From: an uncultured delta proteobacterium
GTDB lineage: Bacteria; Desulfobacterota; Desulfobulbia; Desulfobulbales; Desulfurivibrionaceae
Length of the DNA: 64,000 bases
Direction of reading: 5' to 3'
Assembly (NCBI GenBank): GCA_903869265.1
Contig: CAIPYE010000010.1
Coordinates: 1 to 64,000 of the forward strand
Every line of letters starts with the position of its first letter. Position 1 is the first letter of the stretch. The notes under the pieces are model-generated. The model had not been told where the DNA came from, ran no database searches, and saw only the letters and a list, made by a program, of their open reading frames with translations. Below, one piece after another: positions 1 through 64,000 of this stretch. The position numbers were made by a program, and so were the translations under genes.

Positions 1-31
1 CGCCCTTCTTTTCTGTCATTGCCTTTTCCAT
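1..31 (-). CDS. 5' end of an unidentified gene, cut by the window edge
   Basis: Only the first ten codons are visible (MEKAMTEKKG). The ATG at 29-31 is preceded on the minus strand by AAGGAG with a seven-base spacer, so the start is well supported. It follows the small membrane-protein gene by about 70 bases on the same strand and probably shares its sigma-54 promoter. Too little is present to name a product. Confidence 0.6.
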   Translation of the reverse strand, partial: MEKAMTEKKG

Positions 32-102
32 GATCGTGCTCCTTGTTGACTGCTAATTTTCTTTATGATCCTGATAGGATCGCTACCTTATTTTTTCTCT
101 TG

Positions 103-318
103 TTACATCCCTGTTACTGCGGTGAGCCAGCCACGACCCAGTTCCATGACCCCACCCATGGTGCTCATCCCGCCGATCAGACAAGCGATGCCCCAGATAC
201 CGATCAAAGTTGCCAACGTAAGGATTACAGCAACACCTGCCTGGGAGAATCCCTCACCGATTGCTGCCTGATCAAGTTCGTCAAGTCCGAGTCCTTGTTT
301 CTGCATTGTGTTTTTCAT
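103..318 (-). CDS. small single-span membrane protein, unknown function
   Basis: A 71-residue protein that I do not recognise. It has a short polar N-terminus (MKNTMQKQGLGLDELDQ), then a long hydrophobic, glycine-rich segment around residues 28-50, so it should be a small inner-membrane protein. The ATG at 316-318 is preferred over an upstream GTG at 355-357 because AGGAGG lies six bases before it. It is the first gene downstream of a strong sigma-54 promoter match (387-402), with a leader of about 57 bases, and the gene cut by the left edge follows it. The adjacent NtrC-type regulator is the obvious candidate activator. A minor membrane subunit of a redox complex is one possibility, but nothing in the sequence proves it. 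Confidence 0.65.
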   Translation of the reverse strand: MKNTMQKQGLGLDELDQAAIGEGFSQAGVAVILTLATLIGIWGIACLIGGMSTMGGVMELGRGWLTAVTGM

Positions 319-386
319 GGTGAGCCTCCTATGGTTTTGTTTTTTCGTTATTATCACGATGTTGTTCTCGTTTGATTAGGTATCAA

Positions 387-402
387 TGCACAGCGCGTGC
401 CA
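387..402 (-). promoter_or_regulatory. sigma-54 (-24/-12) promoter
   Basis: The minus strand reads TGGCACGCGCTGTGCA. It has the invariant GG and GC doublets separated by ten bases and matches the TGGCACG-N4-TTGCA consensus except for one base. Transcription should start near position 376, giving a leader of about 57 bases to the 71-residue membrane-protein gene. The 319-709 stretch holds no gene and contains this promoter, an AT-rich spacer with a one-mismatch IHF-like site (AATCAAGGATGTG at 556-568), and two inverted repeats next to the regulator gene. Confidence 0.75.
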
Positions 403-620
403 ACACCTCCAGAAAACAGGGGTAATTTTTCAATCAATAACTGCAACCATATGATTATAAAGGAAATAAAAAAGAGTTCCCTTCTCGGAAAAGAAAGGGG
501 CGCTGAGTCGGAAAAGAACGCAATAAAATCTTTTAATATACTGATATTACGAGATAATCAAGGATGTGATCAGGGAAAAAATACACCAGGGGTTGGCAGG
601 AGGGAAGCAGGGTGGTGGCA

Positions 621-662
621 AAATAAAAAGTGTAGCGCCGCAATTCGTTGCGCTACACTTTT
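621..662 (-). terminator. inverted repeat, probable terminator of the sigma-54 regulator gene
   Basis: Perfect 13-base arms (AAAAGTGTAGCGC at 626-638 and its complement at 650-662) surround an 11-base spacer. On the minus strand the stem is followed by a T-rich run, as expected of a rho-independent terminator about 50 bases after the regulator stop. The arm core GTGTAGCG resembles the GTGTTGCG half-site of the neighbouring palindrome, so a second role as an operator is possible. Confidence 0.55.
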
Positions 663-677
663 GCTGTTGTAAGTGTA

Positions 678-705
678 GCAAAGTGTTGCGCCCGCAACAC
701 TTTGC
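678..705. promoter_or_regulatory. 28-bp palindrome, candidate enhancer (UAS) for the sigma-54 activator
   Basis: Two perfect 13-base arms (GCAAAGTGTTGCG and its complement) are separated by only two bases. That is too tight for a good RNA hairpin but right for a dimeric Fis-type DNA-binding domain. It lies just after the stop codon of the sigma-54 activator gene and about 315 bases upstream of the predicted start of the sigma-54 promoter. A related half-site (AGTGTAGC) sits at 672-679. Confidence 0.5.
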
Positions 706-709
706 AATT

Positions 710-2500
710 CTATTCCAGACCGTATGCCTTCATCTTCCGGTACAAGGTGCTACGATCAATACCGAGCAGTCGGGCTGCCTTGGCCTTGTTGCCGTCGGTT
801 TGAGCAATGATGCCGAGGATATGCGCCTTCTCGCTCTCCTGCGAAACTGGCGCTATTCTTGGGGTGTCGGCAGCAGTTACGGTTTCAGCCCCGGCACCCC
901 CCCCTGGTGTTGCAGCAGCAACGCGACCACCACTGCGCACCTCTTCCGGAAGATTACCCGTAGTGATCGTGTCGTCCGAACACAAAACACAGGCTCGCTC
1001 CACCACATGCTCCAACTCCCGGACATTTCCCGGCCAGCGATAGGCGGCAAGCAGCTGCAAGGCCTGATCGGAAATCCCGGTAATATTCTTGTTCAGGCGC
1101 TTGCTGAAACGGGCAAGAAACATCTCCACCAAAATGGGCATATCACCCTGCCGGTCTCTTAATGGCGGCAGAGCGATGTCAATTACCCGCAGACGGTAGT
1201 AGAGATCCTCACGAAACTCTCCCCGCTGAACCTTCTGTTTCAGATCGGCGTTGGTGGCGGCCACCACCCGGACATCCACAGTGACGGGCTTGTCCTCGCC
1301 AACCGGGTAGAAAGTGCGTTCCTGCAAAAAGCGCAATAACCTCAGTTGCATGAGCGGCGAGATATCGCCGATCTCATCGAGAAACAGGGTGCCGCCGTCC
1401 GCCTGGAGAATCCGACCCTCTCGGTTGCGATCCGCTCCGGTGAAGGAACCCTTCTTGTGGCCGAACAGCTCACTTTCCATGAGGTTTTCCGGAATGGAAG
1501 TACAGTCGAACTTCACCAAGGGCATGTCCCGACGCGGGCTTTCCGCATGCAGAGCCTCGGCCACCAGTTCCTTGCCGGTCCCGGATTCTCCGGTGATCAA
1601 CACCGAGGTGTCCACCTGGCCGACGTTTTCAATAAGAGTGTACACCGTCTGCATGGCCCGGCTCACCCCGGTCAACCTGTGAAAATAGGTGCGCTTGCCC
1701 CGCTTTTCCAGATCCTCCAGCCGACTCACATCACGGAACACCAGCACCGCCCCGAGAAAGTCCTCGCCCTGCTGGCTTTCCAGGGGTGCCGCGCAGAGCC
1801 GAAAAACAATATGGCCGCCGTTCTCCGGATTGACCTCAATACGATGTTCGCTCACTCCTTCCCGACATTCCAACACCTTCTGCGCGTCGATGGCAAACAC
1901 GGAGAAGGGATCAGCCACCGCATCCAGACTAGCACCAATGGCAAGATGGGGTATGTGCATTGCCGCCCAATTCTTGGCCTGATCATTCATCTGCACCACC
2001 CGCATATCATGATCAACGGTGATGATCATGTCCCGAACGCTACGGAAAATCGTTTCAAGATACTGCTGCGAGCGTTCCTTTTCCTCGGTCAACCGCTCCT
2101 TTTCCTTCCAAAGGGCGTACTGTTGCAAGGCCATGCGCGCGGTGCGCAGCAAATCAGCCTTTTTCACCGGCTTGGCCAGATAATCAAAGGCCCCCAGACG
2201 CACCGCCTCGGAAGCGGTGTTGATATTGGGATAGCCGGTAACCATGACCACCGGGCATTCCAACCCCAGCTCACGAACCCGCCGCAGCAGGTCGATGCCG
2301 GAAGCCCCCTCCATAACGATATCACTGATGATCAGATCAAAGGTCTGCTGTTCAATGAGCCCCAAGGCTTCTTCAAAGGTCGAGGCGGTCAGCACCGGCC
2401 CGTACCCCTCGCGGCCAAGAAACATTTGAAAGGTCAGCCGCAGGCTTTCCTCGTCGTCCACCACCAATATCCTGGTCTCTGATTTGTCCAGATCAATCAT
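710..2500 (-). CDS. NtrC-family sigma-54-dependent response regulator
   Basis: A 596-residue transcriptional activator. A receiver domain fills residues 10-125 with the phosphoacceptor at Asp60 and the conserved Lys near 110. A PAS-like domain lies at about 145-260, which is unusual between receiver and AAA+ modules. The AAA+ domain has Walker A GESGTGKE (304-311), the sigma-54 contact loop GSFTGA (351-356) and Walker B LFLDEI (372-377). A Fis-type helix-turn-helix ends the protein (about 570-596). The start has a GGGGAG ribosome site. It is the last gene of a five-gene minus-strand run and lies 45 bases after its partner kinase. It probably activates the sigma-54 promoter at 387-402 through the palindrome at 678-705. 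Confidence 0.93.
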   Translation of the reverse strand: MIDLDKSETRILVVDDEESLRLTFQMFLGREGYGPVLTASTFEEALGLIEQQTFDLIISDIVMEGASGIDLLRRVRELGLECPVVMVTGYPNINTASEAVRLGAFDYLAKPVKKADLLRTARMALQQYALWKEKERLTEEKERSQQYLETIFRSVRDMIITVDHDMRVVQMNDQAKNWAAMHIPHLAIGASLDAVADPFSVFAIDAQKVLECREGVSEHRIEVNPENGGHIVFRLCAAPLESQQGEDFLGAVLVFRDVSRLEDLEKRGKRTYFHRLTGVSRAMQTVYTLIENVGQVDTSVLITGESGTGKELVAEALHAESPRRDMPLVKFDCTSIPENLMESELFGHKKGSFTGADRNREGRILQADGGTLFLDEIGDISPLMQLRLLRFLQERTFYPVGEDKPVTVDVRVVAATNADLKQKVQRGEFREDLYYRLRVIDIALPPLRDRQGDMPILVEMFLARFSKRLNKNITGISDQALQLLAAYRWPGNVRELEHVVERACVLCSDDTITTGNLPEEVRSGGRVAAATPGGGAGAETVTAADTPRIAPVSQESEKAHILGIIAQTDGNKAKAARLLGIDRSTLYRKMKAYGLE

Positions 2501-2545
2501 TATTGCTGCTCCCCAGGCAATCCAATGCCCAATACATTACACGGT

Positions 2546-4576
2546 TCATTCTTCATATGCAGGCAGATCAACGGTCATGGTGGTGTGCTCGCCCAGTTCG
2601 CTCTCCACTTTAAGCTCCCCCTGAAAATCCTTGACCAGCCCAGCGCTGATGGACAACCCTAGGCCAGTCCCCTCCCCTGGTTTCTTGGAGGAAAAAAACG
2701 GCTCAAATATCTGGGGAAGCAGCTCCGGCGCTATTCCGGTGCCATAATCGGTGAGCTCCGTCCTTATCAGGTTTCGGCCTTGGCTCTGCACGACCCGGCA
2801 GCTGATTTCCACCTTTTTGCCGGGGTCACGCCCAGGATAGCGTTGATTGAGGGCATACCGGGCATTGCTGAGCAAATTAAGAAAAACCTGTTGTAATTGC
2901 TGCGGATGCACCCTGATGGCCGGCAAGTCCGCCGGGATATCGGTGTGGATGATCACCCCGTCTTTCTGGAGTTGGTGCTTGATCAGAGCCAGGGAATCGT
3001 GGATGATCGCCTCAATCGCGACCACCTCTGCCTCTTCCTCCCGCTGGCGGGCAAAAAAGAGGAGATTGCGCACGATGTAGGCGATCCGCTCCCCTTCCTT
3101 GATGATGCGGTCGAGCATCTCCCTCTGGAGCGGCTGGCCACCCTCGCCCTCGAGCGACACCTGGCTTGAGTCGTCAAGCAGCACTTGGGCGTAGTTAATG
3201 ATGCCGTTGATGGGGTTGTTGATTTCATGGGCCACCCCGGCAGCCAGTTCCCCGATGGAAGCAAGCTGCCCAGCCCGCATGGTTTCAGCCCGGTACATTT
3301 TTTCCTCGGTGACATCCCGCAAGAGGATCAGGGCCTTGGTCTGGCCGTCCACATCGACAAAGGGCACGTAACTCTGCTCATAATGACGGCGGTCGGACAT
3401 GATCTCCTCGGTGCGCTGAATTTCGTTGCGCTCGATGGCGGCATGCATCCGACATACTTCGCACGGCTCGTCCCGCTGTTTGTAAACCTCATAGCATTTT
3501 TCACCGATCTTATCGCCAAAGATCCGGCGCAGAACCTCGTTCTGATACTCGATGATAAAATCATGGTTGAGGATGTGCATACCCTGATCAAGAGCGGAAA
3601 GCATCCCCCGAAACTTGTCCCGCTCGGTGCGCAGCTGCCTGTCCACCTCCTGCTGCTCCGTAATATCTTCAAAACTTTCCACGGCACCGATGACATTGCC
3701 AGCCGCATCCCGCAACAAGTCGGCATTTTTACTGACAATTCTTATCTGCCCATCCTTGGTCTTGATCTCACAAATCCGATTGAGAATAGGCTTGTTGGTC
3801 CTTTTTGAATACACGCCGCAGTTTTTTTCCGTGCAGGGATGCATGGCAAAAACGCTGCACGGCTTGCCGAGAACCTCCTCTTCCGTATATCCTGTTACCC
3901 TTTCGGCCTTCTTATTCCAGCTGGTGATGTTCCGGTTCAGATCAACGGTGAAAATGGCGCTGGGAATAACATTGTAAACAAGCTCGGCCTGCTCGCAGGA
4001 CTGGATGAGCTGGTCCTCAGCCCAGCGTCGCTCTTCGACCTCAAGACGCAAGGCCTTATTGGCCTTCGTCAGTTCAACAGTCCGCTCCTCAACTCGGCGC
4101 TCAAGCTCTTCATTATTTTTTTTCAAGAGCTCGGCGGCAAGGTTACGCGCAGTGACATCATGCAAAATCTCGATAATACCAAGAAGACTATTGTTGTTGT
4201 CCAAGAGAGGGGAGGCAAACACTTCGTAATGACGAAGCTCCCCGGTATTCAAGGTAATACTCTGAGAAACCGTAACGGCTTTCCCGGTCTCAAGAACCTC
4301 CATGAGCGGACACTCACACCCGAGCTGATCACAGGCTTGCGACCTGCCGAACAACACCCGGTAACAATGGGAGTTTTCGGCAAACTTCCCGCTCTTCCCC
4401 CGGACAACAGGGAAATCACGGGCTGCCTGGTTAATGAGCTTTACCCGCATATCCGTCCCGATTACCAGGACAGGATCAGTCACACCGTTGATCACCGACT
4501 GCAGAAAGCGAAGGTGCTCCAGCATCATGCGGCCAACGGCCCGCCGGTCGTCTTTTGCTTCCCTGAGATCAAACAT
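2546..4576 (-). CDS. multi-PAS sensor histidine kinase with Cys-rich PAS domains
   Basis: A 676-residue kinase without clear membrane segments, so probably cytoplasmic. It has three PAS-like regions (about 25-140, 195-305, 325-425) with a coiled coil at about 145-190 between the first two. The phosphoacceptor is His450 in AAGVAHEINNP, followed by an ATPase domain with GTG and GEGTGLGL glycine boxes near the C-terminus. All three PAS regions carry cysteine clusters: C71, C82, C87 and C89 in the first; C240, C248 and C253 in the second; C361, C372 and C375 in the third. They may bind a metal or Fe-S cluster or sense redox or persulfide state; the ligand is my inference. The start follows AAGGAG. 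The gene lies 11 bases after the rhodanese-ferritin gene and 45 before the sigma-54 activator, its likely partner. Confidence 0.92.
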   Translation of the reverse strand: MFDLREAKDDRRAVGRMMLEHLRFLQSVINGVTDPVLVIGTDMRVKLINQAARDFPVVRGKSGKFAENSHCYRVLFGRSQACDQLGCECPLMEVLETGKAVTVSQSITLNTGELRHYEVFASPLLDNNNSLLGIIEILHDVTARNLAAELLKKNNEELERRVEERTVELTKANKALRLEVEERRWAEDQLIQSCEQAELVYNVIPSAIFTVDLNRNITSWNKKAERVTGYTEEEVLGKPCSVFAMHPCTEKNCGVYSKRTNKPILNRICEIKTKDGQIRIVSKNADLLRDAAGNVIGAVESFEDITEQQEVDRQLRTERDKFRGMLSALDQGMHILNHDFIIEYQNEVLRRIFGDKIGEKCYEVYKQRDEPCEVCRMHAAIERNEIQRTEEIMSDRRHYEQSYVPFVDVDGQTKALILLRDVTEEKMYRAETMRAGQLASIGELAAGVAHEINNPINGIINYAQVLLDDSSQVSLEGEGGQPLQREMLDRIIKEGERIAYIVRNLLFFARQREEEAEVVAIEAIIHDSLALIKHQLQKDGVIIHTDIPADLPAIRVHPQQLQQVFLNLLSNARYALNQRYPGRDPGKKVEISCRVVQSQGRNLIRTELTDYGTGIAPELLPQIFEPFFSSKKPGEGTGLGLSISAGLVKDFQGELKVESELGEHTTMTVDLPAYEE

Positions 4577-4587
4577 TTCCCAACTCC

Positions 4588-5448
4588 TTAGCGTTCCTGC
4601 TTACCGTCCACGGCTCTCGGATTTTGGCTCAGCACCGTATCCATTTCATCAGCCAAATAGAAAAGATGCATTTTTTCCTCGTCGGCCAGACGCAGAAAAA
4701 GCGCCCGGACCTCCTGCTGGCCACTCTTTTGCGCCATGCGGCTGTAGAGATCAAGAGCCTGGGTCTCGAGAGCCATGGCAAGCTCCAGGATATCCCGTTT
4801 GCTGTGCAAATGGGGTTCGGCCTGGACAAGAAAATCCTGAACCCTGGAACCACCTTCCATGATTCCAGTCACCCCTTTATCCGGCATGGCTTCCGACCCG
4901 TGCGTCTGTCGGTACTCGACAAGGAGCCGGGCCTTGTGCATATCCTCAAAGCCCATCAGTCGGGTGTAGAGCTGCCGCTCATCCTCATCCTTAGCCCGCC
5001 CGGCCATGAGTCGGTAGAACTCCTGCAACCCATCCTCCATGGCATAGGCCAGGCTCACCCCGTCCTCATACTCTTCCTGTCCGGTAAAAAACTCCAGTCC
5101 AGCCTCTTCCGGCCCCTTGGCCTGCCCTCCCTGCCAAGCCTTGATGCCTCCAGCCATGTTGTAAACGCTTGCAAAATCCTTGCCAGCGAGCAGCTGAGCT
5201 GCTGCTTTACTTCTGCCGCCGACAGCGCAATAGACAATGACCGGCTTTTCCTTCTCAAGCTCACTAAGCCGCCCCGGCAACTCCTTAAGTGGAATGAGTT
5301 TGGCCCCAGGCAAATGCCCCTGCTCATACTCCTTGGGCTGCCGGACATCCAGCAACTGATACGCATCCGCTCCCCGCGTATCCATGTACTCTTTTGCCTG
5401 GGCCACGCTGAAATCCTCGCCCGGCACAAACAGATTCTTCCAGTTCAT
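4588..5448 (-). CDS. rhodanese domain fused to a ferritin-like (rubrerythrin-type) domain
   Basis: A 286-residue two-domain protein. Residues 10-110 are a rhodanese (sulfurtransferase) domain with LLDVRQPKEY and the active-site loop CAVGGR, catalytic Cys74. Residues 125-275 are a four-helix ferritin-like domain with carboxylate/histidine motifs of a di-iron site (EFYRL, FEDMHKARL, ALETQALDLY, DEEKMHLFYL). There is no rubredoxin domain. Such proteins may couple persulfide sulfur transfer to peroxide or iron chemistry; the actual reaction is unknown. The ATG follows GGAGTGAGCA. The gene is cotranscribed with a DsrE protein and a hydroxylase upstream and with the kinase downstream, which places sulfur/redox chemistry beside the sensor. 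Confidence 0.88.
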   Translation of the reverse strand: MNWKNLFVPGEDFSVAQAKEYMDTRGADAYQLLDVRQPKEYEQGHLPGAKLIPLKELPGRLSELEKEKPVIVYCAVGGRSKAAAQLLAGKDFASVYNMAGGIKAWQGGQAKGPEEAGLEFFTGQEEYEDGVSLAYAMEDGLQEFYRLMAGRAKDEDERQLYTRLMGFEDMHKARLLVEYRQTHGSEAMPDKGVTGIMEGGSRVQDFLVQAEPHLHSKRDILELAMALETQALDLYSRMAQKSGQQEVRALFLRLADEEKMHLFYLADEMDTVLSQNPRAVDGKQER

Positions 5449-5491
5449 TGCTCACTCCATTGTTTTATATTTCCCGTTGCTCCAGCCGCTT

Positions 5492-6277
5492 TCACGGGGT
5501 GTTGCGCGTAAAGGGCAACGCCAGCAACCGCCAGAACCCCAGTTGCTCGATTTCCCGATGCGAACCGATGCCGATGACGATTTGCTCCTGCGCCACCTCG
5601 GTGGTCAGGGTGCCCAGCATCCTATCCCAAATGGAAAAGATCACGCCGTAATTGGAATTCCGCTCCTTGATCCGCACCGAATGGTGGATGCGGTGCAAAA
5701 AAGGCGGGACAAAAAGGAGCACCCACACTCGCTCAAACCAAGCCGGCAGCCGTATGCTGCTGTGGTGGAACTGCACGGAAAGATTCACCAGAATCTCAAA
5801 AAAGATATAGGCGGTGAGACCGATGCCGAAGGTATAGATCACCGCCAACCTGATCAGGCCGGTAAAAAGAAACTCACCCAGATGAAAACGGTTGGCCGTG
5901 GTCACATCCATGTTCATATCGCTGTGGTGCACCCGGTGAAACCGCCAGAGGAAGGGCAGCGCATGGGTGAGCAGATGCCAGAGATAGATGAAAAAATCCA
6001 GGATCAGAATGCCAGCGACAATTTTCAGCCACTGGGGCAAAGTCCAGGCATTGAGCAGGCCGAGGTTCTTCTCCTGTGCGGCGAGAATCAGGGCGACAAT
6101 GGCGCTGGTGTACAGCAGATGGTAAATCGCGCCGTTCATGATGGACAAGGGCACATTGGCAAGCCAGCGCCGGATGCGGGCCACGGTAGGCTCACGATAG
6201 GAAAACCCCTGCTCGCACAACAGGAAGATAGAAAATCCAACCCAATAGATGTAGGGCTTGAGCGCATACAGATTCAT
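5492..6277 (-). CDS. fatty-acid/sterol hydroxylase (sterol desaturase superfamily)
   Basis: A 261-residue integral membrane di-iron oxygenase. The histidine clusters that define the superfamily are visible: HLLTH (101-105), HRVHH (114-118), a His pair at 171-172 and HRIHH (195-199). Hydrophobic spans lie near 10-22, 50-68, 85-105 and 140-165. The family hydroxylates or desaturates lipid chains at the membrane using O2 and an electron donor; the substrate here cannot be read. The ATG is preceded by AGGAGGAG. It lies 43 bases upstream of the rhodanese-ferritin gene and 29 downstream of the DsrE gene. An O2-dependent enzyme in a presumed anaerobe suggests a role on exposure to oxygen. Confidence 0.88.
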   Translation of the reverse strand: MNLYALKPYIYWVGFSIFLLCEQGFSYREPTVARIRRWLANVPLSIMNGAIYHLLYTSAIVALILAAQEKNLGLLNAWTLPQWLKIVAGILILDFFIYLWHLLTHALPFLWRFHRVHHSDMNMDVTTANRFHLGEFLFTGLIRLAVIYTFGIGLTAYIFFEILVNLSVQFHHSSIRLPAWFERVWVLLFVPPFLHRIHHSVRIKERNSNYGVIFSIWDRMLGTLTTEVAQEQIVIGIGSHREIEQLGFWRLLALPFTRNTP

Positions 6278-6306
6278 GACAACTCCTCCTTTTGCTGCTT
6301 GCCTTA

Positions 6307-6657
6307 CTATATAGTTATTACCGTATAGCCTGCCTCCACATAGCGGGCCATGGCCGGATGCCCCTGCATCTCGTCGGCCAGGGGCAAACCCTGCGCCTCG
6401 GCTGCGGACAAGGCCCCCATTTTATTGGCGCAGGCCCGGCAGACGCAGTCAATGATCCCACCCTTTTTCGCCTTGCCGTAGAGGGGGGCAAAGGGCGCAC
6501 CCGGTTCGGCCAGCTCTTTGATCAGGGCGGTGGCCTTCCCTTCGATAACGAGTTTAACATCCCAACCCCTGGCCTGCATATCCAAACCGTTCAGCAGAGC
6601 ATGGGCAAAACAGGCCGGCTCGCCGGCAAAGGCAACGATAACAATCTTATGGTTCAT
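6307..6657 (-). CDS. DsrE-family sulfur-relay-like protein
   Basis: A 116-residue cytoplasmic protein of the DsrE/DsrF-like fold. It has an alternating N-terminal strand (KIVIVAFAGEP) and a central conserved cysteine cluster C71, C73 and C76 (DCVCRACANKMG), expected to carry persulfide sulfur or bind a ligand. The ATG at 6655-6657 follows ACGGAGA. It is the first gene of the minus-strand operon leading through the hydroxylase and rhodanese-ferritin fusion to the two-component pair. It diverges from the heme-sensor gene at 6811. I see no convincing -35/-10 pair for it in the 150-base divergent gap. Confidence 0.85.
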   Translation of the reverse strand: MNHKIVIVAFAGEPACFAHALLNGLDMQARGWDVKLVIEGKATALIKELAEPGAPFAPLYGKAKKGGIIDCVCRACANKMGALSAAEAQGLPLADEMQGHPAMARYVEAGYTVITI

Positions 6658-6810
6658 GGCAATCTCCGTTCATGCACAATAATAGCCGCGCTTTTGCTTC
6701 CCTAAAAAAATACCACGCTTTCTGCAAAAAACGGGAAAAAATCATGTTTCACTTTCCGCTATTCTCCCATACAATATTAGGATAATCCGAAAAATCTTCA
6801 GGAGGCGCCG

Positions 6811-7974
6811 ATGCGAGACAGATTTACCCGATTCAGCCTCACTGTGTATCTCAACCTGATCCTCTCTGTTTTTTTCATCCTGGCCTCGGTGGTCGTTATT
6901 TTTCTGGTCCAGGAAACCATGCGGAAACAAGCCCTGGTCGAGGCCCAGGCCAAGGCCATGATTCTCCTCGACCGGAACATGGCGACCCGTGATTACTTCA
7001 CCAAAAAACTCAAACCCGCTGTTTTCGCCCTCAGCGACAAATACCGGCCAGCCGACCATTTTGATCCGACCTGGATGTCTTCCACCTATGCCAACCGCAG
7101 CATTGACCAATATTTCAGCGAAAGAAACCGAGCCAAATACTATTTCAAAACCTGCGCCATCAATGCCCGCACCCAGGCCAACGAGGCCGATCCCCATGAA
7201 CGCGCCTTTATCCAGGAACTCAACGCCAACCCCGCCCTACAGGTCCGCTCGGAGATCATGCGGATCGATGGCCAGCCGTTCTTTGTCGTCCTGAGCCGGG
7301 GGGCAACCATGCTTGCAGGCTGCCTCATGTGCCACAGCACCCCGGAACGCGCCCCCAAAGGGTTGGTGGCCCTCTACGGCCCGAAGCGCAGCTTTGACAG
7401 GGGTTTGGGCGAGGTCATCTCCGCAGTCTCCATCCGAATCCCCATGACCGAGGCCTACGCAGATGCGGACCACTTCACCTGGATTCTTTCCGGCCTCCTT
7501 ATCTTTGTCCTCTTTACCATGTACCTGGCCCAGCTCTTCCTCAACCGCGCCCTGATCCTAAAACCCTTACAGATCATCCAGGAAAAAGCCGGACTCATCG
7601 CGGAAGATGACGCACACTTGGGCGAAAAAATTGAATTGGCCACGAGCAGGGAATTTCAGGATGTGGCATGCGCGTTCAACACCATGTCGGAAAACCTGCG
7701 CCACCAGAGGGATCACTTGGAAGAAAGGGTGCAGGACCGCACCAAGGAACTGACCGAGGCCCTGGCCAAGGTCAGGACGCTCAAGGGGCTGCTGCCCATT
7801 TGCGCGTCCTGCAAAAAAATAAGGGACGACCAGGGATATTGGACCCAGATTGAAAGCTATCTCTACAAACACTCCGATGCCGAATTCAGCCACGGCATCT
7901 GTCCGGATTGCGCTAAAAAACTGTACCCGGAACTTTTCCCGCCAGAGACATCGACCGACCCAAAGCCCGATTAA
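6811..7974 (+). CDS. membrane heme-binding sensor (Tll0287-like/DUF3365) with HAMP and Cys4 tail
   Basis: A 387-residue protein. A transmembrane helix (about 12-33) precedes a periplasmic Tll0287-like sensor domain with a single c-type heme motif C171-L-M-C174-H175. A second helix (222-245) and a HAMP domain (about 246-300) follow, then a coiled coil and a compact tail with two Cys pairs (C331/C334 and C364/C367) that looks like a small zinc ribbon. There is no kinase, cyclase or methyl-accepting output domain. The same kind of Cys4 tail occurs in other deltaproteobacterial signalling proteins. The start has AGGAGG five bases upstream. The stop codon overlaps that of the convergent hybrid kinase by four bases, so the two are likely linked in function. 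Confidence 0.88.
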   Translation: MRDRFTRFSLTVYLNLILSVFFILASVVVIFLVQETMRKQALVEAQAKAMILLDRNMATRDYFTKKLKPAVFALSDKYRPADHFDPTWMSSTYANRSIDQYFSERNRAKYYFKTCAINARTQANEADPHERAFIQELNANPALQVRSEIMRIDGQPFFVVLSRGATMLAGCLMCHSTPERAPKGLVALYGPKRSFDRGLGEVISAVSIRIPMTEAYADADHFTWILSGLLIFVLFTMYLAQLFLNRALILKPLQIIQEKAGLIAEDDAHLGEKIELATSREFQDVACAFNTMSENLRHQRDHLEERVQDRTKELTEALAKVRTLKGLLPICASCKKIRDDQGYWTQIESYLYKHSDAEFSHGICPDCAKKLYPELFPPETSTDPKPD

Positions 7975-9869
7975 GCCAGCATCTTGCGAATTTTAACAGC
8001 GAGTTCGCCTGGGAAAAGCGGCTTGCTGATAAAATTGGCGTGCGTGCGGGAAACGCCGCGTTCTTCAAGCAGGGAATCGGTGTAGCCCGACATGAACAAC
8101 ACCCGTATCCGGGGATCAACCGCCTGCACCCTGGCGGCCAGTCCGTGCCCGTTCATCCCCGGCATGACCACATCGGTGAGGAGGAGATCGATCTTCCCCC
8201 CGCCCTCTCCAACAAGGTGCAAGGCCTCCCCAGCTGATGCCGCGGCCAGCACGGTATAGCCTATGGCCTCGAGGGAATGGCGGACAACGGCAAGGATTTC
8301 CGGCTCATCGTCAACCACGAGAATGGTCTCGCTACCCTGCAATACCTCCAGGGCCACGCCCGTCACCGCAGTCTCCACCGGCGCCTCCACTCTGGGAAAA
8401 TACAAGCGAAAGGTGGTTCCCTTTCCAGGCTCGCTCTGCACCACGATATAGCCGCTATGTTGCTTAACAATACCGTAGGCCGTTGCCAGCCCAAGACCCG
8501 TGCCCTTGCCCTGGGGCTTGGTGGTGAAAAACGGCTCGAAGATATGCTCCTGCACCTCGTTGCTCATGCCTGCCCCGGTGTCACTCACCACCAAAACCGC
8601 ATACCGCCCTGGCGCGATATTGTCATAATTAGAAAATTCGCTCTGCCCCAGAACCTCCTCGACACAAGAAATGGACAAAACACCCCCGTCCGCCATAGCG
8701 TCCCGTGCATTTATGGCCAGATTCAACAATACCTGTTCGATCTGGTGCTGGTCGGCCAGAATCCGGCTCTGTGCGCCCGGCGCGGCCTCCATCGTAAAAT
8801 GAATGCCAGGCGAAATAAGATGCTGGATCATGGCGCGCAACCCAGAGACAACCATGTTCAGATCGATAACCCGCACATCAACAACCTGGTGGCGGCTAAA
8901 GGTCAGCAGTTGACGGGTCAGGGCTGCTCCCCTGATTCCGGCGTCACGGATGGCCCGCAGGGCGTCCGCCAGAGGGTCGCTGTCCGGCAAGCGCCGCAAA
9001 TACAACTCACTGTAGCTTAAAATCGTGGTGAGAAGATTATTGAAATCGTGGGCCACACCACTGGTCAGCCGGCCGACGGCCTCCATCTTCTGGGATTGCA
9101 ACAACTGAGCCTGCAACTTTTTTTCCTCAGTGACGTTTCGGAAAATGCAGCGGGTCATCTGGGGCTTGCCGTTTTCGTAACGGCAGTTGGCCGAACCCTG
9201 AATCATGATCTTGTCGCCGTTTTTTGCAACAAAGGTTGTTTCGATTCTGTCGACCAGCCCCTGCTCCAAAACACGCTGGAAGGTATTCAGGCAATGATCT
9301 GAGCAATCAGAGGAGATGAGGTCAAAAATAGTAAGCTGCTCGACCTCTTCTGCCGAATAGCCGAAAGTATTCCGCCAGGCCGGGTTGACCATAAGAAACC
9401 GGCCATCCGGCCGGACGAACTGGATAAGGTCGGTGGCGCTCTCAAAAAGATCGCGGTATTGCTCACCGCTTTCCAGCAGGGCTGCCTCCATCCGCTTGCG
9501 CTCGGTGATGTCCCGGATAAAGGCGCAGAGATAGTCAGTGGTGCCAATGATGGTACAAACCGCATTAACTTCTTTCTGGACAAGCTGTCCGCTCTTTGTC
9601 CGATGGGTGGTTTCAAGCTGCAGGCTGCCCTGTTTTTTCCACTCAGGCCAAAACTGTCGAAACCTGGGGCCAAATTCCGGATCAATATCAGCAATGTTTA
9701 AGGAAAGAAGCTCTGCTTCGGAATAGCCGAGATTTCTGGCTGCTGCCTGGTTCACATAAGCAAACCCGCCCTCGGCGTTGATCAAATAAAACTCCACGTT
9801 TGCCGTATCGACAACCCGCCTAAATAACATGTCCAAATCCTGATTATCCACGCTGCATCCGACTTCCAT
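7971..9869 (-). CDS. hybrid sensor histidine kinase (PAS-PAS-HisKA-HATPase-REC)
   Basis: A 632-residue protein with no membrane spans. Two PAS domains (about 12-125 and 135-250) are followed by a dimerisation domain with phosphoacceptor His274 in [11 protein letters not shown]. The ATPase domain has GAGMS and GKGTGLGL boxes, and a C-terminal receiver domain (about 514-632) has an Asp in [13 protein letters not shown]. This is the layout of hybrid kinases that signal by phosphorelay; no separate phosphotransfer or output gene is adjacent. Its 3' end overlaps the 3' end of the heme sensor on the other strand. The 140 bases between it and the DUF116 gene hold nothing I recognise. Confidence 0.92.
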
Positions 9870-10011
9870 ATTCCATTGACAATTCGTTGACCGAGAAACA
9901 ATCCTTACTATAAGTAATACCCCGCCTCCTGTCTTTTGGCCATATTTTGAGACCGAGGAGGTTCTTTTGCCCTTATTTTTTCGGTTGCCGGCTCACAAGA
10001 CAAGAATATTT

Positions 10012-10620
10012 TCAGCCCTTCGCCCGAATGAGCGCCTCAAGCTCCTGCCAATCCACGGAGCTCTGCCGACAGTTACAATCCTTGAGCAGACACACCTGGG
10101 GGATCACCTTGAGCCCATGCCCCCCCAGCGAGCCCTCGGGAGAGACATTGGAAGAGCGCAGATATTTTTCCCGCAGGTCACGGGTACACAGGCAGCCCAG
10201 CACCGCACGCGGCTGGCTCTGCCCGATCCGGCGCACCAGAAAATCCCGGCTGCGCAGCACCCCGTCCTTCTTATGCAGCTTGCCGCTCACCACCACGCAG
10301 ACATCCCGGTAACCCAAGGCTAAAGCCATCTCCCGCATCTCCCGCAGCCGACAGGGAATGCGGCAATCGGCCTGACACAACAGACCTTTTTCCTGGTCGA
10401 TAACCGTGGCGCAGCCTTCGGCCCGCAGACAATAGGGCAGAAAAAGCATCCTTTCGGCATAGGAAGTACGGACAAACCTCCGCCGGAAAAATCGGTTCCC
10501 CGCCGCCACGACCTTGCGGACATAAGCATCCTTGTCCATCTTCGGAAAAAACCGAACCAAGGGCCTATAGAAAAAAACCAGCACGGGCAGAGTCAGCCAG
10601 GAGGGAAGGGATAGTGTCAT
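10012..10620 (-). CDS. DUF116 family protein
   Basis: About 202 residues, matching the DUF116 family found in anaerobes, whose function is unknown. An N-terminal hydrophobic stretch (LPSWLTLPVLVFFYRPLVRFF) is followed by a cysteine-rich domain (PYCLRAEGC, CQADCRIPC, GCLCTRD, VCLLKDCNC), probably a metal or Fe-S binding module. An ATG at 10618-10620 is chosen over an upstream TTG at 10665; neither has a strong ribosome site, so the start is uncertain. It stands alone between the hybrid kinase and the fliS-like gene. Confidence 0.82.
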   Translation of the reverse strand: MTLSLPSWLTLPVLVFFYRPLVRFFPKMDKDAYVRKVVAAGNRFFRRRFVRTSYAERMLFLPYCLRAEGCATVIDQEKGLLCQADCRIPCRLREMREMALALGYRDVCVVVSGKLHKKDGVLRSRDFLVRRIGQSQPRAVLGCLCTRDLREKYLRSSNVSPEGSLGGHGLKVIPQVCLLKDCNCRQSSVDWQELEALIRAKG

Positions 10621-10724
10621 GATCTCGATGGGGTGATATTTTTTCTTGCGGACGGACAGCGGCAATCTTCAACAGGCTTGCCATGCTCAACTTACCATAA
10701 TATCCCATCTCTGGCAGACAGTTT

Positions 10725-11120
10725 TTAAAAATTTAATTTCTCCTGGCCCTGAGTCCCACCGCCAGACACAACACCCTGCCACGCCCCCAGCAACCCGGCC
10801 AACCATTTCTCGGCCAGCCCCAGCGCCTCCACGGAATTTTCGCTGTTGGCCATACTCAATTGAGCCAGGATCATTTGGTAGGTGTCGTGCAACGACTGCG
10901 CAACTTCCGGTTCGGCACCATCAAGGGCGCTGTCCAGATAAAAAAGAATATCCATGGCCTTGCGCAGGCTTTCCGTCTTGGGGGCAATATCTCCAGCGAC
11001 AAGACTTTCCCGCGCACTCCCCAGGTGAAGCAGACATTTTTCATACAGCGCGATGATGTTGCGCACCGGGCTTGCGGTCTCAACCATGGTTTTCAAATAT
11101 TGCGGACCGGGCTTTTTCAT
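10725..11120 (-). CDS. fliS: FliS-like flagellin export chaperone
   Basis: A 131-residue helical protein with the FliS signature near its N-terminus (YLKTMVETASPVRNIIALYEKCL). FliS binds the C-terminus of unassembled flagellin in the cytoplasm and hands it to the flagellar export gate. The length and the helical, Ala/Leu-rich profile fit. The ATG at 11118-11120 is preferred over a TTG six bases upstream. No fliD, flagellin or other flagellar gene is nearby, so this is either an isolated locus or a paralogue. It diverges from corA across about 265 bases in which I see no clear promoter. Confidence 0.75.
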   Translation of the reverse strand: MKKPGPQYLKTMVETASPVRNIIALYEKCLLHLGSARESLVAGDIAPKTESLRKAMDILFYLDSALDGAEPEVAQSLHDTYQMILAQLSMANSENSVEALGLAEKWLAGLLGAWQGVVSGGGTQGQEKLNF

Positions 11121-11385
11121 CCCCAACTCTTCCGTGGCTCTGCCGGGGGATATCCCCAGTACTTCCTCCCCCGTTCAATCTTTATCCTCGCATATCTGGC
11201 CTGGATTCCATAGCGCCTTTTCATGAAAATTTCTTCTCATTTTTTAAAACCAACCCAAGATATTCACGCCCCACGGACAATGGGGTTCACGGAAGGCAGA
11301 CGGCTATGGTATCCTGTTCCGGTAAACAGTGGGCTTGCCACACGGCCAGCCCCCGAAAAAACATCCTCCATTCGCAGGAACAAAC

Positions 11386-12468
11386 ATGCTGAAGCTTGTT
11401 AAAACCAGCTCGCAAAAAGCCGGGCTTTCCCCGGGCAGTCCCGTGTTCATCGGAGAAAAAGTCACGGAAAAATTCGGCTTGGACATGGTCGATTACGATA
11501 CCGAAATCTTTTCCGCCAGCACCCCAATCCGGCTTGACGAGTTCCATCTGCTGAAAGACACCCCCAGCAACACCTGGATCAGGGTCCACGGCCTGCACGA
11601 TGCCGCAGCGGTGGACAAGTTCTGCCTCAGTTTCGGCCTGCACCCCCTGACCATCGAGGATATTCTCCATACCGGCCAGCGTCCGAAGATTGATCACTAT
11701 GAGGACTATCTGTTCCTGGTCATAAACCTGATAAAATATGACGATGCCACCAGGGAGATGAGCATGGAGCAGATCAGCTTCGTACTTGGCTCCAGCTACC
11801 TGCTCACCTTTCACGAAAAGGACAGCGATATTTTCAACGATATCCTGGCCCGTCTCCAGAACAACAAGGGCCGCACCCGAAAAATGGGGGTCGATTATCT
11901 ATTGTATGCCCTGCTCGATCGGGTGGTGGACAATTTCTTTTCCGTGCTGGAAAAAATCGGCGAGGAGGTTGAGGAGCTGGAAGAGGAGCTGATAGCCGAT
12001 CCTTGCCCGGAAACCCTCCAGACCATCCACTCCCTGAAGCGGGAGATGATCCTGCTCCGCAAATCGGTCTGGCCGCTGAGGGAAGTCATCAACGGGCTGC
12101 AACGGGATGAAACCGCATTCATGGGGGAATCGATCCGGGTCTATCTCAAGGATCTTTACGACCATACCATCCAGGTGTTGGACACGGTGGAAACCTTCCG
12201 GGACATCATCTCGGGCATGATCGACATCTACCTCTCCTCGGTGAGCAACCGGATGAATGAGGTAATGAAGGTGCTGACCATCTTCGCGGTGATCTTCATC
12301 CCCCTCACCTTCATAGCCGGGCTGTACGGCATGAACTTCAACACTAGCCAGAGCCCCTTCAACATGCCGGAACTCAACTGGTATTTCGGCTACCCATTCG
12401 CCCTCTTGCTGATGGCGGCCACAACCATTGCCATGCTGATCTATTTCAAAAAGAAAAAGTGGTTCTGA
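11386..12468 (+). CDS. corA: CorA-family Mg2+/Co2+ transporter
   Basis: A 360-residue inner-membrane channel for divalent cations. The long soluble N-terminal domain (to about 295) ends in the stalk helix. Two membrane helices follow, with the pore signature YGMNF at the end of the first (FIAGLYGMNFNT). The protein ends in a basic cluster (KKKKW), as in the family. The ATG at 11386 is preferred over one 57 bases upstream because AGGA precedes it and it matches the usual N-terminus. It is a single-gene unit. Confidence 0.93.
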   Translation: MLKLVKTSSQKAGLSPGSPVFIGEKVTEKFGLDMVDYDTEIFSASTPIRLDEFHLLKDTPSNTWIRVHGLHDAAAVDKFCLSFGLHPLTIEDILHTGQRPKIDHYEDYLFLVINLIKYDDATREMSMEQISFVLGSSYLLTFHEKDSDIFNDILARLQNNKGRTRKMGVDYLLYALLDRVVDNFFSVLEKIGEEVEELEEELIADPCPETLQTIHSLKREMILLRKSVWPLREVINGLQRDETAFMGESIRVYLKDLYDHTIQVLDTVETFRDIISGMIDIYLSSVSNRMNEVMKVLTIFAVIFIPLTFIAGLYGMNFNTSQSPFNMPELNWYFGYPFALLLMAATTIAMLIYFKKKKWF

Positions 12469-12687
12469 AAAGCCATCCAGCTGAGTATGCGAATTTTCCC
12501 CTGCGGAATATCTCCTTGCTTCCAGGCTATTACTCCATGATATAATATAAAAAATACCCCTGCCACCTACCCCGGGTGAAAAAATTTGTGGCGGATAATT
12601 CAGTTTGTAATTATATAATTAAACGCTGAACAATCACAAGGGGGGGTAGCGCGCTCAAGAGAGCTTTTTTACACAGAGACAAGGGCT

Positions 12688-14103
12688 ATGATCCACCAAA
12701 CCACACGGACAAAAAAGATCACCACCCCCATTGCCTCCCTGCGCAGGATCGCTCTCCTCTGCGCAGGTTTTCTGCTGCTGGCCACCCTTTCCCATGCCGC
12801 CGAAAGCACTGCCGTGGCAATCCCGGAGACATGGACAGTCCGCAATGCGGTGCGTTTTGCCCTCAAGAACAATCCTGACAGCCGGATGGGAAAAAATCGG
12901 ATCGAAGCGGCCCAGGCCGCCATCACCATGGAGCGGTCCTCCTTTTTCCCGAGGCTTGATCTGAACTCCCGATACGACCAGACCAACAATCCCATGTACT
13001 CCTTCGGCAACATCCTGAATCAGGGGGCCTTTAATAACGCCATTGATTTCAACCATCCCGGCCGCACCGACTCCCTAGGCGCGGGGGTCCGGCTTGGCTA
13101 CCGGTTTTTCAACGGCGGCCGCGACCTGGCCGGTCTGAAGGCCGCCGAAGCCCAGGCTGTTTTCTCACGGATGGAGCTTGCCGCAGTGCAGGCCCAGCTC
13201 GCCTTTGAGGTGATCCGTTCCTTTCAGCTCATCGCCCAGGCGGAAGAACTGGTCAAGGCCCAGCAATCTGCGGTGGATGCGATCACTGCTTCCACTGCCG
13301 TGGCGCAGGCCCGGTATCAGGAAGGGGTTCTGCTCAAGGCCGACCTTCTCGATATGGAGGTACAGCAGTCCAAGGCGCAGGAAGGTCTGAGCCAGGCCAA
13401 ACACACCCTTGAGGTGAGCCGCAGGATTTTCCTCAGCCTGCTTGGGCTTGATGACGTCCCGGTGGTCCTCGATTCCGCCCAGGGCTGCACCCAGGAAATC
13501 CCCCAGTCCGCCGGCCATGATCAGCGCTCTGAGCTGAAAAGCATGGATGCCCTGATTCTGGCCGCCAAGGCCCGGGTCCGGCAGGCCCAGGGCGGCTACT
13601 ATCCAACCCTGGAAGGATATGCGGGCTACGACGGGGACAAAGGCTATGTCACCGACGGTTCCGGCGACTCGTGGCAGGCAGGCGTCAGATTGCAGTTCAA
13701 TCTTTCCGAAGGAGGCCGCACCGCCGCAGAGGTTGCCAGAACCTCGGCCCTGCTTGCCGAAGCGCAGGAGCGCAAACGCAAAACCGAACTGGCCATTGCC
13801 CTTGAGGTAAAGCAGGCGGAGTTTGCCGTGCAAGATGCGCAGGAGCGTTTGCAGGTTACGGAAAAAAGCGTGGCCCAGGCCCAGGAAAGCGCCCGCATCA
13901 ACCGGCTCCGGTTCAAGGAAGGAAAGCTGCTCGCCTCGGACCTGCTCGGAGCGGAAAATCGCCTGACCGACGCGCAGACACGACGCATCGTGGCGGAGAC
14001 CTCCCAGCGCATTGCAGTTGCCGATCTGCGACGCGCTCTGGGCCTGGAACAGTTCCCTGAGGCATCGGAAGAGGCCCAGGCTGGGAAAATTGCGGCAAAA
14101 TAG
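12688..14103 (+). CDS. TolC-family outer-membrane efflux protein
   Basis: A 471-residue outer-membrane channel component. A signal peptide (about 1-33, hydrophobic core ALLCAGFLLLATLSHA) precedes two repeats of the outer-membrane efflux fold, rich in long Ala/Gln/Glu helices (for example SRMELAAVQAQLAFEVIRS). It forms the exit duct for the periplasmic adaptor and RND pump encoded directly downstream. A 125-base gap containing an inverted repeat separates it from the adaptor. The 220 bases upstream are AT-rich with TATAAT-like boxes, but no well-spaced -35 could be fixed. Confidence 0.92.
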   Translation: MIHQTTRTKKITTPIASLRRIALLCAGFLLLATLSHAAESTAVAIPETWTVRNAVRFALKNNPDSRMGKNRIEAAQAAITMERSSFFPRLDLNSRYDQTNNPMYSFGNILNQGAFNNAIDFNHPGRTDSLGAGVRLGYRFFNGGRDLAGLKAAEAQAVFSRMELAAVQAQLAFEVIRSFQLIAQAEELVKAQQSAVDAITASTAVAQARYQEGVLLKADLLDMEVQQSKAQEGLSQAKHTLEVSRRIFLSLLGLDDVPVVLDSAQGCTQEIPQSAGHDQRSELKSMDALILAAKARVRQAQGGYYPTLEGYAGYDGDKGYVTDGSGDSWQAGVRLQFNLSEGGRTAAEVARTSALLAEAQERKRKTELAIALEVKQAEFAVQDAQERLQVTEKSVAQAQESARINRLRFKEGKLLASDLLGAENRLTDAQTRRIVAETSQRIAVADLRRALGLEQFPEASEEAQAGKIAAK

Positions 14104-14109
14104 CTGGTG

Positions 14110-14177
14110 CTTCGACAGGCTCAGCACGAACGGATCAATACGTTAGAAAATTTCCGTTCACCCTGAGCCTGTCGAAG
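14110..14177. repeat. REP-like inverted repeat
   Basis: Two 24-base arms beginning CTTCGACAGGCTCAG and ending GAACGG (14110-14133 and, inverted, 14154-14177) differ at three central bases and enclose a 20-base loop. The arm is recognisable as the core of a palindromic repeat found between genes in many bacterial genomes. It lies inside the efflux operon, between the TolC-like and adaptor genes, where it could form a stable mRNA hairpin and set the ratio of outer-membrane protein to pump. Confidence 0.75.
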
Positions 14178-14228
14178 GGCAATTGTTACGACCCTATCAA
14201 ACAAGCCCTGAAACAGGAAATTGAATCC

Positions 14229-15266
14229 ATGCATTACAAATTTCTTCCCTCCACGTTGCTTCTCCTGGCTGTCATCGTGGGCGCCGTCGGGTGCAAAGGC
14301 CCTGCCCACACTGGCACAGCCGAGCAACAGCTCCCCACTGCGGAAGTGCGGGTAATCACGGTGGCCGGCCAAGCGGCCTTACAACAAAATGATGTTGCAG
14401 GCGCCGTCGAGTCGGTCCAGCGCGCAACCATCGCCGCCAAGATTCCCGGGCCCATCGAGGAGATGCCGATCTCCCTGGGCCTGGCGGTAAAAAAAGGCGC
14501 ACTTCTGACAAGGATCAGCGCCGGAGAGATCACCGCCCGGCTGTCCCAGGCCGAGACCCAGCTCGCCCAGACGCAACGCAATTTCGAACGCGAAAAGCGG
14601 TTGCTGGAAAAAGACGCCTCCACCCGGGAGACGGTCAACTCCCTGGAAGACGCTTACCGGGTGGCTGAGGCTGGTGTCCGCGAAGCCAAAGCCATGCGCG
14701 ATTACACCGTGATCACCGCCCCCTTTGCCGGGATCATCACCCAGAAGATGGCCAACACCGGGGACCTGACCACCCCTGGAATGCCTCTCCTGGTGCTGGA
14801 AAACACTGAGCACTTGCAGGTGGTTGCGGCGGCCCCGGAGGGTTTGGCCCTGAAAATCAAAAAGGGAGACACGCTGGCTGTCACTGTTCCGGCCGCCAAG
14901 TTTGCCAAGACCGGAAGCGTCACCGAGATCAGCCCGGCTGCGGACACCGCCTCGCGCACCGCCCTGGTCAAAATCCAAATCGATAGCACCTCTGCCTTGC
15001 AGCCTGGGCAGTATGCACGGGTGTCCCTCCCAGGCGGTGCTGGGGTCAGCAGCTTCCAGGTGCCGGAAACGGCGCTGTCCCGCTTCGGCCAGATGGAGCG
15101 GCTCTTCGTAATCCAAAACAACAAGGCCCATTTGCGCCTGGTGCGCAGCGGCGAACACCGGGAAGGCCAGGTGGAGATTCTTGCCGGTCTCAATGGAGGA
15201 GAGCAGGTCGTAATCCAGAGCAGCGCGCAACTCGTTGATGGCCAACCCGTACACATTGTGCCGTGA
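14229..15266 (+). CDS. RND efflux periplasmic adaptor (membrane fusion protein), lipoprotein
   Basis: A 345-residue HlyD/AcrA-like adaptor. The N-terminus is a lipoprotein signal with lipid-accepting Cys in VGAVGCKG, followed by a split lipoyl domain, a short helical hairpin ([20 protein letters not shown]...) and beta-barrel domains. It bridges the inner-membrane RND pump and the TolC-like channel. Its stop codon overlaps the start of the RND pump gene by one base, indicating tight translational coupling. Confidence 0.92.
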
Positions 15267-18200
15267 TGAATCAACAGCCAAACAAACAGCACGGTTTTGC
15301 CGGCAGGCTCGCCTCGATCTTCGTTGAATCCAGGCTGACCATCATTCTGATCATCGCCTCCCTGCTCCTCGGCGTCGTGGCCGTTATCATGCTGCCACGG
15401 GAGGAGGAGCCGCAGATCAAGGTGCCGATGATCGACATCATGGTCGCCATGCCCGGCGCCACCCCAAAGGAGGTGGAGGAACGGGTTTCCATCCCCATGG
15501 AAAAACTCCTCTACGAAATCCCGGGGATCGAATACATCTACAGCACTTCCATGCCGGGGCAGTCCCTGCTCATCGCCCGCTTCTACGTGGGCGAGAAGAT
15601 GGAAGACGCCATTGTCCGCCTCAACCAGAAGCTGGCCACCAATTTCGACCGCATCCCCCAAGGCGTCGCGACGCCCCTGGTCAAGCCGCACACCATTGAC
15701 GACGTGCCGGTCCTCGCCCTGACCCTGCACAGCCCGCATTATGACCACTACACCCTCCGGCGTCTCGCGGCCCAGCTTGACGACGCAGTCAAAAACATTC
15801 CCGAAGTGGCCGAAACCAAGCTCATCGGCGGCGCACGGCGACAGGTACGGGTTCTCTTCGATCCCGCACGCCTTGCCGCCCGAAGGCTGACCGCGACCGA
15901 AATCATCCCCAAGCTGCAACAATCCAATCTGCAATCGTACTCCGGCACCCTGCAGTCCCTGAACAAGGAAATCCTTCTGCAAACCGGCCAATTTCTTGCC
16001 TCGGCAAAGGATATCGGCCGCATCGTCGTTGGCGTTTACTCCAACCGGCCGGTGTATCTCGACGAGGTGGCCAGCGTGGTCGATGGCCCGGAAGAGCCCA
16101 CCAACTACGTACTCTTTGGCCAAGGCAAGGGCCAGGCGGAAGAGGCGGCCGTCACCCTCTCCCTGGCCAAGCGGCCGGGGGCAAACGCCGTGCAGGTAGT
16201 GGATTCGGTGCTGGCCAAGATCAACTCCCTCAAATCCACCCTGATCCCCAGCGACGTCACCATAAGCGTGACCAGGAACTACGGCGAAACCGCGGCGGAA
16301 AAATCCAACGAACTCCTGCTGCACATGGGCATCGCCGTGTTCGGCGTGACCCTATTGATCCTTTTCTTTCTGGGCTGGCGGGAGTCGATCATCGTCATCC
16401 TCGCCATCCCCTCGACCCTGGCGCTGACCCTGCTCCTCTTCTACCTGTACGGCTACACCCTGAACCGCATCACCCTGTTCGCCCTGATCTTTTCCATCGG
16501 CATCCTGGTGGACGACGCCATCGTGGTGGTGGAAAACATCGTCCGCCATCTGCGGCTACCCGCGAACCAGCGCAAATCAGTGCTCACAATCGCCATCGAG
16601 GCGGTGAACGAGGTGGGCAATCCGACAATCCTCGCCACCTGGGCGGTAATCGCCGCCATCTTGCCCATGGCCTTTGTCGGCGGGCTGATGGGTCCGTATA
16701 TGCGACCGATCCCTATCGGCTCCTCCGCGGCGATGATCTTTTCGCTGATCATCGCCTTCACCGTGACACCCTGGGCCGCCATCCGGGTGCTGAAAAAGAA
16801 CTGCTCCCCCGCAGAATGCCCCATCGACGCCGAAGCGGAAATAGAACAGGAAGCAGAGCACGGCCACGCCCCGAATGACTTTTTCACCCGCCTCTACCAT
16901 CGGGTCATGGACCCGCTCCTTGCCCATGCCCGCTGGCGGCTGATCTTCTTTCTGAGCATTGTCGGCCTGCTCCTCGCCTCCTGCTCCATGGTCTATTTCG
17001 GGCTGGTCAAGGTCAAGATGCTCCCCTTTGACAACAAAAGCGAGTTCCAGATTATCCTGAATATGCCCGAGGGCTCCACCCTGGAAGCAACCACCCAGGC
17101 AGCCAGGGAGATGGCCGCAGTCGTGGGCCAGGAACCGGAGGTGGTCAACTATCAGGTGTACGCCGGAGCTGCCTCGCCTTACAATTTCAACGGCCTGGTC
17201 CGCCATTACTACCTGCGCAACAGCCCGCACCTGGCGGACATTCAGGTCAATCTGCTGCCCAAGGGCGAACGCAAGGCCCAGAGCCACGAGATCGCCAAAC
17301 GCATCCGGCCCAAGGTTGCCGCCATCGCTAAAAAGTACGGGGCCACCATGGCCGTGGCCGAGGTGCCGCCAGGCCCGCCGGTGCTGCAAACCCTGGTCGC
17401 CGAGATTTACGGCCAGACCGACGCCCAACGTCTGAAACTGGCCAGCAAAGTCAAGGAACTCTTTACCACCACGGAAGGGGTTGTCGATGTGGATTGGTAC
17501 CGGGAGGCAGAGCGGCTCAAGACCGTCATCGCGGTGGACAAGGAAAAGGCCGCCCTCAATGGCATTTCCGAAGGCGAGATCATTCAGGCTGTTGATCTCG
17601 CAGTCAAGGGGCTACCCATCACCCTGTTCCACCAGCCCGAGGACAAGGAGGGGAGCGACATCGTTCTGGAGCTGCCCCGGGCAGAGCGGGCACGGGTTGG
17701 CAGCATCCTGAACACCCAGCTCCGTTCAGGCCTGAATCCGGCGGCACCCTTGGTGCCCCTGCGGGAGCTGGTCACGGTAACCGAGGCGCCCATTGACCAG
17801 CCCATCTACCGCAAAAACCTCAAGCCGGTTATCTATGTAACCGGCGATGTGGCCGGGGCCGCGGAAAGCCCGGCCTACGCCATCTTCGCCCTGAACAAGG
17901 AACTTGCCAAACTCGATGGCCGCCAATACGGGGGCGAGCAAAAAACAATCGCCATCTACAACCTCAAACAGCCCTTTTGCGGACTGGAGCCAACGATCAA
18001 GTGGGACGGGGAATGGCACATCACCCTGGAGGTCTTCCGGGATCTGGGGTTCGCCTTCTGCGCGGTGATGATCCTCATCTACATGCTCATGGTGGGCTGG
18101 TTCAAAGATTACACCGTCCCGCTGGTGGTGATGGCGGCCATTCCCTTTTCGCTGATCGGCATCCTCCCGGCCCACTGGGCATTTGGCGCCTTTTTCACCG

Positions 18201-18556
18201 CCACCTCCATGATCGGTTTCATGGCCGGGGCCGGAATCGTGGTGCGCAATTCCATTATTCTCGTGGACTTCATAGAGCTGCGTATCAGCCATGGCCTGCC
18301 GCTCAAGGAAGCGGTGGTGGAGGCCGGAGCCATCCGCTTTAGGCCCATGCTCCTCACTGCCTTGGCTGTGGTGGTCGGAGCCTCGGTAATCCTGGCCGAT
18401 CCAATCTTCCAGGGGCTCGCCATCTCGCTGATGTTCGGGGAGATCGCCTCGCTCTTGATCAGCCGCATGGCAGTGCCGGTTCTCTACTTCATGCTCCGCG
18501 CACACCGCCATGCGCCAGCGGATGCAGCAAGCCAGACCAGCGGGGAGAACCATTGA
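15266..18556 (+). CDS. RND efflux pump inner-membrane transporter (AcrB-like)
   Basis: A 1096-residue proton-driven transporter with the standard RND layout: a membrane helix near residue 25, a large periplasmic loop, helices 2-6, then a repeated second half. The proton-relay region of helix 4 is visible as [19 protein letters not shown], with two adjacent Asp residues. The N-terminus carries the family motif PREEEPQI. The substrate cannot be read from sequence. The ATG at 15266 is chosen over a GTG three bases upstream. Operon: TolC-like, adaptor, pump, DUF599. Confidence 0.94.
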
Positions 18557-19200
18557 CCTTTCTGCCCCTTGAAATAACCCCGTTCACGGCGGTGTCTTTT
18601 CTGCTGTTACTCCTCTATCACCTGGGGTTGCTGGCCATAAAAGGCCGGTTTCCGGAAGCAACGATCTATGCCAGAAACGCCGCAACCAGAGCGGCCTGGG
18701 TCCGGGAAATAATGGGCACCCGGCGTGACATCCTGGCCGTGCAGACCCTGCGCAACTGGACCATGGCTGCAAGCTTTCTCGCCTCCACGGCAATCCTCAT
18801 CGCCCTGGCCCTGCTCAATATCGTCCTGACCCCAGGCCACCCGACCGACGCCGCCATGCAGATGTTCAGTTTCTTGGGTAAAAGAATCGAGAGCCTGCAC
18901 CAGATCAAGCTGCTCATCCTCTCGGTGGATTTCTTCTTCACCTTCTTCAATTTCACCATGGCCATCCGCTATTACAACCATGTAGGCTTCATGATCAATG
19001 TCCCCCCAGATTCGGCCTCTTCGGCAAGCCTCGCCTCGGTGGTCGAAACAGTCCAGTACGGCGCGGCCCACTATACATTAGGGATGCGAGGCTATTACCT
19101 CTCCGTCCCCCTGGCCTTGTGGCTTTTTGGCCCGGGCTGGCTGCTGGTCGGCACCCTGATCATCATCGCCACCCTCTACCATGTGGATCGCACCGGCTGA
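18553..19200 (+). CDS. DUF599-family membrane protein coupled to the RND pump
   Basis: A 215-residue protein of the DUF599 family with about four membrane segments (near 10-30, 70-95, 115-135 and 185-210). The start is a TTG overlapping the pump stop by four bases (TTGA), so its translation depends on the pump gene. No function is established for the family that I can name. Its place as the last gene of an RND operon suggests an accessory or membrane-assembly role, which is inference. Confidence 0.82.
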
Positions 19201-19428
19201 TTCTTTTCCCTCCCACCCGAAACAGCTCTTTTTCCTTTTTTTTCAGGCACGCAAGACAAGCTCCGGGATAATTTTATACTGGCAAATACCTGGAATTTCT
19301 GGTATCGGGCTATGCAGGAATTGATTCGTCCGGCTCCGGCACAATCAAAAGGTTACAGACGCCAACCCCACACCTTCCCTTTGTTCGAGACTTCACAAAC
19401 CATTGCCCCGACGCACACGGAGGAGATC

Positions 19429-20289
19429 ATGAAAAAAATCACCCTGGCCCTGAGTCTTCTGCTCGTAACAGCGATAGCAGGTTGCGACTCCGGGCCCAAA
19501 CAACAAGCCGCCCCGGTTCAGACCCTTTCCATCAAGGGTTCCGACACCATGGTCCACCTGGTCAGCTCCTGGACGGAAGAATTCATGAAAACCCATGCCG
19601 AAGCGGACATCTCCGTAACCGGCGGCGGCTCCGGCACCGGTATCGCCGCCCTGATCAACGGCACCACCGATATCTGTGCGGCCTCTAGAGGAATGAAAGA
19701 TAAAGAGCAGAATCTTGCCAAGGCAAACAAAGTTTCCCCCGTGGAAATTCCCGTGGCCCGTGACGGCATCGCCCTGATCGTGCATCCGGAAAACCCGGTG
19801 AACAGCCTGACCATTGACCAGCTTCGCCTCATCTACACGGGCAAGATAACCAACTGGAAAGAGGTCGGCGGCGCTGACACCCCCATCCTCCTGTTGTCCC
19901 GCGAATCGAGCTCCGGCACCTTTGTTTTCTTCCAGGAGCATATTTTAAACAAGGAAGACTTCAGTCCCTCCGCCCGCCTACTACCCGGCACCTCGGCACT
20001 GGTTCAGGCCGTAGCTGCAGACCGCGGGGCCATCGCCTATGTGGGATTGGGGTTTGCCGAGGAAGCAAAAGGCAAGGCCAAAACCCTTGGCGTTCAGGCC
20101 AAGGACCAGCCCAACCCGGTGGTGCCCAGCGAGGAGACGGTTGTTTCCGGCACATATCCTGTTTCCAGACCGCTCTTTTTCTACACCAACGGCACGCCTA
20201 AGGACACGATCAAACAATTCATCGATTTCTGTCTCAGTCCTGCAGGTCAGAAGATTGTAAGAGAAACAGGATATGTCCCGGTCTCGTAA
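19429..20289 (+). CDS. pstS: phosphate ABC transporter substrate-binding lipoprotein PstS
   Basis: A 286-residue phosphate-binding protein. A lipoprotein signal (MKKITLALSLLLVTAIAGC) precedes the binding domain, with family segments IKGSDTMVHLV, GGGSGTGIAALINGTTDI and SRESSSGTFVFF. The ATG at 19429 is preceded by GGAG and gives a proper signal peptide; the frame is open 117 bases upstream but lacks those marks. It starts the pst operon. I looked for Pho-box repeats in the 228 bases upstream and saw none. Confidence 0.94.
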   Translation: MKKITLALSLLLVTAIAGCDSGPKQQAAPVQTLSIKGSDTMVHLVSSWTEEFMKTHAEADISVTGGGSGTGIAALINGTTDICAASRGMKDKEQNLAKANKVSPVEIPVARDGIALIVHPENPVNSLTIDQLRLIYTGKITNWKEVGGADTPILLLSRESSSGTFVFFQEHILNKEDFSPSARLLPGTSALVQAVAADRGAIAYVGLGFAEEAKGKAKTLGVQAKDQPNPVVPSEETVVSGTYPVSRPLFFYTNGTPKDTIKQFIDFCLSPAGQKIVRETGYVPVS

Positions 20290-21160
20290 GCTACATATAA
20301 CCGACAAGTTGATGCGGCTGTTGCTGGTCAGCGCCGCATCGACCAGTGTCCTTATTGTCTGCCTGATTTTCCTCTTCCTGTTCAGGGAGGCCGGTCCTTT
20401 TGCTTTTAAGCCGGGACTGGAAAAGCTTCTAGACAGTCAGTGGATTCCTGTCTCTTTTCAGGAAGAGCATTTCGGCGTTGGCCCCCTGCTTTCCGGCTCT
20501 GCCCTGGTAACCGCCCTGGCCATGCTGGTCACGGTGCCCATCTCCGTGCTGGCGGCCATCTACATCGCAGAAATCGCCCACCCCACCGAACGGGAGTTCC
20601 TCAAACCGTTCATTGAAATCCTGGCCAGCATCCCCTCTGTGGTTCTGGGTTTTTTTGGCCTGCTGGTGGTGGCTCCCCTCGTTAAAACACTCTTCGGCCT
20701 CAGTACCGGCCTCACCGCCCTGACCGGCGCCCTGCTTCTTTCGCTCATGGCCATCCCCACCATCATCTCCCTGTCGGAAGATGCTCTGGTCAGCGTGCCC
20801 TACGCCCTAAAAAACGCATCCCTGGCACTGGGTGCCAGCCATCTCCAGACCATCTTCCGGGTTACCTTGCCCGCAGCCCTGCCGGGAATCGTTGCTGCCG
20901 TCATGCTCGGAATCGGCAGAGTTATTGGAGAAACCATGGCAGTGCTGATGGTCACCGGCAATTCAGCCATCCTCACCTTTTCGCCTCTGGCCTCAGTGCG
21001 GACCATGACCGCCACCATCGCTGCGGAAATGGGCGAGGTTCCCTTTGGCAGCATCCATTATCAAGCGCTTTTCTGGATAGGGATCATTCTGCTTGGCATC
21101 ACCTTTGCCCTCAATATCATTGCACAGCGCGTGCTGAAGAAATACGGCATGATGAAATGA
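20273..21160 (+). CDS. pstC: phosphate ABC transporter permease PstC
   Basis: A 295-residue inner-membrane permease with six predicted helices and the ABC-coupling EAA-type loop (ALKNASLALGASHLQTIFRVTLPAALPGI). It overlaps the end of pstS by 17 bases. Its TGA stop overlaps the ATG of a 77-codon reading frame that fills the gap to pstA. Confidence 0.93.
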   Translation: MSRSRKLHITDKLMRLLLVSAASTSVLIVCLIFLFLFREAGPFAFKPGLEKLLDSQWIPVSFQEEHFGVGPLLSGSALVTALAMLVTVPISVLAAIYIAEIAHPTEREFLKPFIEILASIPSVVLGFFGLLVVAPLVKTLFGLSTGLTALTGALLLSLMAIPTIISLSEDALVSVPYALKNASLALGASHLQTIFRVTLPAALPGIVAAVMLGIGRVIGETMAVLMVTGNSAILTFSPLASVRTMTATIAAEMGEVPFGSIHYQALFWIGIILLGITFALNIIAQRVLKKYGMMK

Positions 21161-21390
21161 AGACAATTTCGCAAAAAGGGAAAAATGCCACAGGTCCGCA
21201 ACACAAAATCGAAGGGTTGCCAAGCGATAACCGTTGTAATCGCGGTTTGTTGCGATTTCAACAAATGAAGACGCTCTCGCAAAAGAAAATGCAAGGCACA
21301 GGTCCATTGAACGCCAGCAAGAAGAAGCAAGCCCGCACCGTCGGCGGAGCGGCTTTTCGCAGTCTCACTGCGAGCGAGGCCGACAAATGA
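21157..21390 (+). other. 77-codon repeat-bearing reading frame between pstC and pstA
   Basis: An open frame starts on the ATGA that ends pstC and ends on the ATGA that starts pstA, so it is translationally coupled on both sides. It contains two imperfect copies of a unit of about 42 bases (21154-21197 and 21263-21305), each with ATGAAGAC, TCGCAAAA and ACAGGTCC; the encoded peptide repeats as MKTISQK...TGP and MKTLSQK...TGP. The product would be short and basic, with no recognisable domain. It may be a dispersed intergenic repeat that happens to stay open and keeps pstA coupled, rather than a real protein. Confidence 0.4.
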
Positions 21391-22235
21391 ACAATACCGC
21401 TGACAAATTCATCCTTTTCTCGTTACGGCTCATCACCTACGCCATTGTTCTGGTGGTCGGCTATATCCTGTTGGACATCATCAAGAACGGCGCTCCTGCC
21501 CTGAACTGGCAGTTCGTCAGCACCTTTCCCAGGAGAAGCGGGGCTGAGGGCGGCATTTTCCCGGCCATTGTCGGCACCCTCTATCTGGTGGTGGGCACCA
21601 TCGCCGTTTCCCTGCCTCTTGGGGTTGGCGGGGCGATCTATCTTGCCGAATATGCCGACCAGGGCAGGTTTAACACCCTGATCCGGTTGGCCATTATCAC
21701 CCTGGCCGGGGTTCCGTCCATTGTCTTTGGCCTGTTCGGCCTTGGCCTCTTTGTGCTGTTTTGCGGCTTTGGCCCCTCCATCCTGGCAGGCAGTCTGACC
21801 CTGGCCTGCATGGTGCTGCCCACTATTATCGTGGCCAGCGAAGAGTCGCTGCGCGCCGTGCCCAAGGGCTTCCGCGACGCCAGCCTGGCGCTGGGGGCCA
21901 CCAAGTGGGAGATGATCCGCACCAACATCCTGCCCTACTCCCTTTCCGGCATGATAACCGGCTCGATTCTGGGCATTGGCCGGGCCGCCGGAGAGACTGC
22001 ACCCATTCTTCTGACGGTGGCCGCCTTTTATCTCCCCAGGCTGCCCAAATCGTTTTTTGATCAGGTCATGGCCCTGCCCTACCATCTCTACATCCTTGCC
22101 ACCCAGCATCCGGAGGCAGACCGCATCCGACATATGCAGTACGGCACCGCCCTGGTTCTTCTCTTGCTCGTCTTAGGCTTAAGCCTTGGCGCAATATTCA
22201 TTCGAACCCATTTCAGGAAAAAATTCCGATGGTAG
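21387..22235 (+). CDS. pstA: phosphate ABC transporter permease PstA
   Basis: A 282-residue permease with six membrane helices and the coupling loop [34 protein letters not shown]. It pairs with PstC and PstB to import phosphate. It overlaps pstB by seven bases. The gap of 226 bases from pstC is unusual for this operon and holds a repeat-bearing open frame. Confidence 0.93.
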
Positions 22236-23023
22236 AACAGTCTATTTATCCCAATTATCCCAAAGATCTGGAGATGGTCATCACCACCAGCCAGATCAAC
22301 TTTTTCTATGGCCCCACCCAGGCGCTTTTTGACATCTCCCTGCGAATCCCGGCCAAGCATGTCACAGCCCTGATCGGCCCATCCGGTTGTGGCAAGTCCA
22401 CCTTTCTGCGCTGCCTGAACCGGATGAACGACACCATCCCCCACAGCCGGGTGGAGGGGATCATCTCCATCAATCAAAAAGACATCTATGCGCCCGGCAC
22501 CGATGTCGTGGAGCTGCGCAAGGAAGTGGGGATGGTTTTCCAGAAATCAAACCCCTTTCCCAAGTCCATCTTCGACAACGTTGCCTACGGCCCCCGGATT
22601 CATGGCGAAAAAAACCCGAAACGGTTGGCGGAAATTGTCGAGCAAAGCCTGCAACAGGCGGCCATTTGGGACGAGGTCAAGGACCGGCTGCACGCCAATG
22701 CCATGGGGCTGTCCGGCGGCCAGCAGCAGCGGCTCTGCATCGCCAGGGCACTGGCCGTTGGGCCGAAGATCCTGCTCATGGACGAACCCGCCTCGGCCCT
22801 TGACCCCAAGTCAACCATGCGAATCGAGGATCTCATCGGCGAACTGCGCACCAACTACACCATAGTGATTGTCACCCACAACATGCAGCAGGCCGCGCGG
22901 GTTTCCGACTACACCGCCTTCTTCTATGAAGGCCGTCTGATTGAATGCGATGCAACCCCGAAAATCTTCACCAATCCGCGGCAAAAACAGACAGAAGATT
23001 ACATAACCGGACGCTTTGGATGA
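22229..23023 (+). CDS. pstB: phosphate ABC transporter ATPase PstB
   Basis: A 264-residue ATPase with Walker [10 protein letters not shown], signature LSGGQQQR, Walker B ILLMDEP and the switch His in VTHNMQQA. It drives phosphate import through PstC/PstA at the cytoplasmic face. It overlaps pstA at its start and is followed after 16 bases by phoU. Confidence 0.95.
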
Positions 23024-23039
23024 AAAGGGAGTAACGATC

Positions 23040-23708
23040 ATGCCCAAACACATGCAGCACGACATCGACAAACTGAAGGCAAAGATCATCGCCATGGGTG
23101 AAGCCGTGGAAGACCGGGTCTATCAGGCCACGCTTTCGGTGATCAACCGTGATCCGGGCAAGGCCAACGCGGTGATCAAAGGGGATCGTGAGATCGATGA
23201 CATGGAGGTGGAGATCGAGGAGGATTGCCTGAAGATTCTCGCCCTGTATCAGCCGGTGGCCATCGACCTGCGCTTCATCGTGGCGGTGCTGAAAATCAAC
23301 AGCGATCTGGAGCGGATCGGGGACTTGGCGGTGAACATCGCCGAACGGGGATTATTTCTCGCCGGCCAGGAGAAGTTTGAAATCCCCTTTGATCTGACGG
23401 CCATGGTCGCTCTTGCCGAGAAGATGGTCACGGAAAGCATCGACGCCCTGATCAACCATGACGTGCGGCTGGCTCATCATATTCGGGCGGCGGACGACAC
23501 CATGGACGCCATGAACCGGGAGATGTACACCCAGCTCAAGGGAATGCTCACCACCGACACCGAGCATGTAAACAACCTGCTGCATGTGCTGTCCGTGGGT
23601 CGGCATCTGGAGCGCATCGCCGACCACGCGACCAACATTGCCGAGGACGTCATTTATCTGGTCGATGCCCAGATCATCCGGCACACGCCAGAGCTCTACG
23701 ATGAGTAG
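23040..23708 (+). CDS. phoU: phosphate-signalling protein PhoU
   Basis: About 222 residues forming the two PhoU helical repeats, with metal-binding-type motifs (DLRFIVAVLKINSDLERIGDLAVNIAE and the C-terminal HLERIADHATNIAEDVIYLV). PhoU links the Pst transporter to phosphate signalling in the cytoplasm. The ATG at 23040 has GGGAG upstream and is preferred over an in-frame ATG 24 bases earlier that lies inside pstB. No phoB/phoR pair is adjacent; the nearest OmpR-type system is at 27.5-29.6 kb. Confidence 0.92.
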   Translation: MPKHMQHDIDKLKAKIIAMGEAVEDRVYQATLSVINRDPGKANAVIKGDREIDDMEVEIEEDCLKILALYQPVAIDLRFIVAVLKINSDLERIGDLAVNIAERGLFLAGQEKFEIPFDLTAMVALAEKMVTESIDALINHDVRLAHHIRAADDTMDAMNREMYTQLKGMLTTDTEHVNNLLHVLSVGRHLERIADHATNIAEDVIYLVDAQIIRHTPELYDE

Positions 23709-23713
23709 GCGAG

Positions 23714-24460
23714 TTACGACGAAATATCGATGGCACCCTTTTTCTTGAGGATGCGCAGGGTGATGTAGATGGGAAACAGCACGACCACGATGCCTGCGGC
23801 ATAGGGAGCGTACGCCGATTCACTGAGCGTGGTGCCGTGGAGAAAATACTCCCGCCAGAGCGGAATCAGCGCCAGGGCGACAAAGGTCCAAAAAGCAGTG
23901 CCGCTGTCCTTGATCAGAGCGCGCCACCAATGGAAGTTGAACCCGGACAAGGTCTGCCCGATATTGGCAAACGATGGCCACAGCCGCCGCGTCCTGCGAC
24001 AGAATGCTTCGTATTCCTCCCCGAATTTTCCATGCAAGAACTTCTCCTCCGTAGCCATGATCGCATAGTAGAAGAAGACGAAGAACGGCAACACCGTTAC
24101 AAAGGCCAGGGGCGCCCCGCCATAGAGGCCGATGCCGATGGCGATCAGGATGTTGCCAAGATACATGGGGTTGCGCACATGGTTGTAAATGCCGCCGGTC
24201 ACCAGACGGCTGGCGTTGACCTTGCCGTCTTTCCCCCCCCGCTCGATGTAATCAAAGCCAATGGTAAAAAAACGCAAGCCCTCGCCGAGCAAGGTCACGA
24301 CCAGCCCCAGGCTGGTCAGCCAGTTGGTGACGGTCTCGTTGACAACCACCTGCGGCCTGAACACAAAGAGCATGGCGATGAAAATGACCGGGAACATATA
24401 GGCCCGGTAACGGAAGAAGAAGTTCCCGGCCCCGACCATGAAGGGATTGCTCAGTCTCAT
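23714..24460 (-). CDS. isoprenylcysteine-carboxyl/phospholipid-type membrane methyltransferase
   Basis: About 248 residues with five or six membrane spans and the C-terminal SAM-binding signature of the ICMT/PEMT superfamily (GGIYNHVRNPMYLGN, then EEKFLHGKFGEEYEAFCRRTRRLWP). The substrate is unknown and could be lipid or quinone-like. The ATG overlaps the cmoA stop by four bases (ATGA). It converges on phoU with only five bases between the stops and no visible terminator. Confidence 0.85.
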   Translation of the reverse strand: MRLSNPFMVGAGNFFFRYRAYMFPVIFIAMLFVFRPQVVVNETVTNWLTSLGLVVTLLGEGLRFFTIGFDYIERGGKDGKVNASRLVTGGIYNHVRNPMYLGNILIAIGIGLYGGAPLAFVTVLPFFVFFYYAIMATEEKFLHGKFGEEYEAFCRRTRRLWPSFANIGQTLSGFNFHWWRALIKDSGTAFWTFVALALIPLWREYFLHGTTLSESAYAPYAAGIVVVLFPIYITLRILKKKGAIDISS

Positions 24461-25191
24461 TTCGCCCCCTTCCGAATAATGTAGCCGCAGAAATTGTACC
24501 ACTTGAAAAAGATCTCACATTCGCTGAAGCCGTTCTGCAGGACGAGCTCCTCGTTTTCCTGCACCCGGTAAGGAATGAGGACATTCTCCAATGCCTCGCG
24601 TTTCTGGCTGATCTCAAGCTTGCTGTAGCCGCTTGCCTCCTTGAAATCGTAGTAGTACTTGATGAAGAACCGATTCAGCAGCGAATCCCGGCTCAGCACC
24701 TTTTCAATGAGGATCAGGCAACCGTTTTCATTGACCCCTTTGGCTATGCTCTGGATCAAGCGCTCCCGGTTCAGGGGCCGGACGAACTGGAGGGTGAGGT
24801 TCATGATCACCACCGAGGCGTTCTCGACCCGGACTTCCTTGTTGAGGTCCATGCACTCAAGATGGTAATCATGTTGCATGCCATGGGCCTGCAACTTTTC
24901 CTCTGCTTTCTTCAGCATCTCCTCGGAATAATCACAGCCCACCATCCTTACTCCCGCCGGCAGAATCGGGTCAAGCTGAATCAAGGTCGTTCCGGTGGAG
25001 CAGCCCAGGTCGTAGACATTCGTTCCCGGCACGGCGAAATCCAGGGTCAGTTCAGCCATCATCCGCTGCACTTCAAGATAAAAAGGAATCGAACGAACCA
25101 GCATGTCGTCAAAGACGGACGCAGTCTTCGCGTCAAAACTGAAATCCGCCACCGTGCCCAGAGGGGTTGCAAAAATTTTATCTTTGCCCAT
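24457..25191 (-). CDS. cmoA: CmoA-like carboxy-SAM synthase
   Basis: A 244-residue SAM-binding protein of the CmoA family. CmoA makes carboxy-S-adenosylmethionine from SAM and prephenate for modification of uridine-34 in tRNA. Family segments include the N-terminal FSFDAKTASVFDDMLVRSIPFY, the SAM loop VYDLGCSTGTT and a C-terminal WYNFCGYI. No cmoB is nearby, so the tRNA role is likely but not shown by context. It is translationally coupled to the downstream membrane methyltransferase. Confidence 0.87.
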   Translation of the reverse strand: MGKDKIFATPLGTVADFSFDAKTASVFDDMLVRSIPFYLEVQRMMAELTLDFAVPGTNVYDLGCSTGTTLIQLDPILPAGVRMVGCDYSEEMLKKAEEKLQAHGMQHDYHLECMDLNKEVRVENASVVIMNLTLQFVRPLNRERLIQSIAKGVNENGCLILIEKVLSRDSLLNRFFIKYYYDFKEASGYSKLEISQKREALENVLIPYRVQENEELVLQNGFSECEIFFKWYNFCGYIIRKGAK

Positions 25192-25289
25192 GAATACTCT
25201 CTTCTGCTAGGGATTCTTGAGTCCGCCACAGGACGTGCGCCCTGAGCCGAATGCTTCGTGCGGTTGCTGCAAACCAGTTTCCTTCATTA

Positions 25290-27371
25290 TCACAAAGCGT
25301 GGCGAAAGTCCATGCCTATCCCCTTTTTTACCGTCCCGGATCGGGATCCCGTAACCGCGGCCTGGCTAACCCTGGGGAGCTTCTCTTCCCCTGACCAGCG
25401 GTCCAAGCCTCTCTGGTAGAGCAGACTGGCTCCCTGATAAGAACAGATAGCTTTCTCACTCAATTCTTTTTTCTCCGCCACCGGAACCAACACCGCATCC
25501 TGCATGGTTTCACTGACCACCTGGTATTGGGCAATCCCCTGCCGTTCATTGAGAATGGCCAGATACCCACCCTCCAGATAACCGAGCCGCTGGTAGTTTC
25601 CGATATAGGCACGAGGCGTGAAATCCGAGGCCAGTATATCCTTGCCAAAGAACTTGCTGTGGTATTGCCACTTCAGGAGGCCAAACAGGGTGGGCCCAAG
25701 ATCTATCTGGCTTGCCAGGGTACTGTTCACCCCCGGCTTGATGATCCCTGGGCCATAAAAAATCAAGGGGATATGGTAGCTGTGCACCGGAAGTTCCTGC
25801 CGGCCGGCGCTGCCGGCACAATGATCCGCGACAATAACAAAGATGGTGTTGTTAAACCAGGAATGGTGCCGCGCCTCGTCGATGAACCTGCCGATGGCGT
25901 AATCGGTATACTTGACCCCCCCTGACCGCCCGGTCTTTGAAGGGATATCGATCTTTCCTTCGGGGTAGGTGAAGGGCCTGTGGTTTGAGGTGGTCATCAC
26001 ATACCCAAAGAATGGCTTCTTTTGGCTCGCAGATTGGTCGAATTCCCGTAAGGCCCGGCCCAGGATATCCTCGTCGCACACGCCCCAGATGTTGGAAAAA
26101 CTGATCTCCTCCGCGCTGAGATTGGAGCGATCAGTAACATCAAAGCCGTTACCGCCGAAAAAAGCGTTCATGTTGTCAAAATACCCGAAGCCTCCATAGA
26201 AAAACCTGGTGTCGTAGCCCTTGTCCCGAAAAACAAAGCCTAAAGAAAACATATTGGCGTTGTTGGGCCGCTTGACAATGGACTGCCCCGGCGTCGGCGG
26301 CACGGAGAGGGTAACTGCCTCCATTCCGCGGACGGTCCGGTTGCCGGTGGCATACAGCCGATTGAACAACAGACCGTCCTTGACCAGGGCGTCAAGGTTG
26401 GGGGTAAGGCCCGCAGTATTGCCACAAGAGCCGAGATACTCCGCACTCAGGCTTTCCACCATGATCAAGACGACGTTATGTCGTTTTTCCGGAGCCACGG
26501 AGGTAAGCACCCGCTCTATGTCCGTGGGGTTATCGTCGACATAGCGGCTGTTTTTGGTTTTAAGCAGGGTGCGCAAACCAGTGAACGCAGCCTTTTCATC
26601 CATGTTTTTGTAAAAGGTCGCGTAGTCCAGGCTGTTGTTGCGAAAGGCGGAAAACAACTGATATATGCCATTCTCCGCCAGTTCTTTTTCATAGCGGTTA
26701 TCAAAGGCCGCGCCAAGGAGGGCGCCATTCACGATAAAAAATAGAAGTATGGGCAAGAGCAGGAAAGCTGCCCCCGCACCCAGACGGGCAACAAGTCTGG
26801 AGTCCCGCGGGACCGACAGGGGGTCCTGTTGCCGCATCGAGGCGATGACCGCTTCGAGCCGGGGCCGGATGAGGACAAAAATCAAGGCTGCCGCAACGCC
26901 AACGATGGAGAGGAGCAGGGGCACCGGATAGGATTCACGGATATTGCCAATCACCTCGTGGGTATAAATCAAATAATCCACGGCGATGAAGTTAAAACGC
27001 ACGCCAAACTCCTCCCAGAACAGCCATTCAGCCAGGGCGGAAAAAACCAGGCCATAGCTCAGGGCAAAAACAAGGGGATAGAGGACAAGCCTGTGCCAAC
27101 GGCTGACAAAAAACCGATGGGGCATGACCATCAGATACAGGACAATGGGAATGGCGAAATACACGGCGTTGACCAGATCGTACAGCAGCCCGACCAAAAA
27201 AATACCGCCCACGGTCAGGGGGGAATGCCCGATCTGCGGCCAGCTGCGGCTCAACAACGCCAGACGCACCCCAAAGGCATACAGGCTGTACCAAATGAAA
27301 AAAAGACGAAGAAGCTGAAATCGACCCAGAGACGAAAAGCGGGAAAACAAAGAATCCATGATCTTTGACAT
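25290..27371 (-). CDS. LtaS-like membrane sulfatase-fold phosphotransferase (first copy)
   Basis: A 693-residue protein with five N-terminal membrane helices (about 20-40, 52-82, 95-120, 146-167, 194-220) and a large extracytoplasmic sulfatase-fold domain from about 295. Metal-binding and catalytic features of the LTA-synthase group are visible: Glu in VVLIMVESLSAEY, the likely nucleophile Thr in TGNRTVRGMEA, and Asp-His in FVIVADHCAGS. In Gram-negative bacteria such enzymes typically transfer phosphoglycerol or phosphoethanolamine to glycans. A stop-to-start distance of 181 bases separates it from the two-component system upstream, with a nested palindrome between. Confidence 0.88.
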   Translation of the reverse strand: MSKIMDSLFSRFSSLGRFQLLRLFFIWYSLYAFGVRLALLSRSWPQIGHSPLTVGGIFLVGLLYDLVNAVYFAIPIVLYLMVMPHRFFVSRWHRLVLYPLVFALSYGLVFSALAEWLFWEEFGVRFNFIAVDYLIYTHEVIGNIRESYPVPLLLSIVGVAAALIFVLIRPRLEAVIASMRQQDPLSVPRDSRLVARLGAGAAFLLLPILLFFIVNGALLGAAFDNRYEKELAENGIYQLFSAFRNNSLDYATFYKNMDEKAAFTGLRTLLKTKNSRYVDDNPTDIERVLTSVAPEKRHNVVLIMVESLSAEYLGSCGNTAGLTPNLDALVKDGLLFNRLYATGNRTVRGMEAVTLSVPPTPGQSIVKRPNNANMFSLGFVFRDKGYDTRFFYGGFGYFDNMNAFFGGNGFDVTDRSNLSAEEISFSNIWGVCDEDILGRALREFDQSASQKKPFFGYVMTTSNHRPFTYPEGKIDIPSKTGRSGGVKYTDYAIGRFIDEARHHSWFNNTIFVIVADHCAGSAGRQELPVHSYHIPLIFYGPGIIKPGVNSTLASQIDLGPTLFGLLKWQYHSKFFGKDILASDFTPRAYIGNYQRLGYLEGGYLAILNERQGIAQYQVVSETMQDAVLVPVAEKKELSEKAICSYQGASLLYQRGLDRWSGEEKLPRVSQAAVTGSRSGTVKKGIGMDFRHAL

Positions 27372-27401
27372 GATGGGGCGGACCTGTCCTTTATGTAAGT
27401 A

Positions 27402-27450
27402 TTTCCCCTGGTTGTGGTCGGAATGACCACGGATTTTCCCAAAGGGGAAA
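27402..27450. repeat. nested inverted repeat upstream of the LtaS-like gene
   Basis: Outer arms TTTCCCCT (27402-27409) and AGGGGAAA (27443-27450) enclose inner arms GTGGTC (27414-27419) and GACCAC (27425-27430). It lies 31-79 bases upstream of the start codon of the LtaS-like gene. It could be an operator or a leader hairpin; no protein is implied by sequence alone. Confidence 0.45.
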
Positions 27451-27552
27451 GCACTGCTTCGCGTGAATCTAGCACTTCAAGAATTACCAGAAGATTGCCA
27501 GGGCATTACAAACGTGAAAGGTTGGGCCTTTTTGAGGGCTCAAGAGAAGGAA

Positions 27553-28968
27553 TCAGGGCACCAATGGAGAATCGGTGGGCAACCGGAGGATAAAAGTCGA
27601 GCCATGCCCGGGCGTGCTTTCAACTTCAATGCTCCCGGCATGGGCATGGATGACCGCCTTGACAAGGCTCAACCCCAGGCCAAGGCCCCGCTGGCTGCGG
27701 CTATGGTCCCCCCGATACAACCGGTCAAAAATCCGGGGCAGATCGTCCGGCGGGATGCCTGCCCCGGTATCCTGCACACGGACTACCACATTCCCGGCCT
27801 GACGGGCACAGCTGAGTTCAATGCGGCCACCGACCGGCGTATGCTTGAGGCTGTTGTCCAGCAAATTGCCGATAACCTGCCGCATCCGGTCAACATCCGC
27901 CATCACCGTGAGATCAGAGGGCCCGGAAACAGAAACCGCCACCCCGTTTTCCTCGGCCACATACTGATACAGATCGACCACCTCGGCAAGGAGCGAAACA
28001 ACATCAACGGGTTGCCGATGCAGCTTCATCACCCCTGTCTCCGCCTCGGAGATGTCCATAAGGGTGTTGAGCATGGTGATGATCCGCTCCGACTCTTCGG
28101 CACAATCCAGCAGAGCCTCGCGCAAAACCTCGGCCTTGTTGCCGGACTGCAAGGCGGTTTCGATTCCGGCCCGCAGACGGGTCACCGGGGTACGCAGATC
28201 GTGGGCCACGTTATCCAGCGCCTCCCGCATGCCGGTGAGCAACTGTTCGATCTTTGCCAGCATGGTGTTGAAGAGACGGACCAACTCGTCCAGCTCGTCG
28301 CCGGTCTGCCGCGATGGCACCCTGGCGTCCATCTTGCCGATGTCGATGCTGCGCACGACCTGAATAAGATCGCGCACCGGCCGCAGGGAGCGAAAAGCCA
28401 GGAAAAAACCGCCGACAAAGCCGAAAATAATCAGCGGCACCATGATCCCCGCAAATACCTCCCCGAAATTTTCCAGGATTTTTTGCCGTTCGCCGGAGCC
28501 TCTGCCTATCTGGAGCAGATATCCGCCCCCAAGCCGTCTGCTGATAATCTCAAGCGCATCGCCTCTGCCTTTCGCAGGAAGAGTGATCCAGCCATCAACC
28601 CCGCCCCCGCTAAGAAACAGAGGGAACGCTTCACCATACAGCTGATGCCAGTCCGGGGGCAGGGTGACGATGAGCGATTGACCGGTGGGGTCGGCAACCC
28701 GGACAAAAAAACCTGCCTGGCTGTTATGCTCGTTCTCAAGGCGAATCTCGGAGAGCATGGCCTGAATACCGCTCCGTTGTTCCTGTCGGGTGTATTCGTT
28801 GAGCTTGGCCAGAATGATGGTGCGATCCTTTTCCAGGATAGCAGCACGCAAAGGAAAATAGAGCAGGGCAAAAAGCAGAAGAGAACTTGAAATAAAAATA
28901 AGGGAATACCACAGGGCCAGACGAAAACCCGTGTTTTTTGTCAATCGTTTAATCGTTGCCAAGGGCAT
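27553..28968 (-). CDS. membrane sensor histidine kinase (HAMP-HisKA-HATPase)
   Basis: A 471-residue kinase with two membrane helices (about 16-38 and 172-193) around a periplasmic domain of about 135 residues. HAMP follows, then the dimerisation domain with phosphoacceptor His in NVAHDLRTPVTRL, and an ATPase domain with GAGIPP and RGLGLGLS. The layout matches envelope- or metal-stress kinases of the CusS/QseC type. Its start overlaps the response-regulator stop by 20 bases. The signal is unknown; its placement suggests control of one or both LtaS-like genes. Confidence 0.92.
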   Translation of the reverse strand: MPLATIKRLTKNTGFRLALWYSLIFISSSLLLFALLYFPLRAAILEKDRTIILAKLNEYTRQEQRSGIQAMLSEIRLENEHNSQAGFFVRVADPTGQSLIVTLPPDWHQLYGEAFPLFLSGGGVDGWITLPAKGRGDALEIISRRLGGGYLLQIGRGSGERQKILENFGEVFAGIMVPLIIFGFVGGFFLAFRSLRPVRDLIQVVRSIDIGKMDARVPSRQTGDELDELVRLFNTMLAKIEQLLTGMREALDNVAHDLRTPVTRLRAGIETALQSGNKAEVLREALLDCAEESERIITMLNTLMDISEAETGVMKLHRQPVDVVSLLAEVVDLYQYVAEENGVAVSVSGPSDLTVMADVDRMRQVIGNLLDNSLKHTPVGGRIELSCARQAGNVVVRVQDTGAGIPPDDLPRIFDRLYRGDHSRSQRGLGLGLSLVKAVIHAHAGSIEVESTPGHGSTFILRLPTDSPLVP

Positions 28969-29623
28969 AACCGACCCCGCGAATCGTTTGAATCAGCTTA
29001 CGGTCGAAATCCCGGTCAATCTTATTGCGTAGCCGACAGATGAGCACGTCCACCACATTGGTCTGGGGATCAAAATTGTAATCCCAGACATGCTCCAGAA
29101 TCATGGTTTTTGAGATGACCCTCCCCGGGTTGCCCATGAGATATTCAAGAAGGGAAAATTCCCTGGGTTGAAGATCAATCTTGCGGCCAGCCCGGTAAAC
29201 CTCCCGCTTCAACTTGTCCAAGGAGAGATCCCCTACCCGCAGGGTCGTGGCTTCCGGCGCAGCGCCTGCCCGGCGGATCAGGGCCTGCACCCTGGCCAGC
29301 AACTCGGAAAAAGAAAAGGGTTTGGTGAGATAATCATCCCCCCCGGCCTGCAAGCCCTTGATCCGATCCTCAACCGAACGCTTGGCGCTGAGGATGATCA
29401 CCGGGGTGTTGACCTGCCGACGGCGGAGCTGATCGAGCAGGGAAAGGCCATCAAGCCGTGGCAGCATGATATCAAGAACAGCGAGGTCATAGGCGCCATC
29501 CAGGGCGCAAACAAGGCCATCCTCGCCATTGTCGGCGACATCAACGGAAAATCCCGCCTGACGGAGTCCAGTGCTGATAAACGAAGCAATTTTAGGATCA
29601 TCTTCGACTACGAGTATGCGCAT
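28949..29623 (-). CDS. OmpR/PhoB-family response regulator
   Basis: A 224-residue regulator. The receiver domain has Asp in DLAVLDIMLPRLDG and Lys in YLTKPFS; the C-terminal winged helix ends ...LIQTIRGVGYALGND, a hallmark of the OmpR group. The ATG at 29621-29623 (MRILVVEDDP) is the standard start; the frame is open nine codons upstream. It is coupled to the kinase gene downstream and diverges from the second LtaS-like gene. Confidence 0.93.
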   Translation of the reverse strand: MRILVVEDDPKIASFISTGLRQAGFSVDVADNGEDGLVCALDGAYDLAVLDIMLPRLDGLSLLDQLRRRQVNTPVIILSAKRSVEDRIKGLQAGGDDYLTKPFSFSELLARVQALIRRAGAAPEATTLRVGDLSLDKLKREVYRAGRKIDLQPREFSLLEYLMGNPGRVISKTMILEHVWDYNFDPQTNVVDVLICRLRNKIDRDFDRKLIQTIRGVGYALGND

Positions 29624-29826
29624 GGTCGCCCTATCCTGAAAAAAATCCAAGCCACTCTCTCAAAGATTAGCAGGCCCATGCCCAACCGGCAATCAGAACT
29701 TTGCCGGTGGAAAGACGCGGAGCCTTGCCTGAAAAAGAATGTGTGCGGCTAGGCCCGGCAGTATGGTATAGTTAAATTCTTTTGTTGTTGCTGGGCCTTA
29801 AGTGGCGAGATCTCTTCCCCCACACG

Positions 29827-31587
29827 ATGACCATGATCCCAGTCTTGCGCCCACATATTGCCCGGTTGAAACCGCTGCTCGTAAACCGCCATGTTTTCTT
29901 TCTGCTCTTTCTTCTCGGCTATACGGAGATTGCCGGATACTACGGCTACCTGCCTTCGTTATTACCGGCATGGCGGCTGGAAATCCCGCTGCTTGCCTAT
30001 CTCTACTTCTTTCTAAATCTACTGCTTCGCAGGTCCCGCTGGCAGCCGCTGGTTGCTGCGATACCCATCCTCCTGCTCTATGGCATCTCCGACATTTATT
30101 TCCACCTGTTTGGCCGGCTGCTGCGTATCGCGGAGACAAATCAACTGCCTGAAGCATTGCAGGTGCTCTCCCCCACGCTCATCGCTCTGGCCATCGGACT
30201 GATCGGCCTGCCCCTGTTGACTTTTTTCTTTTTCCTGGATTTCAAGCAAAACTGGAAAATCAAGGCCCTCGCCGCCATTCCTCTCCTGGCCCTGGTATTT
30301 CTGGTTGAAAAGACCCCGAACCTGTTCATGACCGCCTTTCAGGAAACCCAGCAGGAAATCGTGTTCTATTCAGACACCTTCAGCGCCCGCAACAACGGGC
30401 GCATCAGCATGATGCTCTACAACGAGGCCAGGCGCAAAAACTATCTGGAGAAAATCGCCGCCCATCAGGTGAAACCAGAATCCCAGGCAGACTACGATAC
30501 GGTCATTACCCGACTCAAGGACCAGCCGGGCAAAAGGAACATCCATCTCATCGTGCTGGAAAGCTTTCTGGACCCCGGGCTGCTAAAAGGGGCCCGCTTT
30601 TCCCGTAGCCCGACCCACCCGGCCTTCAGCAGCCTGTTCGGCAAGAAAGGAGGCCTTTCCATCTCTCCGGTGTTTGGCGGAGGTACGGCCCAGGCAGAGT
30701 TCGAGGTTCTTTGCGGCGCTCCGGCCCTGCGGGAATTTTCCGGCATCGAATTCGATCTGTTCACCGGGGCCAAGGCTCCCTGTCTGCCCCGGATTCTCTC
30801 CCAAGGTGGCTACGAAACCAGCGCCACCAACTCCTACAAACCGGATTTCTTCAACTCAACCAATGCCTACACCGGAATAGGCTTTGAAAAAAGATATTAC
30901 CCGCAGGAATTTGCCTCAGGCTACGACACCTACTTTTCCACCGGTGACGTGACAGGCGAGGACTATATGTTCGACGGCGTCCTCTTTTCCCAAAATCTGG
31001 AGTTCATTACCAAACGAATCAAGAACAACCCGAATCGCCCCATCTTCAACTACATCATCGGCATGTACGGGCATATCCCCCACGACATCAACACCAACAA
31101 ACGCCCGATGGTCATTAAACTGCTCGGAAAACATTGGGACGAAGGACTGGAAAAATCAGCCAATCAATTTTATTACCGCACCGAAGCCATCGCCGCCTTC
31201 GTAAAGGGGATTATCGCCAGCGACCCGCACTCGCTCATCATCCTGGTGAGCGACCACCTGCCAAGCCTTTCGGGAGCCGACACCTACAAAGAACTCAACT
31301 ATTTCGACGGGAGCGAGACCGCCACCCGGCTCAACCGGGTCTTCATCATCGAAAATGGCCGCCCGGTGCGATACAGCACCATCCACCATTTCGACATTCC
31401 CCGCATCATCCTCAACTATGCGACCAGGGGGAAATACTGTCAGGAACATGACTGCAATTTCGCGACCCACGACACTCCGTTTGCCAGAAATGCCTACCAT
31501 GACGACTATCTTGACATCATGTCCCAGGCCATGGATGCAACCTCAGCCATCCGCATGATCGGCTCAAAAACACAATGCGTGCAATGA
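29827..31587 (+). CDS. LtaS-like membrane sulfatase-fold phosphotransferase (second copy)
   Basis: About 586 residues with four or five N-terminal membrane helices and a sulfatase-fold domain. Glu in IHLIVLESFLD, the likely catalytic Thr in GGGTAQAEFE and Asp-His in IILVSDHLPS mark the LtaS/OpgB group. It is only distantly like the first copy and is shorter. The ATG at 29827 is chosen; a TTG at 29782 is in frame but has no better ribosome site. The next gene, an initiating sugar-phosphate transferase, follows after 28 bases, which suggests a role in decorating a surface glycan. Confidence 0.85.
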   Translation: MTMIPVLRPHIARLKPLLVNRHVFFLLFLLGYTEIAGYYGYLPSLLPAWRLEIPLLAYLYFFLNLLLRRSRWQPLVAAIPILLLYGISDIYFHLFGRLLRIAETNQLPEALQVLSPTLIALAIGLIGLPLLTFFFFLDFKQNWKIKALAAIPLLALVFLVEKTPNLFMTAFQETQQEIVFYSDTFSARNNGRISMMLYNEARRKNYLEKIAAHQVKPESQADYDTVITRLKDQPGKRNIHLIVLESFLDPGLLKGARFSRSPTHPAFSSLFGKKGGLSISPVFGGGTAQAEFEVLCGAPALREFSGIEFDLFTGAKAPCLPRILSQGGYETSATNSYKPDFFNSTNAYTGIGFEKRYYPQEFASGYDTYFSTGDVTGEDYMFDGVLFSQNLEFITKRIKNNPNRPIFNYIIGMYGHIPHDINTNKRPMVIKLLGKHWDEGLEKSANQFYYRTEAIAAFVKGIIASDPHSLIILVSDHLPSLSGADTYKELNYFDGSETATRLNRVFIIENGRPVRYSTIHHFDIPRIILNYATRGKYCQEHDCNFATHDTPFARNAYHDDYLDIMSQAMDATSAIRMIGSKTQCVQ

Positions 31588-31615
31588 AGACGATACTATT
31601 GCCGCAAAGAACGCC

Positions 31616-32656
31616 ATGCCTGTCCCTCCCATGATCTCTTGGGGAATTTTCTTTCTTATCGCAGGGTTGTCTCTGTTGCTGACCAGAGTCATTCGGCATT
31701 ACGCTGTAACGCGTAACCTTGTTGATATTCCCAACAAACGCAGCTCGCATCAGGTTCCGACTCCGCGCGGAGGAGGGTTGGCCATTGTGGCACCCTTTTT
31801 TGTCGGGCTGTTGTGCCTGTGGCTGATCGGCTCTCTGCCGACAAGGATATTCCTGGCCCTGTCCGGCGCCGGAGGTTTGGTTGCCTGGGTCGGCTTCATG
31901 GATGATCGCAGTCATGTCGCGCCGCACTGGCGGTTGGGCGCCCATTTTCTTGGCGCAGCCTGGGGGCTTTTCTGGTTGGGAGAACTGCCGCCCCTGTCGC
32001 TATTTGGCCACCTGTTGTATCTCAGTTGGCCAGGCTATTTGCTGGCCGCACTGTATCTCGTCTGGCTGCTCAACCTGTATAATTTCATGGACGGCATTGA
32101 TGGAATCGCCGGCATTGAGGCGATCACCGTCTGCCTGGGCGGGGGGCTTGCCTATGCTCTTTCTGCCCCTGCCGGACAGGATTGGCTGGTGCCGGTATTG
32201 CTGCTGTTCGCGGTTGCCGGTTTTTTGTACTGGAATTTTCCCCAGGCCAAGATATTCATGGGTGACGTCGGCAGCGGTTTTTTGGGCCTGATCCTCGGGC
32301 TTCTCTCCATTCGGGCCGGGCAGGTTGAACCGGAACTGTTCTGGTGCTGGGGTATCCTGCTCGGGGTTTTCGTGGTTGACGCCACCACGACTTTATTGCG
32401 CAGGATAATGCGGGGGGAGGCTTTTCACGAAGCCCACCGCAGTCACGCCTACCAGTATGCCTCGCGCCGTTTCGCTGCCCACCGGCAAGTATCCATTGCG
32501 GTTGGACTGATCAATCTTTTGTGGTTGTTGCCCATGGCGTTGCTGGTGGCAAGAGGATCGCTTCCTGGCATGGCAGGATTGCTGATCACCTATACCCCGC
32601 TGGTCTGGTGCGCCTTCGTCTATAAGGCCGGGGCCAAGGAGCAACAGGAAATATAA
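31616..32656 (+). CDS. WecA/WbpL-like undecaprenyl-phosphate sugar-1-phosphate transferase
   Basis: A 346-residue polytopic enzyme of the MraY/WecA superfamily with about ten membrane helices. It has the catalytic acidic motifs DDRSHVAPHWR, NFMDGIDGIAG and KIFMGDVGSGFLG, and the cytoplasmic His motif AHRSHAYQ. Such enzymes load the first sugar phosphate onto undecaprenyl phosphate for O-antigen or related glycans. The motif set fits the WbpL/WecA branch better than MraY. It lies 12 kb from the polysaccharide cluster, which lacks an initiating transferase. A strong hairpin terminator follows. Confidence 0.9.
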   Translation: MPVPPMISWGIFFLIAGLSLLLTRVIRHYAVTRNLVDIPNKRSSHQVPTPRGGGLAIVAPFFVGLLCLWLIGSLPTRIFLALSGAGGLVAWVGFMDDRSHVAPHWRLGAHFLGAAWGLFWLGELPPLSLFGHLLYLSWPGYLLAALYLVWLLNLYNFMDGIDGIAGIEAITVCLGGGLAYALSAPAGQDWLVPVLLLFAVAGFLYWNFPQAKIFMGDVGSGFLGLILGLLSIRAGQVEPELFWCWGILLGVFVVDATTTLLRRIMRGEAFHEAHRSHAYQYASRRFAAHRQVSIAVGLINLLWLLPMALLVARGSLPGMAGLLITYTPLVWCAFVYKAGAKEQQEI

Positions 32657-32684
32657 TTGCCGCAAGCTTACGCATGGGAACAAA

Positions 32685-32718
32685 AAAAGGGGTTAGCCGT
32701 TTTCGGCTAACCCCTTTT
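32685..32718. terminator. bidirectional rho-independent terminator
   Basis: A perfect 15-base stem (AAAAGGGGTTAGCCG and its complement) encloses a four-T loop, with A and T runs on either side so that it works in both directions. It separates the plus-strand transferase gene from the minus-strand tRNA-Pro. Confidence 0.9.
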
Positions 32719-32726
32719 GCTATTGC

Positions 32727-32803
32727 TGGTCGGGATGAGAGGATTCGAACCTCCGGCCCCTTGAACCCCATTCAAGTGCGCTACCAGACTGCGCTACATC
32801 CCG
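32727..32803 (-). tRNA. tRNA-Pro (GGG)
   Basis: A 77-base tRNA with acceptor stem CGGGATG/CATCCCG, encoded CCA, a GGTTCGAATCC T-arm, and anticodon stem-loop CTTGA-ATGGGGT-TCAAG giving anticodon GGG with the usual U33. It reads CCC and CCU. Confidence 0.92.
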
Positions 32804-32883
32804 ACAAAATTTTACCACCCAACAGGTCGGCCTTATTTAGCATGGCCCGGAGCACCTGTCAAGCTGGACTCTTTCCAACAGCC

Positions 32884-33306
32884 TTATTCCTCAAGAATTT
32901 TCTGCAAGGCCAGCAGTTCCGCCTTGACCTGGCCAAAAATATCCGTCGGGTTAGAGGACAACTCCTGCTTCACTTCCAGTGCGGCAACATCATGCTCTTG
33001 CTCGCCGCCATCCCGCGCCAGGGCTTTTTTGGCCCCACTGATGGTGAACCCCTCATCCTTGAGCAGCCTTTTGATCGCCAGGACCGTTTCCACATCCACC
33101 CGACGATAGAGACGCTGCTTGGACTGCGCCCGCTGCGGGTGGAGGATCCTGAATTCCGATTCCCAGTACCGAAGCACATGTTGCTTCACCCCGGTTATCG
33201 CGCACACCTCGCCGATCTTGAAGTACCGCTTGTCAGGAATCCCCGGCAGGCGGGCGCCTGCTGTTCCTTGACCCTCATCAAAACTCTGGCAAGATATTTT
33301 GGTCAC
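32884..33306 (-). CDS. MerR-family transcriptional regulator
   Basis: A 140-residue regulator with an N-terminal winged-helix MerR domain ([27 protein letters not shown]...[17 protein letters not shown]) and a short acidic helical tail that lacks cysteines for metal sensing. It begins nine bases after the ihfA stop and is probably the last gene of the thrS-pheT-ihfA operon. The ligand is unknown. Confidence 0.87.
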
Positions 33307-33315
33307 ACTGGTCCT

Positions 33316-33609
33316 TTATTCCTTGTTCAAATTCTCCCGAACCACCTTACTTGGCCTAAAGGATACCATCTGCCGTTTGGAAATTTCCATGGTTTCGCCG
33401 GTCCTGGGGTTGCGCCCCACCCGCGAGGATTTTTTCCGCACGGTGAAGGTGCCGAACTGCACGATCTTGATGGCCTCGCCCTGAAGCAGGGTCTTCTTGA
33501 GCGCATCAAAAACAGCATCAACCATCTCTCCTGCGCTCCGCTGGGAAAAACCCATCTTTTCGTTAATGGTTTGCGAGAGTTCTTTTCTGGTAAGATTGGA
33601 TCGTTTCAT
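33316..33609 (-). CDS. ihfA: integration host factor alpha subunit (HU/IHF family)
   Basis: A 97-residue DNA-bending protein with the family arm signature (FGTFTVRKKSSRVGRNPRTGE). Its position right after pheT, three bases downstream, matches ihfA in many proteobacteria, so the alpha subunit is favoured over plain HU. IHF bends DNA between enhancers and sigma-54 promoters, relevant to the promoter at 387-402. Confidence 0.9.
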   Translation of the reverse strand: MKRSNLTRKELSQTINEKMGFSQRSAGEMVDAVFDALKKTLLQGEAIKIVQFGTFTVRKKSSRVGRNPRTGETMEISKRQMVSFRPSKVVRENLNKE

Positions 33610-33612
33610 CTA

Positions 33613-36036
33613 TTATGCCTCACGTAACTGACCGTTAAAACGGGAAATCATCATCTCAATAATTTTTTGGTGAATCTTGCCAACTGTTTCATCGTCCAGG
33701 GTTCGATCAACAGCCCGATAGGTGATTGAAATTGCGACACTCTTTTTTCCTGCCGCAATATTCTTTCCCTGGAACACATCAAATATCTCGGCCTGCTCGA
33801 TAAGCTTCTCCCCGCAACCATGGATGGCGGAAAGCATCTCGCCGGCGGCAGCCCCCTCCGGCACGATAAGGGCCATATCCCATTTCACAAAGGGAAACTT
33901 GGGCAACACCGCAAAGGTTTTTGCCTGGGGTGCAAAAGCGCCCAACGCGGCAAGATCGAGATCCACAAAGAAGGCCTGCTGCTTGACGCCAAAAGCCTTC
34001 AAGGTTTTCTGGCAAAAAGCCCCGCTCCAGCCCAATATTTTTTCCCCACCCATGATCGCCAGAACACTGCCCGGTTCGGCAAAGGGGAGTTCCTGCCCGG
34101 CAACACCGGCCTGGCAGGTGATTGCCGAGCCAAGCCGCAAGCTGTCAAGAATCTGCGCCATAATCCCTTTGACGTCAAATATGTCCGCCGGGGTTTCCCC
34201 GGCATGGAGCACGGGTACCCCCGGATTGCGACGCCCGGAGATAACTGCGGCCAGACGAAAAGGCTCCTCGGGCTGCTTGCTCCCCTGAGGATGAAAGACC
34301 TTGCCGATCTCAAAAAGACGAACATCATGGCTCTGATGATTCAGATTGCGCCGCAGATTTTCAAGAAGCCCGGGCAAAAGCGTGGTCCGCAACACGCTTT
34401 GATCTTCCGCCAGAGGATTCAACAGATGCACGGTCTGCCTTCTTAGGTCATCCGCAGCAAGGCCCAGCAGATCACAATGCTGCGGCGCCACAAAACTGTA
34501 GTTGATGGCCTCATAAAATCCGAGAGCGGTAAGGGTCTGGGCCAGATTTTTCCGCAGCTCCCGGAGAGGCTCCTGTTCGGAAAAACTCATGGGCACCATG
34601 GGCAGAGTAATGGGCAATAGATTGTAGCCCACGATTCGGGCAACCTCTTCAATGAGGTCAATCTCCCGCTCAAGATCAACCCGGAAACTCGGGGGCGTCA
34701 CCCGCAGGGTATCGTCATCAACCCATTCCACTTCAATTTCAATGCCGCTCAGGGCCGCACCAATCTGGTCAAGGGTAAGATCCATGCCCAACAAGGCGCG
34801 CGTCCGTTTCCCCCGCAAGGAGATGGGGGATGGGGCGACAACCCCTTCACAATAATCAATGCCACCTGGAACAATTCCCCCACCGGTCAGCGCAGCCATA
34901 AGCTGAACAGCCCGCTCCATGGCCTTGGGCACGCCTTGCGGATCAACGCCCCGCTCGAAACGGTAGGACGCCTCGGTGCTCATATTGAGCTTGTCCGCAG
35001 TGCGCCGGATGCCGATGGCGGAAAAGCAGGCGCTTTCCAGCAGGATATCCGTGGTCTCTGCGTCAACCTCGGAATTGGCCCCGCCCATGATCCCGGCCAC
35101 AGCCACCGGACGTTCAGCATCGCAGATCATCAGCATCTCGCTGTCAAGCTGGTGCTCAACCCCGTCGAGGGTGGCAAGCTTCTCGCCAACCCTCGCCCGC
35201 CGGGCCACGATCCTGCCACCGGCCAGCTTGTTGAAATCAAAGGCGTGCAGGGGTTGACCGTATTCCAGCATGACAAAATTGGTAATATCGACGACGTTAT
35301 TGATCGACCGCATACCCACGGCCAGCAATCGCTGTTGCAGCCACCAGGGCGAAGGGCCAATCTTGACGTTTTTGACAAGCCGGAGTGCATAGCGCGGACA
35401 ATCGACGGAGGATTCCACCTCCACACTGAAGGGCAGATTTTCTCCGGTCAATGCGGGAGTTTCCTCCACCGGCGGCTTGATCCGCTTGCCGACAACCCCG
35501 CCCACTTCCCTGGCAATCCCCAGGACACTGGCACAATCGGGCCTGTTGGGGGTGAGATCGACCTCGATCATGGTATCCACCAGGCCCAAAGCCAAGCTGA
35601 GCGGCTGCCCTGGCAGAAGATCTGCGGCCAATTCCATGATCCCGATCTGATCCTCGGTAATCCCAAGCTCCTTGGCCGAGCAGAGCATGCCGCAGGATTC
35701 CTCCCCGCGAATCTTTGCCGGCTTAATGGTGAATCCCCCCGGCAACACCGCGCCAGGCAAGGCCAGAGCCGTAACCAATCCGGCACGCGCATTGGGAGCG
35801 CCGCAGACCACTCGCTTTTGCTCCTGACCCACATTCACATCACAAAGCACCAGCTTGTCAGCGTTGGGATGGGGCTGGACCGTCTCGATCCTCGCCACCA
35901 CAACCCCGGTCAAGTCGGGATAACACGGCACACAGGCGTCCACCTCAAGACCAAGCATGGTCAGATGGTCGGCAATCCTCGCCGGTTCCAGGTCCGTGTC
36001 AATGTATTCTCGCAGCCAGTTGAGCGTAAACTTCAT
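33613..36036 (-). CDS. pheT: phenylalanyl-tRNA synthetase beta subunit
   Basis: An 807-residue subunit of the (alpha-beta)2 PheRS. The N-terminal tRNA-binding (EMAP-like) domain (about 40-150), B3/B4 editing domain, B5 domains, core and C-terminal FDX-ACB anticodon-binding domain are all represented. The full length is normal. It follows pheS after a 132-base gap that contains a palindromic element, unusual because these two genes are normally nearly contiguous. Confidence 0.96.
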   Translation of the reverse strand: MKFTLNWLREYIDTDLEPARIADHLTMLGLEVDACVPCYPDLTGVVVARIETVQPHPNADKLVLCDVNVGQEQKRVVCGAPNARAGLVTALALPGAVLPGGFTIKPAKIRGEESCGMLCSAKELGITEDQIGIMELAADLLPGQPLSLALGLVDTMIEVDLTPNRPDCASVLGIAREVGGVVGKRIKPPVEETPALTGENLPFSVEVESSVDCPRYALRLVKNVKIGPSPWWLQQRLLAVGMRSINNVVDITNFVMLEYGQPLHAFDFNKLAGGRIVARRARVGEKLATLDGVEHQLDSEMLMICDAERPVAVAGIMGGANSEVDAETTDILLESACFSAIGIRRTADKLNMSTEASYRFERGVDPQGVPKAMERAVQLMAALTGGGIVPGGIDYCEGVVAPSPISLRGKRTRALLGMDLTLDQIGAALSGIEIEVEWVDDDTLRVTPPSFRVDLEREIDLIEEVARIVGYNLLPITLPMVPMSFSEQEPLRELRKNLAQTLTALGFYEAINYSFVAPQHCDLLGLAADDLRRQTVHLLNPLAEDQSVLRTTLLPGLLENLRRNLNHQSHDVRLFEIGKVFHPQGSKQPEEPFRLAAVISGRRNPGVPVLHAGETPADIFDVKGIMAQILDSLRLGSAITCQAGVAGQELPFAEPGSVLAIMGGEKILGWSGAFCQKTLKAFGVKQQAFFVDLDLAALGAFAPQAKTFAVLPKFPFVKWDMALIVPEGAAAGEMLSAIHGCGEKLIEQAEIFDVFQGKNIAAGKKSVAISITYRAVDRTLDDETVGKIHQKIIEMMISRFNGQLREA

Positions 36037-36066
36037 GGATCGTGTCTTATGGTCGTTGCCCCCAGA

Positions 36067-36170
36067 AGGAGCCTAAGCCGTCGTAAAGAAAAACGGCAGC
36101 AGTGTTAACGGCGTAAAGAGCCGTAGCAAAATTAGCAGCGACGACGATGGTTATTTCTGTAACGGCTCCT
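36067..36170. repeat. palindromic element between pheS and pheT
   Basis: A 104-base element bounded by inverted ends (AGGAGCC at 36067-36073 and the inverse AACGGCTCCT at 36161-36170), with internal symmetry (CGTCG on the left, CGACGACG on the right). Its right end TTATTTCTGTAACGGCTCCT resembles the right end of the element between rpmI and rplT. The last bases overlap the pheS stop codon. It would form a large hairpin in the operon mRNA. Confidence 0.6.
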
Positions 36171-37188
36171 AAAACTGAGAAAGAAAACGCAGGTCGTTTT
36201 CGTAGAAAAGCCGGATATCGGTGATGCCGTACTTCAACATGGCAATCCGCTCGATACCAAGACCAAAGGCAAAGCCGCTGTACTCTTCCGGGTCGTAGCC
36301 AACCTTTTTGAAAACCTCCGGGTCGATCATCCCGGCGCCTAAAATCTCAAGCCAGCCGGTCTGCTTGCACACCCGGCAACCTTTCCCCCCACAGATCACA
36401 CAGCCGATATCCACCTCGGCGCTGGGCTCGGTAAACGGAAAAAAGCTAGGACGAAAACGGATGGGGGTATTTTCAGCAAACATCCTAGTGATGAATACCG
36501 AAAGCACGCCCTTGAGATCAGCAAAAGAGATGTTTCGGTCAACAAGAAACCCTTCCACCTGATGGAACATGGGGGTATGAGTGATATCCGAATCGCAGCG
36601 GTAGACCTTGCCCGGCGCGATCATCCGCAGGGGCGGCTGTTCCTTCTCCATGATCCTGGCCTGCATGGGCGAGGTATGGGTTCTGAGCAGCAGACTGTCG
36701 CTGATATAGAAGGTGTCGTGCATAGCACGGGCCGGGTGATGCGGCGGGATGTTCAGGGCCTCGAAATTATAAAAATCGACCTCGACGTCCGGCCCTTCGG
36801 CCACAGCAAAACCCAAACCTTCGAAGATGGAGCAGACCGCATCCATGACCTGGGTCACCGGATGCAGTTTGCCGAAAGGCATGGCCCGTCCGGGCAGGGT
36901 CAAATCGAGGGTGGGCTGGGCTGCCCCAGCGCCAGCCTCGGCCAGTTGGGCTTCCCGTTCGGCAAAAGCGGATTCAAGCTCCTGCTTTATCTCGTTTGCC
37001 AGTTGCCCGAGCCGTGGACGCTCCTCAGGAGGTGCCTGGCCCAACTGCCGCAGAACAAGGGTAAACTCCCCTTTCCGGCCCAGATATTTGACCCTAAACG
37101 GCTCAAGCTCGCCGATCTGTGAGATCGCAGCGAGCTCTGCACCGGCAACGGCTTTCAGGCGAAGAAGTTCTTCGTGCATGCTGGGCAT
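36169..37188 (-). CDS. pheS: phenylalanyl-tRNA synthetase alpha subunit
   Basis: About 339 residues carrying the class II catalytic core of Phe[26 protein letters not shown], the motif 2 region and [12 protein letters not shown] near the C-terminus. Candidate starts are ATG at 37186-37188, ATG at 37177-37179 and GTG at 37198-37200; none has a clear ribosome site, so the first ATG is a guess. It follows rplT by about 20 bases. Confidence 0.94.
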
Positions 37189-37208
37189 GGCAGAAGGCAC
37201 GGCAACAA

Positions 37209-37562
37209 TTAGTTGCTGACGCCAGCCAGCTTGGCAACCTGGGAAAAGGCCCCCGGATCAAGAACAGCCAGATTGGCGAGAACCTTACGGTCCAACTCCA
37301 CATTCACTTTCTTCAAGCTGCCCATCATCCGGCTGTAGGTGGTGCCATTTTCATGACAAGCCGCGCCGATCCGCACAATCCACAATTTTCGGAAATCGCG
37401 TTTTTTCTGGCGACGGTCGCGGTAGGCATAAACCAGCGCCCGATCCACAGCTTCCGTTGCCGTTCTGTACAGGCTATTCCGGCCACCGATAAAGCCACTG
37501 GCCAACTTCAAAACCTTTTTTCTTCTCCGGCGCGCTTTAAATCCACGTGTTACGCGAGGCAT
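37209..37562 (-). CDS. rplT: ribosomal protein L20
   Basis: A 117-residue basic 50S protein starting [19 protein letters not shown], with the usual C-terminal globular domain ([28 protein letters not shown]). L20 also represses its own operon by binding leader mRNA in several bacteria. The 204-base gap to rpmI upstream is far larger than usual and contains a palindromic element. Confidence 0.97.
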
Positions 37563-37615
37563 CGTACTTCTCCTTATTGACATTCTCCGACGTTTTCTTG
37601 CCGTCGGCAGTATTT

Positions 37616-37668
37616 AGGGGCCGTTAAAAAATAACGATTCCATTTAAGATTATTTCGTTACGGCCCCT
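37616..37668. repeat. palindromic element between rpmI and rplT
   Basis: Imperfect arms of about 18 bases (AGGGGCCGTTAAAAAATA at the left, TATTTCGTTACGGCCCCT inverted at the right) enclose a 17-base loop. A further copy of the right-end motif (GGTTATTTTTGAACAACGGCTTA) begins at 37698. The ends resemble those of the pheS-pheT element, suggesting one dispersed family. A terminator or attenuator role cannot be excluded, although no T-run follows the stem on the minus strand. Confidence 0.6.
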
Positions 37669-37766
37669 TATGCCGATCACGGTCTTTCAAATGTCACGGT
37701 TATTTTTGAACAACGGCTTACACTGGTAATCATCTTAAGCCGGACTCTCAGCCCTGCCGATTTTTT

Positions 37767-37964
37767 TTACATATAGGGCAAGATACGCTTAATCCCCTTG
37801 AGATTGGTGGCGTCAACAAGCCCAGCTTGGCGCAAATTTCTTTTCCGCTTGGTGCTCTTCTTGGTGAGGATATGGCTGGTAAAGGCCTTGCGGCGGACAA
37901 TCTTGCCGGTGCCTGTACACTTGAACCGCTTGGCAGCCCCTCTGTTTGTTTTCATCTTCGGCAT
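37767..37964 (-). CDS. rpmI: ribosomal protein L35
   Basis: A 65-residue basic 50S protein ([20 protein letters not shown]...), of normal length and in its normal place between infC and rplT. Confidence 0.97.
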
Positions 37965-38047
37965 GGTTTTCTCCCTTTTTCATATCTTAGCCGGCAGAAT
38001 CGCACCGACCAGTACTCTATGTTTATCCACCAACCCTGGCAGAACTG

Positions 38048-38590
38048 TTATTTCGGCCCTACAAACATGGCCATCTGTCGCCCTTCCATCTTGGGAGGTT
38101 GTAGAATAACCGCGTCTTCCTTCAACTCGTCGACCACCTTGTTCATAACCTCCATGCCAAGGGTGTCGGCATAAACAATCTCGCGACCACGGAAACGCAG
38201 GGTGATCTTTACCTTGTTCTTCTGCTGCAGAAACTTCTTGATATTCTTGATCTTGAATTCAAGATCATGCTTCTCAGTCTTGGGCCTCAACTTGATTTCC
38301 TTGACCTCGATAACCGTCTGTTTCTTCTTGGCTTCCTGCTGTTTCTTGCTCTGCTCGTAACGAAATTTTCCAAAATCCATGATCCGGCAGACAGGAGGAT
38401 CGGCCGCAGCCGACAATTCAACAAGATCAAGCCCTGCCGCTTCGGACTTTACCAGCGCTTCACGGACAGGCACAACCCCTACCTGCTGCCCTTCCTCATC
38501 AATGAGACGGACTTCCTTGCAATCAATCTCATGGTTGATTCTGGCCCGCACTTCCCGCTCTGGTCGGTCGCCAACTTTTTTCCCTTTAAT
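38048..38590 (-). CDS. infC: translation initiation factor IF-3, AUU start
   Basis: IF-3 of 180 residues with both domains present (PVCRIMDFGKFRYEQSKKQQEAKKKQ linker region and the C-terminal KITLRFRGREIVYADTLG). It keeps the 30S subunit free and checks start-codon choice. The start is placed at ATT (38588-38590): GGAGGT at 38597-38602 sits six bases upstream, and the coding sequence begins ATT AAA GGG as in Escherichia coli infC. The ATG six bases earlier abuts GGAGGT with no spacer, so it is a poor start. A rare AUU start would let IF-3 repress its own translation. Confidence 0.95.
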   Translation of the reverse strand: MKGKKVGDRPEREVRARINHEIDCKEVRLIDEEGQQVGVVPVREALVKSEAAGLDLVELSAAADPPVCRIMDFGKFRYEQSKKQQEAKKKQTVIEVKEIKLRPKTEKHDLEFKIKNIKKFLQQKNKVKITLRFRGREIVYADTLGMEVMNKVVDELKEDAVILQPPKMEGRQMAMFVGPK

Positions 38591-38679
38591 ACTCATACCT
38601 CCGCACACATGATTCTTAAAACACCGCACACGATGCTGCGCATCCGCACGCTGAAATATTGCATACTACTCTGAAACAC

Positions 38680-40620
38680 CTAGCTATTGCAAGCGCCAGT
38701 TCTGCCAGTTTCATTTTCCCTGGCAATCAGCGCCGCAAACTCGGGGATTGACATGGCCGGCAGGTTATCACCGTTTCGCAGCCGCACCGTGACCTGGCGC
38801 GCTTCCACTTCCTTGTCACCGATAATCAGCATGTACGGAATCTTCTGCATCTGGGCTTCACGGATCTTGTAATTGAGTTTTTCGTTTCGGAGATCTTTTT
38901 CAAGCCGCACTCCAGCCCGACGCAACTCGGCATATACCTCTTCCGCATAATCGATCTGCGCGTCGGTGATATTCATGATCCTGGCCTGAGTCGGAGCAAG
39001 CCAGACCGGGAAGGCTCCGGCATAATGTTCGATAAGCACCCCGATAAAGCGCTCCAGCGAGCCCATAAGAGCCCGATGGATCATTATCGGCTGATGCTCC
39101 TTGCTGTCTTCCCCGATATAGGTCATTTCAAAACGTTCGGGCAGATTGAAATCCACCTGGATGGTGGAGCACTGCCAGCTGCGCCCCAAAACATCCTTGA
39201 TCTTGATATCGATCTTCGGCCCGTAAAACACCCCTTCGCCAGGGTCAAGCTTATAGGCCAGACCCTTTTTCTCCAAGGCCAATTTCAGGGCAGTGGTGGC
39301 CTGCTCCCAGTGCTCGTCGCTGCCCACCGACTTCTCCGGCCTGGTGGAAAGATAGACCTCGTAATTCTCAAACCCAAAGGTCTTGAGAATGTGCAGGTTC
39401 AAGTCAAGGATATTGAATATCTCCTCTTCCAGATGGTCGGGCCGACAAAAAATATGGGCATCGTCCTGGGTAAAACCGCGAACCCGCATCAGACCATGCA
39501 GGGCGCCGGTCTTCTCAAAACGGTACACCGTACCCAACTCGCACCAGCGCAGGGGAAACTCCCGATAGCTGCGCTTACGCGTATTATAGATGCCGATATG
39601 AAACGGGCAATTCATCGGCTTGAGTTGATAGCTCACCTCCTCGATCTCCATGGGGGAAAACATGTTTTCCCCATAAAAATCGAGATGACCGCTGGTCTGC
39701 CACATGTCACGCTTGGCAATGTGCGGAGTGAACAGCAGCTCGTAGCCGTTTCTATAATGTTCTTCGCGCCAGTGGTCCTCAATGATCTTCCGGAGCAGGG
39801 CACCCTTGGGCTGCCAGAGAATCAGTCCCGGTCCGACCTGATCGGAAACGGCAAACAACTCCAGCTCCTTGCCAAGCTTCCGGTGATCGCGCTTCTTTGC
39901 CTCTTCAATCTGAAAGAGATATGCCTTCAAATCCTTGGGGTCAAAAAACGCTGTACCATAGAGGCGCTGGAGCATCTTCCTTTTTTCATCGCCACGCCAG
40001 TAGGCACCGGCCAGCTTAATAACCTTGACGGCCTTCAGCCAACCCGCATGCGGCAAATGAGGCCCACGACAGAGATCAACAAAATCTCCCTGCCTGTAAA
40101 ACGACACCGTCTCGGCAGCCAAATCCTGCAACAGCTCAACCTTGTAGGACTGACCACTCTTTTCAAAAAGCGCAATCGCCTGGTCAGAAGACATGGTCTC
40201 CCGAGTAAAAGGGGCTGCGACAGCGACAAGCTCCTGCATTTTTGCTTCAATCAGGGCAAGATCGTCCGGAGTGAACGGTTCCGCGCGGTCAAAATCATAA
40301 TAAAATCCATCGGCAATGGCCGGCCCGATGGCAACCTGCACCTCCTTACCGAACAGAGCAAGGACAGCCTCGGCCATGACATGGGCCGCACTGTGCCGGA
40401 GAATCTCCAAGGCCTCAGGGCTGTCAACGGTTATGGGCGCAAAGACCGCATCGGCTTCGATGGGCGTGGAAAGATCTACCAGCCTGTCATCCAACCGGGC
40501 GGCAATGGTCTGCTTACGCTCCTTGTTGGAAACCAACTCTTTCAGAGCCTCGGCCACGGTGATCCCCGCAGGGACCGTTTTCTGCTCCCCGGAAGGAAGG
40601 GTGAGGGATATTTCCGTCAT
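38680..40620 (-). CDS. thrS: threonyl-tRNA synthetase
   Basis: A 646-residue class II synthetase with the TGS domain (SLTLPSGEQKTVPAGITVAEAL), editing domain with HSAAHVMAEAVL, catalytic core (FTPHIAKRDMWQTSGHLDFYGENMF, PMNCPFHI, RYREF-type motif 2 RSYREFPLRW) and C-terminal anticodon-binding domain. ATG at 40618-40620 is the standard start; the frame is open 25 codons upstream. It heads the thrS-infC-rpmI-rplT-pheS-pheT-ihfA-merR operon. The 137-base leader to tRNA-Val shows no T-box. Confidence 0.96.
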   Translation of the reverse strand: MTEISLTLPSGEQKTVPAGITVAEALKELVSNKERKQTIAARLDDRLVDLSTPIEADAVFAPITVDSPEALEILRHSAAHVMAEAVLALFGKEVQVAIGPAIADGFYYDFDRAEPFTPDDLALIEAKMQELVAVAAPFTRETMSSDQAIALFEKSGQSYKVELLQDLAAETVSFYRQGDFVDLCRGPHLPHAGWLKAVKVIKLAGAYWRGDEKRKMLQRLYGTAFFDPKDLKAYLFQIEEAKKRDHRKLGKELELFAVSDQVGPGLILWQPKGALLRKIIEDHWREEHYRNGYELLFTPHIAKRDMWQTSGHLDFYGENMFSPMEIEEVSYQLKPMNCPFHIGIYNTRKRSYREFPLRWCELGTVYRFEKTGALHGLMRVRGFTQDDAHIFCRPDHLEEEIFNILDLNLHILKTFGFENYEVYLSTRPEKSVGSDEHWEQATTALKLALEKKGLAYKLDPGEGVFYGPKIDIKIKDVLGRSWQCSTIQVDFNLPERFEMTYIGEDSKEHQPIMIHRALMGSLERFIGVLIEHYAGAFPVWLAPTQARIMNITDAQIDYAEEVYAELRRAGVRLEKDLRNEKLNYKIREAQMQKIPYMLIIGDKEVEARQVTVRLRNGDNLPAMSIPEFAALIARENETGRTGACNS

Positions 40621-40757
40621 GGTTGTTGGGACCAGCCTTTCCACAAATGCACAAACAAAAACAAGCACATTGACCAGGTCAATCTGCCTGCACAATAAGG
40701 CTTAGCAAAAAAATGCTCTGCGAAACCTCGCGACGCCAAGATATCCATGATGTTCTC

Positions 40758-40834
40758 TGGTAGGCGCGGGCGGATTCGAACCGCCGACCTCTTGCGTGTC
40801 GGGCAAGCGCTCTAACCAACTGAGCTACGCGCCT
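40758..40834 (-). tRNA. tRNA-Val (GAC) with C at position 33
   Basis: A 77-base tRNA with acceptor AGGCGCG/CGCGCCT, encoded CCA, D-arm AGCTCAGTTGGTTAGAGC, T-arm GGCGG-TTCGAAT-CCGCC and anticodon stem-loop CTTGC-CCGACAC-GCAAG. The anticodon reads GAC for valine. The base before the anticodon is C instead of the nearly universal U33, as far as this sequence shows. All stems pair. Confidence 0.88.
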
Positions 40835-41011
40835 AAAAAAATAAAATGAGCACGCCGCCCATGGCGACAGCCCGTTTTTTTAGACAAAACTTCCAAACGG
40901 CAACCAAATACCAATAATTCACCTAGGTGTCAAGGACAAATAGTTTCGATCCCCCGCCGTCACCCACGAAAAAACACAGCCAAAACCCATACCCAGACAC
41001 AGCTTTCACCC

Positions 41012-41620
41012 TCAGGAACTGGTGTCTTTCCTGGATTCAATGGCCCGGCTCAACGTGAGTTCATCGGCATACTTTATGTCCATGCCCATGGGAATCCCGC
41101 AGGCCAATCTGGTCACCTTGACCGCGACCTCCTCCTGCAACCGCTTGATGAGATAAGCGGCCGTCGCCTCCCCCGGCACCGTAGAGCTGGTGGCGATCAG
41201 CACCTCCCGCACCTGCTGCTTCCTGATCCTTTCCAACAGGGCATCCGCCTTGATTTCCTCCGGGCCGATCCCATCCATGGGCGAAAGAACCCCATGGAGA
41301 ATATGGTACTTGCCCTTGAAAGCCCCGGTTTTCTCGATGGCCATGAGGTCTGCGGATTCTTCCACCACGCAGACCAACCCGGCATCACGGCCAGAATCGT
41401 TGCAGATGGCACAAGGATCAGTCTCTGCAAAGGCAAAACAACTCCCGCACAACCTGATGGTCCGGTGCAACTCCCCAAGATCTCTGGCCAGACTCTGAGC
41501 CTCACTGGCAGGCCGCCGCAGGATATGAAGGGCCAGCCGGGTCGCGGTTTTCATGCCGATCCCCGGCAGGCGGTTCAGATCTGTAATGAGACGACTCAGG
41601 GCCGGAGGAACGACATTCAT
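41012..41620 (-). CDS. recR: recombination protein RecR
   Basis: A 202-residue DNA-repair protein: helix-hairpin-helix (LNRLPGIGMKTATRLALHIL), Cys4 zinc finger (CGSCFAFAETDPCAIC) and Toprim domain (VCVVEESADLMAIEKT...). It works with RecF/RecO in gap repair. The ATG at 41618-41620 gives the normal N-terminus, though no clear ribosome site precedes it. It is in the usual dnaX-ebfC-recR order. The 177 bases downstream to tRNA-Val hold a GC-rich stretch and T-run that could be a weak terminator. Confidence 0.95.
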   Translation of the reverse strand: MNVVPPALSRLITDLNRLPGIGMKTATRLALHILRRPASEAQSLARDLGELHRTIRLCGSCFAFAETDPCAICNDSGRDAGLVCVVEESADLMAIEKTGAFKGKYHILHGVLSPMDGIGPEEIKADALLERIRKQQVREVLIATSSTVPGEATAAYLIKRLQEEVAVKVTRLACGIPMGMDIKYADELTLSRAIESRKDTSS

Positions 41621-41718
41621 ATGGAGGAAAAACCCCGAGACGAAGAACAAAATAGAATAAGAACAGGCCAAGACAACCGCGTTTTTTTAGTCTTCATTTT
41701 TTCCTTTGCGCCTTCCAC

Positions 41719-42033
41719 TCAAAACATTCCAGGAATCTTGATCCCGCCGGTGAGCTTTGCCATCTCTGCATCGATCATCGTCTGGGCCTTGCGCATGGCC
41801 TCGTTCACTGCGGAGACCACAAGGTCCTGGAGCATTTGCGGGTCCGCCGGATCCACCACCTCTTTGTCAATAGTCAGACTTATGAGTTCATGTCTGCCAT
41901 TCACCGTAGCGCTCACCATGCCACCACCCACCGTGGCGCTGACCTGCCTGCCCGCCAACTCCCCCTGCTTCTCCGTCAGGCGTTGCTGAAACTGCTGCGC
42001 CTGTTTCACCATCTGTTTCATATTCATCCGCAT
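41719..42033 (-). CDS. YbaB/EbfC nucleoid-associated protein
   Basis: A 104-residue DNA-binding protein with the family N-terminus (NMKQMVKQAQQFQQRLTEKQGEL) and central segment VSATVNGRHELISLTIDKEVVDP. It lies between dnaX and recR, the usual arrangement. An in-frame ATG two codons later is an alternative start. Confidence 0.93.
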   Translation of the reverse strand: MRMNMKQMVKQAQQFQQRLTEKQGELAGRQVSATVGGGMVSATVNGRHELISLTIDKEVVDPADPQMLQDLVVSAVNEAMRKAQTMIDAEMAKLTGGIKIPGMF

Positions 42034-42127
42034 ATCTCCGGCATTAACTTTTCGGCACAGTGCGCCGACAGTAGGAGCGACTACCTGCTCCCGCTGTCCT
42101 TCACTTTCAACTTTTCATTTTTCCCTT

Positions 42128-43870
42128 TTACCTAGACCCGGTCCGAATGCTACCGACCTGCCCACCAAAAATCTCAGTGGTCATCTGCACCATGGGGTCA
42201 TTGGCCAAAACCCGTCGCTCAGCAAGAAGGCTTTCCGCCTCGTCACCGCCGCCATCATCGATCGCCTGTGCGCCGCGCACCTTGAAAACAACCCGGAAAT
42301 CATGCTGGAAAAAATCCAGGGCAAAAGCCTGCAAGAGCTTCAAATTGTCATGCTCCTGCAGCAGCTTGCAGTCGGATGGGTCATCAAACTTCAGAACCAG
42401 CTCGCCCCCTTCATCCCGTGCCGAGGCGCACAACTGTAACACAGGAGCCATCCAGCGCTTGCGCTCTTTGACATACCCAACAAACGCCTCCCAGTGCCGT
42501 TTTACTTCCCGGCCAGCAGGGAGAACGGCCGCCGAGGGAGACGATTGCCCACTTTGCTCTTGGGAGACCGTGGATTCTGGCGCTATTTCATTTTTTTTTT
42601 GTTCCGGCAACGTTCCGAAAGAAGAGTCAATCGATGACCGGGGTATAGCCCTGGGCACGGATGGCTCCGGTTCCGCCGTGGAAATCGCCAACGAGACTGG
42701 CCTCCCGACGCCCTGCAGCAGGGGAACGGTTCCGGCCAACAATCCGTCAAGCCGTTCCAACAGGGTGGCCGCCGGCACGATCTGGCCTGCCTGGGTGGCC
42801 CTGACAAAAACCATTTCCAGAACAAGGCGGGGACGGGACGAGTACTGCATCTCCTCACTCCCCTTCAACAGCAGGGAAAAATACTGGTAAAGCGTTTCCT
42901 GGCTGACACTCGCAGCAATATCCTTGATAGCCGACAACTCCTGGTCGGAAAGGTCCAGCAACTCCTCGGGCCGGGCCTTGACCTTGGCAATCAGCAAGGC
43001 CCGGAAAAATCCCAGCAAATCGTTGGCAAAACGCTTGAGGTCCATGCCAGCGGCATGGCTCTGCTCAAAGATATCAAGGCAACCGGCCAGGTCAGCAGCC
43101 AAGAGCGCCCGTGCTAAATTTTCATAGATCCGGCGGTCAACTAACCCCAGGACTTCCGCCACATCCCCATCACTGATCTCCGCCCCGCCAAAGGAAAAAA
43201 GCTGATCAAGAAGACTCAGTCCGTCCCGCACACTACCTTCGGCCTCCCGACCAATCATCTCCAAGGCACGCTGGGAAATAGCAACCTTTTCCGCCCCGGC
43301 GATCCTGGCAAAAAACACAACCAGCTCGGCAAAAGGAACACGCTTGAGTTCATAGCGCTGACATCGGGAGAGGATGGTAATCGGGATCTTGTGCAGCTCG
43401 GTGGTGGCGAACATGAAATAGACATGGGCCGGAGGCTCTTCCAAGGTCTTCAACAGGGCGTTGAAGGCCTCAGTGGTGAGCATGTGCACTTCATCGATGA
43501 TGATGATTTTATAGCGACCCTTGGCAGGAAAAAAGCGGATGTTTTCCTTGAGCTCGCGAATCTCCTGGATGCCGCGATTGGAGGCGCCGTCGATCTCATG
43601 CAGATCCATGGCGTTGCCGGCCATGATCTCCGTGCATGACTCGCACTGGTTGCAGGGCACATCCGGCTCACCCTGCTGGCAGTTGAGCGCCTTGGCCATG
43701 AGTCTCGCCAAAGTGGTTTTACCAACCCCACGCACCCCGGAAAAAAGCATGGCATGGGCGACCCGGTTACGAGTAAGCGCATTGCGCAAGGTGCGCACCA
43801 CGGCCTGCTGACCGACAACCTCATCAAAATTCTGGGGACGCCATTTTCTGGCTAAAACCAGGTAGGACAT
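42128..43870 (-). CDS. dnaX: DNA polymerase III tau (and probably gamma) subunit
   Basis: A 580-residue clamp-loader protein. AAA+ domain with Walker A GVRGVGKTT, a Cys zinc site ending CNQCESC, sensor region TLEEPPAHVYFMFATTE, then domain III and a tau-specific C-terminal region. Ten consecutive A residues of coding sequence (42591-42600, codons 424-427) mark the junction. A gain of one base or a -1 shift meets TGA at once, and a loss of one base or a +1 shift meets TAG two codons later, giving proteins of 427-428 residues, close to the Escherichia coli gamma length (431). It follows the SRP RNA gene. Confidence 0.96.
   Translation of the reverse strand: MSYLVLARKWRPQNFDEVVGQQAVVRTLRNALTRNRVAHAMLFSGVRGVGKTTLARLMAKALNCQQGEPDVPCNQCESCTEIMAGNAMDLHEIDGASNRGIQEIRELKENIRFFPAKGRYKIIIIDEVHMLTTEAFNALLKTLEEPPAHVYFMFATTELHKIPITILSRCQRYELKRVPFAELVVFFARIAGAEKVAISQRALEMIGREAEGSVRDGLSLLDQLFSFGGAEISDGDVAEVLGLVDRRIYENLARALLAADLAGCLDIFEQSHAAGMDLKRFANDLLGFFRALLIAKVKARPEELLDLSDQELSAIKDIAASVSQETLYQYFSLLLKGSEEMQYSSRPRLVLEMVFVRATQAGQIVPAATLLERLDGLLAGTVPLLQGVGRPVSLAISTAEPEPSVPRAIPRSSIDSSFGTLPEQKKNEIAPESTVSQEQSGQSSPSAAVLPAGREVKRHWEAFVGYVKERKRWMAPVLQLCASARDEGGELVLKFDDPSDCKLLQEHDNLKLLQAFALDFFQHDFRVVFKVRGAQAIDDGGGDEAESLLAERRVLANDPMVQMTTEIFGGQVGSIRTGSR
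42591..42600 (-). promoter_or_regulatory. A10 slippage/frameshift site in dnaX
   Basis: On the coding strand the run follows C of codon 424 and precedes T of codon 427 (reads Gln-Lys-Lys-Asn in frame). Both alternative frames stop within two codons (TGA and TAG). Homopolymeric A runs at this place in dnaX are known to make gamma by transcriptional slippage in Thermus thermophilus and by ribosomal frameshifting (A6G motif) in Escherichia coli. Confidence 0.7.
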
Positions 43871-43968
43871 TTTCAGTCCTCAGGTGTCAGACACCGGTGT
43901 TTCTTGGGGATATGGAAGGGGTAACGGAGGGCCGGACGCCCAGGCCGCCTCCCGAGATGTAAAAAAAT

Positions 43969-44070
43969 GATAGCCAGGCACCCCTGCGGCACACAAAGTA
44001 ACTCACTACCGTTGCTTCCTTCCGGACCTGGCGGGGTTCGCAAGTCTCTGTTGCGCAGGACCCGGCTATC
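43969..44070 (-). ncRNA. ffs: signal recognition particle RNA (small bacterial type, 4.5S)
   Basis: About 102 bases folding into one long hairpin: 5' end GATAGCCGGGTCC pairs with 3' end ending GGCTATC. The universal SRP motif CCAGGTCCGGAAGGAAGCAAC forms the apical asymmetric loop that binds Ffh. It lies just upstream of dnaX on the same strand, a common arrangement. Confidence 0.95.
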
Positions 44071-44086
44071 AAACCGGAATATATCT

Positions 44087-44174
44087 TGGCGGAGAAGGTG
44101 GGATTCGAACCCACGGTACGTTGCCGCACACACGCGTTCCAGGCGTGCACCTTAAGCCACTCGGTCACCTCTCC
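44087..44174 (-). tRNA. tRNA-Ser (GGA)
   Basis: An 88-base class II tRNA with acceptor GGAGAGG/CTTCTCC, encoded CCA, a long variable arm (GTGCGGCAACGTAC region) and anticodon stem-loop CACGC-CTGGAAC-GCGTG giving anticodon GGA. It lies 16 bases upstream of the SRP RNA gene on the same strand. Confidence 0.93.
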
Positions 44175-44334
44175 AGCTTTTTTTCAGATCAAACTGGCAC
44201 GCTGGCCAATGGGGCACCACTTTACCTCACCTGCTGCCTCTTGCAAAGAACAAAATACCCCCGTGGATAAGATGCAACCCTCAATCAATAACTTTATTAA
44301 CAATTTCAGAAAGATGCCTCGATAAAAGCAAGGA

Positions 44335-46236
44335 TCACCCTTTGGGAAGAACGGATTCACTGGTCTGGGAAGTGTACTCGGGGATCACCTTGCCAAGCTC
44401 AGTTTTGATCCCCTCTGCATCATGAATTGAAGCAAACTGCTTGAGTTTTTCCAACGATTCATGCAGGTCTTCCAGACAAGCGCCATTCCCACGCAATACC
44501 ATAATTTTCTCATGGCCCGTGCTCACAATTCCCTCGCCCTCTGTGATCAACTCCTCGTACATCTTTTCTCCGGGCCGGAGCCCGGTATATATGATCTCGA
44601 TTTCCGTATCCGGCTCCTTGCCGCAGAGCTGGATCAAATCGCGAGCCATCTGCCCGATCCGCACCGGGGTCCCCATTTCCAGGATAAAAATCTCTCCACC
44701 CTCGCCCATGGTCGCAGCCTGGAGAATAAGCTGGCTCGCCTCCTCGATGGACATGAAGTAGCGGGTCATATCGGGATGGGTGACAGTGACTGGACCACCC
44801 ATCTCAATCTGCCGCCGGAACAGAGGGATGACCGAGCCCGAGGAGCCAAGGACATTGCCGAAACGCACCGCCATGAACCGAATCTCCGCCCTGGAGTCCT
44901 TGCCCTTCTCGCAAAACCCCTGCATGAGAATCTCGGTCATCCGTTTGGTGGCACCCATGACGTTAGTGGGCCGGACCGCCTTATCGGTGGAGATCAAAAC
45001 GAAGCGCTCCACCCCATACCGCGCCGAAACTTCCATCAACCGCTTGGAGGCAAAGATATTATTGTACACCCCTTCCCAAGGATTACGCTCGACCATGGGC
45101 ACATGTTTGTAGGCAGCGGCATGAAAAACCACCTTTGGCCGATAATGCGAGAACAACGACTCCAACAAAGCCTTATCCTGCACTTTGCCGAGTACGGCTA
45201 CATAGTTTCTGAAGCCGTACTCGTGGAGCAGTTCCATCTCGATCTGGTACAGGTTCTGTTCGCTGGCGTCCATGAGGATGAGAGTGGATGGCTGGAACCG
45301 AACAATCTGGCGGCAGAGCTCCGAACCGATGGACCCGCCAGCCCCGGTGACAAGAACCGTCTTTCCCGCCAGAATATTGTCGATCTGTTCGAGCTCAAGG
45401 TGCACCGGTGGCCGCCCCAAAAGATCCTTGAACGAGACATCGCGGATGGTTTTGATGGAAACCCGGTCGCTGATCAGCTCCCCCAGACCGGGCAGTGTCT
45501 TGAAGGGAATTTCGCAAGCCCGACACAGCTCGACAATCCTCTGCATCTGATCACGACTGGCCGAGGGAATGGCAATGAGTACCTCCTGGGCCTTGGTTTT
45601 AAAGACATACTCCGAAAGATCCGCAATGGGACCGAGAACCGGAATACCGTGAATCTGCTGGCCGATCTTGGCAGCATGATCATCGAGAAACCCTGCCACC
45701 ATGTAGGGCAAGGCCTTGTTGTCGTTGATTTCCCGCGTCACCTTCTCCGCCGCGTCTCCTGCCCCAATGATGAGCAACCGTTTGCGGCGCTGCCGTTTGC
45801 CGGTATCATCACGAAGAAAAGGCAGACAGAAAACACTCTGGCAAGAGAGCCTGAGGCTAATGCGAAACCCAGCGATAAAAAGGAAGGTCAATAGAGCATC
45901 GAGCACAAAAACCGACCTGGAAAACCCCTCAAAGCGGTTCAACAATAGAATCCCGCCCAAGGTAATAAGCCCCGCAATCACGCAGGCCTTAAGGATGTTC
46001 AACAGATCTGCCAGGGAAGTGTACCTCCACATTCCCCGATACAACCCAAACAAATGAAACAACACCAGCTTGGCCGGGAGAAGAACCCCAAGTGCAGTGG
46101 AAATATTGACCCGCTGCGCCGGGGGCACAGCGCCATCGAAACGAATTAAGTAGGCGAGCAAATGCGCAGCGACCAACAACAACAGGTCAACCCCAAACAC
46201 GATCCAAAAATTCAATTTACGAAACTGGTATTTCAT
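44335..46236 (-). CDS. WbpM/FlaA1-like nucleotide-sugar 4,6-dehydratase, membrane-bound
   Basis: A 633-residue protein with four N-terminal membrane helices (about 10-110), a first Rossmann-like domain (LLIIGAGDAAEKV near 155) and the catalytic SDR domain (VLVTGAGGSIGSELC near 293, STDKAVRPTNVMGATKRMTE). WbpM-type enzymes convert UDP-GlcNAc to UDP-4-keto-6-deoxy-GlcNAc, the precursor of QuiNAc and FucNAc. It is the last gene of the surface-polysaccharide cluster. Its ATG overlaps the TGA of a short open frame in the upstream gap. Confidence 0.9.
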   Translation of the reverse strand: MKYQFRKLNFWIVFGVDLLLLVAAHLLAYLIRFDGAVPPAQRVNISTALGVLLPAKLVLFHLFGLYRGMWRYTSLADLLNILKACVIAGLITLGGILLLNRFEGFSRSVFVLDALLTFLFIAGFRISLRLSCQSVFCLPFLRDDTGKRQRRKRLLIIGAGDAAEKVTREINDNKALPYMVAGFLDDHAAKIGQQIHGIPVLGPIADLSEYVFKTKAQEVLIAIPSASRDQMQRIVELCRACEIPFKTLPGLGELISDRVSIKTIRDVSFKDLLGRPPVHLELEQIDNILAGKTVLVTGAGGSIGSELCRQIVRFQPSTLILMDASEQNLYQIEMELLHEYGFRNYVAVLGKVQDKALLESLFSHYRPKVVFHAAAYKHVPMVERNPWEGVYNNIFASKRLMEVSARYGVERFVLISTDKAVRPTNVMGATKRMTEILMQGFCEKGKDSRAEIRFMAVRFGNVLGSSGSVIPLFRRQIEMGGPVTVTHPDMTRYFMSIEEASQLILQAATMGEGGEIFILEMGTPVRIGQMARDLIQLCGKEPDTEIEIIYTGLRPGEKMYEELITEGEGIVSTGHEKIMVLRGNGACLEDLHESLEKLKQFASIHDAEGIKTELGKVIPEYTSQTSESVLPKG

Positions 46237-46449
46237 GCTTTTTCCTGTGAACTCCTGTTATCCTGTCCGCGCCTCCCGTCGTCTGCGACGACCACCCCGA
46301 ACTGGGGGGCAGCGGCCAGTCCCACCACCCACCATTCCCCTTCCAGAGGGCGACCCAGATAGCCCCCCAGACCAGCAAAGCCAACACACCATTGGCAGCC
46401 CGGGACTAGCACCGCAAAGAGACCGCGAACAGACCAAAAAACCTAGCAG
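46237..46449 (-). other. gap with a short open frame, possible remnant of a lost transferase gene
   Basis: This 213-base gap holds no complete gene. On the minus strand one frame is open for about 64 codons (containing FAGLGGYLGRPLEG and GLAAAPQFGVVVADDG) and its TGA overlaps the ATG of the WbpM-like gene by four bases, as a real upstream gene would. In clusters ordered wbpV-wbpL-wbpM this is where the initiating transferase WbpL sits. I cannot align the fragment to WbpL with confidence. Confidence 0.25.
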
Positions 46450-47436
46450 CTAAACGACTTCATCATTGCGAACCGTAGGACGCAGCAATCCACGCAGGAA
46501 ATCGTCCGCAGCGCTCCTCAACCCCTCTTCCACCCTGACAGGTGGCGTCCACCCCAATAACTCCCGCGTCTTGGCAATATCCACTTGTAAAGACCCACAC
46601 AGTCGCTGCGCCATATCACTACTACCCAGCATTGTCGCCACCTGCAACCACGAAACCGGCACCGATATCAATCGCGCCGGCTTGCCCAACGCATCCCCCA
46701 TACGGCGCAACAATTCCGTGGTAGAAAGATCCTCACTATCAGAAACCAGAAAAGTCTGATTAGCCGCTGCCGGGTGATCAAGGCAGGTCACGATCAAATC
46801 GACCAAATTATCCAGCGCCACCAAGCTGCGTTTGTTGTGTATCGCGCCAAGCGGTAATGGAATCCCACGCCACAACCAGCGCATCATACTCAAGAAATTG
46901 GCCTTTACCCCTGGCCCATAAACCAGCGGCGAGCGAATAATCACAACCTCCAAGCCTGTCTCTCTCGCCAACTGGCGCAACCCCTCTTCCGCCTCATACT
47001 TGCTGATGCTGTATGGATCTTGAGGCGCAGGTATATCGTCGGCGGTAAATGTTTGGCCCAAACGCGTAAATTCGCCATTAACTTTAATAGAACTAAGATA
47101 TACAAACCTTCGAACACCCGCCACAGCGGCCTGCCGCGCCAGGTTCAAGGTTCCCTCAACATTCACACGACGAAACTCGACAAGCGGGGCGACTACGGTG
47201 TCGCACATCACATGCACACGGGCAGCGAGATGGACCAGCACATTCACATCCTGCACTAACGGTTGCCAATTCGTGTTCGGAGTCAAATCCCCCGCTATTA
47301 CTTGATCGACGGCGCCAAGCCACTGGATAGAGTGACGCCGAACGGCCGCACTAACATCAACCCGTTGTGACTCAACCAATCGCAAAACTAGAGTTGCACC
47401 AACGAACCCTGTCGCGCCGGTGACCAACACTTTCAA
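46450..47436 (-). CDS. SDR nucleotide-sugar epimerase/reductase, WbpV/GalE-like
   Basis: A 328-residue extended short-chain dehydrogenase: NAD-binding MKVLVTGATGFVGATL, active-site YSISKYEAE and a substrate domain with RSPLVYGPGVK. Next to a WbpM-like dehydratase it is likely to reduce UDP-4-keto-6-deoxy-GlcNAc to UDP-QuiNAc or UDP-FucNAc, though a 4-epimerase is possible. The start is placed at TTG 47434-47436, which overlaps the upstream glycosyltransferase stop by four bases (TTGA) and follows AAAGGG. Confidence 0.82.
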   Translation of the reverse strand: MKVLVTGATGFVGATLVLRLVESQRVDVSAAVRRHSIQWLGAVDQVIAGDLTPNTNWQPLVQDVNVLVHLAARVHVMCDTVVAPLVEFRRVNVEGTLNLARQAAVAGVRRFVYLSSIKVNGEFTRLGQTFTADDIPAPQDPYSISKYEAEEGLRQLARETGLEVVIIRSPLVYGPGVKANFLSMMRWLWRGIPLPLGAIHNKRSLVALDNLVDLIVTCLDHPAAANQTFLVSDSEDLSTTELLRRMGDALGKPARLISVPVSWLQVATMLGSSDMAQRLCGSLQVDIAKTRELLGWTPPVRVEEGLRSAADDFLRGLLRPTVRNDEVV

Positions 47437-48626
47437 GACATCGCCCTTTCCCCCGCGCAAGCAAGGACATCTGCGGCCATCATACGCATAATACGCTTAC
47501 GTGAAAATCTCTGCACAAACGCATCTCTTGGCGCAGCTCGAAGGTCTAATCGCTCAAAAACCGTGATCGCTTGCTCAACATCACAAGGAGAAAACACTGC
47601 GACATTACTCACCTCTTTACGCAAAAATTGCGCTGCATAACCGGAAACACCCGCCCAAATTGGCGTCCCCATGGCAGCATATTCAAAGATCTTAGAAGGT
47701 AACACTTTCTCAAACGCATCGTAATCGTTCAGATGCAGAAACAAAACATCTGCAGCAAGGTATTCGTCGAGCAGGGCCTTCCTGGACATTGGCGTGACCA
47801 ATTCGACATTATTAACTCCGGCACCCGCTAAGGCCAATTTCAGTTGCGGCTGCCTTCCACCATCGCCTATCAGCTTAAACTTCACGCGCTCACCAAGTTG
47901 TTGAGCAAGTGCCGGAATGATTGCATGTAGACCCTGGCCCTCGCCAATATTCCCAGCATAAAGAACACTGATTGACCTACATGCATCCAGCCTGTCAGGA
48001 TTATCCTTAATCTTCTGCCGCAAAAACTCTTCATCAATACCATTCGTAAAAAAAGAAAGAGACTTCTTCGGATATCTATTTTTAAAATACGGCTCAAAAC
48101 CCTGTGAAACAAGATTCACATGCAATGCACGATTTATCGTCCAACGCTCAAGCACCGAAAATATTGGCTTAAAAAGAAATGCTCCCTTTCCCGACAAAAC
48201 ATCTTTGATCGTATCCACAAAGATATCACGGACATCCAGATACAAAGGGATATTCAGTCGGCGCGAAATCCAAGCACCTAAAGTCGCAGTCATCAGACGA
48301 GATGAGGTCGCGTAGACTAAATCATACTTTTGGCCTTTGGTAAGCGTAGAAACTTCTCGTGCATAACTAAAAAACGCTTTTGCCTGATCGACCATCCCGC
48401 CATGATGTTCCGGAAGTTGGATTCTGCGGATATGAAGTTGCCCGTCATTTTCTTGTGCCTGTGCCTGCGCACTAAAGCTACCATAACGGTTAGGCAAAGT
48501 CGTAATGACATCAATCTTGAGATCGGAAGATGACAGTTCAATCAGTGCTTCGACCAAGGCAACAGCCCTAAACGAACCCGCAGACAAATCAGGTGGGTAA
48601 TAAAAACTCAATACGAGGATCTTCAC
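47433..48626 (-). CDS. glycosyltransferase family 4 (GT-B fold)
   Basis: A 397-residue cytoplasmic glycosyltransferase. The N-terminus MKILVLSFYYPPDLSAGSFRA and the C-terminal nucleotide-sugar site (PSKIFEYAAMGTPIWAGVSG, an EX7E-type region) fit the WbuB/WcaI type. The donor and acceptor are unknown; UDP-ManNAcA from the adjacent WecC is a candidate donor. It lies 39 bases downstream of wecC. Confidence 0.87.
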   Translation of the reverse strand: MKILVLSFYYPPDLSAGSFRAVALVEALIELSSSDLKIDVITTLPNRYGSFSAQAQAQENDGQLHIRRIQLPEHHGGMVDQAKAFFSYAREVSTLTKGQKYDLVYATSSRLMTATLGAWISRRLNIPLYLDVRDIFVDTIKDVLSGKGAFLFKPIFSVLERWTINRALHVNLVSQGFEPYFKNRYPKKSLSFFTNGIDEEFLRQKIKDNPDRLDACRSISVLYAGNIGEGQGLHAIIPALAQQLGERVKFKLIGDGGRQPQLKLALAGAGVNNVELVTPMSRKALLDEYLAADVLFLHLNDYDAFEKVLPSKIFEYAAMGTPIWAGVSGYAAQFLRKEVSNVAVFSPCDVEQAITVFERLDLRAAPRDAFVQRFSRKRIMRMMAADVLACAGERAMS

Positions 48627-48665
48627 CTTTGAGTTATTTCTCCATCAATATACTCTGACATGCTG

Positions 48666-49886
48666 CTATCCGCTCACCCCACAGAAATCCAGGACCCCCT
48701 CTTTTCGTAACCCCCCCGACTTAACTAACTCGACAAACCGCCGGTGCTTTACCAGCACGGCTACAACATCTGCATCGGCAATCGCCTGTTCTAGGCTTGT
48801 CAATGCAAGGAGATCATGCGATTCGATATTAGGCTCGACTGCCATCACATCGTACCCCTGCGCCTGAAGGGTTTTGACCACATGCAAGGCAGGTGACTCG
48901 CGCAAATCATCAATGTCCGGCTTAAATGACAAGCCCAGGCAGGCCACCCTGGATTTTCGTCCAGTCTTTGCTGATGCGTCCGCCACGGCAATCTTAATCT
49001 GATCAATCACCCACTCTGTTTTGCAGTTATTCACTTCACGAGCGATACGAATAACACGTGCATTGATCGGGTCACTGGCCACAATAAACCAAGGATCCAC
49101 GGCAATACAGTGGCCCCCCACACCCGTTCCTGGTTGCAGTATATTGACGCGAGGATGGCGATTAGCCAGTTCAATCAGGCGCCAGACATTAATACCAGAT
49201 TTGGCGCACAGTAAAGAAAGCTCATTCGCAAAAGCAATGTTCACATCACGGTAGCTATTCTCGGTGAGTTTGCACATCTCGGCCGTCGGGGCATCGGTTT
49301 CCAGAACTTCACCGCGCACGAAAGTGCGGTAGAAATTACTCGCCAGTTTGGTTGCATCCGGTGTCAAGCCACCTACTACGCGGTCGTTTTCCACCAACTC
49401 AATCATGATTTTTCCCGGCAGTACACGCTCAGGGCAGTAAGCCAGGTGTACGGTGGAAAGATCCACCCCGGCCTCTTGCAGGACTTCACCCATTCTTCGA
49501 GTTGTACCAACCGGTGAAGTCGACTCCAGAATCACCAAGTCACCCGGCGTAACCAAATGTGCTATGCTACGAGTTGCCGCTAGCACATAGTCAATATTAG
49601 GCTGCGGAATGTCACCGCCTTCGTGAAAAGGTGTCGGGACGCAGATCATGTAAATGTCTGCCTGCTCGGGCTTGGTGTAGGCCTTCAACTTGCCGGCAGC
49701 AACAGATGAGCGGACATAGGCGTCTAGATCAGGCTCCACAATATGAATTTGCCCTTTGTTGATGGTATCAACTGCATGGACATTCAGATCGACACCCACC
49801 ACCTGATAACCATTGGTTGCCAATAGGGCTGCCGTGGGCAAACCGATGTAACCCAAGCCCACAACACACACCGTTTTGTTCGCCAT
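48666..49886 (-). CDS. wecC: UDP-N-acetyl-D-mannosamine dehydrogenase
   Basis: A 406-residue enzyme of the UDP-glucose/GDP-mannose dehydrogenase family: Rossmann start CVVGLGYIGLPTAALLA, catalytic Cys in GVGGHCIAVDPW, and C-terminal GLSFKPDIDDLRESPA. It oxidises UDP-ManNAc to UDP-ManNAcA with two NAD+. The pairing with wecB directly upstream (its start abuts the wecB stop) supports the substrate. Confidence 0.93.
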   Translation of the reverse strand: MANKTVCVVGLGYIGLPTAALLATNGYQVVGVDLNVHAVDTINKGQIHIVEPDLDAYVRSSVAAGKLKAYTKPEQADIYMICVPTPFHEGGDIPQPNIDYVLAATRSIAHLVTPGDLVILESTSPVGTTRRMGEVLQEAGVDLSTVHLAYCPERVLPGKIMIELVENDRVVGGLTPDATKLASNFYRTFVRGEVLETDAPTAEMCKLTENSYRDVNIAFANELSLLCAKSGINVWRLIELANRHPRVNILQPGTGVGGHCIAVDPWFIVASDPINARVIRIAREVNNCKTEWVIDQIKIAVADASAKTGRKSRVACLGLSFKPDIDDLRESPALHVVKTLQAQGYDVMAVEPNIESHDLLALTSLEQAIADADVVAVLVKHRRFVELVKSGGLRKEGVLDFCGVSG

Positions 49887-51032
49887 TTATATCGTCCTCA
49901 ACACCGAAATAATTCGTTCCGCAGCATTGCCATCCCCGTAAGGATTGTGTGCCCGCGCCATAAGCTCGTAACTGGCCTCGTTATCCAGCAACTCTGCTAC
50001 ATGGGCCACAATCTTGTCGCGATTTGCCCCCACCAAGCGCACCGTCCCGGCAATGATAGCCTCGGGCCGCTCAGTGACATCCCGCATCACCAATACCGGT
50101 TTGCCGAGACTGGGGGCTTCTTCCTGAATCCCGCCGCTGTCTGTAAGGACGACACAACAATGTTTGAGCAGATACACAAAAGGCTCATAATCCAATGGCG
50201 CAATCAAATGCACATTGCCTAGCCCCGCCAAAATGGCGTTCACCGGCTCTTGCACATTCGGGTTGAGATGCACCGGATAGACAAATTGCACCTCTGGATA
50301 GCGGGCAGCCAAGTCCTGTAGGGCATGGCATATCTGTAAAAAGCCATCGCCAAAATTCTCCCGGCGGTGACCGGTAATCAGAACAAAGCGCTGATTGGCC
50401 CAGTCGAAAGGCAAACTCGCACCAAGGAAGGCAGCTATCTTTCCCCGTCGTTCTGGATCCGAATCAATACGATCCAGGACCCATAGCAAGGAATCAATGA
50501 CGGTATTGCCCGTTACCGTCACACGAACTTCATCGACACCCTCAGCCAGCAAATTCCTTCGACTGAAATCCGTCGGGGAAAAGTGCCAACGGGTTACCTT
50601 GGTGGTCACCTGCCGGTTGAATTCTTCCGGAAACGGAGCAGACACATCGTGGGTACGCAAACCCGCCTCAACATGCCCAACAGGAACACCCAGATAAAAC
50701 CCTGCCATGGCCGAAGCCATTGCGGTCGTGGTATCACCATGCACCAGCAATGCGTCAGGTTTGTGCTCATTCAACACGCCCCGCATGCCCAACAGAACCG
50801 AAGTAGTAACATCGAACAAGTCCTGCCCCTGCTTCATCAGATTGAGGTCAATATCCGGCAAGATCTCAAACACCCGGAGCACCTGATCCAGCATTTGTCG
50901 ATGCTGAGCGGTTACGCATACCAGTGTCTCAAATTCACCGGGATATCGCTTTAGTGCATGATACAGCGGCGCCATCTTTATGGCCTCTGGACGTGTGCCG
51001 AATACCAGCATAATTTTTTTTCTAGGTGCCAT
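49887..51032 (-). CDS. wecB: UDP-N-acetylglucosamine 2-epimerase (non-hydrolysing)
   Basis: A 381-residue GT-B-fold epimerase that makes UDP-ManNAc from UDP-GlcNAc. Family segments: FGTRPEAIKMAPL, VHGDTTTAMA, GHVEAGLRT, ITGHRRENFG and LTDSGGIQEEAPSLGKPVLVMR. It supplies wecC next door and sits 17 bases after the heparinase-like gene. Confidence 0.95.
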   Translation of the reverse strand: MAPRKKIMLVFGTRPEAIKMAPLYHALKRYPGEFETLVCVTAQHRQMLDQVLRVFEILPDIDLNLMKQGQDLFDVTTSVLLGMRGVLNEHKPDALLVHGDTTTAMASAMAGFYLGVPVGHVEAGLRTHDVSAPFPEEFNRQVTTKVTRWHFSPTDFSRRNLLAEGVDEVRVTVTGNTVIDSLLWVLDRIDSDPERRGKIAAFLGASLPFDWANQRFVLITGHRRENFGDGFLQICHALQDLAARYPEVQFVYPVHLNPNVQEPVNAILAGLGNVHLIAPLDYEPFVYLLKHCCVVLTDSGGIQEEAPSLGKPVLVMRDVTERPEAIIAGTVRLVGANRDKIVAHVAELLDNEASYELMARAHNPYGDGNAAERIISVLRTI

Positions 51033-51049
51033 TTTTCGCTAATTTCAGG

Positions 51050-52690
51050 TCAGTGCCAAATCAATTGGGTGCGGGCAAGCCCCTCGGCTAAGCTTACAGC
51101 CAGGCAGTGCGTCGGCAGAACTCTGCCGAACTCGGGGGCGTAGTTGGCGGGCTCAAGTTTTGCGCGGCCAGTGAGTACCTTTATATGTACATTTTCACCA
51201 CGAGGCAACACCAGCAACCACTCATTTTCCCCTGCTTCAGCAACCTGAACGGCGGGATGTAGAATGTATCGCGCCACCGCAGAATATTCGCCTCCCACAA
51301 CCAGGTCAGTGACCAACAGGCCAGACGAATCCATCACCCATTCGCGGCGGTGAATGGGCTTGTTCGGCAGACGAGTGTAACCATCATGCGAACAGGTCAC
51401 TGACAACAACTCGTGTTCCTGGGAGCTCTCAAAATCAAATGGGTAAGCGCGGCGCGCCACCCGAAAACCACCCCAAACTTCAGAAGAACTTTGGCCCGCT
51501 ACCTCCACCGTGCTATGTGAGACGGTTTGTCGCTCACGAAGACGCTCCGGCCCCAACCCGTAGCGGGAAGTCCCGCCATTTACAACTACCCGCTGATCAA
51601 ATAACGACAACTCAAACGACAGGGTGTCGGCATGTGCATGCCCTGGCAAATAATCAGGACCAACGGGCGCCACATCAAGCAAAGCGACTGCGCCAGGTGA
51701 ATTCAGTCGAATATAACCGCTCTCGGGCCAGTGCTGCAATTGCCAACGAACATTCGTTACAGGTTCAGCCCCATGCAACCCCAGCCGTTCAGCGTAAACG
51801 AACAACTCTGCGGGTTCCGGTGCAACATAAAATGCCGCATCGTTGAACAAAGCAATTTGGCCATCTGGATGCACCATACCAATCATCCAGGACAACATGC
51901 GACCGGCTGTTTCTCTCCAGCCCTCTACCACTTTGACATCAATGCAACCGGGATATACTTGTGCGATATTTATTAAATCCAGAACATCTTCCAAAAAGAT
52001 GCCATGATACATCGTGCTACGCTCAAAATTTCCTCCATCAGGAAGAACCTGTTCAGACAACTCCCGATTGATAATAGACAGCCCTTGTTCCAGGTATATA
52101 TCGGCTTCACCACCCGCAAAAAAAACACCAGCAAATACAAGGGCTTTGGCGTTGGCAAAAAGATGGTTACCCAACAAATGCTGCTCAAGTCGTTTGCTGA
52201 GCCACCGTGCCTGCATTGCCAGGCTTTGCACACAAACATCAGGCAACACATTCCCCGCCAGTTTCCATTTCACCCAGTTCACGATTCGCAGCGATGTCGG
52301 GTAAGGCTCCCAACCGTTGCCAAAACCTGGGTAGTTTTCGGCGACCCAGCGTTTTAGCAGTGCTACATGCCAATCACATCTTAAATACCCATCGCGGGCA
52401 TTCAGGTCATCAAAGTAATGAAGGTTGTAACGCCAGAGTTTGTCCAGCCCACGATCATCCCAGCCCACATCATCAAGAGTGTGCGTTTCATTCAGAAAAC
52501 AGAATGTGGACGGACTTAGCAGACTTATTTGCCGCTGTGCTGGGGAAACCCATTCACCCATAAACACCCTTAAACAGGGTGCGGGGCGAAAGTCCGGTTT
52601 GGGCAGGCAAAACCGAAACCAGAGTCGCTCATAGAGCTGGCCTGGCTTGAGATGGCGAAGCGTATGCCAATAAACCGAAATCTTCATCAT
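51050..52690 (-). CDS. heparinase II/III-like (alginate-lyase family) protein
   Basis: A 546-residue protein with an N-terminal alpha-toroid domain and a C-terminal beta-sandwich, starting YWHTLRHLKPGQLYERLWFR, a form typical of lyase-like genes inside polysaccharide clusters. GHAHADTLSFELSLFDQRVVVNGGTSRYG carries the conserved His region of the heparinase II/III fold. No signal peptide is visible, so the export route is unclear. The family cleaves uronic-acid polymers by beta-elimination; ManNAcA from WecB/WecC would be a suitable residue. Confidence 0.85.
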   Translation of the reverse strand: MMKISVYWHTLRHLKPGQLYERLWFRFCLPKPDFRPAPCLRVFMGEWVSPAQRQISLLSPSTFCFLNETHTLDDVGWDDRGLDKLWRYNLHYFDDLNARDGYLRCDWHVALLKRWVAENYPGFGNGWEPYPTSLRIVNWVKWKLAGNVLPDVCVQSLAMQARWLSKRLEQHLLGNHLFANAKALVFAGVFFAGGEADIYLEQGLSIINRELSEQVLPDGGNFERSTMYHGIFLEDVLDLINIAQVYPGCIDVKVVEGWRETAGRMLSWMIGMVHPDGQIALFNDAAFYVAPEPAELFVYAERLGLHGAEPVTNVRWQLQHWPESGYIRLNSPGAVALLDVAPVGPDYLPGHAHADTLSFELSLFDQRVVVNGGTSRYGLGPERLRERQTVSHSTVEVAGQSSSEVWGGFRVARRAYPFDFESSQEHELLSVTCSHDGYTRLPNKPIHRREWVMDSSGLLVTDLVVGGEYSAVARYILHPAVQVAEAGENEWLLVLPRGENVHIKVLTGRAKLEPANYAPEFGRVLPTHCLAVSLAEGLARTQLIWH

Positions 52691-52698
52691 AACATGCT

Positions 52699-53715
52699 TC
52701 AGTTTGCTATTGAATAACGCTTCAACCCTAGGGCTGGTTTTTCAACAAAACGCCAAGAAAATCCGGCCACAACCACTGTCACGACCAGGCAAACAATCAG
52801 ACCCTGTGCCCCAACAATCGCCTTATATATAAGAAAATTCATAATCGGCATATGGTAAATATACAAACCATATGAAATATCATTCCCACGCAAAATTTTC
52901 CTAGAAAAATTGACGTTAGAGAATGCAGCACTCACAACCAGACCCCCTAAAGCAATAATCTGAACAGGGTTGAGATTATTGCCAGCCGCACCATCTATTC
53001 CTGTAACTTTGTGCAAAACTACCAAGAAAAAATATAGCCCAACGAATTTAGCAAAAGAGCTTGAAAAAACTTCTGTTCGTTCATGAACAACTCTTAAAAC
53101 AACACCAACTAAAAAATAGAAAAGGTATGGCAAGAGGGAAACGTGGACAATTTTCGCCACAAGACCAAAATCTTCTGACATAAATTTCCGCGATAAAATC
53201 ATCAACAATAAACTTCCAATCACCACCAATATTTTTGACTGGCCAGACCAATCTCGCACAAATAGCATCAAGAAAGGCAAAACAAAATAAAACTGCAATT
53301 CTACGGGAATAGTCCAGAGGCTTCCATTCAACACGCCCACCCCGAAACCCCTGAGAAAATCAGGGTTATAAAACTGAAAAAAAGAACCCTGCGCAACAAC
53401 CCAAATCGAGAACGATTTGGGTTCAAAAACGACCTCGGCTATCAAAGCAATAACTATAGAAAAAGCCAAACAAACCCACAGAGCCGGGTAAATTCTCAAA
53501 AGTCTATTGACAGCATATTGCTTAATCGTTGGTGCTCGTTCAAACGATGCCGATATTAGAAAGCCACTAATAATAAAGAAAATAGGAACCCCAGGAAAAT
53601 ACCCCAAGAAATTCAACCATATTGGGAATTCCACATTCAGATGACTTACCGCATGACTTACTACAACTTGCGAAGCAGCTAATAATCTTATGCCATCGAA
53701 ATTATTATCACGCAT
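52699..53715 (-). CDS. acyltransferase 3 (OafA-type) membrane protein
   Basis: A 338-residue polytopic membrane protein with about ten helices. The N-terminal DGIRLLAASQVVVSHAVSH carries the conserved His of the acyltransferase-3 family. Such enzymes O-acetylate surface sugars. It is noticeably more AT-rich than its neighbours, which suggests separate acquisition. It is one base from the two-domain dehydrogenase upstream. Confidence 0.9.
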   Translation of the reverse strand: MRDNNFDGIRLLAASQVVVSHAVSHLNVEFPIWLNFLGYFPGVPIFFIISGFLISASFERAPTIKQYAVNRLLRIYPALWVCLAFSIVIALIAEVVFEPKSFSIWVVAQGSFFQFYNPDFLRGFGVGVLNGSLWTIPVELQFYFVLPFLMLFVRDWSGQSKILVVIGSLLLMILSRKFMSEDFGLVAKIVHVSLLPYLFYFLVGVVLRVVHERTEVFSSSFAKFVGLYFFLVVLHKVTGIDGAAGNNLNPVQIIALGGLVVSAAFSNVNFSRKILRGNDISYGLYIYHMPIMNFLIYKAIVGAQGLIVCLVVTVVVAGFSWRFVEKPALGLKRYSIAN

Positions 53716-53716
53716 T

Positions 53717-55828
53717 TTAAGCTTGTGCGATTTCTACAGCCACTCGGCTGACGTTGAGTATTTCATCAATAGGTATAGGCGATTTCCCCATTTGAACAAC
53801 TGCCTGCACAAATGCCGCAGCACACGCCCGCTGACCTTTATCTTGCTGCCACAGATTCATCTTCGTAAAACCCGGCCAACCAAAACCGCTCAGCTTGCGA
53901 TAGTTGTCTAATTGCAACAGCCGTCCATCAGCAAAAACCTCTAACCGCTCCTTGGGAAAGGATTTGCTCCCATTTGCAAAGTAGTGTACCGAGCCAATTG
54001 ATCCATCCGAAAACCTTAACTGCAAGGTGACGGTATCGTGCGTGGCCGAATCCATTGACATTCGATGCCACTCGATAATCGGCGCGGCGGCCAAAAACCG
54101 GAGCAGATCGATGAAGTGGCACGCCTCACCAATGATCCGCCCGCCCCCCACCTCGCGGTCTTGGGTCCAGTGGTTTGCGGGAATGGCCCCCGCATTCACT
54201 GTCATTACAAAGGTTTTAGGACCGGCAACGGAGCGAAGCAGTTCCTTCATCTTCTGCACTTGCGGCGCGAAGCGACGATTGAAGCCAACCATAAGCAAAG
54301 ACTTGCCTGACGACGAGAGCACCTCAATTTCCGCCAGTTCTTCCATGCGCAAAGCAAGAGGCTTTTCCACGAACACATGCTTGCCCGCCCGCAAGGCATC
54401 GCACACCAACCGCGCATGACTGTCGTGTCGGGTAGTGATCACGACCGTGTTCACATCCGCATCCGCCAACACGCTCGCCGTATCTGTAGTGGTCGTTTCA
54501 AAGCCGAACTTCCGACCCGCGTGCAAGCCGCTGACTCCACCATTAGACGCCACTGTTTTTAACCGTGCCCCGGTTGCCTTGAACGCAGGGATCAGCACGG
54601 CGGTAGCGTAGCTTCCTGAACCAATGAAAGCCACCGAAGCCTGCTTTGGGCCTAAGAATGTTGCGGCCTGTGGCCGCAGCTCCACCGTTTGCCGCCGCCC
54701 CGTCAGCGCCCATTTTTCATCTTGGGGATATTCAAGCAATATCCCCAGCGAAGGCCCGGAACCGCCGACCAGTTCGTAAGCCTTCTCTGCCTCGTCAATA
54801 TCAAATCGATGGGAAATGAGCGGCTTAACATTCAGATGGCCATCAGCCATCATATCCAACACCGCCTCAAAATTGCGCTGCTCTGTCCAGCGCACAAAAC
54901 TCACCGGGTAATCATGGCCCTTCTCTTCGTAACTCGGATCGTAGCGCCCCGGACCGTAGGAGCACGACACCTGAAAAGTCAGCTCCTTCTCAAAGAAATC
55001 TGCTCTCGACAGCTGCAAACCCGTCACGCCGACCAGCACGACCCGCCCACGCTTACGGCACATCTGCGCCGCCTGATGTACCGGCTCGTTACTCTTGGTA
55101 GATGCCGTAATGATCACCGCATCTACCCCACGCCCGCGCGAAAATATATGCGCCACCGCCAGCGGGTTTTCGCCTGCCCCTAGATTCACGACCTCGGCGC
55201 CGAATTGCCGAGCCAACGCCAGCTTTTCGGCATCAAAATCCAACCCCAGCACCCGGCAGCCTTGAGCACGCAACAACTGAACAGTGACCAACCCGACCAG
55301 CCCAAGGCCGGTGACCACCACAGCCTCGCCCAAAGTCGGCTGCGCAAGGCGGATTCCCTGCAAGGCAACCGCCCCCAGAACGACAAATGCCGCCTCATCA
55401 TCAGAAACCGTATCGGGCACCTTGGCACACAAATTGATAGGGACACTCACGGTGGCCGCATGTTTTCCGTTTGAAGCAACGCGGTCATTGACCGCAAACG
55501 CCGTCCCACCAGCACCGACCTCCATTACCCGGCCTACATTGCAATAGCCCAGGCACAAAGGCTGGTCCAGCTTAGTTAACACCGCTCCAACCGTTGGCAT
55601 TAAACCATCGGCCTTGATTTTGTCCAGCATCATGCGCACTTTGTCTGGCTGTTGGCGGGCTTTTTCGAGCCAGCCAGCCTTAGCGAACTCCACCAACATA
55701 CGCTCAGTGCCCACCGACACCAGAGTACGACATGTACCGATCAATAATTGCCCACTTCCTACCGATGGACAGGGAACTTCCGCCACTTCAGTAAGTCCTG
55801 TTTTTAAACTTTGGAGAATTTGTTTCAA
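53717..55828 (-). CDS. two-domain dehydrogenase: zinc-type alcohol dehydrogenase fused to Gfo/Idh/MocA oxidoreductase
   Basis: A 703-residue fusion. Residues 1-350 resemble medium-chain zinc-dependent dehydrogenases (GLGLVGLVTVQLLRAQGCRVLGLD; CSYGPGRYDPSYEEKGHDYP). Residues 385-703 are a Gfo/Idh/MocA dehydrogenase (VAFIGSGSYATAVLIPAF, FVEKPLALRMEE, GFNRRFAPQ, GGGRIIGEACHFIDLLRF). Such fusions accompany heparinase-like genes in polysaccharide clusters, which is the case here with one acyltransferase between. The substrate is probably a nucleotide or lipid-linked sugar; the exact reaction is unknown. Confidence 0.88.
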   Translation of the reverse strand: MKQILQSLKTGLTEVAEVPCPSVGSGQLLIGTCRTLVSVGTERMLVEFAKAGWLEKARQQPDKVRMMLDKIKADGLMPTVGAVLTKLDQPLCLGYCNVGRVMEVGAGGTAFAVNDRVASNGKHAATVSVPINLCAKVPDTVSDDEAAFVVLGAVALQGIRLAQPTLGEAVVVTGLGLVGLVTVQLLRAQGCRVLGLDFDAEKLALARQFGAEVVNLGAGENPLAVAHIFSRGRGVDAVIITASTKSNEPVHQAAQMCRKRGRVVLVGVTGLQLSRADFFEKELTFQVSCSYGPGRYDPSYEEKGHDYPVSFVRWTEQRNFEAVLDMMADGHLNVKPLISHRFDIDEAEKAYELVGGSGPSLGILLEYPQDEKWALTGRRQTVELRPQAATFLGPKQASVAFIGSGSYATAVLIPAFKATGARLKTVASNGGVSGLHAGRKFGFETTTTDTASVLADADVNTVVITTRHDSHARLVCDALRAGKHVFVEKPLALRMEELAEIEVLSSSGKSLLMVGFNRRFAPQVQKMKELLRSVAGPKTFVMTVNAGAIPANHWTQDREVGGGRIIGEACHFIDLLRFLAAAPIIEWHRMSMDSATHDTVTLQLRFSDGSIGSVHYFANGSKSFPKERLEVFADGRLLQLDNYRKLSGFGWPGFTKMNLWQQDKGQRACAAAFVQAVVQMGKSPIPIDEILNVSRVAVEIAQA

Positions 55829-55831
55829 AAT

Positions 55832-56638
55832 TTATTTCCTTGTTTCAATCAACATGAACAACCCTGCCTTGGGGAAAAACCGACGGATCAATCCGCGTGG
55901 CCATATCTTTCTCGCAAGCGACAGAAGACCACCACGATGCCTTTGCCCTGCACCAGATTCCAGCAAATCCCCATGTGTCAATACTGTTTTCACAGACACC
56001 GCACTGAATGCCGAAAACAACTGCTTCGCCTCGGCAACTGAATAGGCTTTGGTTCCTGGGCTTTCAAGATAATGGGCATAAATTTCCTTCAGAGTCAGCA
56101 AGGGCCGCAGCCCCAGCAGGGCGTAGCGTACCCAGAGCATCATGCCCACCAAACTCCACTTGTGATAAATCATGATGCTTGCCCCCCCCCCACGCTTCAG
56201 CACGCGCCAGACTTCAGCAATAGCTCTTGGTGTATCAGGGCTGTGGTGCAGCACACCCCACGAATACACCCGGTCAAATGACTCATCTTGAAAATCGAGG
56301 TGTTCCGCGTCGCCCACGGTCAAGTTTGAATTCAGGCCAAAAACCGCTAATCGCTTCCGGGTATGCTCAACGGCACGTTCTGTCAGGTCGACGCCAAAAA
56401 GATCGGCCCCTGCCTGGGCGAATTGTTGATGGTCCGCCCCAAGTCCGACGCCTATTTCCAATATGCGCGAACTACGCGCTTCTCTGAAGCGGGCAAAATC
56501 CAAAATATAGGGCTCGAGTGCATAGCGCTGATCTGATTGCGTCGTGTAGCCCGCCATATCGGCATCCGTCAGGTAAAGTTCCTCGCCACAAGATGCCTGG
56601 CTCCAGAAATCGTGGACTTCTTGTTTTTCGTGATTCAT
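55832..56638 (-). CDS. SAM-dependent methyltransferase with a G10 tract
   Basis: A 268-residue class I methyltransferase (ILEIGVGLGADHQQFAQAGADLFGVDLT SAM loop; VGDAEHLDFQDESFDRVYSWGVLHH). A run of ten G (56182-56191 on the plus strand as C) codes for Gly-Gly-Gly at about residues 150-152, in a loop where relatives usually have two glycines. Gain or loss of one G would truncate the protein near the middle, so expression may be phase-variable. It starts inside the asnB-like stop (ATGA) and precedes the two-domain dehydrogenase. Confidence 0.88.
   Translation of the reverse strand: MNHEKQEVHDFWSQASCGEELYLTDADMAGYTTQSDQRYALEPYILDFARFREARSSRILEIGVGLGADHQQFAQAGADLFGVDLTERAVEHTRKRLAVFGLNSNLTVGDAEHLDFQDESFDRVYSWGVLHHSPDTPRAIAEVWRVLKRGGGASIMIYHKWSLVGMMLWVRYALLGLRPLLTLKEIYAHYLESPGTKAYSVAEAKQLFSAFSAVSVKTVLTHGDLLESGAGQRHRGGLLSLARKIWPRGLIRRFFPKAGLFMLIETRK
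56182..56191 (-). repeat. G10 homopolymer in the methyltransferase gene
   Basis: Ten consecutive G on the coding strand within codons of about residues 149-153. Tracts of this length are typical contingency sites for slipped-strand mispairing in surface-glycan genes. A G9 tract is present in the DegT-like gene of the same cluster (63158-63166). Confidence 0.6.
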
Positions 56639-58551
56639 TCTTTTCCCAACATCTCGTTTCTATCCAGATAAGTCCGACACCAGATCTCGATACACAATAA
56701 CGACAGCAAAGTATAACTCGCATCCACCTTCCCTGCATCATTGGCTGCAATCAGTTGCTGCACGGCGGCCGGGTCAAACAAGCCGCGACGATTCAAGCTA
56801 TTAACCGACAGCAGATCGCCCAGCAACTGGCGCAGGTCATGTCGCATCCATCGTCGCAACGGTGCACCGAAGCCAGATTTCGGTCGGTAAATCACCTCGT
56901 GCGGCAAGTAAGGCTCCATCGCCTTCTTTAAAACCCACTTTCCCTCGCTGCCGCGTTGCTTTAGTCCCAATGGGATTCGAGCCGCAAAATCTACAAGATC
57001 AAGGTCAAGGAACGGTACTCGCACCTCGACTCCCGCAGCCATCGACATTTTGTCCGTATAGATCAGATTGTGATCTGTCAAGAAAAAGCGTTGCTCCAAC
57101 ATTAACATCCGTTCTAAAGGCGCGACGCTATCTGGCAGGGGATCCAGAAAATCCAGCATTGGCGTAGCCGCCAGCTCACCGCCCAAGGTTCGCCGAGTTT
57201 CCGGCGTGTAGAGGGCCATCAAATCTGCCTCCCGCGCCCAACGAAAATATTCAACCAGGCGTTCATCGCCCACCAGCGCCGCACCGTTGAAAATTTTCCC
57301 CAAACGACGGGCCCACACCCGTCGCGGTTTCGTCTGAACGCTCACCTGAGCCAGTCTGCGGCGCAAATCATGCGGTAGCCAACGCCAGTAACTCTCCGCC
57401 TGCAACGCCCAGTGGCGACGATACCCCGCAAACAAATCATCTCCTCCAGCACCGGAGAGTAAAACCTTTATGCCTTGATCTCGCGCCAATTGACTGATGT
57501 AAAGCACATTAAGTGGCGCGGGATCAGCCAAGGGTTCATCCAGTTGCGCCACCATACGCACCAGATCATCCGCCATGCGGCCAGCGTCAATCTGCACCAC
57601 CTCCAACGGCACCCCAAGGTGTTGTGCTACTTTGCGCGCATAAGGCAAGTCATCAATCTGGCCTTCTTCCTGTCCACCCACTGCTTCGATCGTAAAACAA
57701 TGAATATCTGGTTTTTGTTCACGCGCAAAGGCAACTACAGCGCTTGAATCCAGCCCACCCGAGAGAAATGCTCCGACAGGGACATCCGCCACCATCTGCC
57801 GCTGCACTGCTTGGCGTAGATGAAAAACAGTTCCCACCAACGCAGCTTTTTTATCGAGGTCTGCAGCAATACCCCGAAAGGCTGGCAACTGATACCACAA
57901 CCAACGCCGTTCGATACGTCCTGCCCGGACCACCATCGCTTCACCGGGTAGCAGCTTGCGCACTGCCTTGAGCGGCGTGCCTTCGCCCGGACACCACAAA
58001 AAACTCAAGTACCGATGCAGCGCCGCGACATCCAGTTCGCGCGCTTCCGGGACCAACTGTAAAAGCGCCTTGATCTCACTGGCAAAAGCGAAGCAGCCAT
58101 TCAGCGCGGCATAATAAATTGGCTTTACCCCCACAGCATCGCGTGAAATCAGGAGCGCCTGTTGGCGACTGTCCCACACAGCAAAGGCAAAGATTCCGTT
58201 TAGCCGCGAAAGCATTGCCTCGCCCTCGGCGAGGTAAAGCTTCAACAAGACCTCAGTATCGGAATGCCCCTGAAAGCTGACCCCTTGTGCCTCCAAGTCA
58301 GCCCGCAGTTCACGGAAGTTGTAGATTTCGCCATTGAACACGAGCGCCACCGTACGATCAGCGCTGACCATGGGTTGATGGCCTAATGACGATAGATCAA
58401 CGATTGAAAGGCGGGCATGGCCCAGCCCAATACGGGCGGCCACATCAACAAACACCCCGGAATCATCCGGACCTCGATGGGCGATAGCGTTCAGTCCAGT
58501 GCTCAACGCTCCTGGGGCACACTTCCCTGAAAAACCAAGTATTCCGCACAT
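56635..58551 (-). CDS. asparagine-synthase-type glutamine amidotransferase
   Basis: A 638-residue enzyme with an N-terminal class II glutaminase domain (Cys2 nucleophile in MCGILGFSG) and an asparagine-synthase ATP domain (AFLSGGLDSSAVVAF, KVLLSGAGGDDLFAGYRRH). In a surface-sugar cluster such proteins are thought to amidate uronic acids (as proposed for WbpS) rather than make free asparagine; ManNAcA is a possible target here. Its stop overlaps the start of the methyltransferase gene (ATGA). Confidence 0.92.
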   Translation of the reverse strand: MCGILGFSGKCAPGALSTGLNAIAHRGPDDSGVFVDVAARIGLGHARLSIVDLSSLGHQPMVSADRTVALVFNGEIYNFRELRADLEAQGVSFQGHSDTEVLLKLYLAEGEAMLSRLNGIFAFAVWDSRQQALLISRDAVGVKPIYYAALNGCFAFASEIKALLQLVPEARELDVAALHRYLSFLWCPGEGTPLKAVRKLLPGEAMVVRAGRIERRWLWYQLPAFRGIAADLDKKAALVGTVFHLRQAVQRQMVADVPVGAFLSGGLDSSAVVAFAREQKPDIHCFTIEAVGGQEEGQIDDLPYARKVAQHLGVPLEVVQIDAGRMADDLVRMVAQLDEPLADPAPLNVLYISQLARDQGIKVLLSGAGGDDLFAGYRRHWALQAESYWRWLPHDLRRRLAQVSVQTKPRRVWARRLGKIFNGAALVGDERLVEYFRWAREADLMALYTPETRRTLGGELAATPMLDFLDPLPDSVAPLERMLMLEQRFFLTDHNLIYTDKMSMAAGVEVRVPFLDLDLVDFAARIPLGLKQRGSEGKWVLKKAMEPYLPHEVIYRPKSGFGAPLRRWMRHDLRQLLGDLLSVNSLNRRGLFDPAAVQQLIAANDAGKVDASYTLLSLLCIEIWCRTYLDRNEMLGKE

Positions 58552-58812
58552 AATTTCCTGGGCTGCCCTAAATAATTAGCCAATATTTTTCCTAACTAGC
58601 TATTTCAACATCTTTAATTTGCTGCATGGTTTACGGCATAAGCTTCATCCTGTGTTTTCTTACCTGGGCCCGAATGCGGCCTGGTGTAGTGAATACCGTA
58701 TGTGAGCCATGTCTATTAAGCCATGCCCCTTTAGCAATTCTACGCTAAAGCTGCCACCTGAAAGGTGGGGGTTTTAACCCTCCCAAGCGGGGACAATAAA
58801 AACGGGGGAATG
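58552..58812. other. non-coding gap with IS200/IS605-like hairpins
   Basis: About 260 bases without a gene. The right part holds the hairpin CCACCT-GAA-AGGTGG (58754-58768), then GGGTTTTAACCC (58769-58780) and TTTAGC/GCTAAA arms near 58730-58750. Such compact palindromes are typical of the ends of IS200/IS605 elements or of small non-autonomous relatives. No transposase or TnpB reading frame is present. Confidence 0.35.
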
Positions 58813-59931
58813 TCAGTTACAGCCACTAACCAAAGCTTCAAATTTAGTTAGTCGAGTGTTAAATCCAAATAAATCATGTGCGCGCCTAAATGCTGCCATG
58901 CGCATACTCAATCGTGCGGTTTGGCCAAGATTGAAATATCGTTGCAAAACAGAATTAATTGAATCTACGTCGATATTGTTAATTATGTACCCCGTCTCTC
59001 CAACAACTTCATGGCTAGCACCGTACCGAGTAACAACTGCTGGCAACCCGTGTGACATTGATTCAAGACTTGCATTACCAAAACCTTCCATGTACGAAGG
59101 CGAAATAAAGAGATCTGACTCACAGTAAAGGGAAGATTTTTCCGAATCAGTCAGATCAAGCCGTAGTTCGACATTAGCATCAATATCTAACTGTGCAACA
59201 GTAGAACGAATAATGGCAAGGCCATCCCCACTTCTTCCGGCAATTATTAGTTTAGCGGTCGAATCGGTTTGATGGACAAACCGTGAGAAAGCTTCTAATA
59301 ATATAAAAAAACCCTTACGACGCAACTGCTCATAAGTCAGCCAACAAAGAAACAAAAACTTCAAACCAGATGACCTTTCTTTTTTGTACTGTTCAATAAC
59401 CTGATCCATGAGCATGCTTGCTTTGTCTGGCAAAAGTGATGAATGAATAGTAATCGGGCAATTCGTAGATAAGTGGGATGTCACCGAAAGCTGTTGGTCA
59501 TGTGAAATAAAAAGGTTAATATTATTAAGATGCAACGCAGTTCTAATTAAAAGCCGATAAATCAGAGATTTACTGTAGAAATCTTTTGCTCCAGAGCAAT
59601 CAAACATATGGATAGCCCCCGTACAAAATACCCTCCAACCTAGCATTCGCGAAAGAACTATAACTGGCACACTCAGGTGCCACCACCAACAAAACACATC
59701 ATGCTTTGCAAAAAGAAACTTAAAGACCTCGAAAAACTTATGACAAACATGGACATCATTGTAAGCAAGCTTAAGCATTTCCAGATCACAACGGTAATAT
59801 TCCCATTTAGTGAAAAACTCGGGTTTAACAGGGACAAAATAAATGACTGATCTTGAACGCGTTGAAACTGGATTCAACTGGCCGTTAAATTGCAAGTTAC
59901 TTCTTTGCATAGTGATAATTTCTTTTTTCAT
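58813..59931 (-). CDS. glycosyltransferase family 4
   Basis: About 372 residues of a GT-B glycosyltransferase. The C-terminal donor-site region SDLFISPSYMEGFGNASLESMSHGLPAVVT is characteristic of GT4. AT-rich compared with the neighbouring asnB-like gene. The start is uncertain: GTG 59947-59949, ATG 59929-59931 and ATG 59908-59910 all lie inside the 3' end of the polymerase gene and none has a clear ribosome site. Confidence 0.86.
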   Translation of the reverse strand: MKKEIITMQRSNLQFNGQLNPVSTRSRSVIYFVPVKPEFFTKWEYYRCDLEMLKLAYNDVHVCHKFFEVFKFLFAKHDVFCWWWHLSVPVIVLSRMLGWRVFCTGAIHMFDCSGAKDFYSKSLIYRLLIRTALHLNNINLFISHDQQLSVTSHLSTNCPITIHSSLLPDKASMLMDQVIEQYKKERSSGLKFLFLCWLTYEQLRRKGFFILLEAFSRFVHQTDSTAKLIIAGRSGDGLAIIRSTVAQLDIDANVELRLDLTDSEKSSLYCESDLFISPSYMEGFGNASLESMSHGLPAVVTRYGASHEVVGETGYIINNIDVDSINSVLQRYFNLGQTARLSMRMAAFRRAHDLFGFNTRLTKFEALVSGCN

Positions 59932-61168
59932 AGAAAGTTTTTTTTGCACCTAAGCTTGTAACGCCTGTGGATAATACAGCAAGAATAGAAATAAGATTTA
60001 CAACATAATACGGCACAGACAAATTAAGATTAACGACATTGCCTACAACAACATTAAATAAAACAAATATTAAAACAAATGAATAAATTGGATATGCTCC
60101 GCGAATGTCACTCTCACGAAAGTTATATAAAGATTGATAATATCTATAACCAGCATTAAACAGAAAAAATAAATAAACGATAAGGCCAACAAAACCACCC
60201 CGCACAAATAAATCAATAAATAAATTGCTATAACCACCAAATCCTATTTCATATCCAAACAGAAAGCTAATCACATCAAGCGATACAAGTCTATGTAAAA
60301 AAAACAAATATGAATCTATTCGTTGCTCGATAGCATTATTAATTGAAATATCACGTATTGAGCCAAATAAAACATATGAATGATAATTAAAGACAAATAC
60401 ACAAGGAACAATAATTACAATCCATGCCTTTATTTTCCCACAAAAAAGATATTTTAACATATATACTACTGATAAAAAAGAAAGAAAAAATAAATCAATC
60501 ATTGCCGCCTTCCTGTAAGCAAGTACAACAACAATACCAGACAAGACTGACATAGCCAACAAGTTCAACTTAGAATATCTCAGTTCATTCTTGCTTGCAA
60601 GAAGCAACAAAGAACTGGCCCCGAATATCAAAGATGCCACCGCAGAGTAAGAAACAAAGAATTGATAAATTTCATAACCAAAAACCTGTCGCCCAGCATT
60701 TAGTGCGCCAAACCCCCCTAACTCGCTGGGACAAAATAAATAGGAAAGCACATTTAGCATGTAAAAAGTGATTACTCCCACTAAAAATCCGTCTGAAAAT
60801 CTCGCTAGTTTCTCCCTATCTATACTTGCAACCTCAAGGGCATACAGCCACACGATAGGGGTAAACAACGCAACTACTTTTAAAAATCCAATACTAGAGA
60901 ATAACGCAAGTAAAATTCCGAATTGCAGAATTATTCCAGGTATCTGTAAACGAAATTTCTTCTTAGAAAAAACAAATAATATTACAAAAAGCGCTAACGA
61001 GAAAAACCCCATTGGAACTGGAACCCCACCTACGATGCTCGCAGTCACATGACTCTGATCAAGCTTAATCGCCAAAATCTTCCACGAGATCACGTCAATG
61101 AAAACTGGCCAGATACAAAAAAAACCGAGCAGAAATACAGCAATTTTATTAAATTTCATTTGTTTCAT
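59897..61168 (-). CDS. O-antigen-polymerase-like (Wzy-type) membrane protein
   Basis: About 423 residues with ten or more hydrophobic helices and one larger loop, the topology of Wzy/Wzx-type proteins. No sharp motif is available, so the call rests on topology and position in a cluster that otherwise lacks a polymerase. It is among the most AT-rich genes of the window. ATG at 61166-61168 is preferred; another ATG is three codons later. Insertion-sequence debris begins about 20 bases upstream. Confidence 0.72.
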   Translation of the reverse strand: MKQMKFNKIAVFLLGFFCIWPVFIDVISWKILAIKLDQSHVTASIVGGVPVPMGFFSLALFVILFVFSKKKFRLQIPGIILQFGILLALFSSIGFLKVVALFTPIVWLYALEVASIDREKLARFSDGFLVGVITFYMLNVLSYLFCPSELGGFGALNAGRQVFGYEIYQFFVSYSAVASLIFGASSLLLLASKNELRYSKLNLLAMSVLSGIVVVLAYRKAAMIDLFFLSFLSVVYMLKYLFCGKIKAWIVIIVPCVFVFNYHSYVLFGSIRDISINNAIEQRIDSYLFFLHRLVSLDVISFLFGYEIGFGGYSNLFIDLFVRGGFVGLIVYLFFLFNAGYRYYQSLYNFRESDIRGAYPIYSFVLIFVLFNVVVGNVVNLNLSVPYYVVNLISILAVLSTGVTSLGAKKTFYEKRNYHYAKK

Positions 61169-61240
61169 TTCGCAAGCTTCACTAAACTGTAAATATGGAA
61201 AAAGTAGAGTTTCCTGATACAATACAGCCAGGAGGCGCTG

Positions 61241-61452
61241 ATGAAAAAGACACGTTTTACCGAAAATCAAATCATCGCCATTCTCAAAGAAGGCGAAGCG
61301 GGCATTCAAGCAAAGAGATCTGCCGCAAGCACGGGATCTCAGACGCCACATACTACAATTGGAAATCGAAGTACGGCGGCACGGGTGCCCTTGATCTCAT
61401 GCGTATAAAAGAAATGGAGCAGAGCTAGCCCCAATTGCTTGAACAACATCAT
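61241..61452 (+). pseudogene. IS3-family orfA fragment, frameshifted
   Basis: Starts MKKTRFTENQIIAILKEGEAG and continues in the next frame as KEICRKHGISDATYYNWKSKYGG, a helix-turn-helix transposase OrfA. One A is missing in the CAAGCAAAGAG stretch near 61310. After KYGG the frame meets a stop within another damaged segment, and the rest of the element is lost at the junction with the minus-strand IS. Confidence 0.8.
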
Positions 61453-62076
61453 CCCTCCAGGCTCCGCGTCCGTCCATGCTGACTTTGCATCCACGATCCT
61501 TGACGGCTTGAACAAACTCATGCGCGGTGAACTGACTGCCTTGGTCGGTATTCACAATCTCTGGCGTGCCATGGTGATTGAGCGCTTCTTGCAGTACATC
61601 GACCGCATGGCAGGCCGCCAGCGTAATCGCCACCTTTGCTACCAAGACCTTACGACTGGCCCAATCCACAACAGCGGTGAGATAGACAACCCCTTTGGCC
61701 ATTGGGATGTAGGTTGTATCCAGCGCCCAAACCTGGTTGGCCCGGTTTATGACGAGGCCCAGCAAAAGGTAGGGGTAAATTTCATGGCCGGGGTGTTTCT
61801 TGCTGGTCCCCGGCTTTCTGTAAAGGTCCTCAACACCCATGCGCTTCATCAAAGTGCCAACATGCTTGCGCCCGACAGCGACTCCGTCCCGGTTAAGCTG
61901 ATCCCGCCGCATACGTGCACCATGAATGGGTGTTCCAGGTGCAATGCGTCAATGCGGTGCATGAGCGCCAGATCGGCGGCGCTGATCGGTTTTGGCAGAT
62001 AATACACGCTGCCCCGGCTAATGCCGGCCAACTGGGCCTGACGGTTGGCTGAAAGTGCGTGGTGGCCGTCAATCAT
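61453..62076 (-). pseudogene. IS3-family orfB (rve transposase), frameshifted and truncated
   Basis: The N-terminal part ([30 protein letters not shown]...HLEHPFM) shifts frame near 61920, where one G is missing compared with the expected Met-Gly-Ala-Arg-Met. The reading continues as RRDQLNRDGVAVGRKHVGTLMKRMG and VWALDTTYIPMAKG, the DDE integrase core with the first Asp in LDTTYIP and the second in VNTDQGSQF. It ends after RGAWRD, so the final Glu of the catalytic triad is lost. Not functional. Confidence 0.85.
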
Positions 62077-62387
62077 CGCTTTGCGCTCAGCAATCCCACC
62101 TTGGTGAGCGCGCTTTCTAAAAAATCATTCTCCAGCGTCAGCTGCCCTATCTTGGCATGCAAAACTTTCAGATCAACAGCCGGTTCGGCCACACCGGAGC
62201 CACCAAACACGTCGGTCGCTCGCTCGCTGAGTTGCCGCTTCCACTCCGTAATCTGGTTTGGATGCACTTCAAACCGTTGCGCCAGTTCGGCCAGCGTCTT
62301 GTCTCCCGCCATCGCTGCCAGCGCCACCTTGGCTTTGAACACCGCTGAGTGTTTCCGTCTCGTTCTTTTTGCCATCTTCTGCTCCAT
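62073..62387 (-). CDS. IS3-family transposase OrfA
   Basis: About 104 residues: [20 protein letters not shown]..., with a helix-turn-helix ([23 protein letters not shown]) and a leucine-zipper-like C-terminus ([17 protein letters not shown]). It is intact, but its partner orfB is broken. An alternative ATG lies four codons in. It overlaps the orfB start by four bases, as in functional IS3 elements. Confidence 0.85.
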
Positions 62388-62468
62388 GGTTAAGCCCCAC
62401 AGGGGCCTTCAAAAGGTAGCAGATTTTCCACTTAGCGGCTTGTTCAAATTTCCAGGACCACTTCTGTG

Positions 62469-63737
62469 TCAGGTGAATACTATATCTGTACAATTTACGT
62501 GACGAACCAGATTTTCTTTTGAGATACATAAAAGAAATCCCTTTATTGCACGCATCTCCCTATCCGACATTGACCAATAACACGGAACATTAATTATCTG
62601 TTCGGCAATTTCTATAGCCTTATTCGCAGAAACAATAACACAATCGCTTTGTTTATAATTCGGCGGACACTCACTAAACCAGCGCCCCGCCTCAACGCCG
62701 AGTTGTTCTGCAATAGTCAATACTTTTTCCACAACGTATTTATCAACAAGGATTGACAACCTGGGTGCTACGAGATACTCGCCATCTCTTCGCCGTATCG
62801 GACAATTGAGTCCCAGAATCGTAGCGTAATCCTCTAACTCTTCAAGATTTCTGTGGGTTTTACTTATCATTGAACCCATCCGTGGGATCATGAATTTGTA
62901 TAAAGCAAGCGAAGAAAATCCTAGCTTTGCCAATGTATTCTTGATTCTCTTTTGGCTCGTGGAAGACTTTCTAAATATCTGCGTACCATAAAGAAAATAC
63001 CAAACAACAAAACCACCCCATGGTTGCCACCTCGTCATTAAAACACTAAACCAAAGTTGAAAAAGCCTTCGGATATCCTGCATTATGGAGACCCTACACA
63101 GGGTATTATAGTAGCCAACTATTCTACTGAGATACACTGCATTATTTATAGTCAACACCCCCCCCCATCCAATAGTTATGGTTTTCGACACTTCTAACGA
63201 AAAGACACTGACATCCCCCCAAGAACCAAATACCGTTGAATTAAGACTACTACCAACAGATAAGCAATTATCCTCTATTACCAATAAGCCTAAATCCTTC
63301 ATCCTCTTTATCGCTGGTGGCTGCATGCCTAGTCGCCCAAAAGTATTTTGGATAATAATTGCTTTTGTTCGATCAGTGATGGCTATCGTGACACACTTCT
63401 CATTCATTGTTAAGTCGTCGTTAATATCAACATAAACGACTCTTGCCCCGGTTTCACAAACAGCATACGTGACTGCATCACATGTAAAAGAAGAGACAAT
63501 TACATCGTCACCATCGCCTATATTGCATGCAAAAAGAGTCGCTGCAATTGCTGAGCGCCCTGACTCAAATACCAAGCTAAACGCATCTTCTACAATTTCA
63601 TTATTTACACTTAACCTAACTTTACCATTGATGGTTTCCAAAATGAACTGATTTATTGTAGAGATATCGTTTCCACGCCAAAGCGAAGAAATACCTGATG
63701 AAAATCTGGATGGACTTATTTTAATTTTCATCAACAT
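62469..63737 (-). CDS. DegT/DnrJ/EryC1-family aminotransferase-like protein
   Basis: A 422-residue PLP-fold protein. Family marks: ESGRSAIAATLFACNIGDGDDVIVSSFTC near the N-terminus, VIEDNCLSVGS, and a Lys in SLEVSKTITIGWGGVLT matching the catalytic Lys. It is AT-rich and diverges from typical sugar aminotransferases, so it could act on another substrate. It has a G9 run in the codons for the Gly-Trp-Gly-Gly loop. Its stop codon TGA coincides with the end of the neighbouring IS, so the last residues may have been replaced by the insertion. Confidence 0.8.
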   Translation of the reverse strand: MLMKIKISPSRFSSGISSLWRGNDISTINQFILETINGKVRLSVNNEIVEDAFSLVFESGRSAIAATLFACNIGDGDDVIVSSFTCDAVTYAVCETGARVVYVDINDDLTMNEKCVTIAITDRTKAIIIQNTFGRLGMQPPAIKRMKDLGLLVIEDNCLSVGSSLNSTVFGSWGDVSVFSLEVSKTITIGWGGVLTINNAVYLSRIVGYYNTLCRVSIMQDIRRLFQLWFSVLMTRWQPWGGFVVWYFLYGTQIFRKSSTSQKRIKNTLAKLGFSSLALYKFMIPRMGSMISKTHRNLEELEDYATILGLNCPIRRRDGEYLVAPRLSILVDKYVVEKVLTIAEQLGVEAGRWFSECPPNYKQSDCVIVSANKAIEIAEQIINVPCYWSMSDREMRAIKGFLLCISKENLVRHVNCTDIVFT

Positions 63738-63764
63738 GTATCAAAAAGAAATCCGCTATTGACT

Positions 63765-64000
63765 TTAAATCACTTCAATTATTTTTGAGGTGATTTGGGC
63801 AACCTGCTCTCTAGTCAAACCCGGATAACTTGGCAGATTCAACCCGCGACTACTTAATGATTCGGCAACAGGGTAGGTGTCTTCAGTTTTGAATGCGGGC
63901 ATGGTGTGCGCCGGATAAAACAGGGGGCGGGTTTCTATGTTATTGTTTTTCAGGTGCTGCCGAATATGATCGCGCTCTATCGCATCTTTCGCCAAAATGG
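63765..64000 (-). CDS. DegT/DnrJ/EryC1-family aminotransferase, C-terminal part (cut by right edge)
   Basis: Seventy-eight codons of a longer gene that continues past the right edge. The visible end (RDHIRQHLKNNNIETRPLFYPAHTMPAF...SSRGLNLPSYPGLTREQVAQI) is the typical C-terminus of sugar aminotransferases such as PseC or perosamine synthase. It precedes the second DegT-like gene by 27 bases in the same direction. Confidence 0.88.
   Translation of the reverse strand, partial: ILAKDAIERDHIRQHLKNNNIETRPLFYPAHTMPAFKTEDTYPVAESLSSRGLNLPSYPGLTREQVAQITSKIIEVI

Follow-up and report, generated by a model that had tools for sequence, protein, structure and literature searches.

A candidate Thermus-type transcriptional slippage run in dnaX, maintained across codon phases in Desulfobulbales

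The dnaX gene of the window (the whole 64-kb stretch of DNA that was analysed) contains a run of ten A's that, judging from its conservation, is quite probably a selected transcriptional-slippage cassette of the Thermus type, making both the tau and the gamma forms of DnaX. The dnaX gene of Thermus slips on a run of nine A's, making gamma (PMC1088944). In the mechanism proposed here, RNA polymerase would lose register on the ten A's: mRNAs with ten A's, or with ten plus or minus a multiple of three, would encode full-length tau (580 aa), and mRNAs of other A lengths, in which TGA or TAG would follow within two codons, would encode gamma (427-428 aa), which would retain clamp-loader domains I-III without the conserved C-terminal domain. 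The suggestion of an earlier note on this DNA, that the run is placed to make both tau and gamma, is supported by the conservation of the run and its stops; the occurrence and rate of slippage, and the stability and use of gamma, are what we infer from it.

The gene is encoded on the minus strand (42128..43870; TIGR02397 dnaX_nterm, E 1e-131; Pfam domains DNA_pol3_delta2, lid and gamma3, the last of these being domain III), and is the sole DnaX gene of a 2.8-Mb, 99% complete genome that also has one other related gene with a delta-prime-type domain. It is followed in the window by ybaB/ebfC and recR, and a tRNA-Ser(GGA) gene (44090-44174, minus strand) is directly upstream. Clamp-loader domains I-III, common to both predicted products, occupy residues 1-374 (42749..43870, minus strand; PF13177 at 20-177, PF22608 at 188-229 and PF12169 at 233-374), and E. 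coli gamma/tau structures are matched by residues 1-360. Between domain III and the C-terminal domain is a variable hinge with little conservation (approximately residues 375-455; 42506..42748, minus strand), which bears the run. The earlier note had located an A10 run at codons 424-427 (42591..42600, minus strand), and this was confirmed on the coding strand, where the T10 visible on the plus strand at 42591-42600 is read as CAA AAA AAA AAT GAA ATA G. Its stops in both other frames within two codons and its predicted short product of 427-428 residues were likewise correct. Insertion of one A brings the TGA immediately 3' of the run into use (42588..42590, minus strand; -1 frame) for a predicted product of 427 aa, and deletion of one A or insertion of two results in ATG AAA TAG after the run (TAG at 42583..42585, minus strand; +1 frame) for a predicted product of 428 aa. 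Both short products would end in the hinge, with domain III ending at residue 374 and the run beginning at codon 424; their predicted C-termini read ...EQKKK and ...EQKKMK.

The C-terminal domain of tau (approximately residues 456-580; 42131..42505, minus strand), which is absent from the predicted gamma, is conserved across the order Desulfobulbales, and approximately its first 80 residues are modelled confidently by AlphaFold. The top ten Foldseek matches of this domain include 2aya, 5fku_E and 5fkv_E (E. coli tau domain V), all weak (E ~0.1, TM 0.3), and the best VIA-align matches are to SirA and DnaA domain I (KH-like; Z 7.7 and 6.6), at a level that may indicate a common arrangement only; a secure fold match to tau domain V was not found by Foldseek or VIA-align. 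By analogy with E. coli tau, the domain is expected to link the clamp loader with the polymerase.

Apart from the A10 run, no A/T run in the window reaches nine bases, but this rarity was rejected as evidence: shuffled windows contain 2.2 A9 matches on average, and the genome contains 76 runs of at least nine A's, some of them within other genes (30 of the 76 runs sampled). Because shuffled windows match A9 equally and such runs are numerous in the genome, A10 by itself is not beyond chance; its conservation, on the sequences compared here, is.

Seventeen genomes of the genus, including that of the window, yielded 15 dnaX matches, of which 14 are intact. The earlier note had named synonymous interruption of the run in relatives as a test, and the opposite was seen: in 12 of the 14 intact genes A10 is retained without codon changes and is followed by TGAAA(T/C)A, and two have lost the run. 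The -1 frame TGA abuts the run in all 12 run-bearing congeners; in 10 of them the +1 frame stop follows within 2-3 codons, and in the remaining two it is 6 and 9 codons away. The fifteenth match (G006) also has A10, in a gene that is broken elsewhere in the assembly. In a codon alignment of the 12 run-bearing congeners, just 113 of 388 amino acid-invariant codons are codon-invariant, and the longest unbroken series of these in the whole gene is codons 424-428, with flanks that vary within the hinge. Both lysines of the run are encoded by AAA wherever the run exists, despite the preference for AAG in dnaX of this family (242 AAG versus 61 AAA codons in domains I-III). Other genera of the family have A9 followed by C-TGA, keeping the run and the -1 stop with different bases; genus g3 of the same family has no run in its three intact dnaX genes. 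The two congeners that lost the run (G003, L015; G004, L014) have A4 and A6 near codon 424. Out-of-frame stops are still nearby in at least one frame in these two genes, which provide natural run-less comparators.

A wider sample, consisting of one dnaX per species from a completeness-filtered, protein-based search together with the genus and family of the window, comprised 150 complete single-frame genes of Desulfobulbales, a large sulfur-cycling order (151 before one with N's was left out). Hinge runs of nine or more A's (A9-A12) are present in 87 of the 150 species. The length of the longest hinge A-run is bimodal: among the 151 genes, 63 have 2-8 bases, and 31, 50, 6 and 1 have 9, 10, 11 and 12, respectively. 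Codon-order shuffling predicts 2.6 of 150 genes with such runs (maximum 7), and synonymous resampling with the protein kept predicts 16.4 (maximum 24 in 200 rounds); these shuffles are uncorrected for the non-independence of related species, for which the phase changes described below and the tally of genera (27 of 54 with at least one run-bearing species) correct in part. No run of eight or more A's was found in the first 375 codons, and no run of six or more T's in the hinge, among the 151 genes surveyed. Most of the genomes are metagenome-assembled, so that a few run lengths are possibly wrong; A9-A11 is, however, also seen in genomes assembled into one or two contigs (e.g. G058, G059, G069, G070, G073, G094).

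The runs of at least nine A's begin in codon phase 0, 1 and 2 in 20, 48 and 19 genes, respectively. Whatever the phase, length peaks at 9-10 bases, whereas the count of complete AAA codons ranges between 2 and 3; the nucleotide run, not the codons, therefore seems to be under selection. A tree of domains I-III indicates at least 18 changes of run phase and at least 30 changes of run presence, rough counts from a quick tree with many weak forks. The start of the run in relatives ranges from codon 384 to codon 482. Thus, the match in length to E. coli gamma, to which the earlier note had drawn attention, is loose and was rejected as evidence, and what relatives share is the location of the run in the hinge after domain III.

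Lys, Pro and Glu abound in these hinges, and it might be supposed that the run has no programmed role: a lysine-rich hinge of low complexity would drift, replication slippage would lengthen its A-runs, and the stops would be incidental. Such an origin could account for approximately 16 of 150 genes with long runs, the number expected from the proteins, and for the frequent gain and loss of runs (at least 30 changes on the tree), but 87 were observed versus a maximum of 24 in 200 resamplings, run lengths are bimodal, AAA is kept against a strong AAG preference, and codons 424-428 are invariant inside an otherwise variable hinge. The stops, too, are unlike what incidental stops would be, for they are sixfold enriched over those that follow shorter A-runs in the same hinges, and this explanation is considered very improbable. 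Both out-of-frame stops are within 10 codons of 65% of the order's hinge runs of nine or more A's, versus 10% of A4-A7 runs in the same hinges and 12.5% of random hinge codons, and the median distances are 2 and 5 codons versus 12 and 32. In genus g39 (Desulfocapsa-like), a pair of stops recurs 5-7 codons downstream as GTAGcTGA or a variant thereof. The out-of-frame stops are therefore kept or renewed well above controls, as regards the conservation check that had been proposed for them, and stops in both frames are a requirement of slippage of either sign. The genome of the window also encodes tRNA-SeC (L378, 2767-2864), and UGA, which is the -1 stop codon of dnaX too, may therefore specify selenocysteine at other loci.

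Three signals are required for frameshifting of the E. coli dnaX type: A_AAA_AAG, a Shine-Dalgarno element and a hairpin. At the dnaX site of the window, A_AAA_AAG is absent, with only A_AAA_AAA and A_AAA_AAT there; no upstream Shine-Dalgarno-like stimulator was seen (in family f1, the anti-Shine-Dalgarno energy is -3.37 versus -3.34 at random hinge sites), and no stable downstream stem-loop was seen (z of -0.23 in the window, with means of -0.21 for f1 and -0.28 for the 87 run-bearing genes). Signals of an E. coli-type ribosomal frameshift were thus not found here, apart from the -1 frame stop immediately 3' of the slip site.

The main rival of transcriptional slippage is a ribosome that slips by -1 on A_AAA_AAA or A_AAA_AAT, or slides on poly(A), and produces the same gamma. 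Consistent with this are the in-frame A_AAA_AAA and, as in E. coli, the -1 frame TGA directly behind it, together with a slightly better upstream anti-Shine-Dalgarno match in some f7 species. On repeated AAA codons, E. coli ribosomes slide and then terminate at out-of-frame stops (PMC4363877), and sliding on poly(A) would leave the same conserved sequence. Against ribosomal slippage are the absence of A_AAA_AAG from the site and of any consistent Shine-Dalgarno element or hairpin, the constancy of run length over codon phases while full AAA codons number 2-3, and the upkeep of a +1 frame stop that is superfluous for a -1 shift. Sliding in particular is disfavoured because 46 run-bearing genes have just two whole AAA codons, and two are normally read without sliding (PMC4363877). 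Ribosomal slippage is thus judged unlikely, and transcriptional slippage is favoured because of the phase independence of the run, the lack of stimulators, and the presence of two tRNA-Lys genes in the genome (UUU, L373; CUU, L382). The two-tRNA-Lys state, which a review links to slippage in Thermus (PMC5009743), counts as an accompanying feature and not as a strict requirement.

Like dnaX of Thermus thermophilus, the gene has a single tau frame, an uninterrupted sense A-run of at least nine bases and near stops in both other frames, in a genome with both tRNA-Lys species (PMC1088944, PMC5009743). It differs in that the run is A10 rather than A9, is located at approximately 73% of the gene rather than seven-eighths, and belongs to a different phylum. 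With the E. coli -1 frameshift it shares a gamma, here a predicted one, that ends in the hinge after domain III, an immediate -1 stop and a similar length of short product (~430 aa), but A_AAA_AAG, the upstream Shine-Dalgarno element and the downstream stem-loop are lacking here, a +1 stop is kept, and there is an extra tRNA-Lys(CUU). Caulobacter also makes two DnaX products from one gene, as is proposed here, but by proteolysis of tau with no sequence run (PMC5009743). The two-ORF dnaX genes of Chlorobi and others contain an A10 or shorter run at which slippage has been proposed (GeneTack, PMC3711429); there gamma is in frame and tau is made by the shift, whereas here tau is in frame.

In one dnaX of the order (G088, L263), with A10 at codons 393-407, the zero frame gives gamma (407 aa), and tau (590 aa) can be reached only through one more A. 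This two-ORF layout looks like the Chlorobi type; alternatively, the assembly may have introduced an indel into the run. If a slipping A-run yields both products at any exact length, single-base changes would be tolerated and the run would drift through the three codon phases, occasionally flipping which product is in frame, as perhaps in G088. The same metagenome-assembled genome, in which one more A restores tau, and the mutability of long homopolymers could also suggest phase-variable or damped expression, in which the run would lower tau output or allow a replicative on/off switch and the truncated protein would have no role. Off-switching is implausible because dnaX is essential in model bacteria, and the cut in the hinge spares domains I-III, which fits a functional gamma; phase-variable or damped expression is accordingly given almost no credence here.

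Hinge runs of nine or more A's are missing in 63 of the 150 species, including two congeners, genus g3 and all seven members of family f15; thus, gamma made by a slippage run is not essential across the order. The lost run is not generally replaced by an A_AAA_AAR motif, since only 5 of the 63 run-less genes have A_AAA_AAR with a -1 stop within three codons. The seven dnaX genes of f15 (G166-G171, G173) have no hinge A-run over four bases and no A_AAA_AAR site with a near -1 stop, and gamma may be absent from this family or made otherwise. Other Desulfobacterota (L309 of G191, L310 of G242, L305 of G282, L290 of G219, L294 of G230, L344 of G194 and L328 of G198) have A9-A10 near codons 502-537 of dnaX, close to the C-terminus, and in most of them an out-of-frame stop follows shortly; there, slippage would remove from tau no more than its last 30-60 residues.

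On balance, the comparisons suggest that transcriptional slippage is the usual route to gamma in dnaX of Desulfobulbales, with a cassette that was regained or re-phased many times and a two-product output held by selection. Slippage in Thermus, frameshifting in E. coli, proteolysis in Caulobacter and two-ORF dnaX genes with A10 (PMC3711429) were known already, and no report of dnaX slippage in Desulfobulbales was found in a literature search. What appears to be new is a Thermus-type slippage run in dnaX of this order, and less expected is that it would be order-wide, free of codon phase and repeatedly renewed. According to a 2005 survey, truncating slippage is not easily recognised from comparisons (PMC1088944); paired out-of-frame stops combined with phase independence offer a usable signature for it. 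It has long been asked whether gamma is important beyond a handful of model bacteria. The run and its double stops are maintained recurrently and independently of phase in over half of the species sampled, which is comparative evidence for selection on both DnaX forms, and the natural species with and without the run permit direct tests of the role of gamma.
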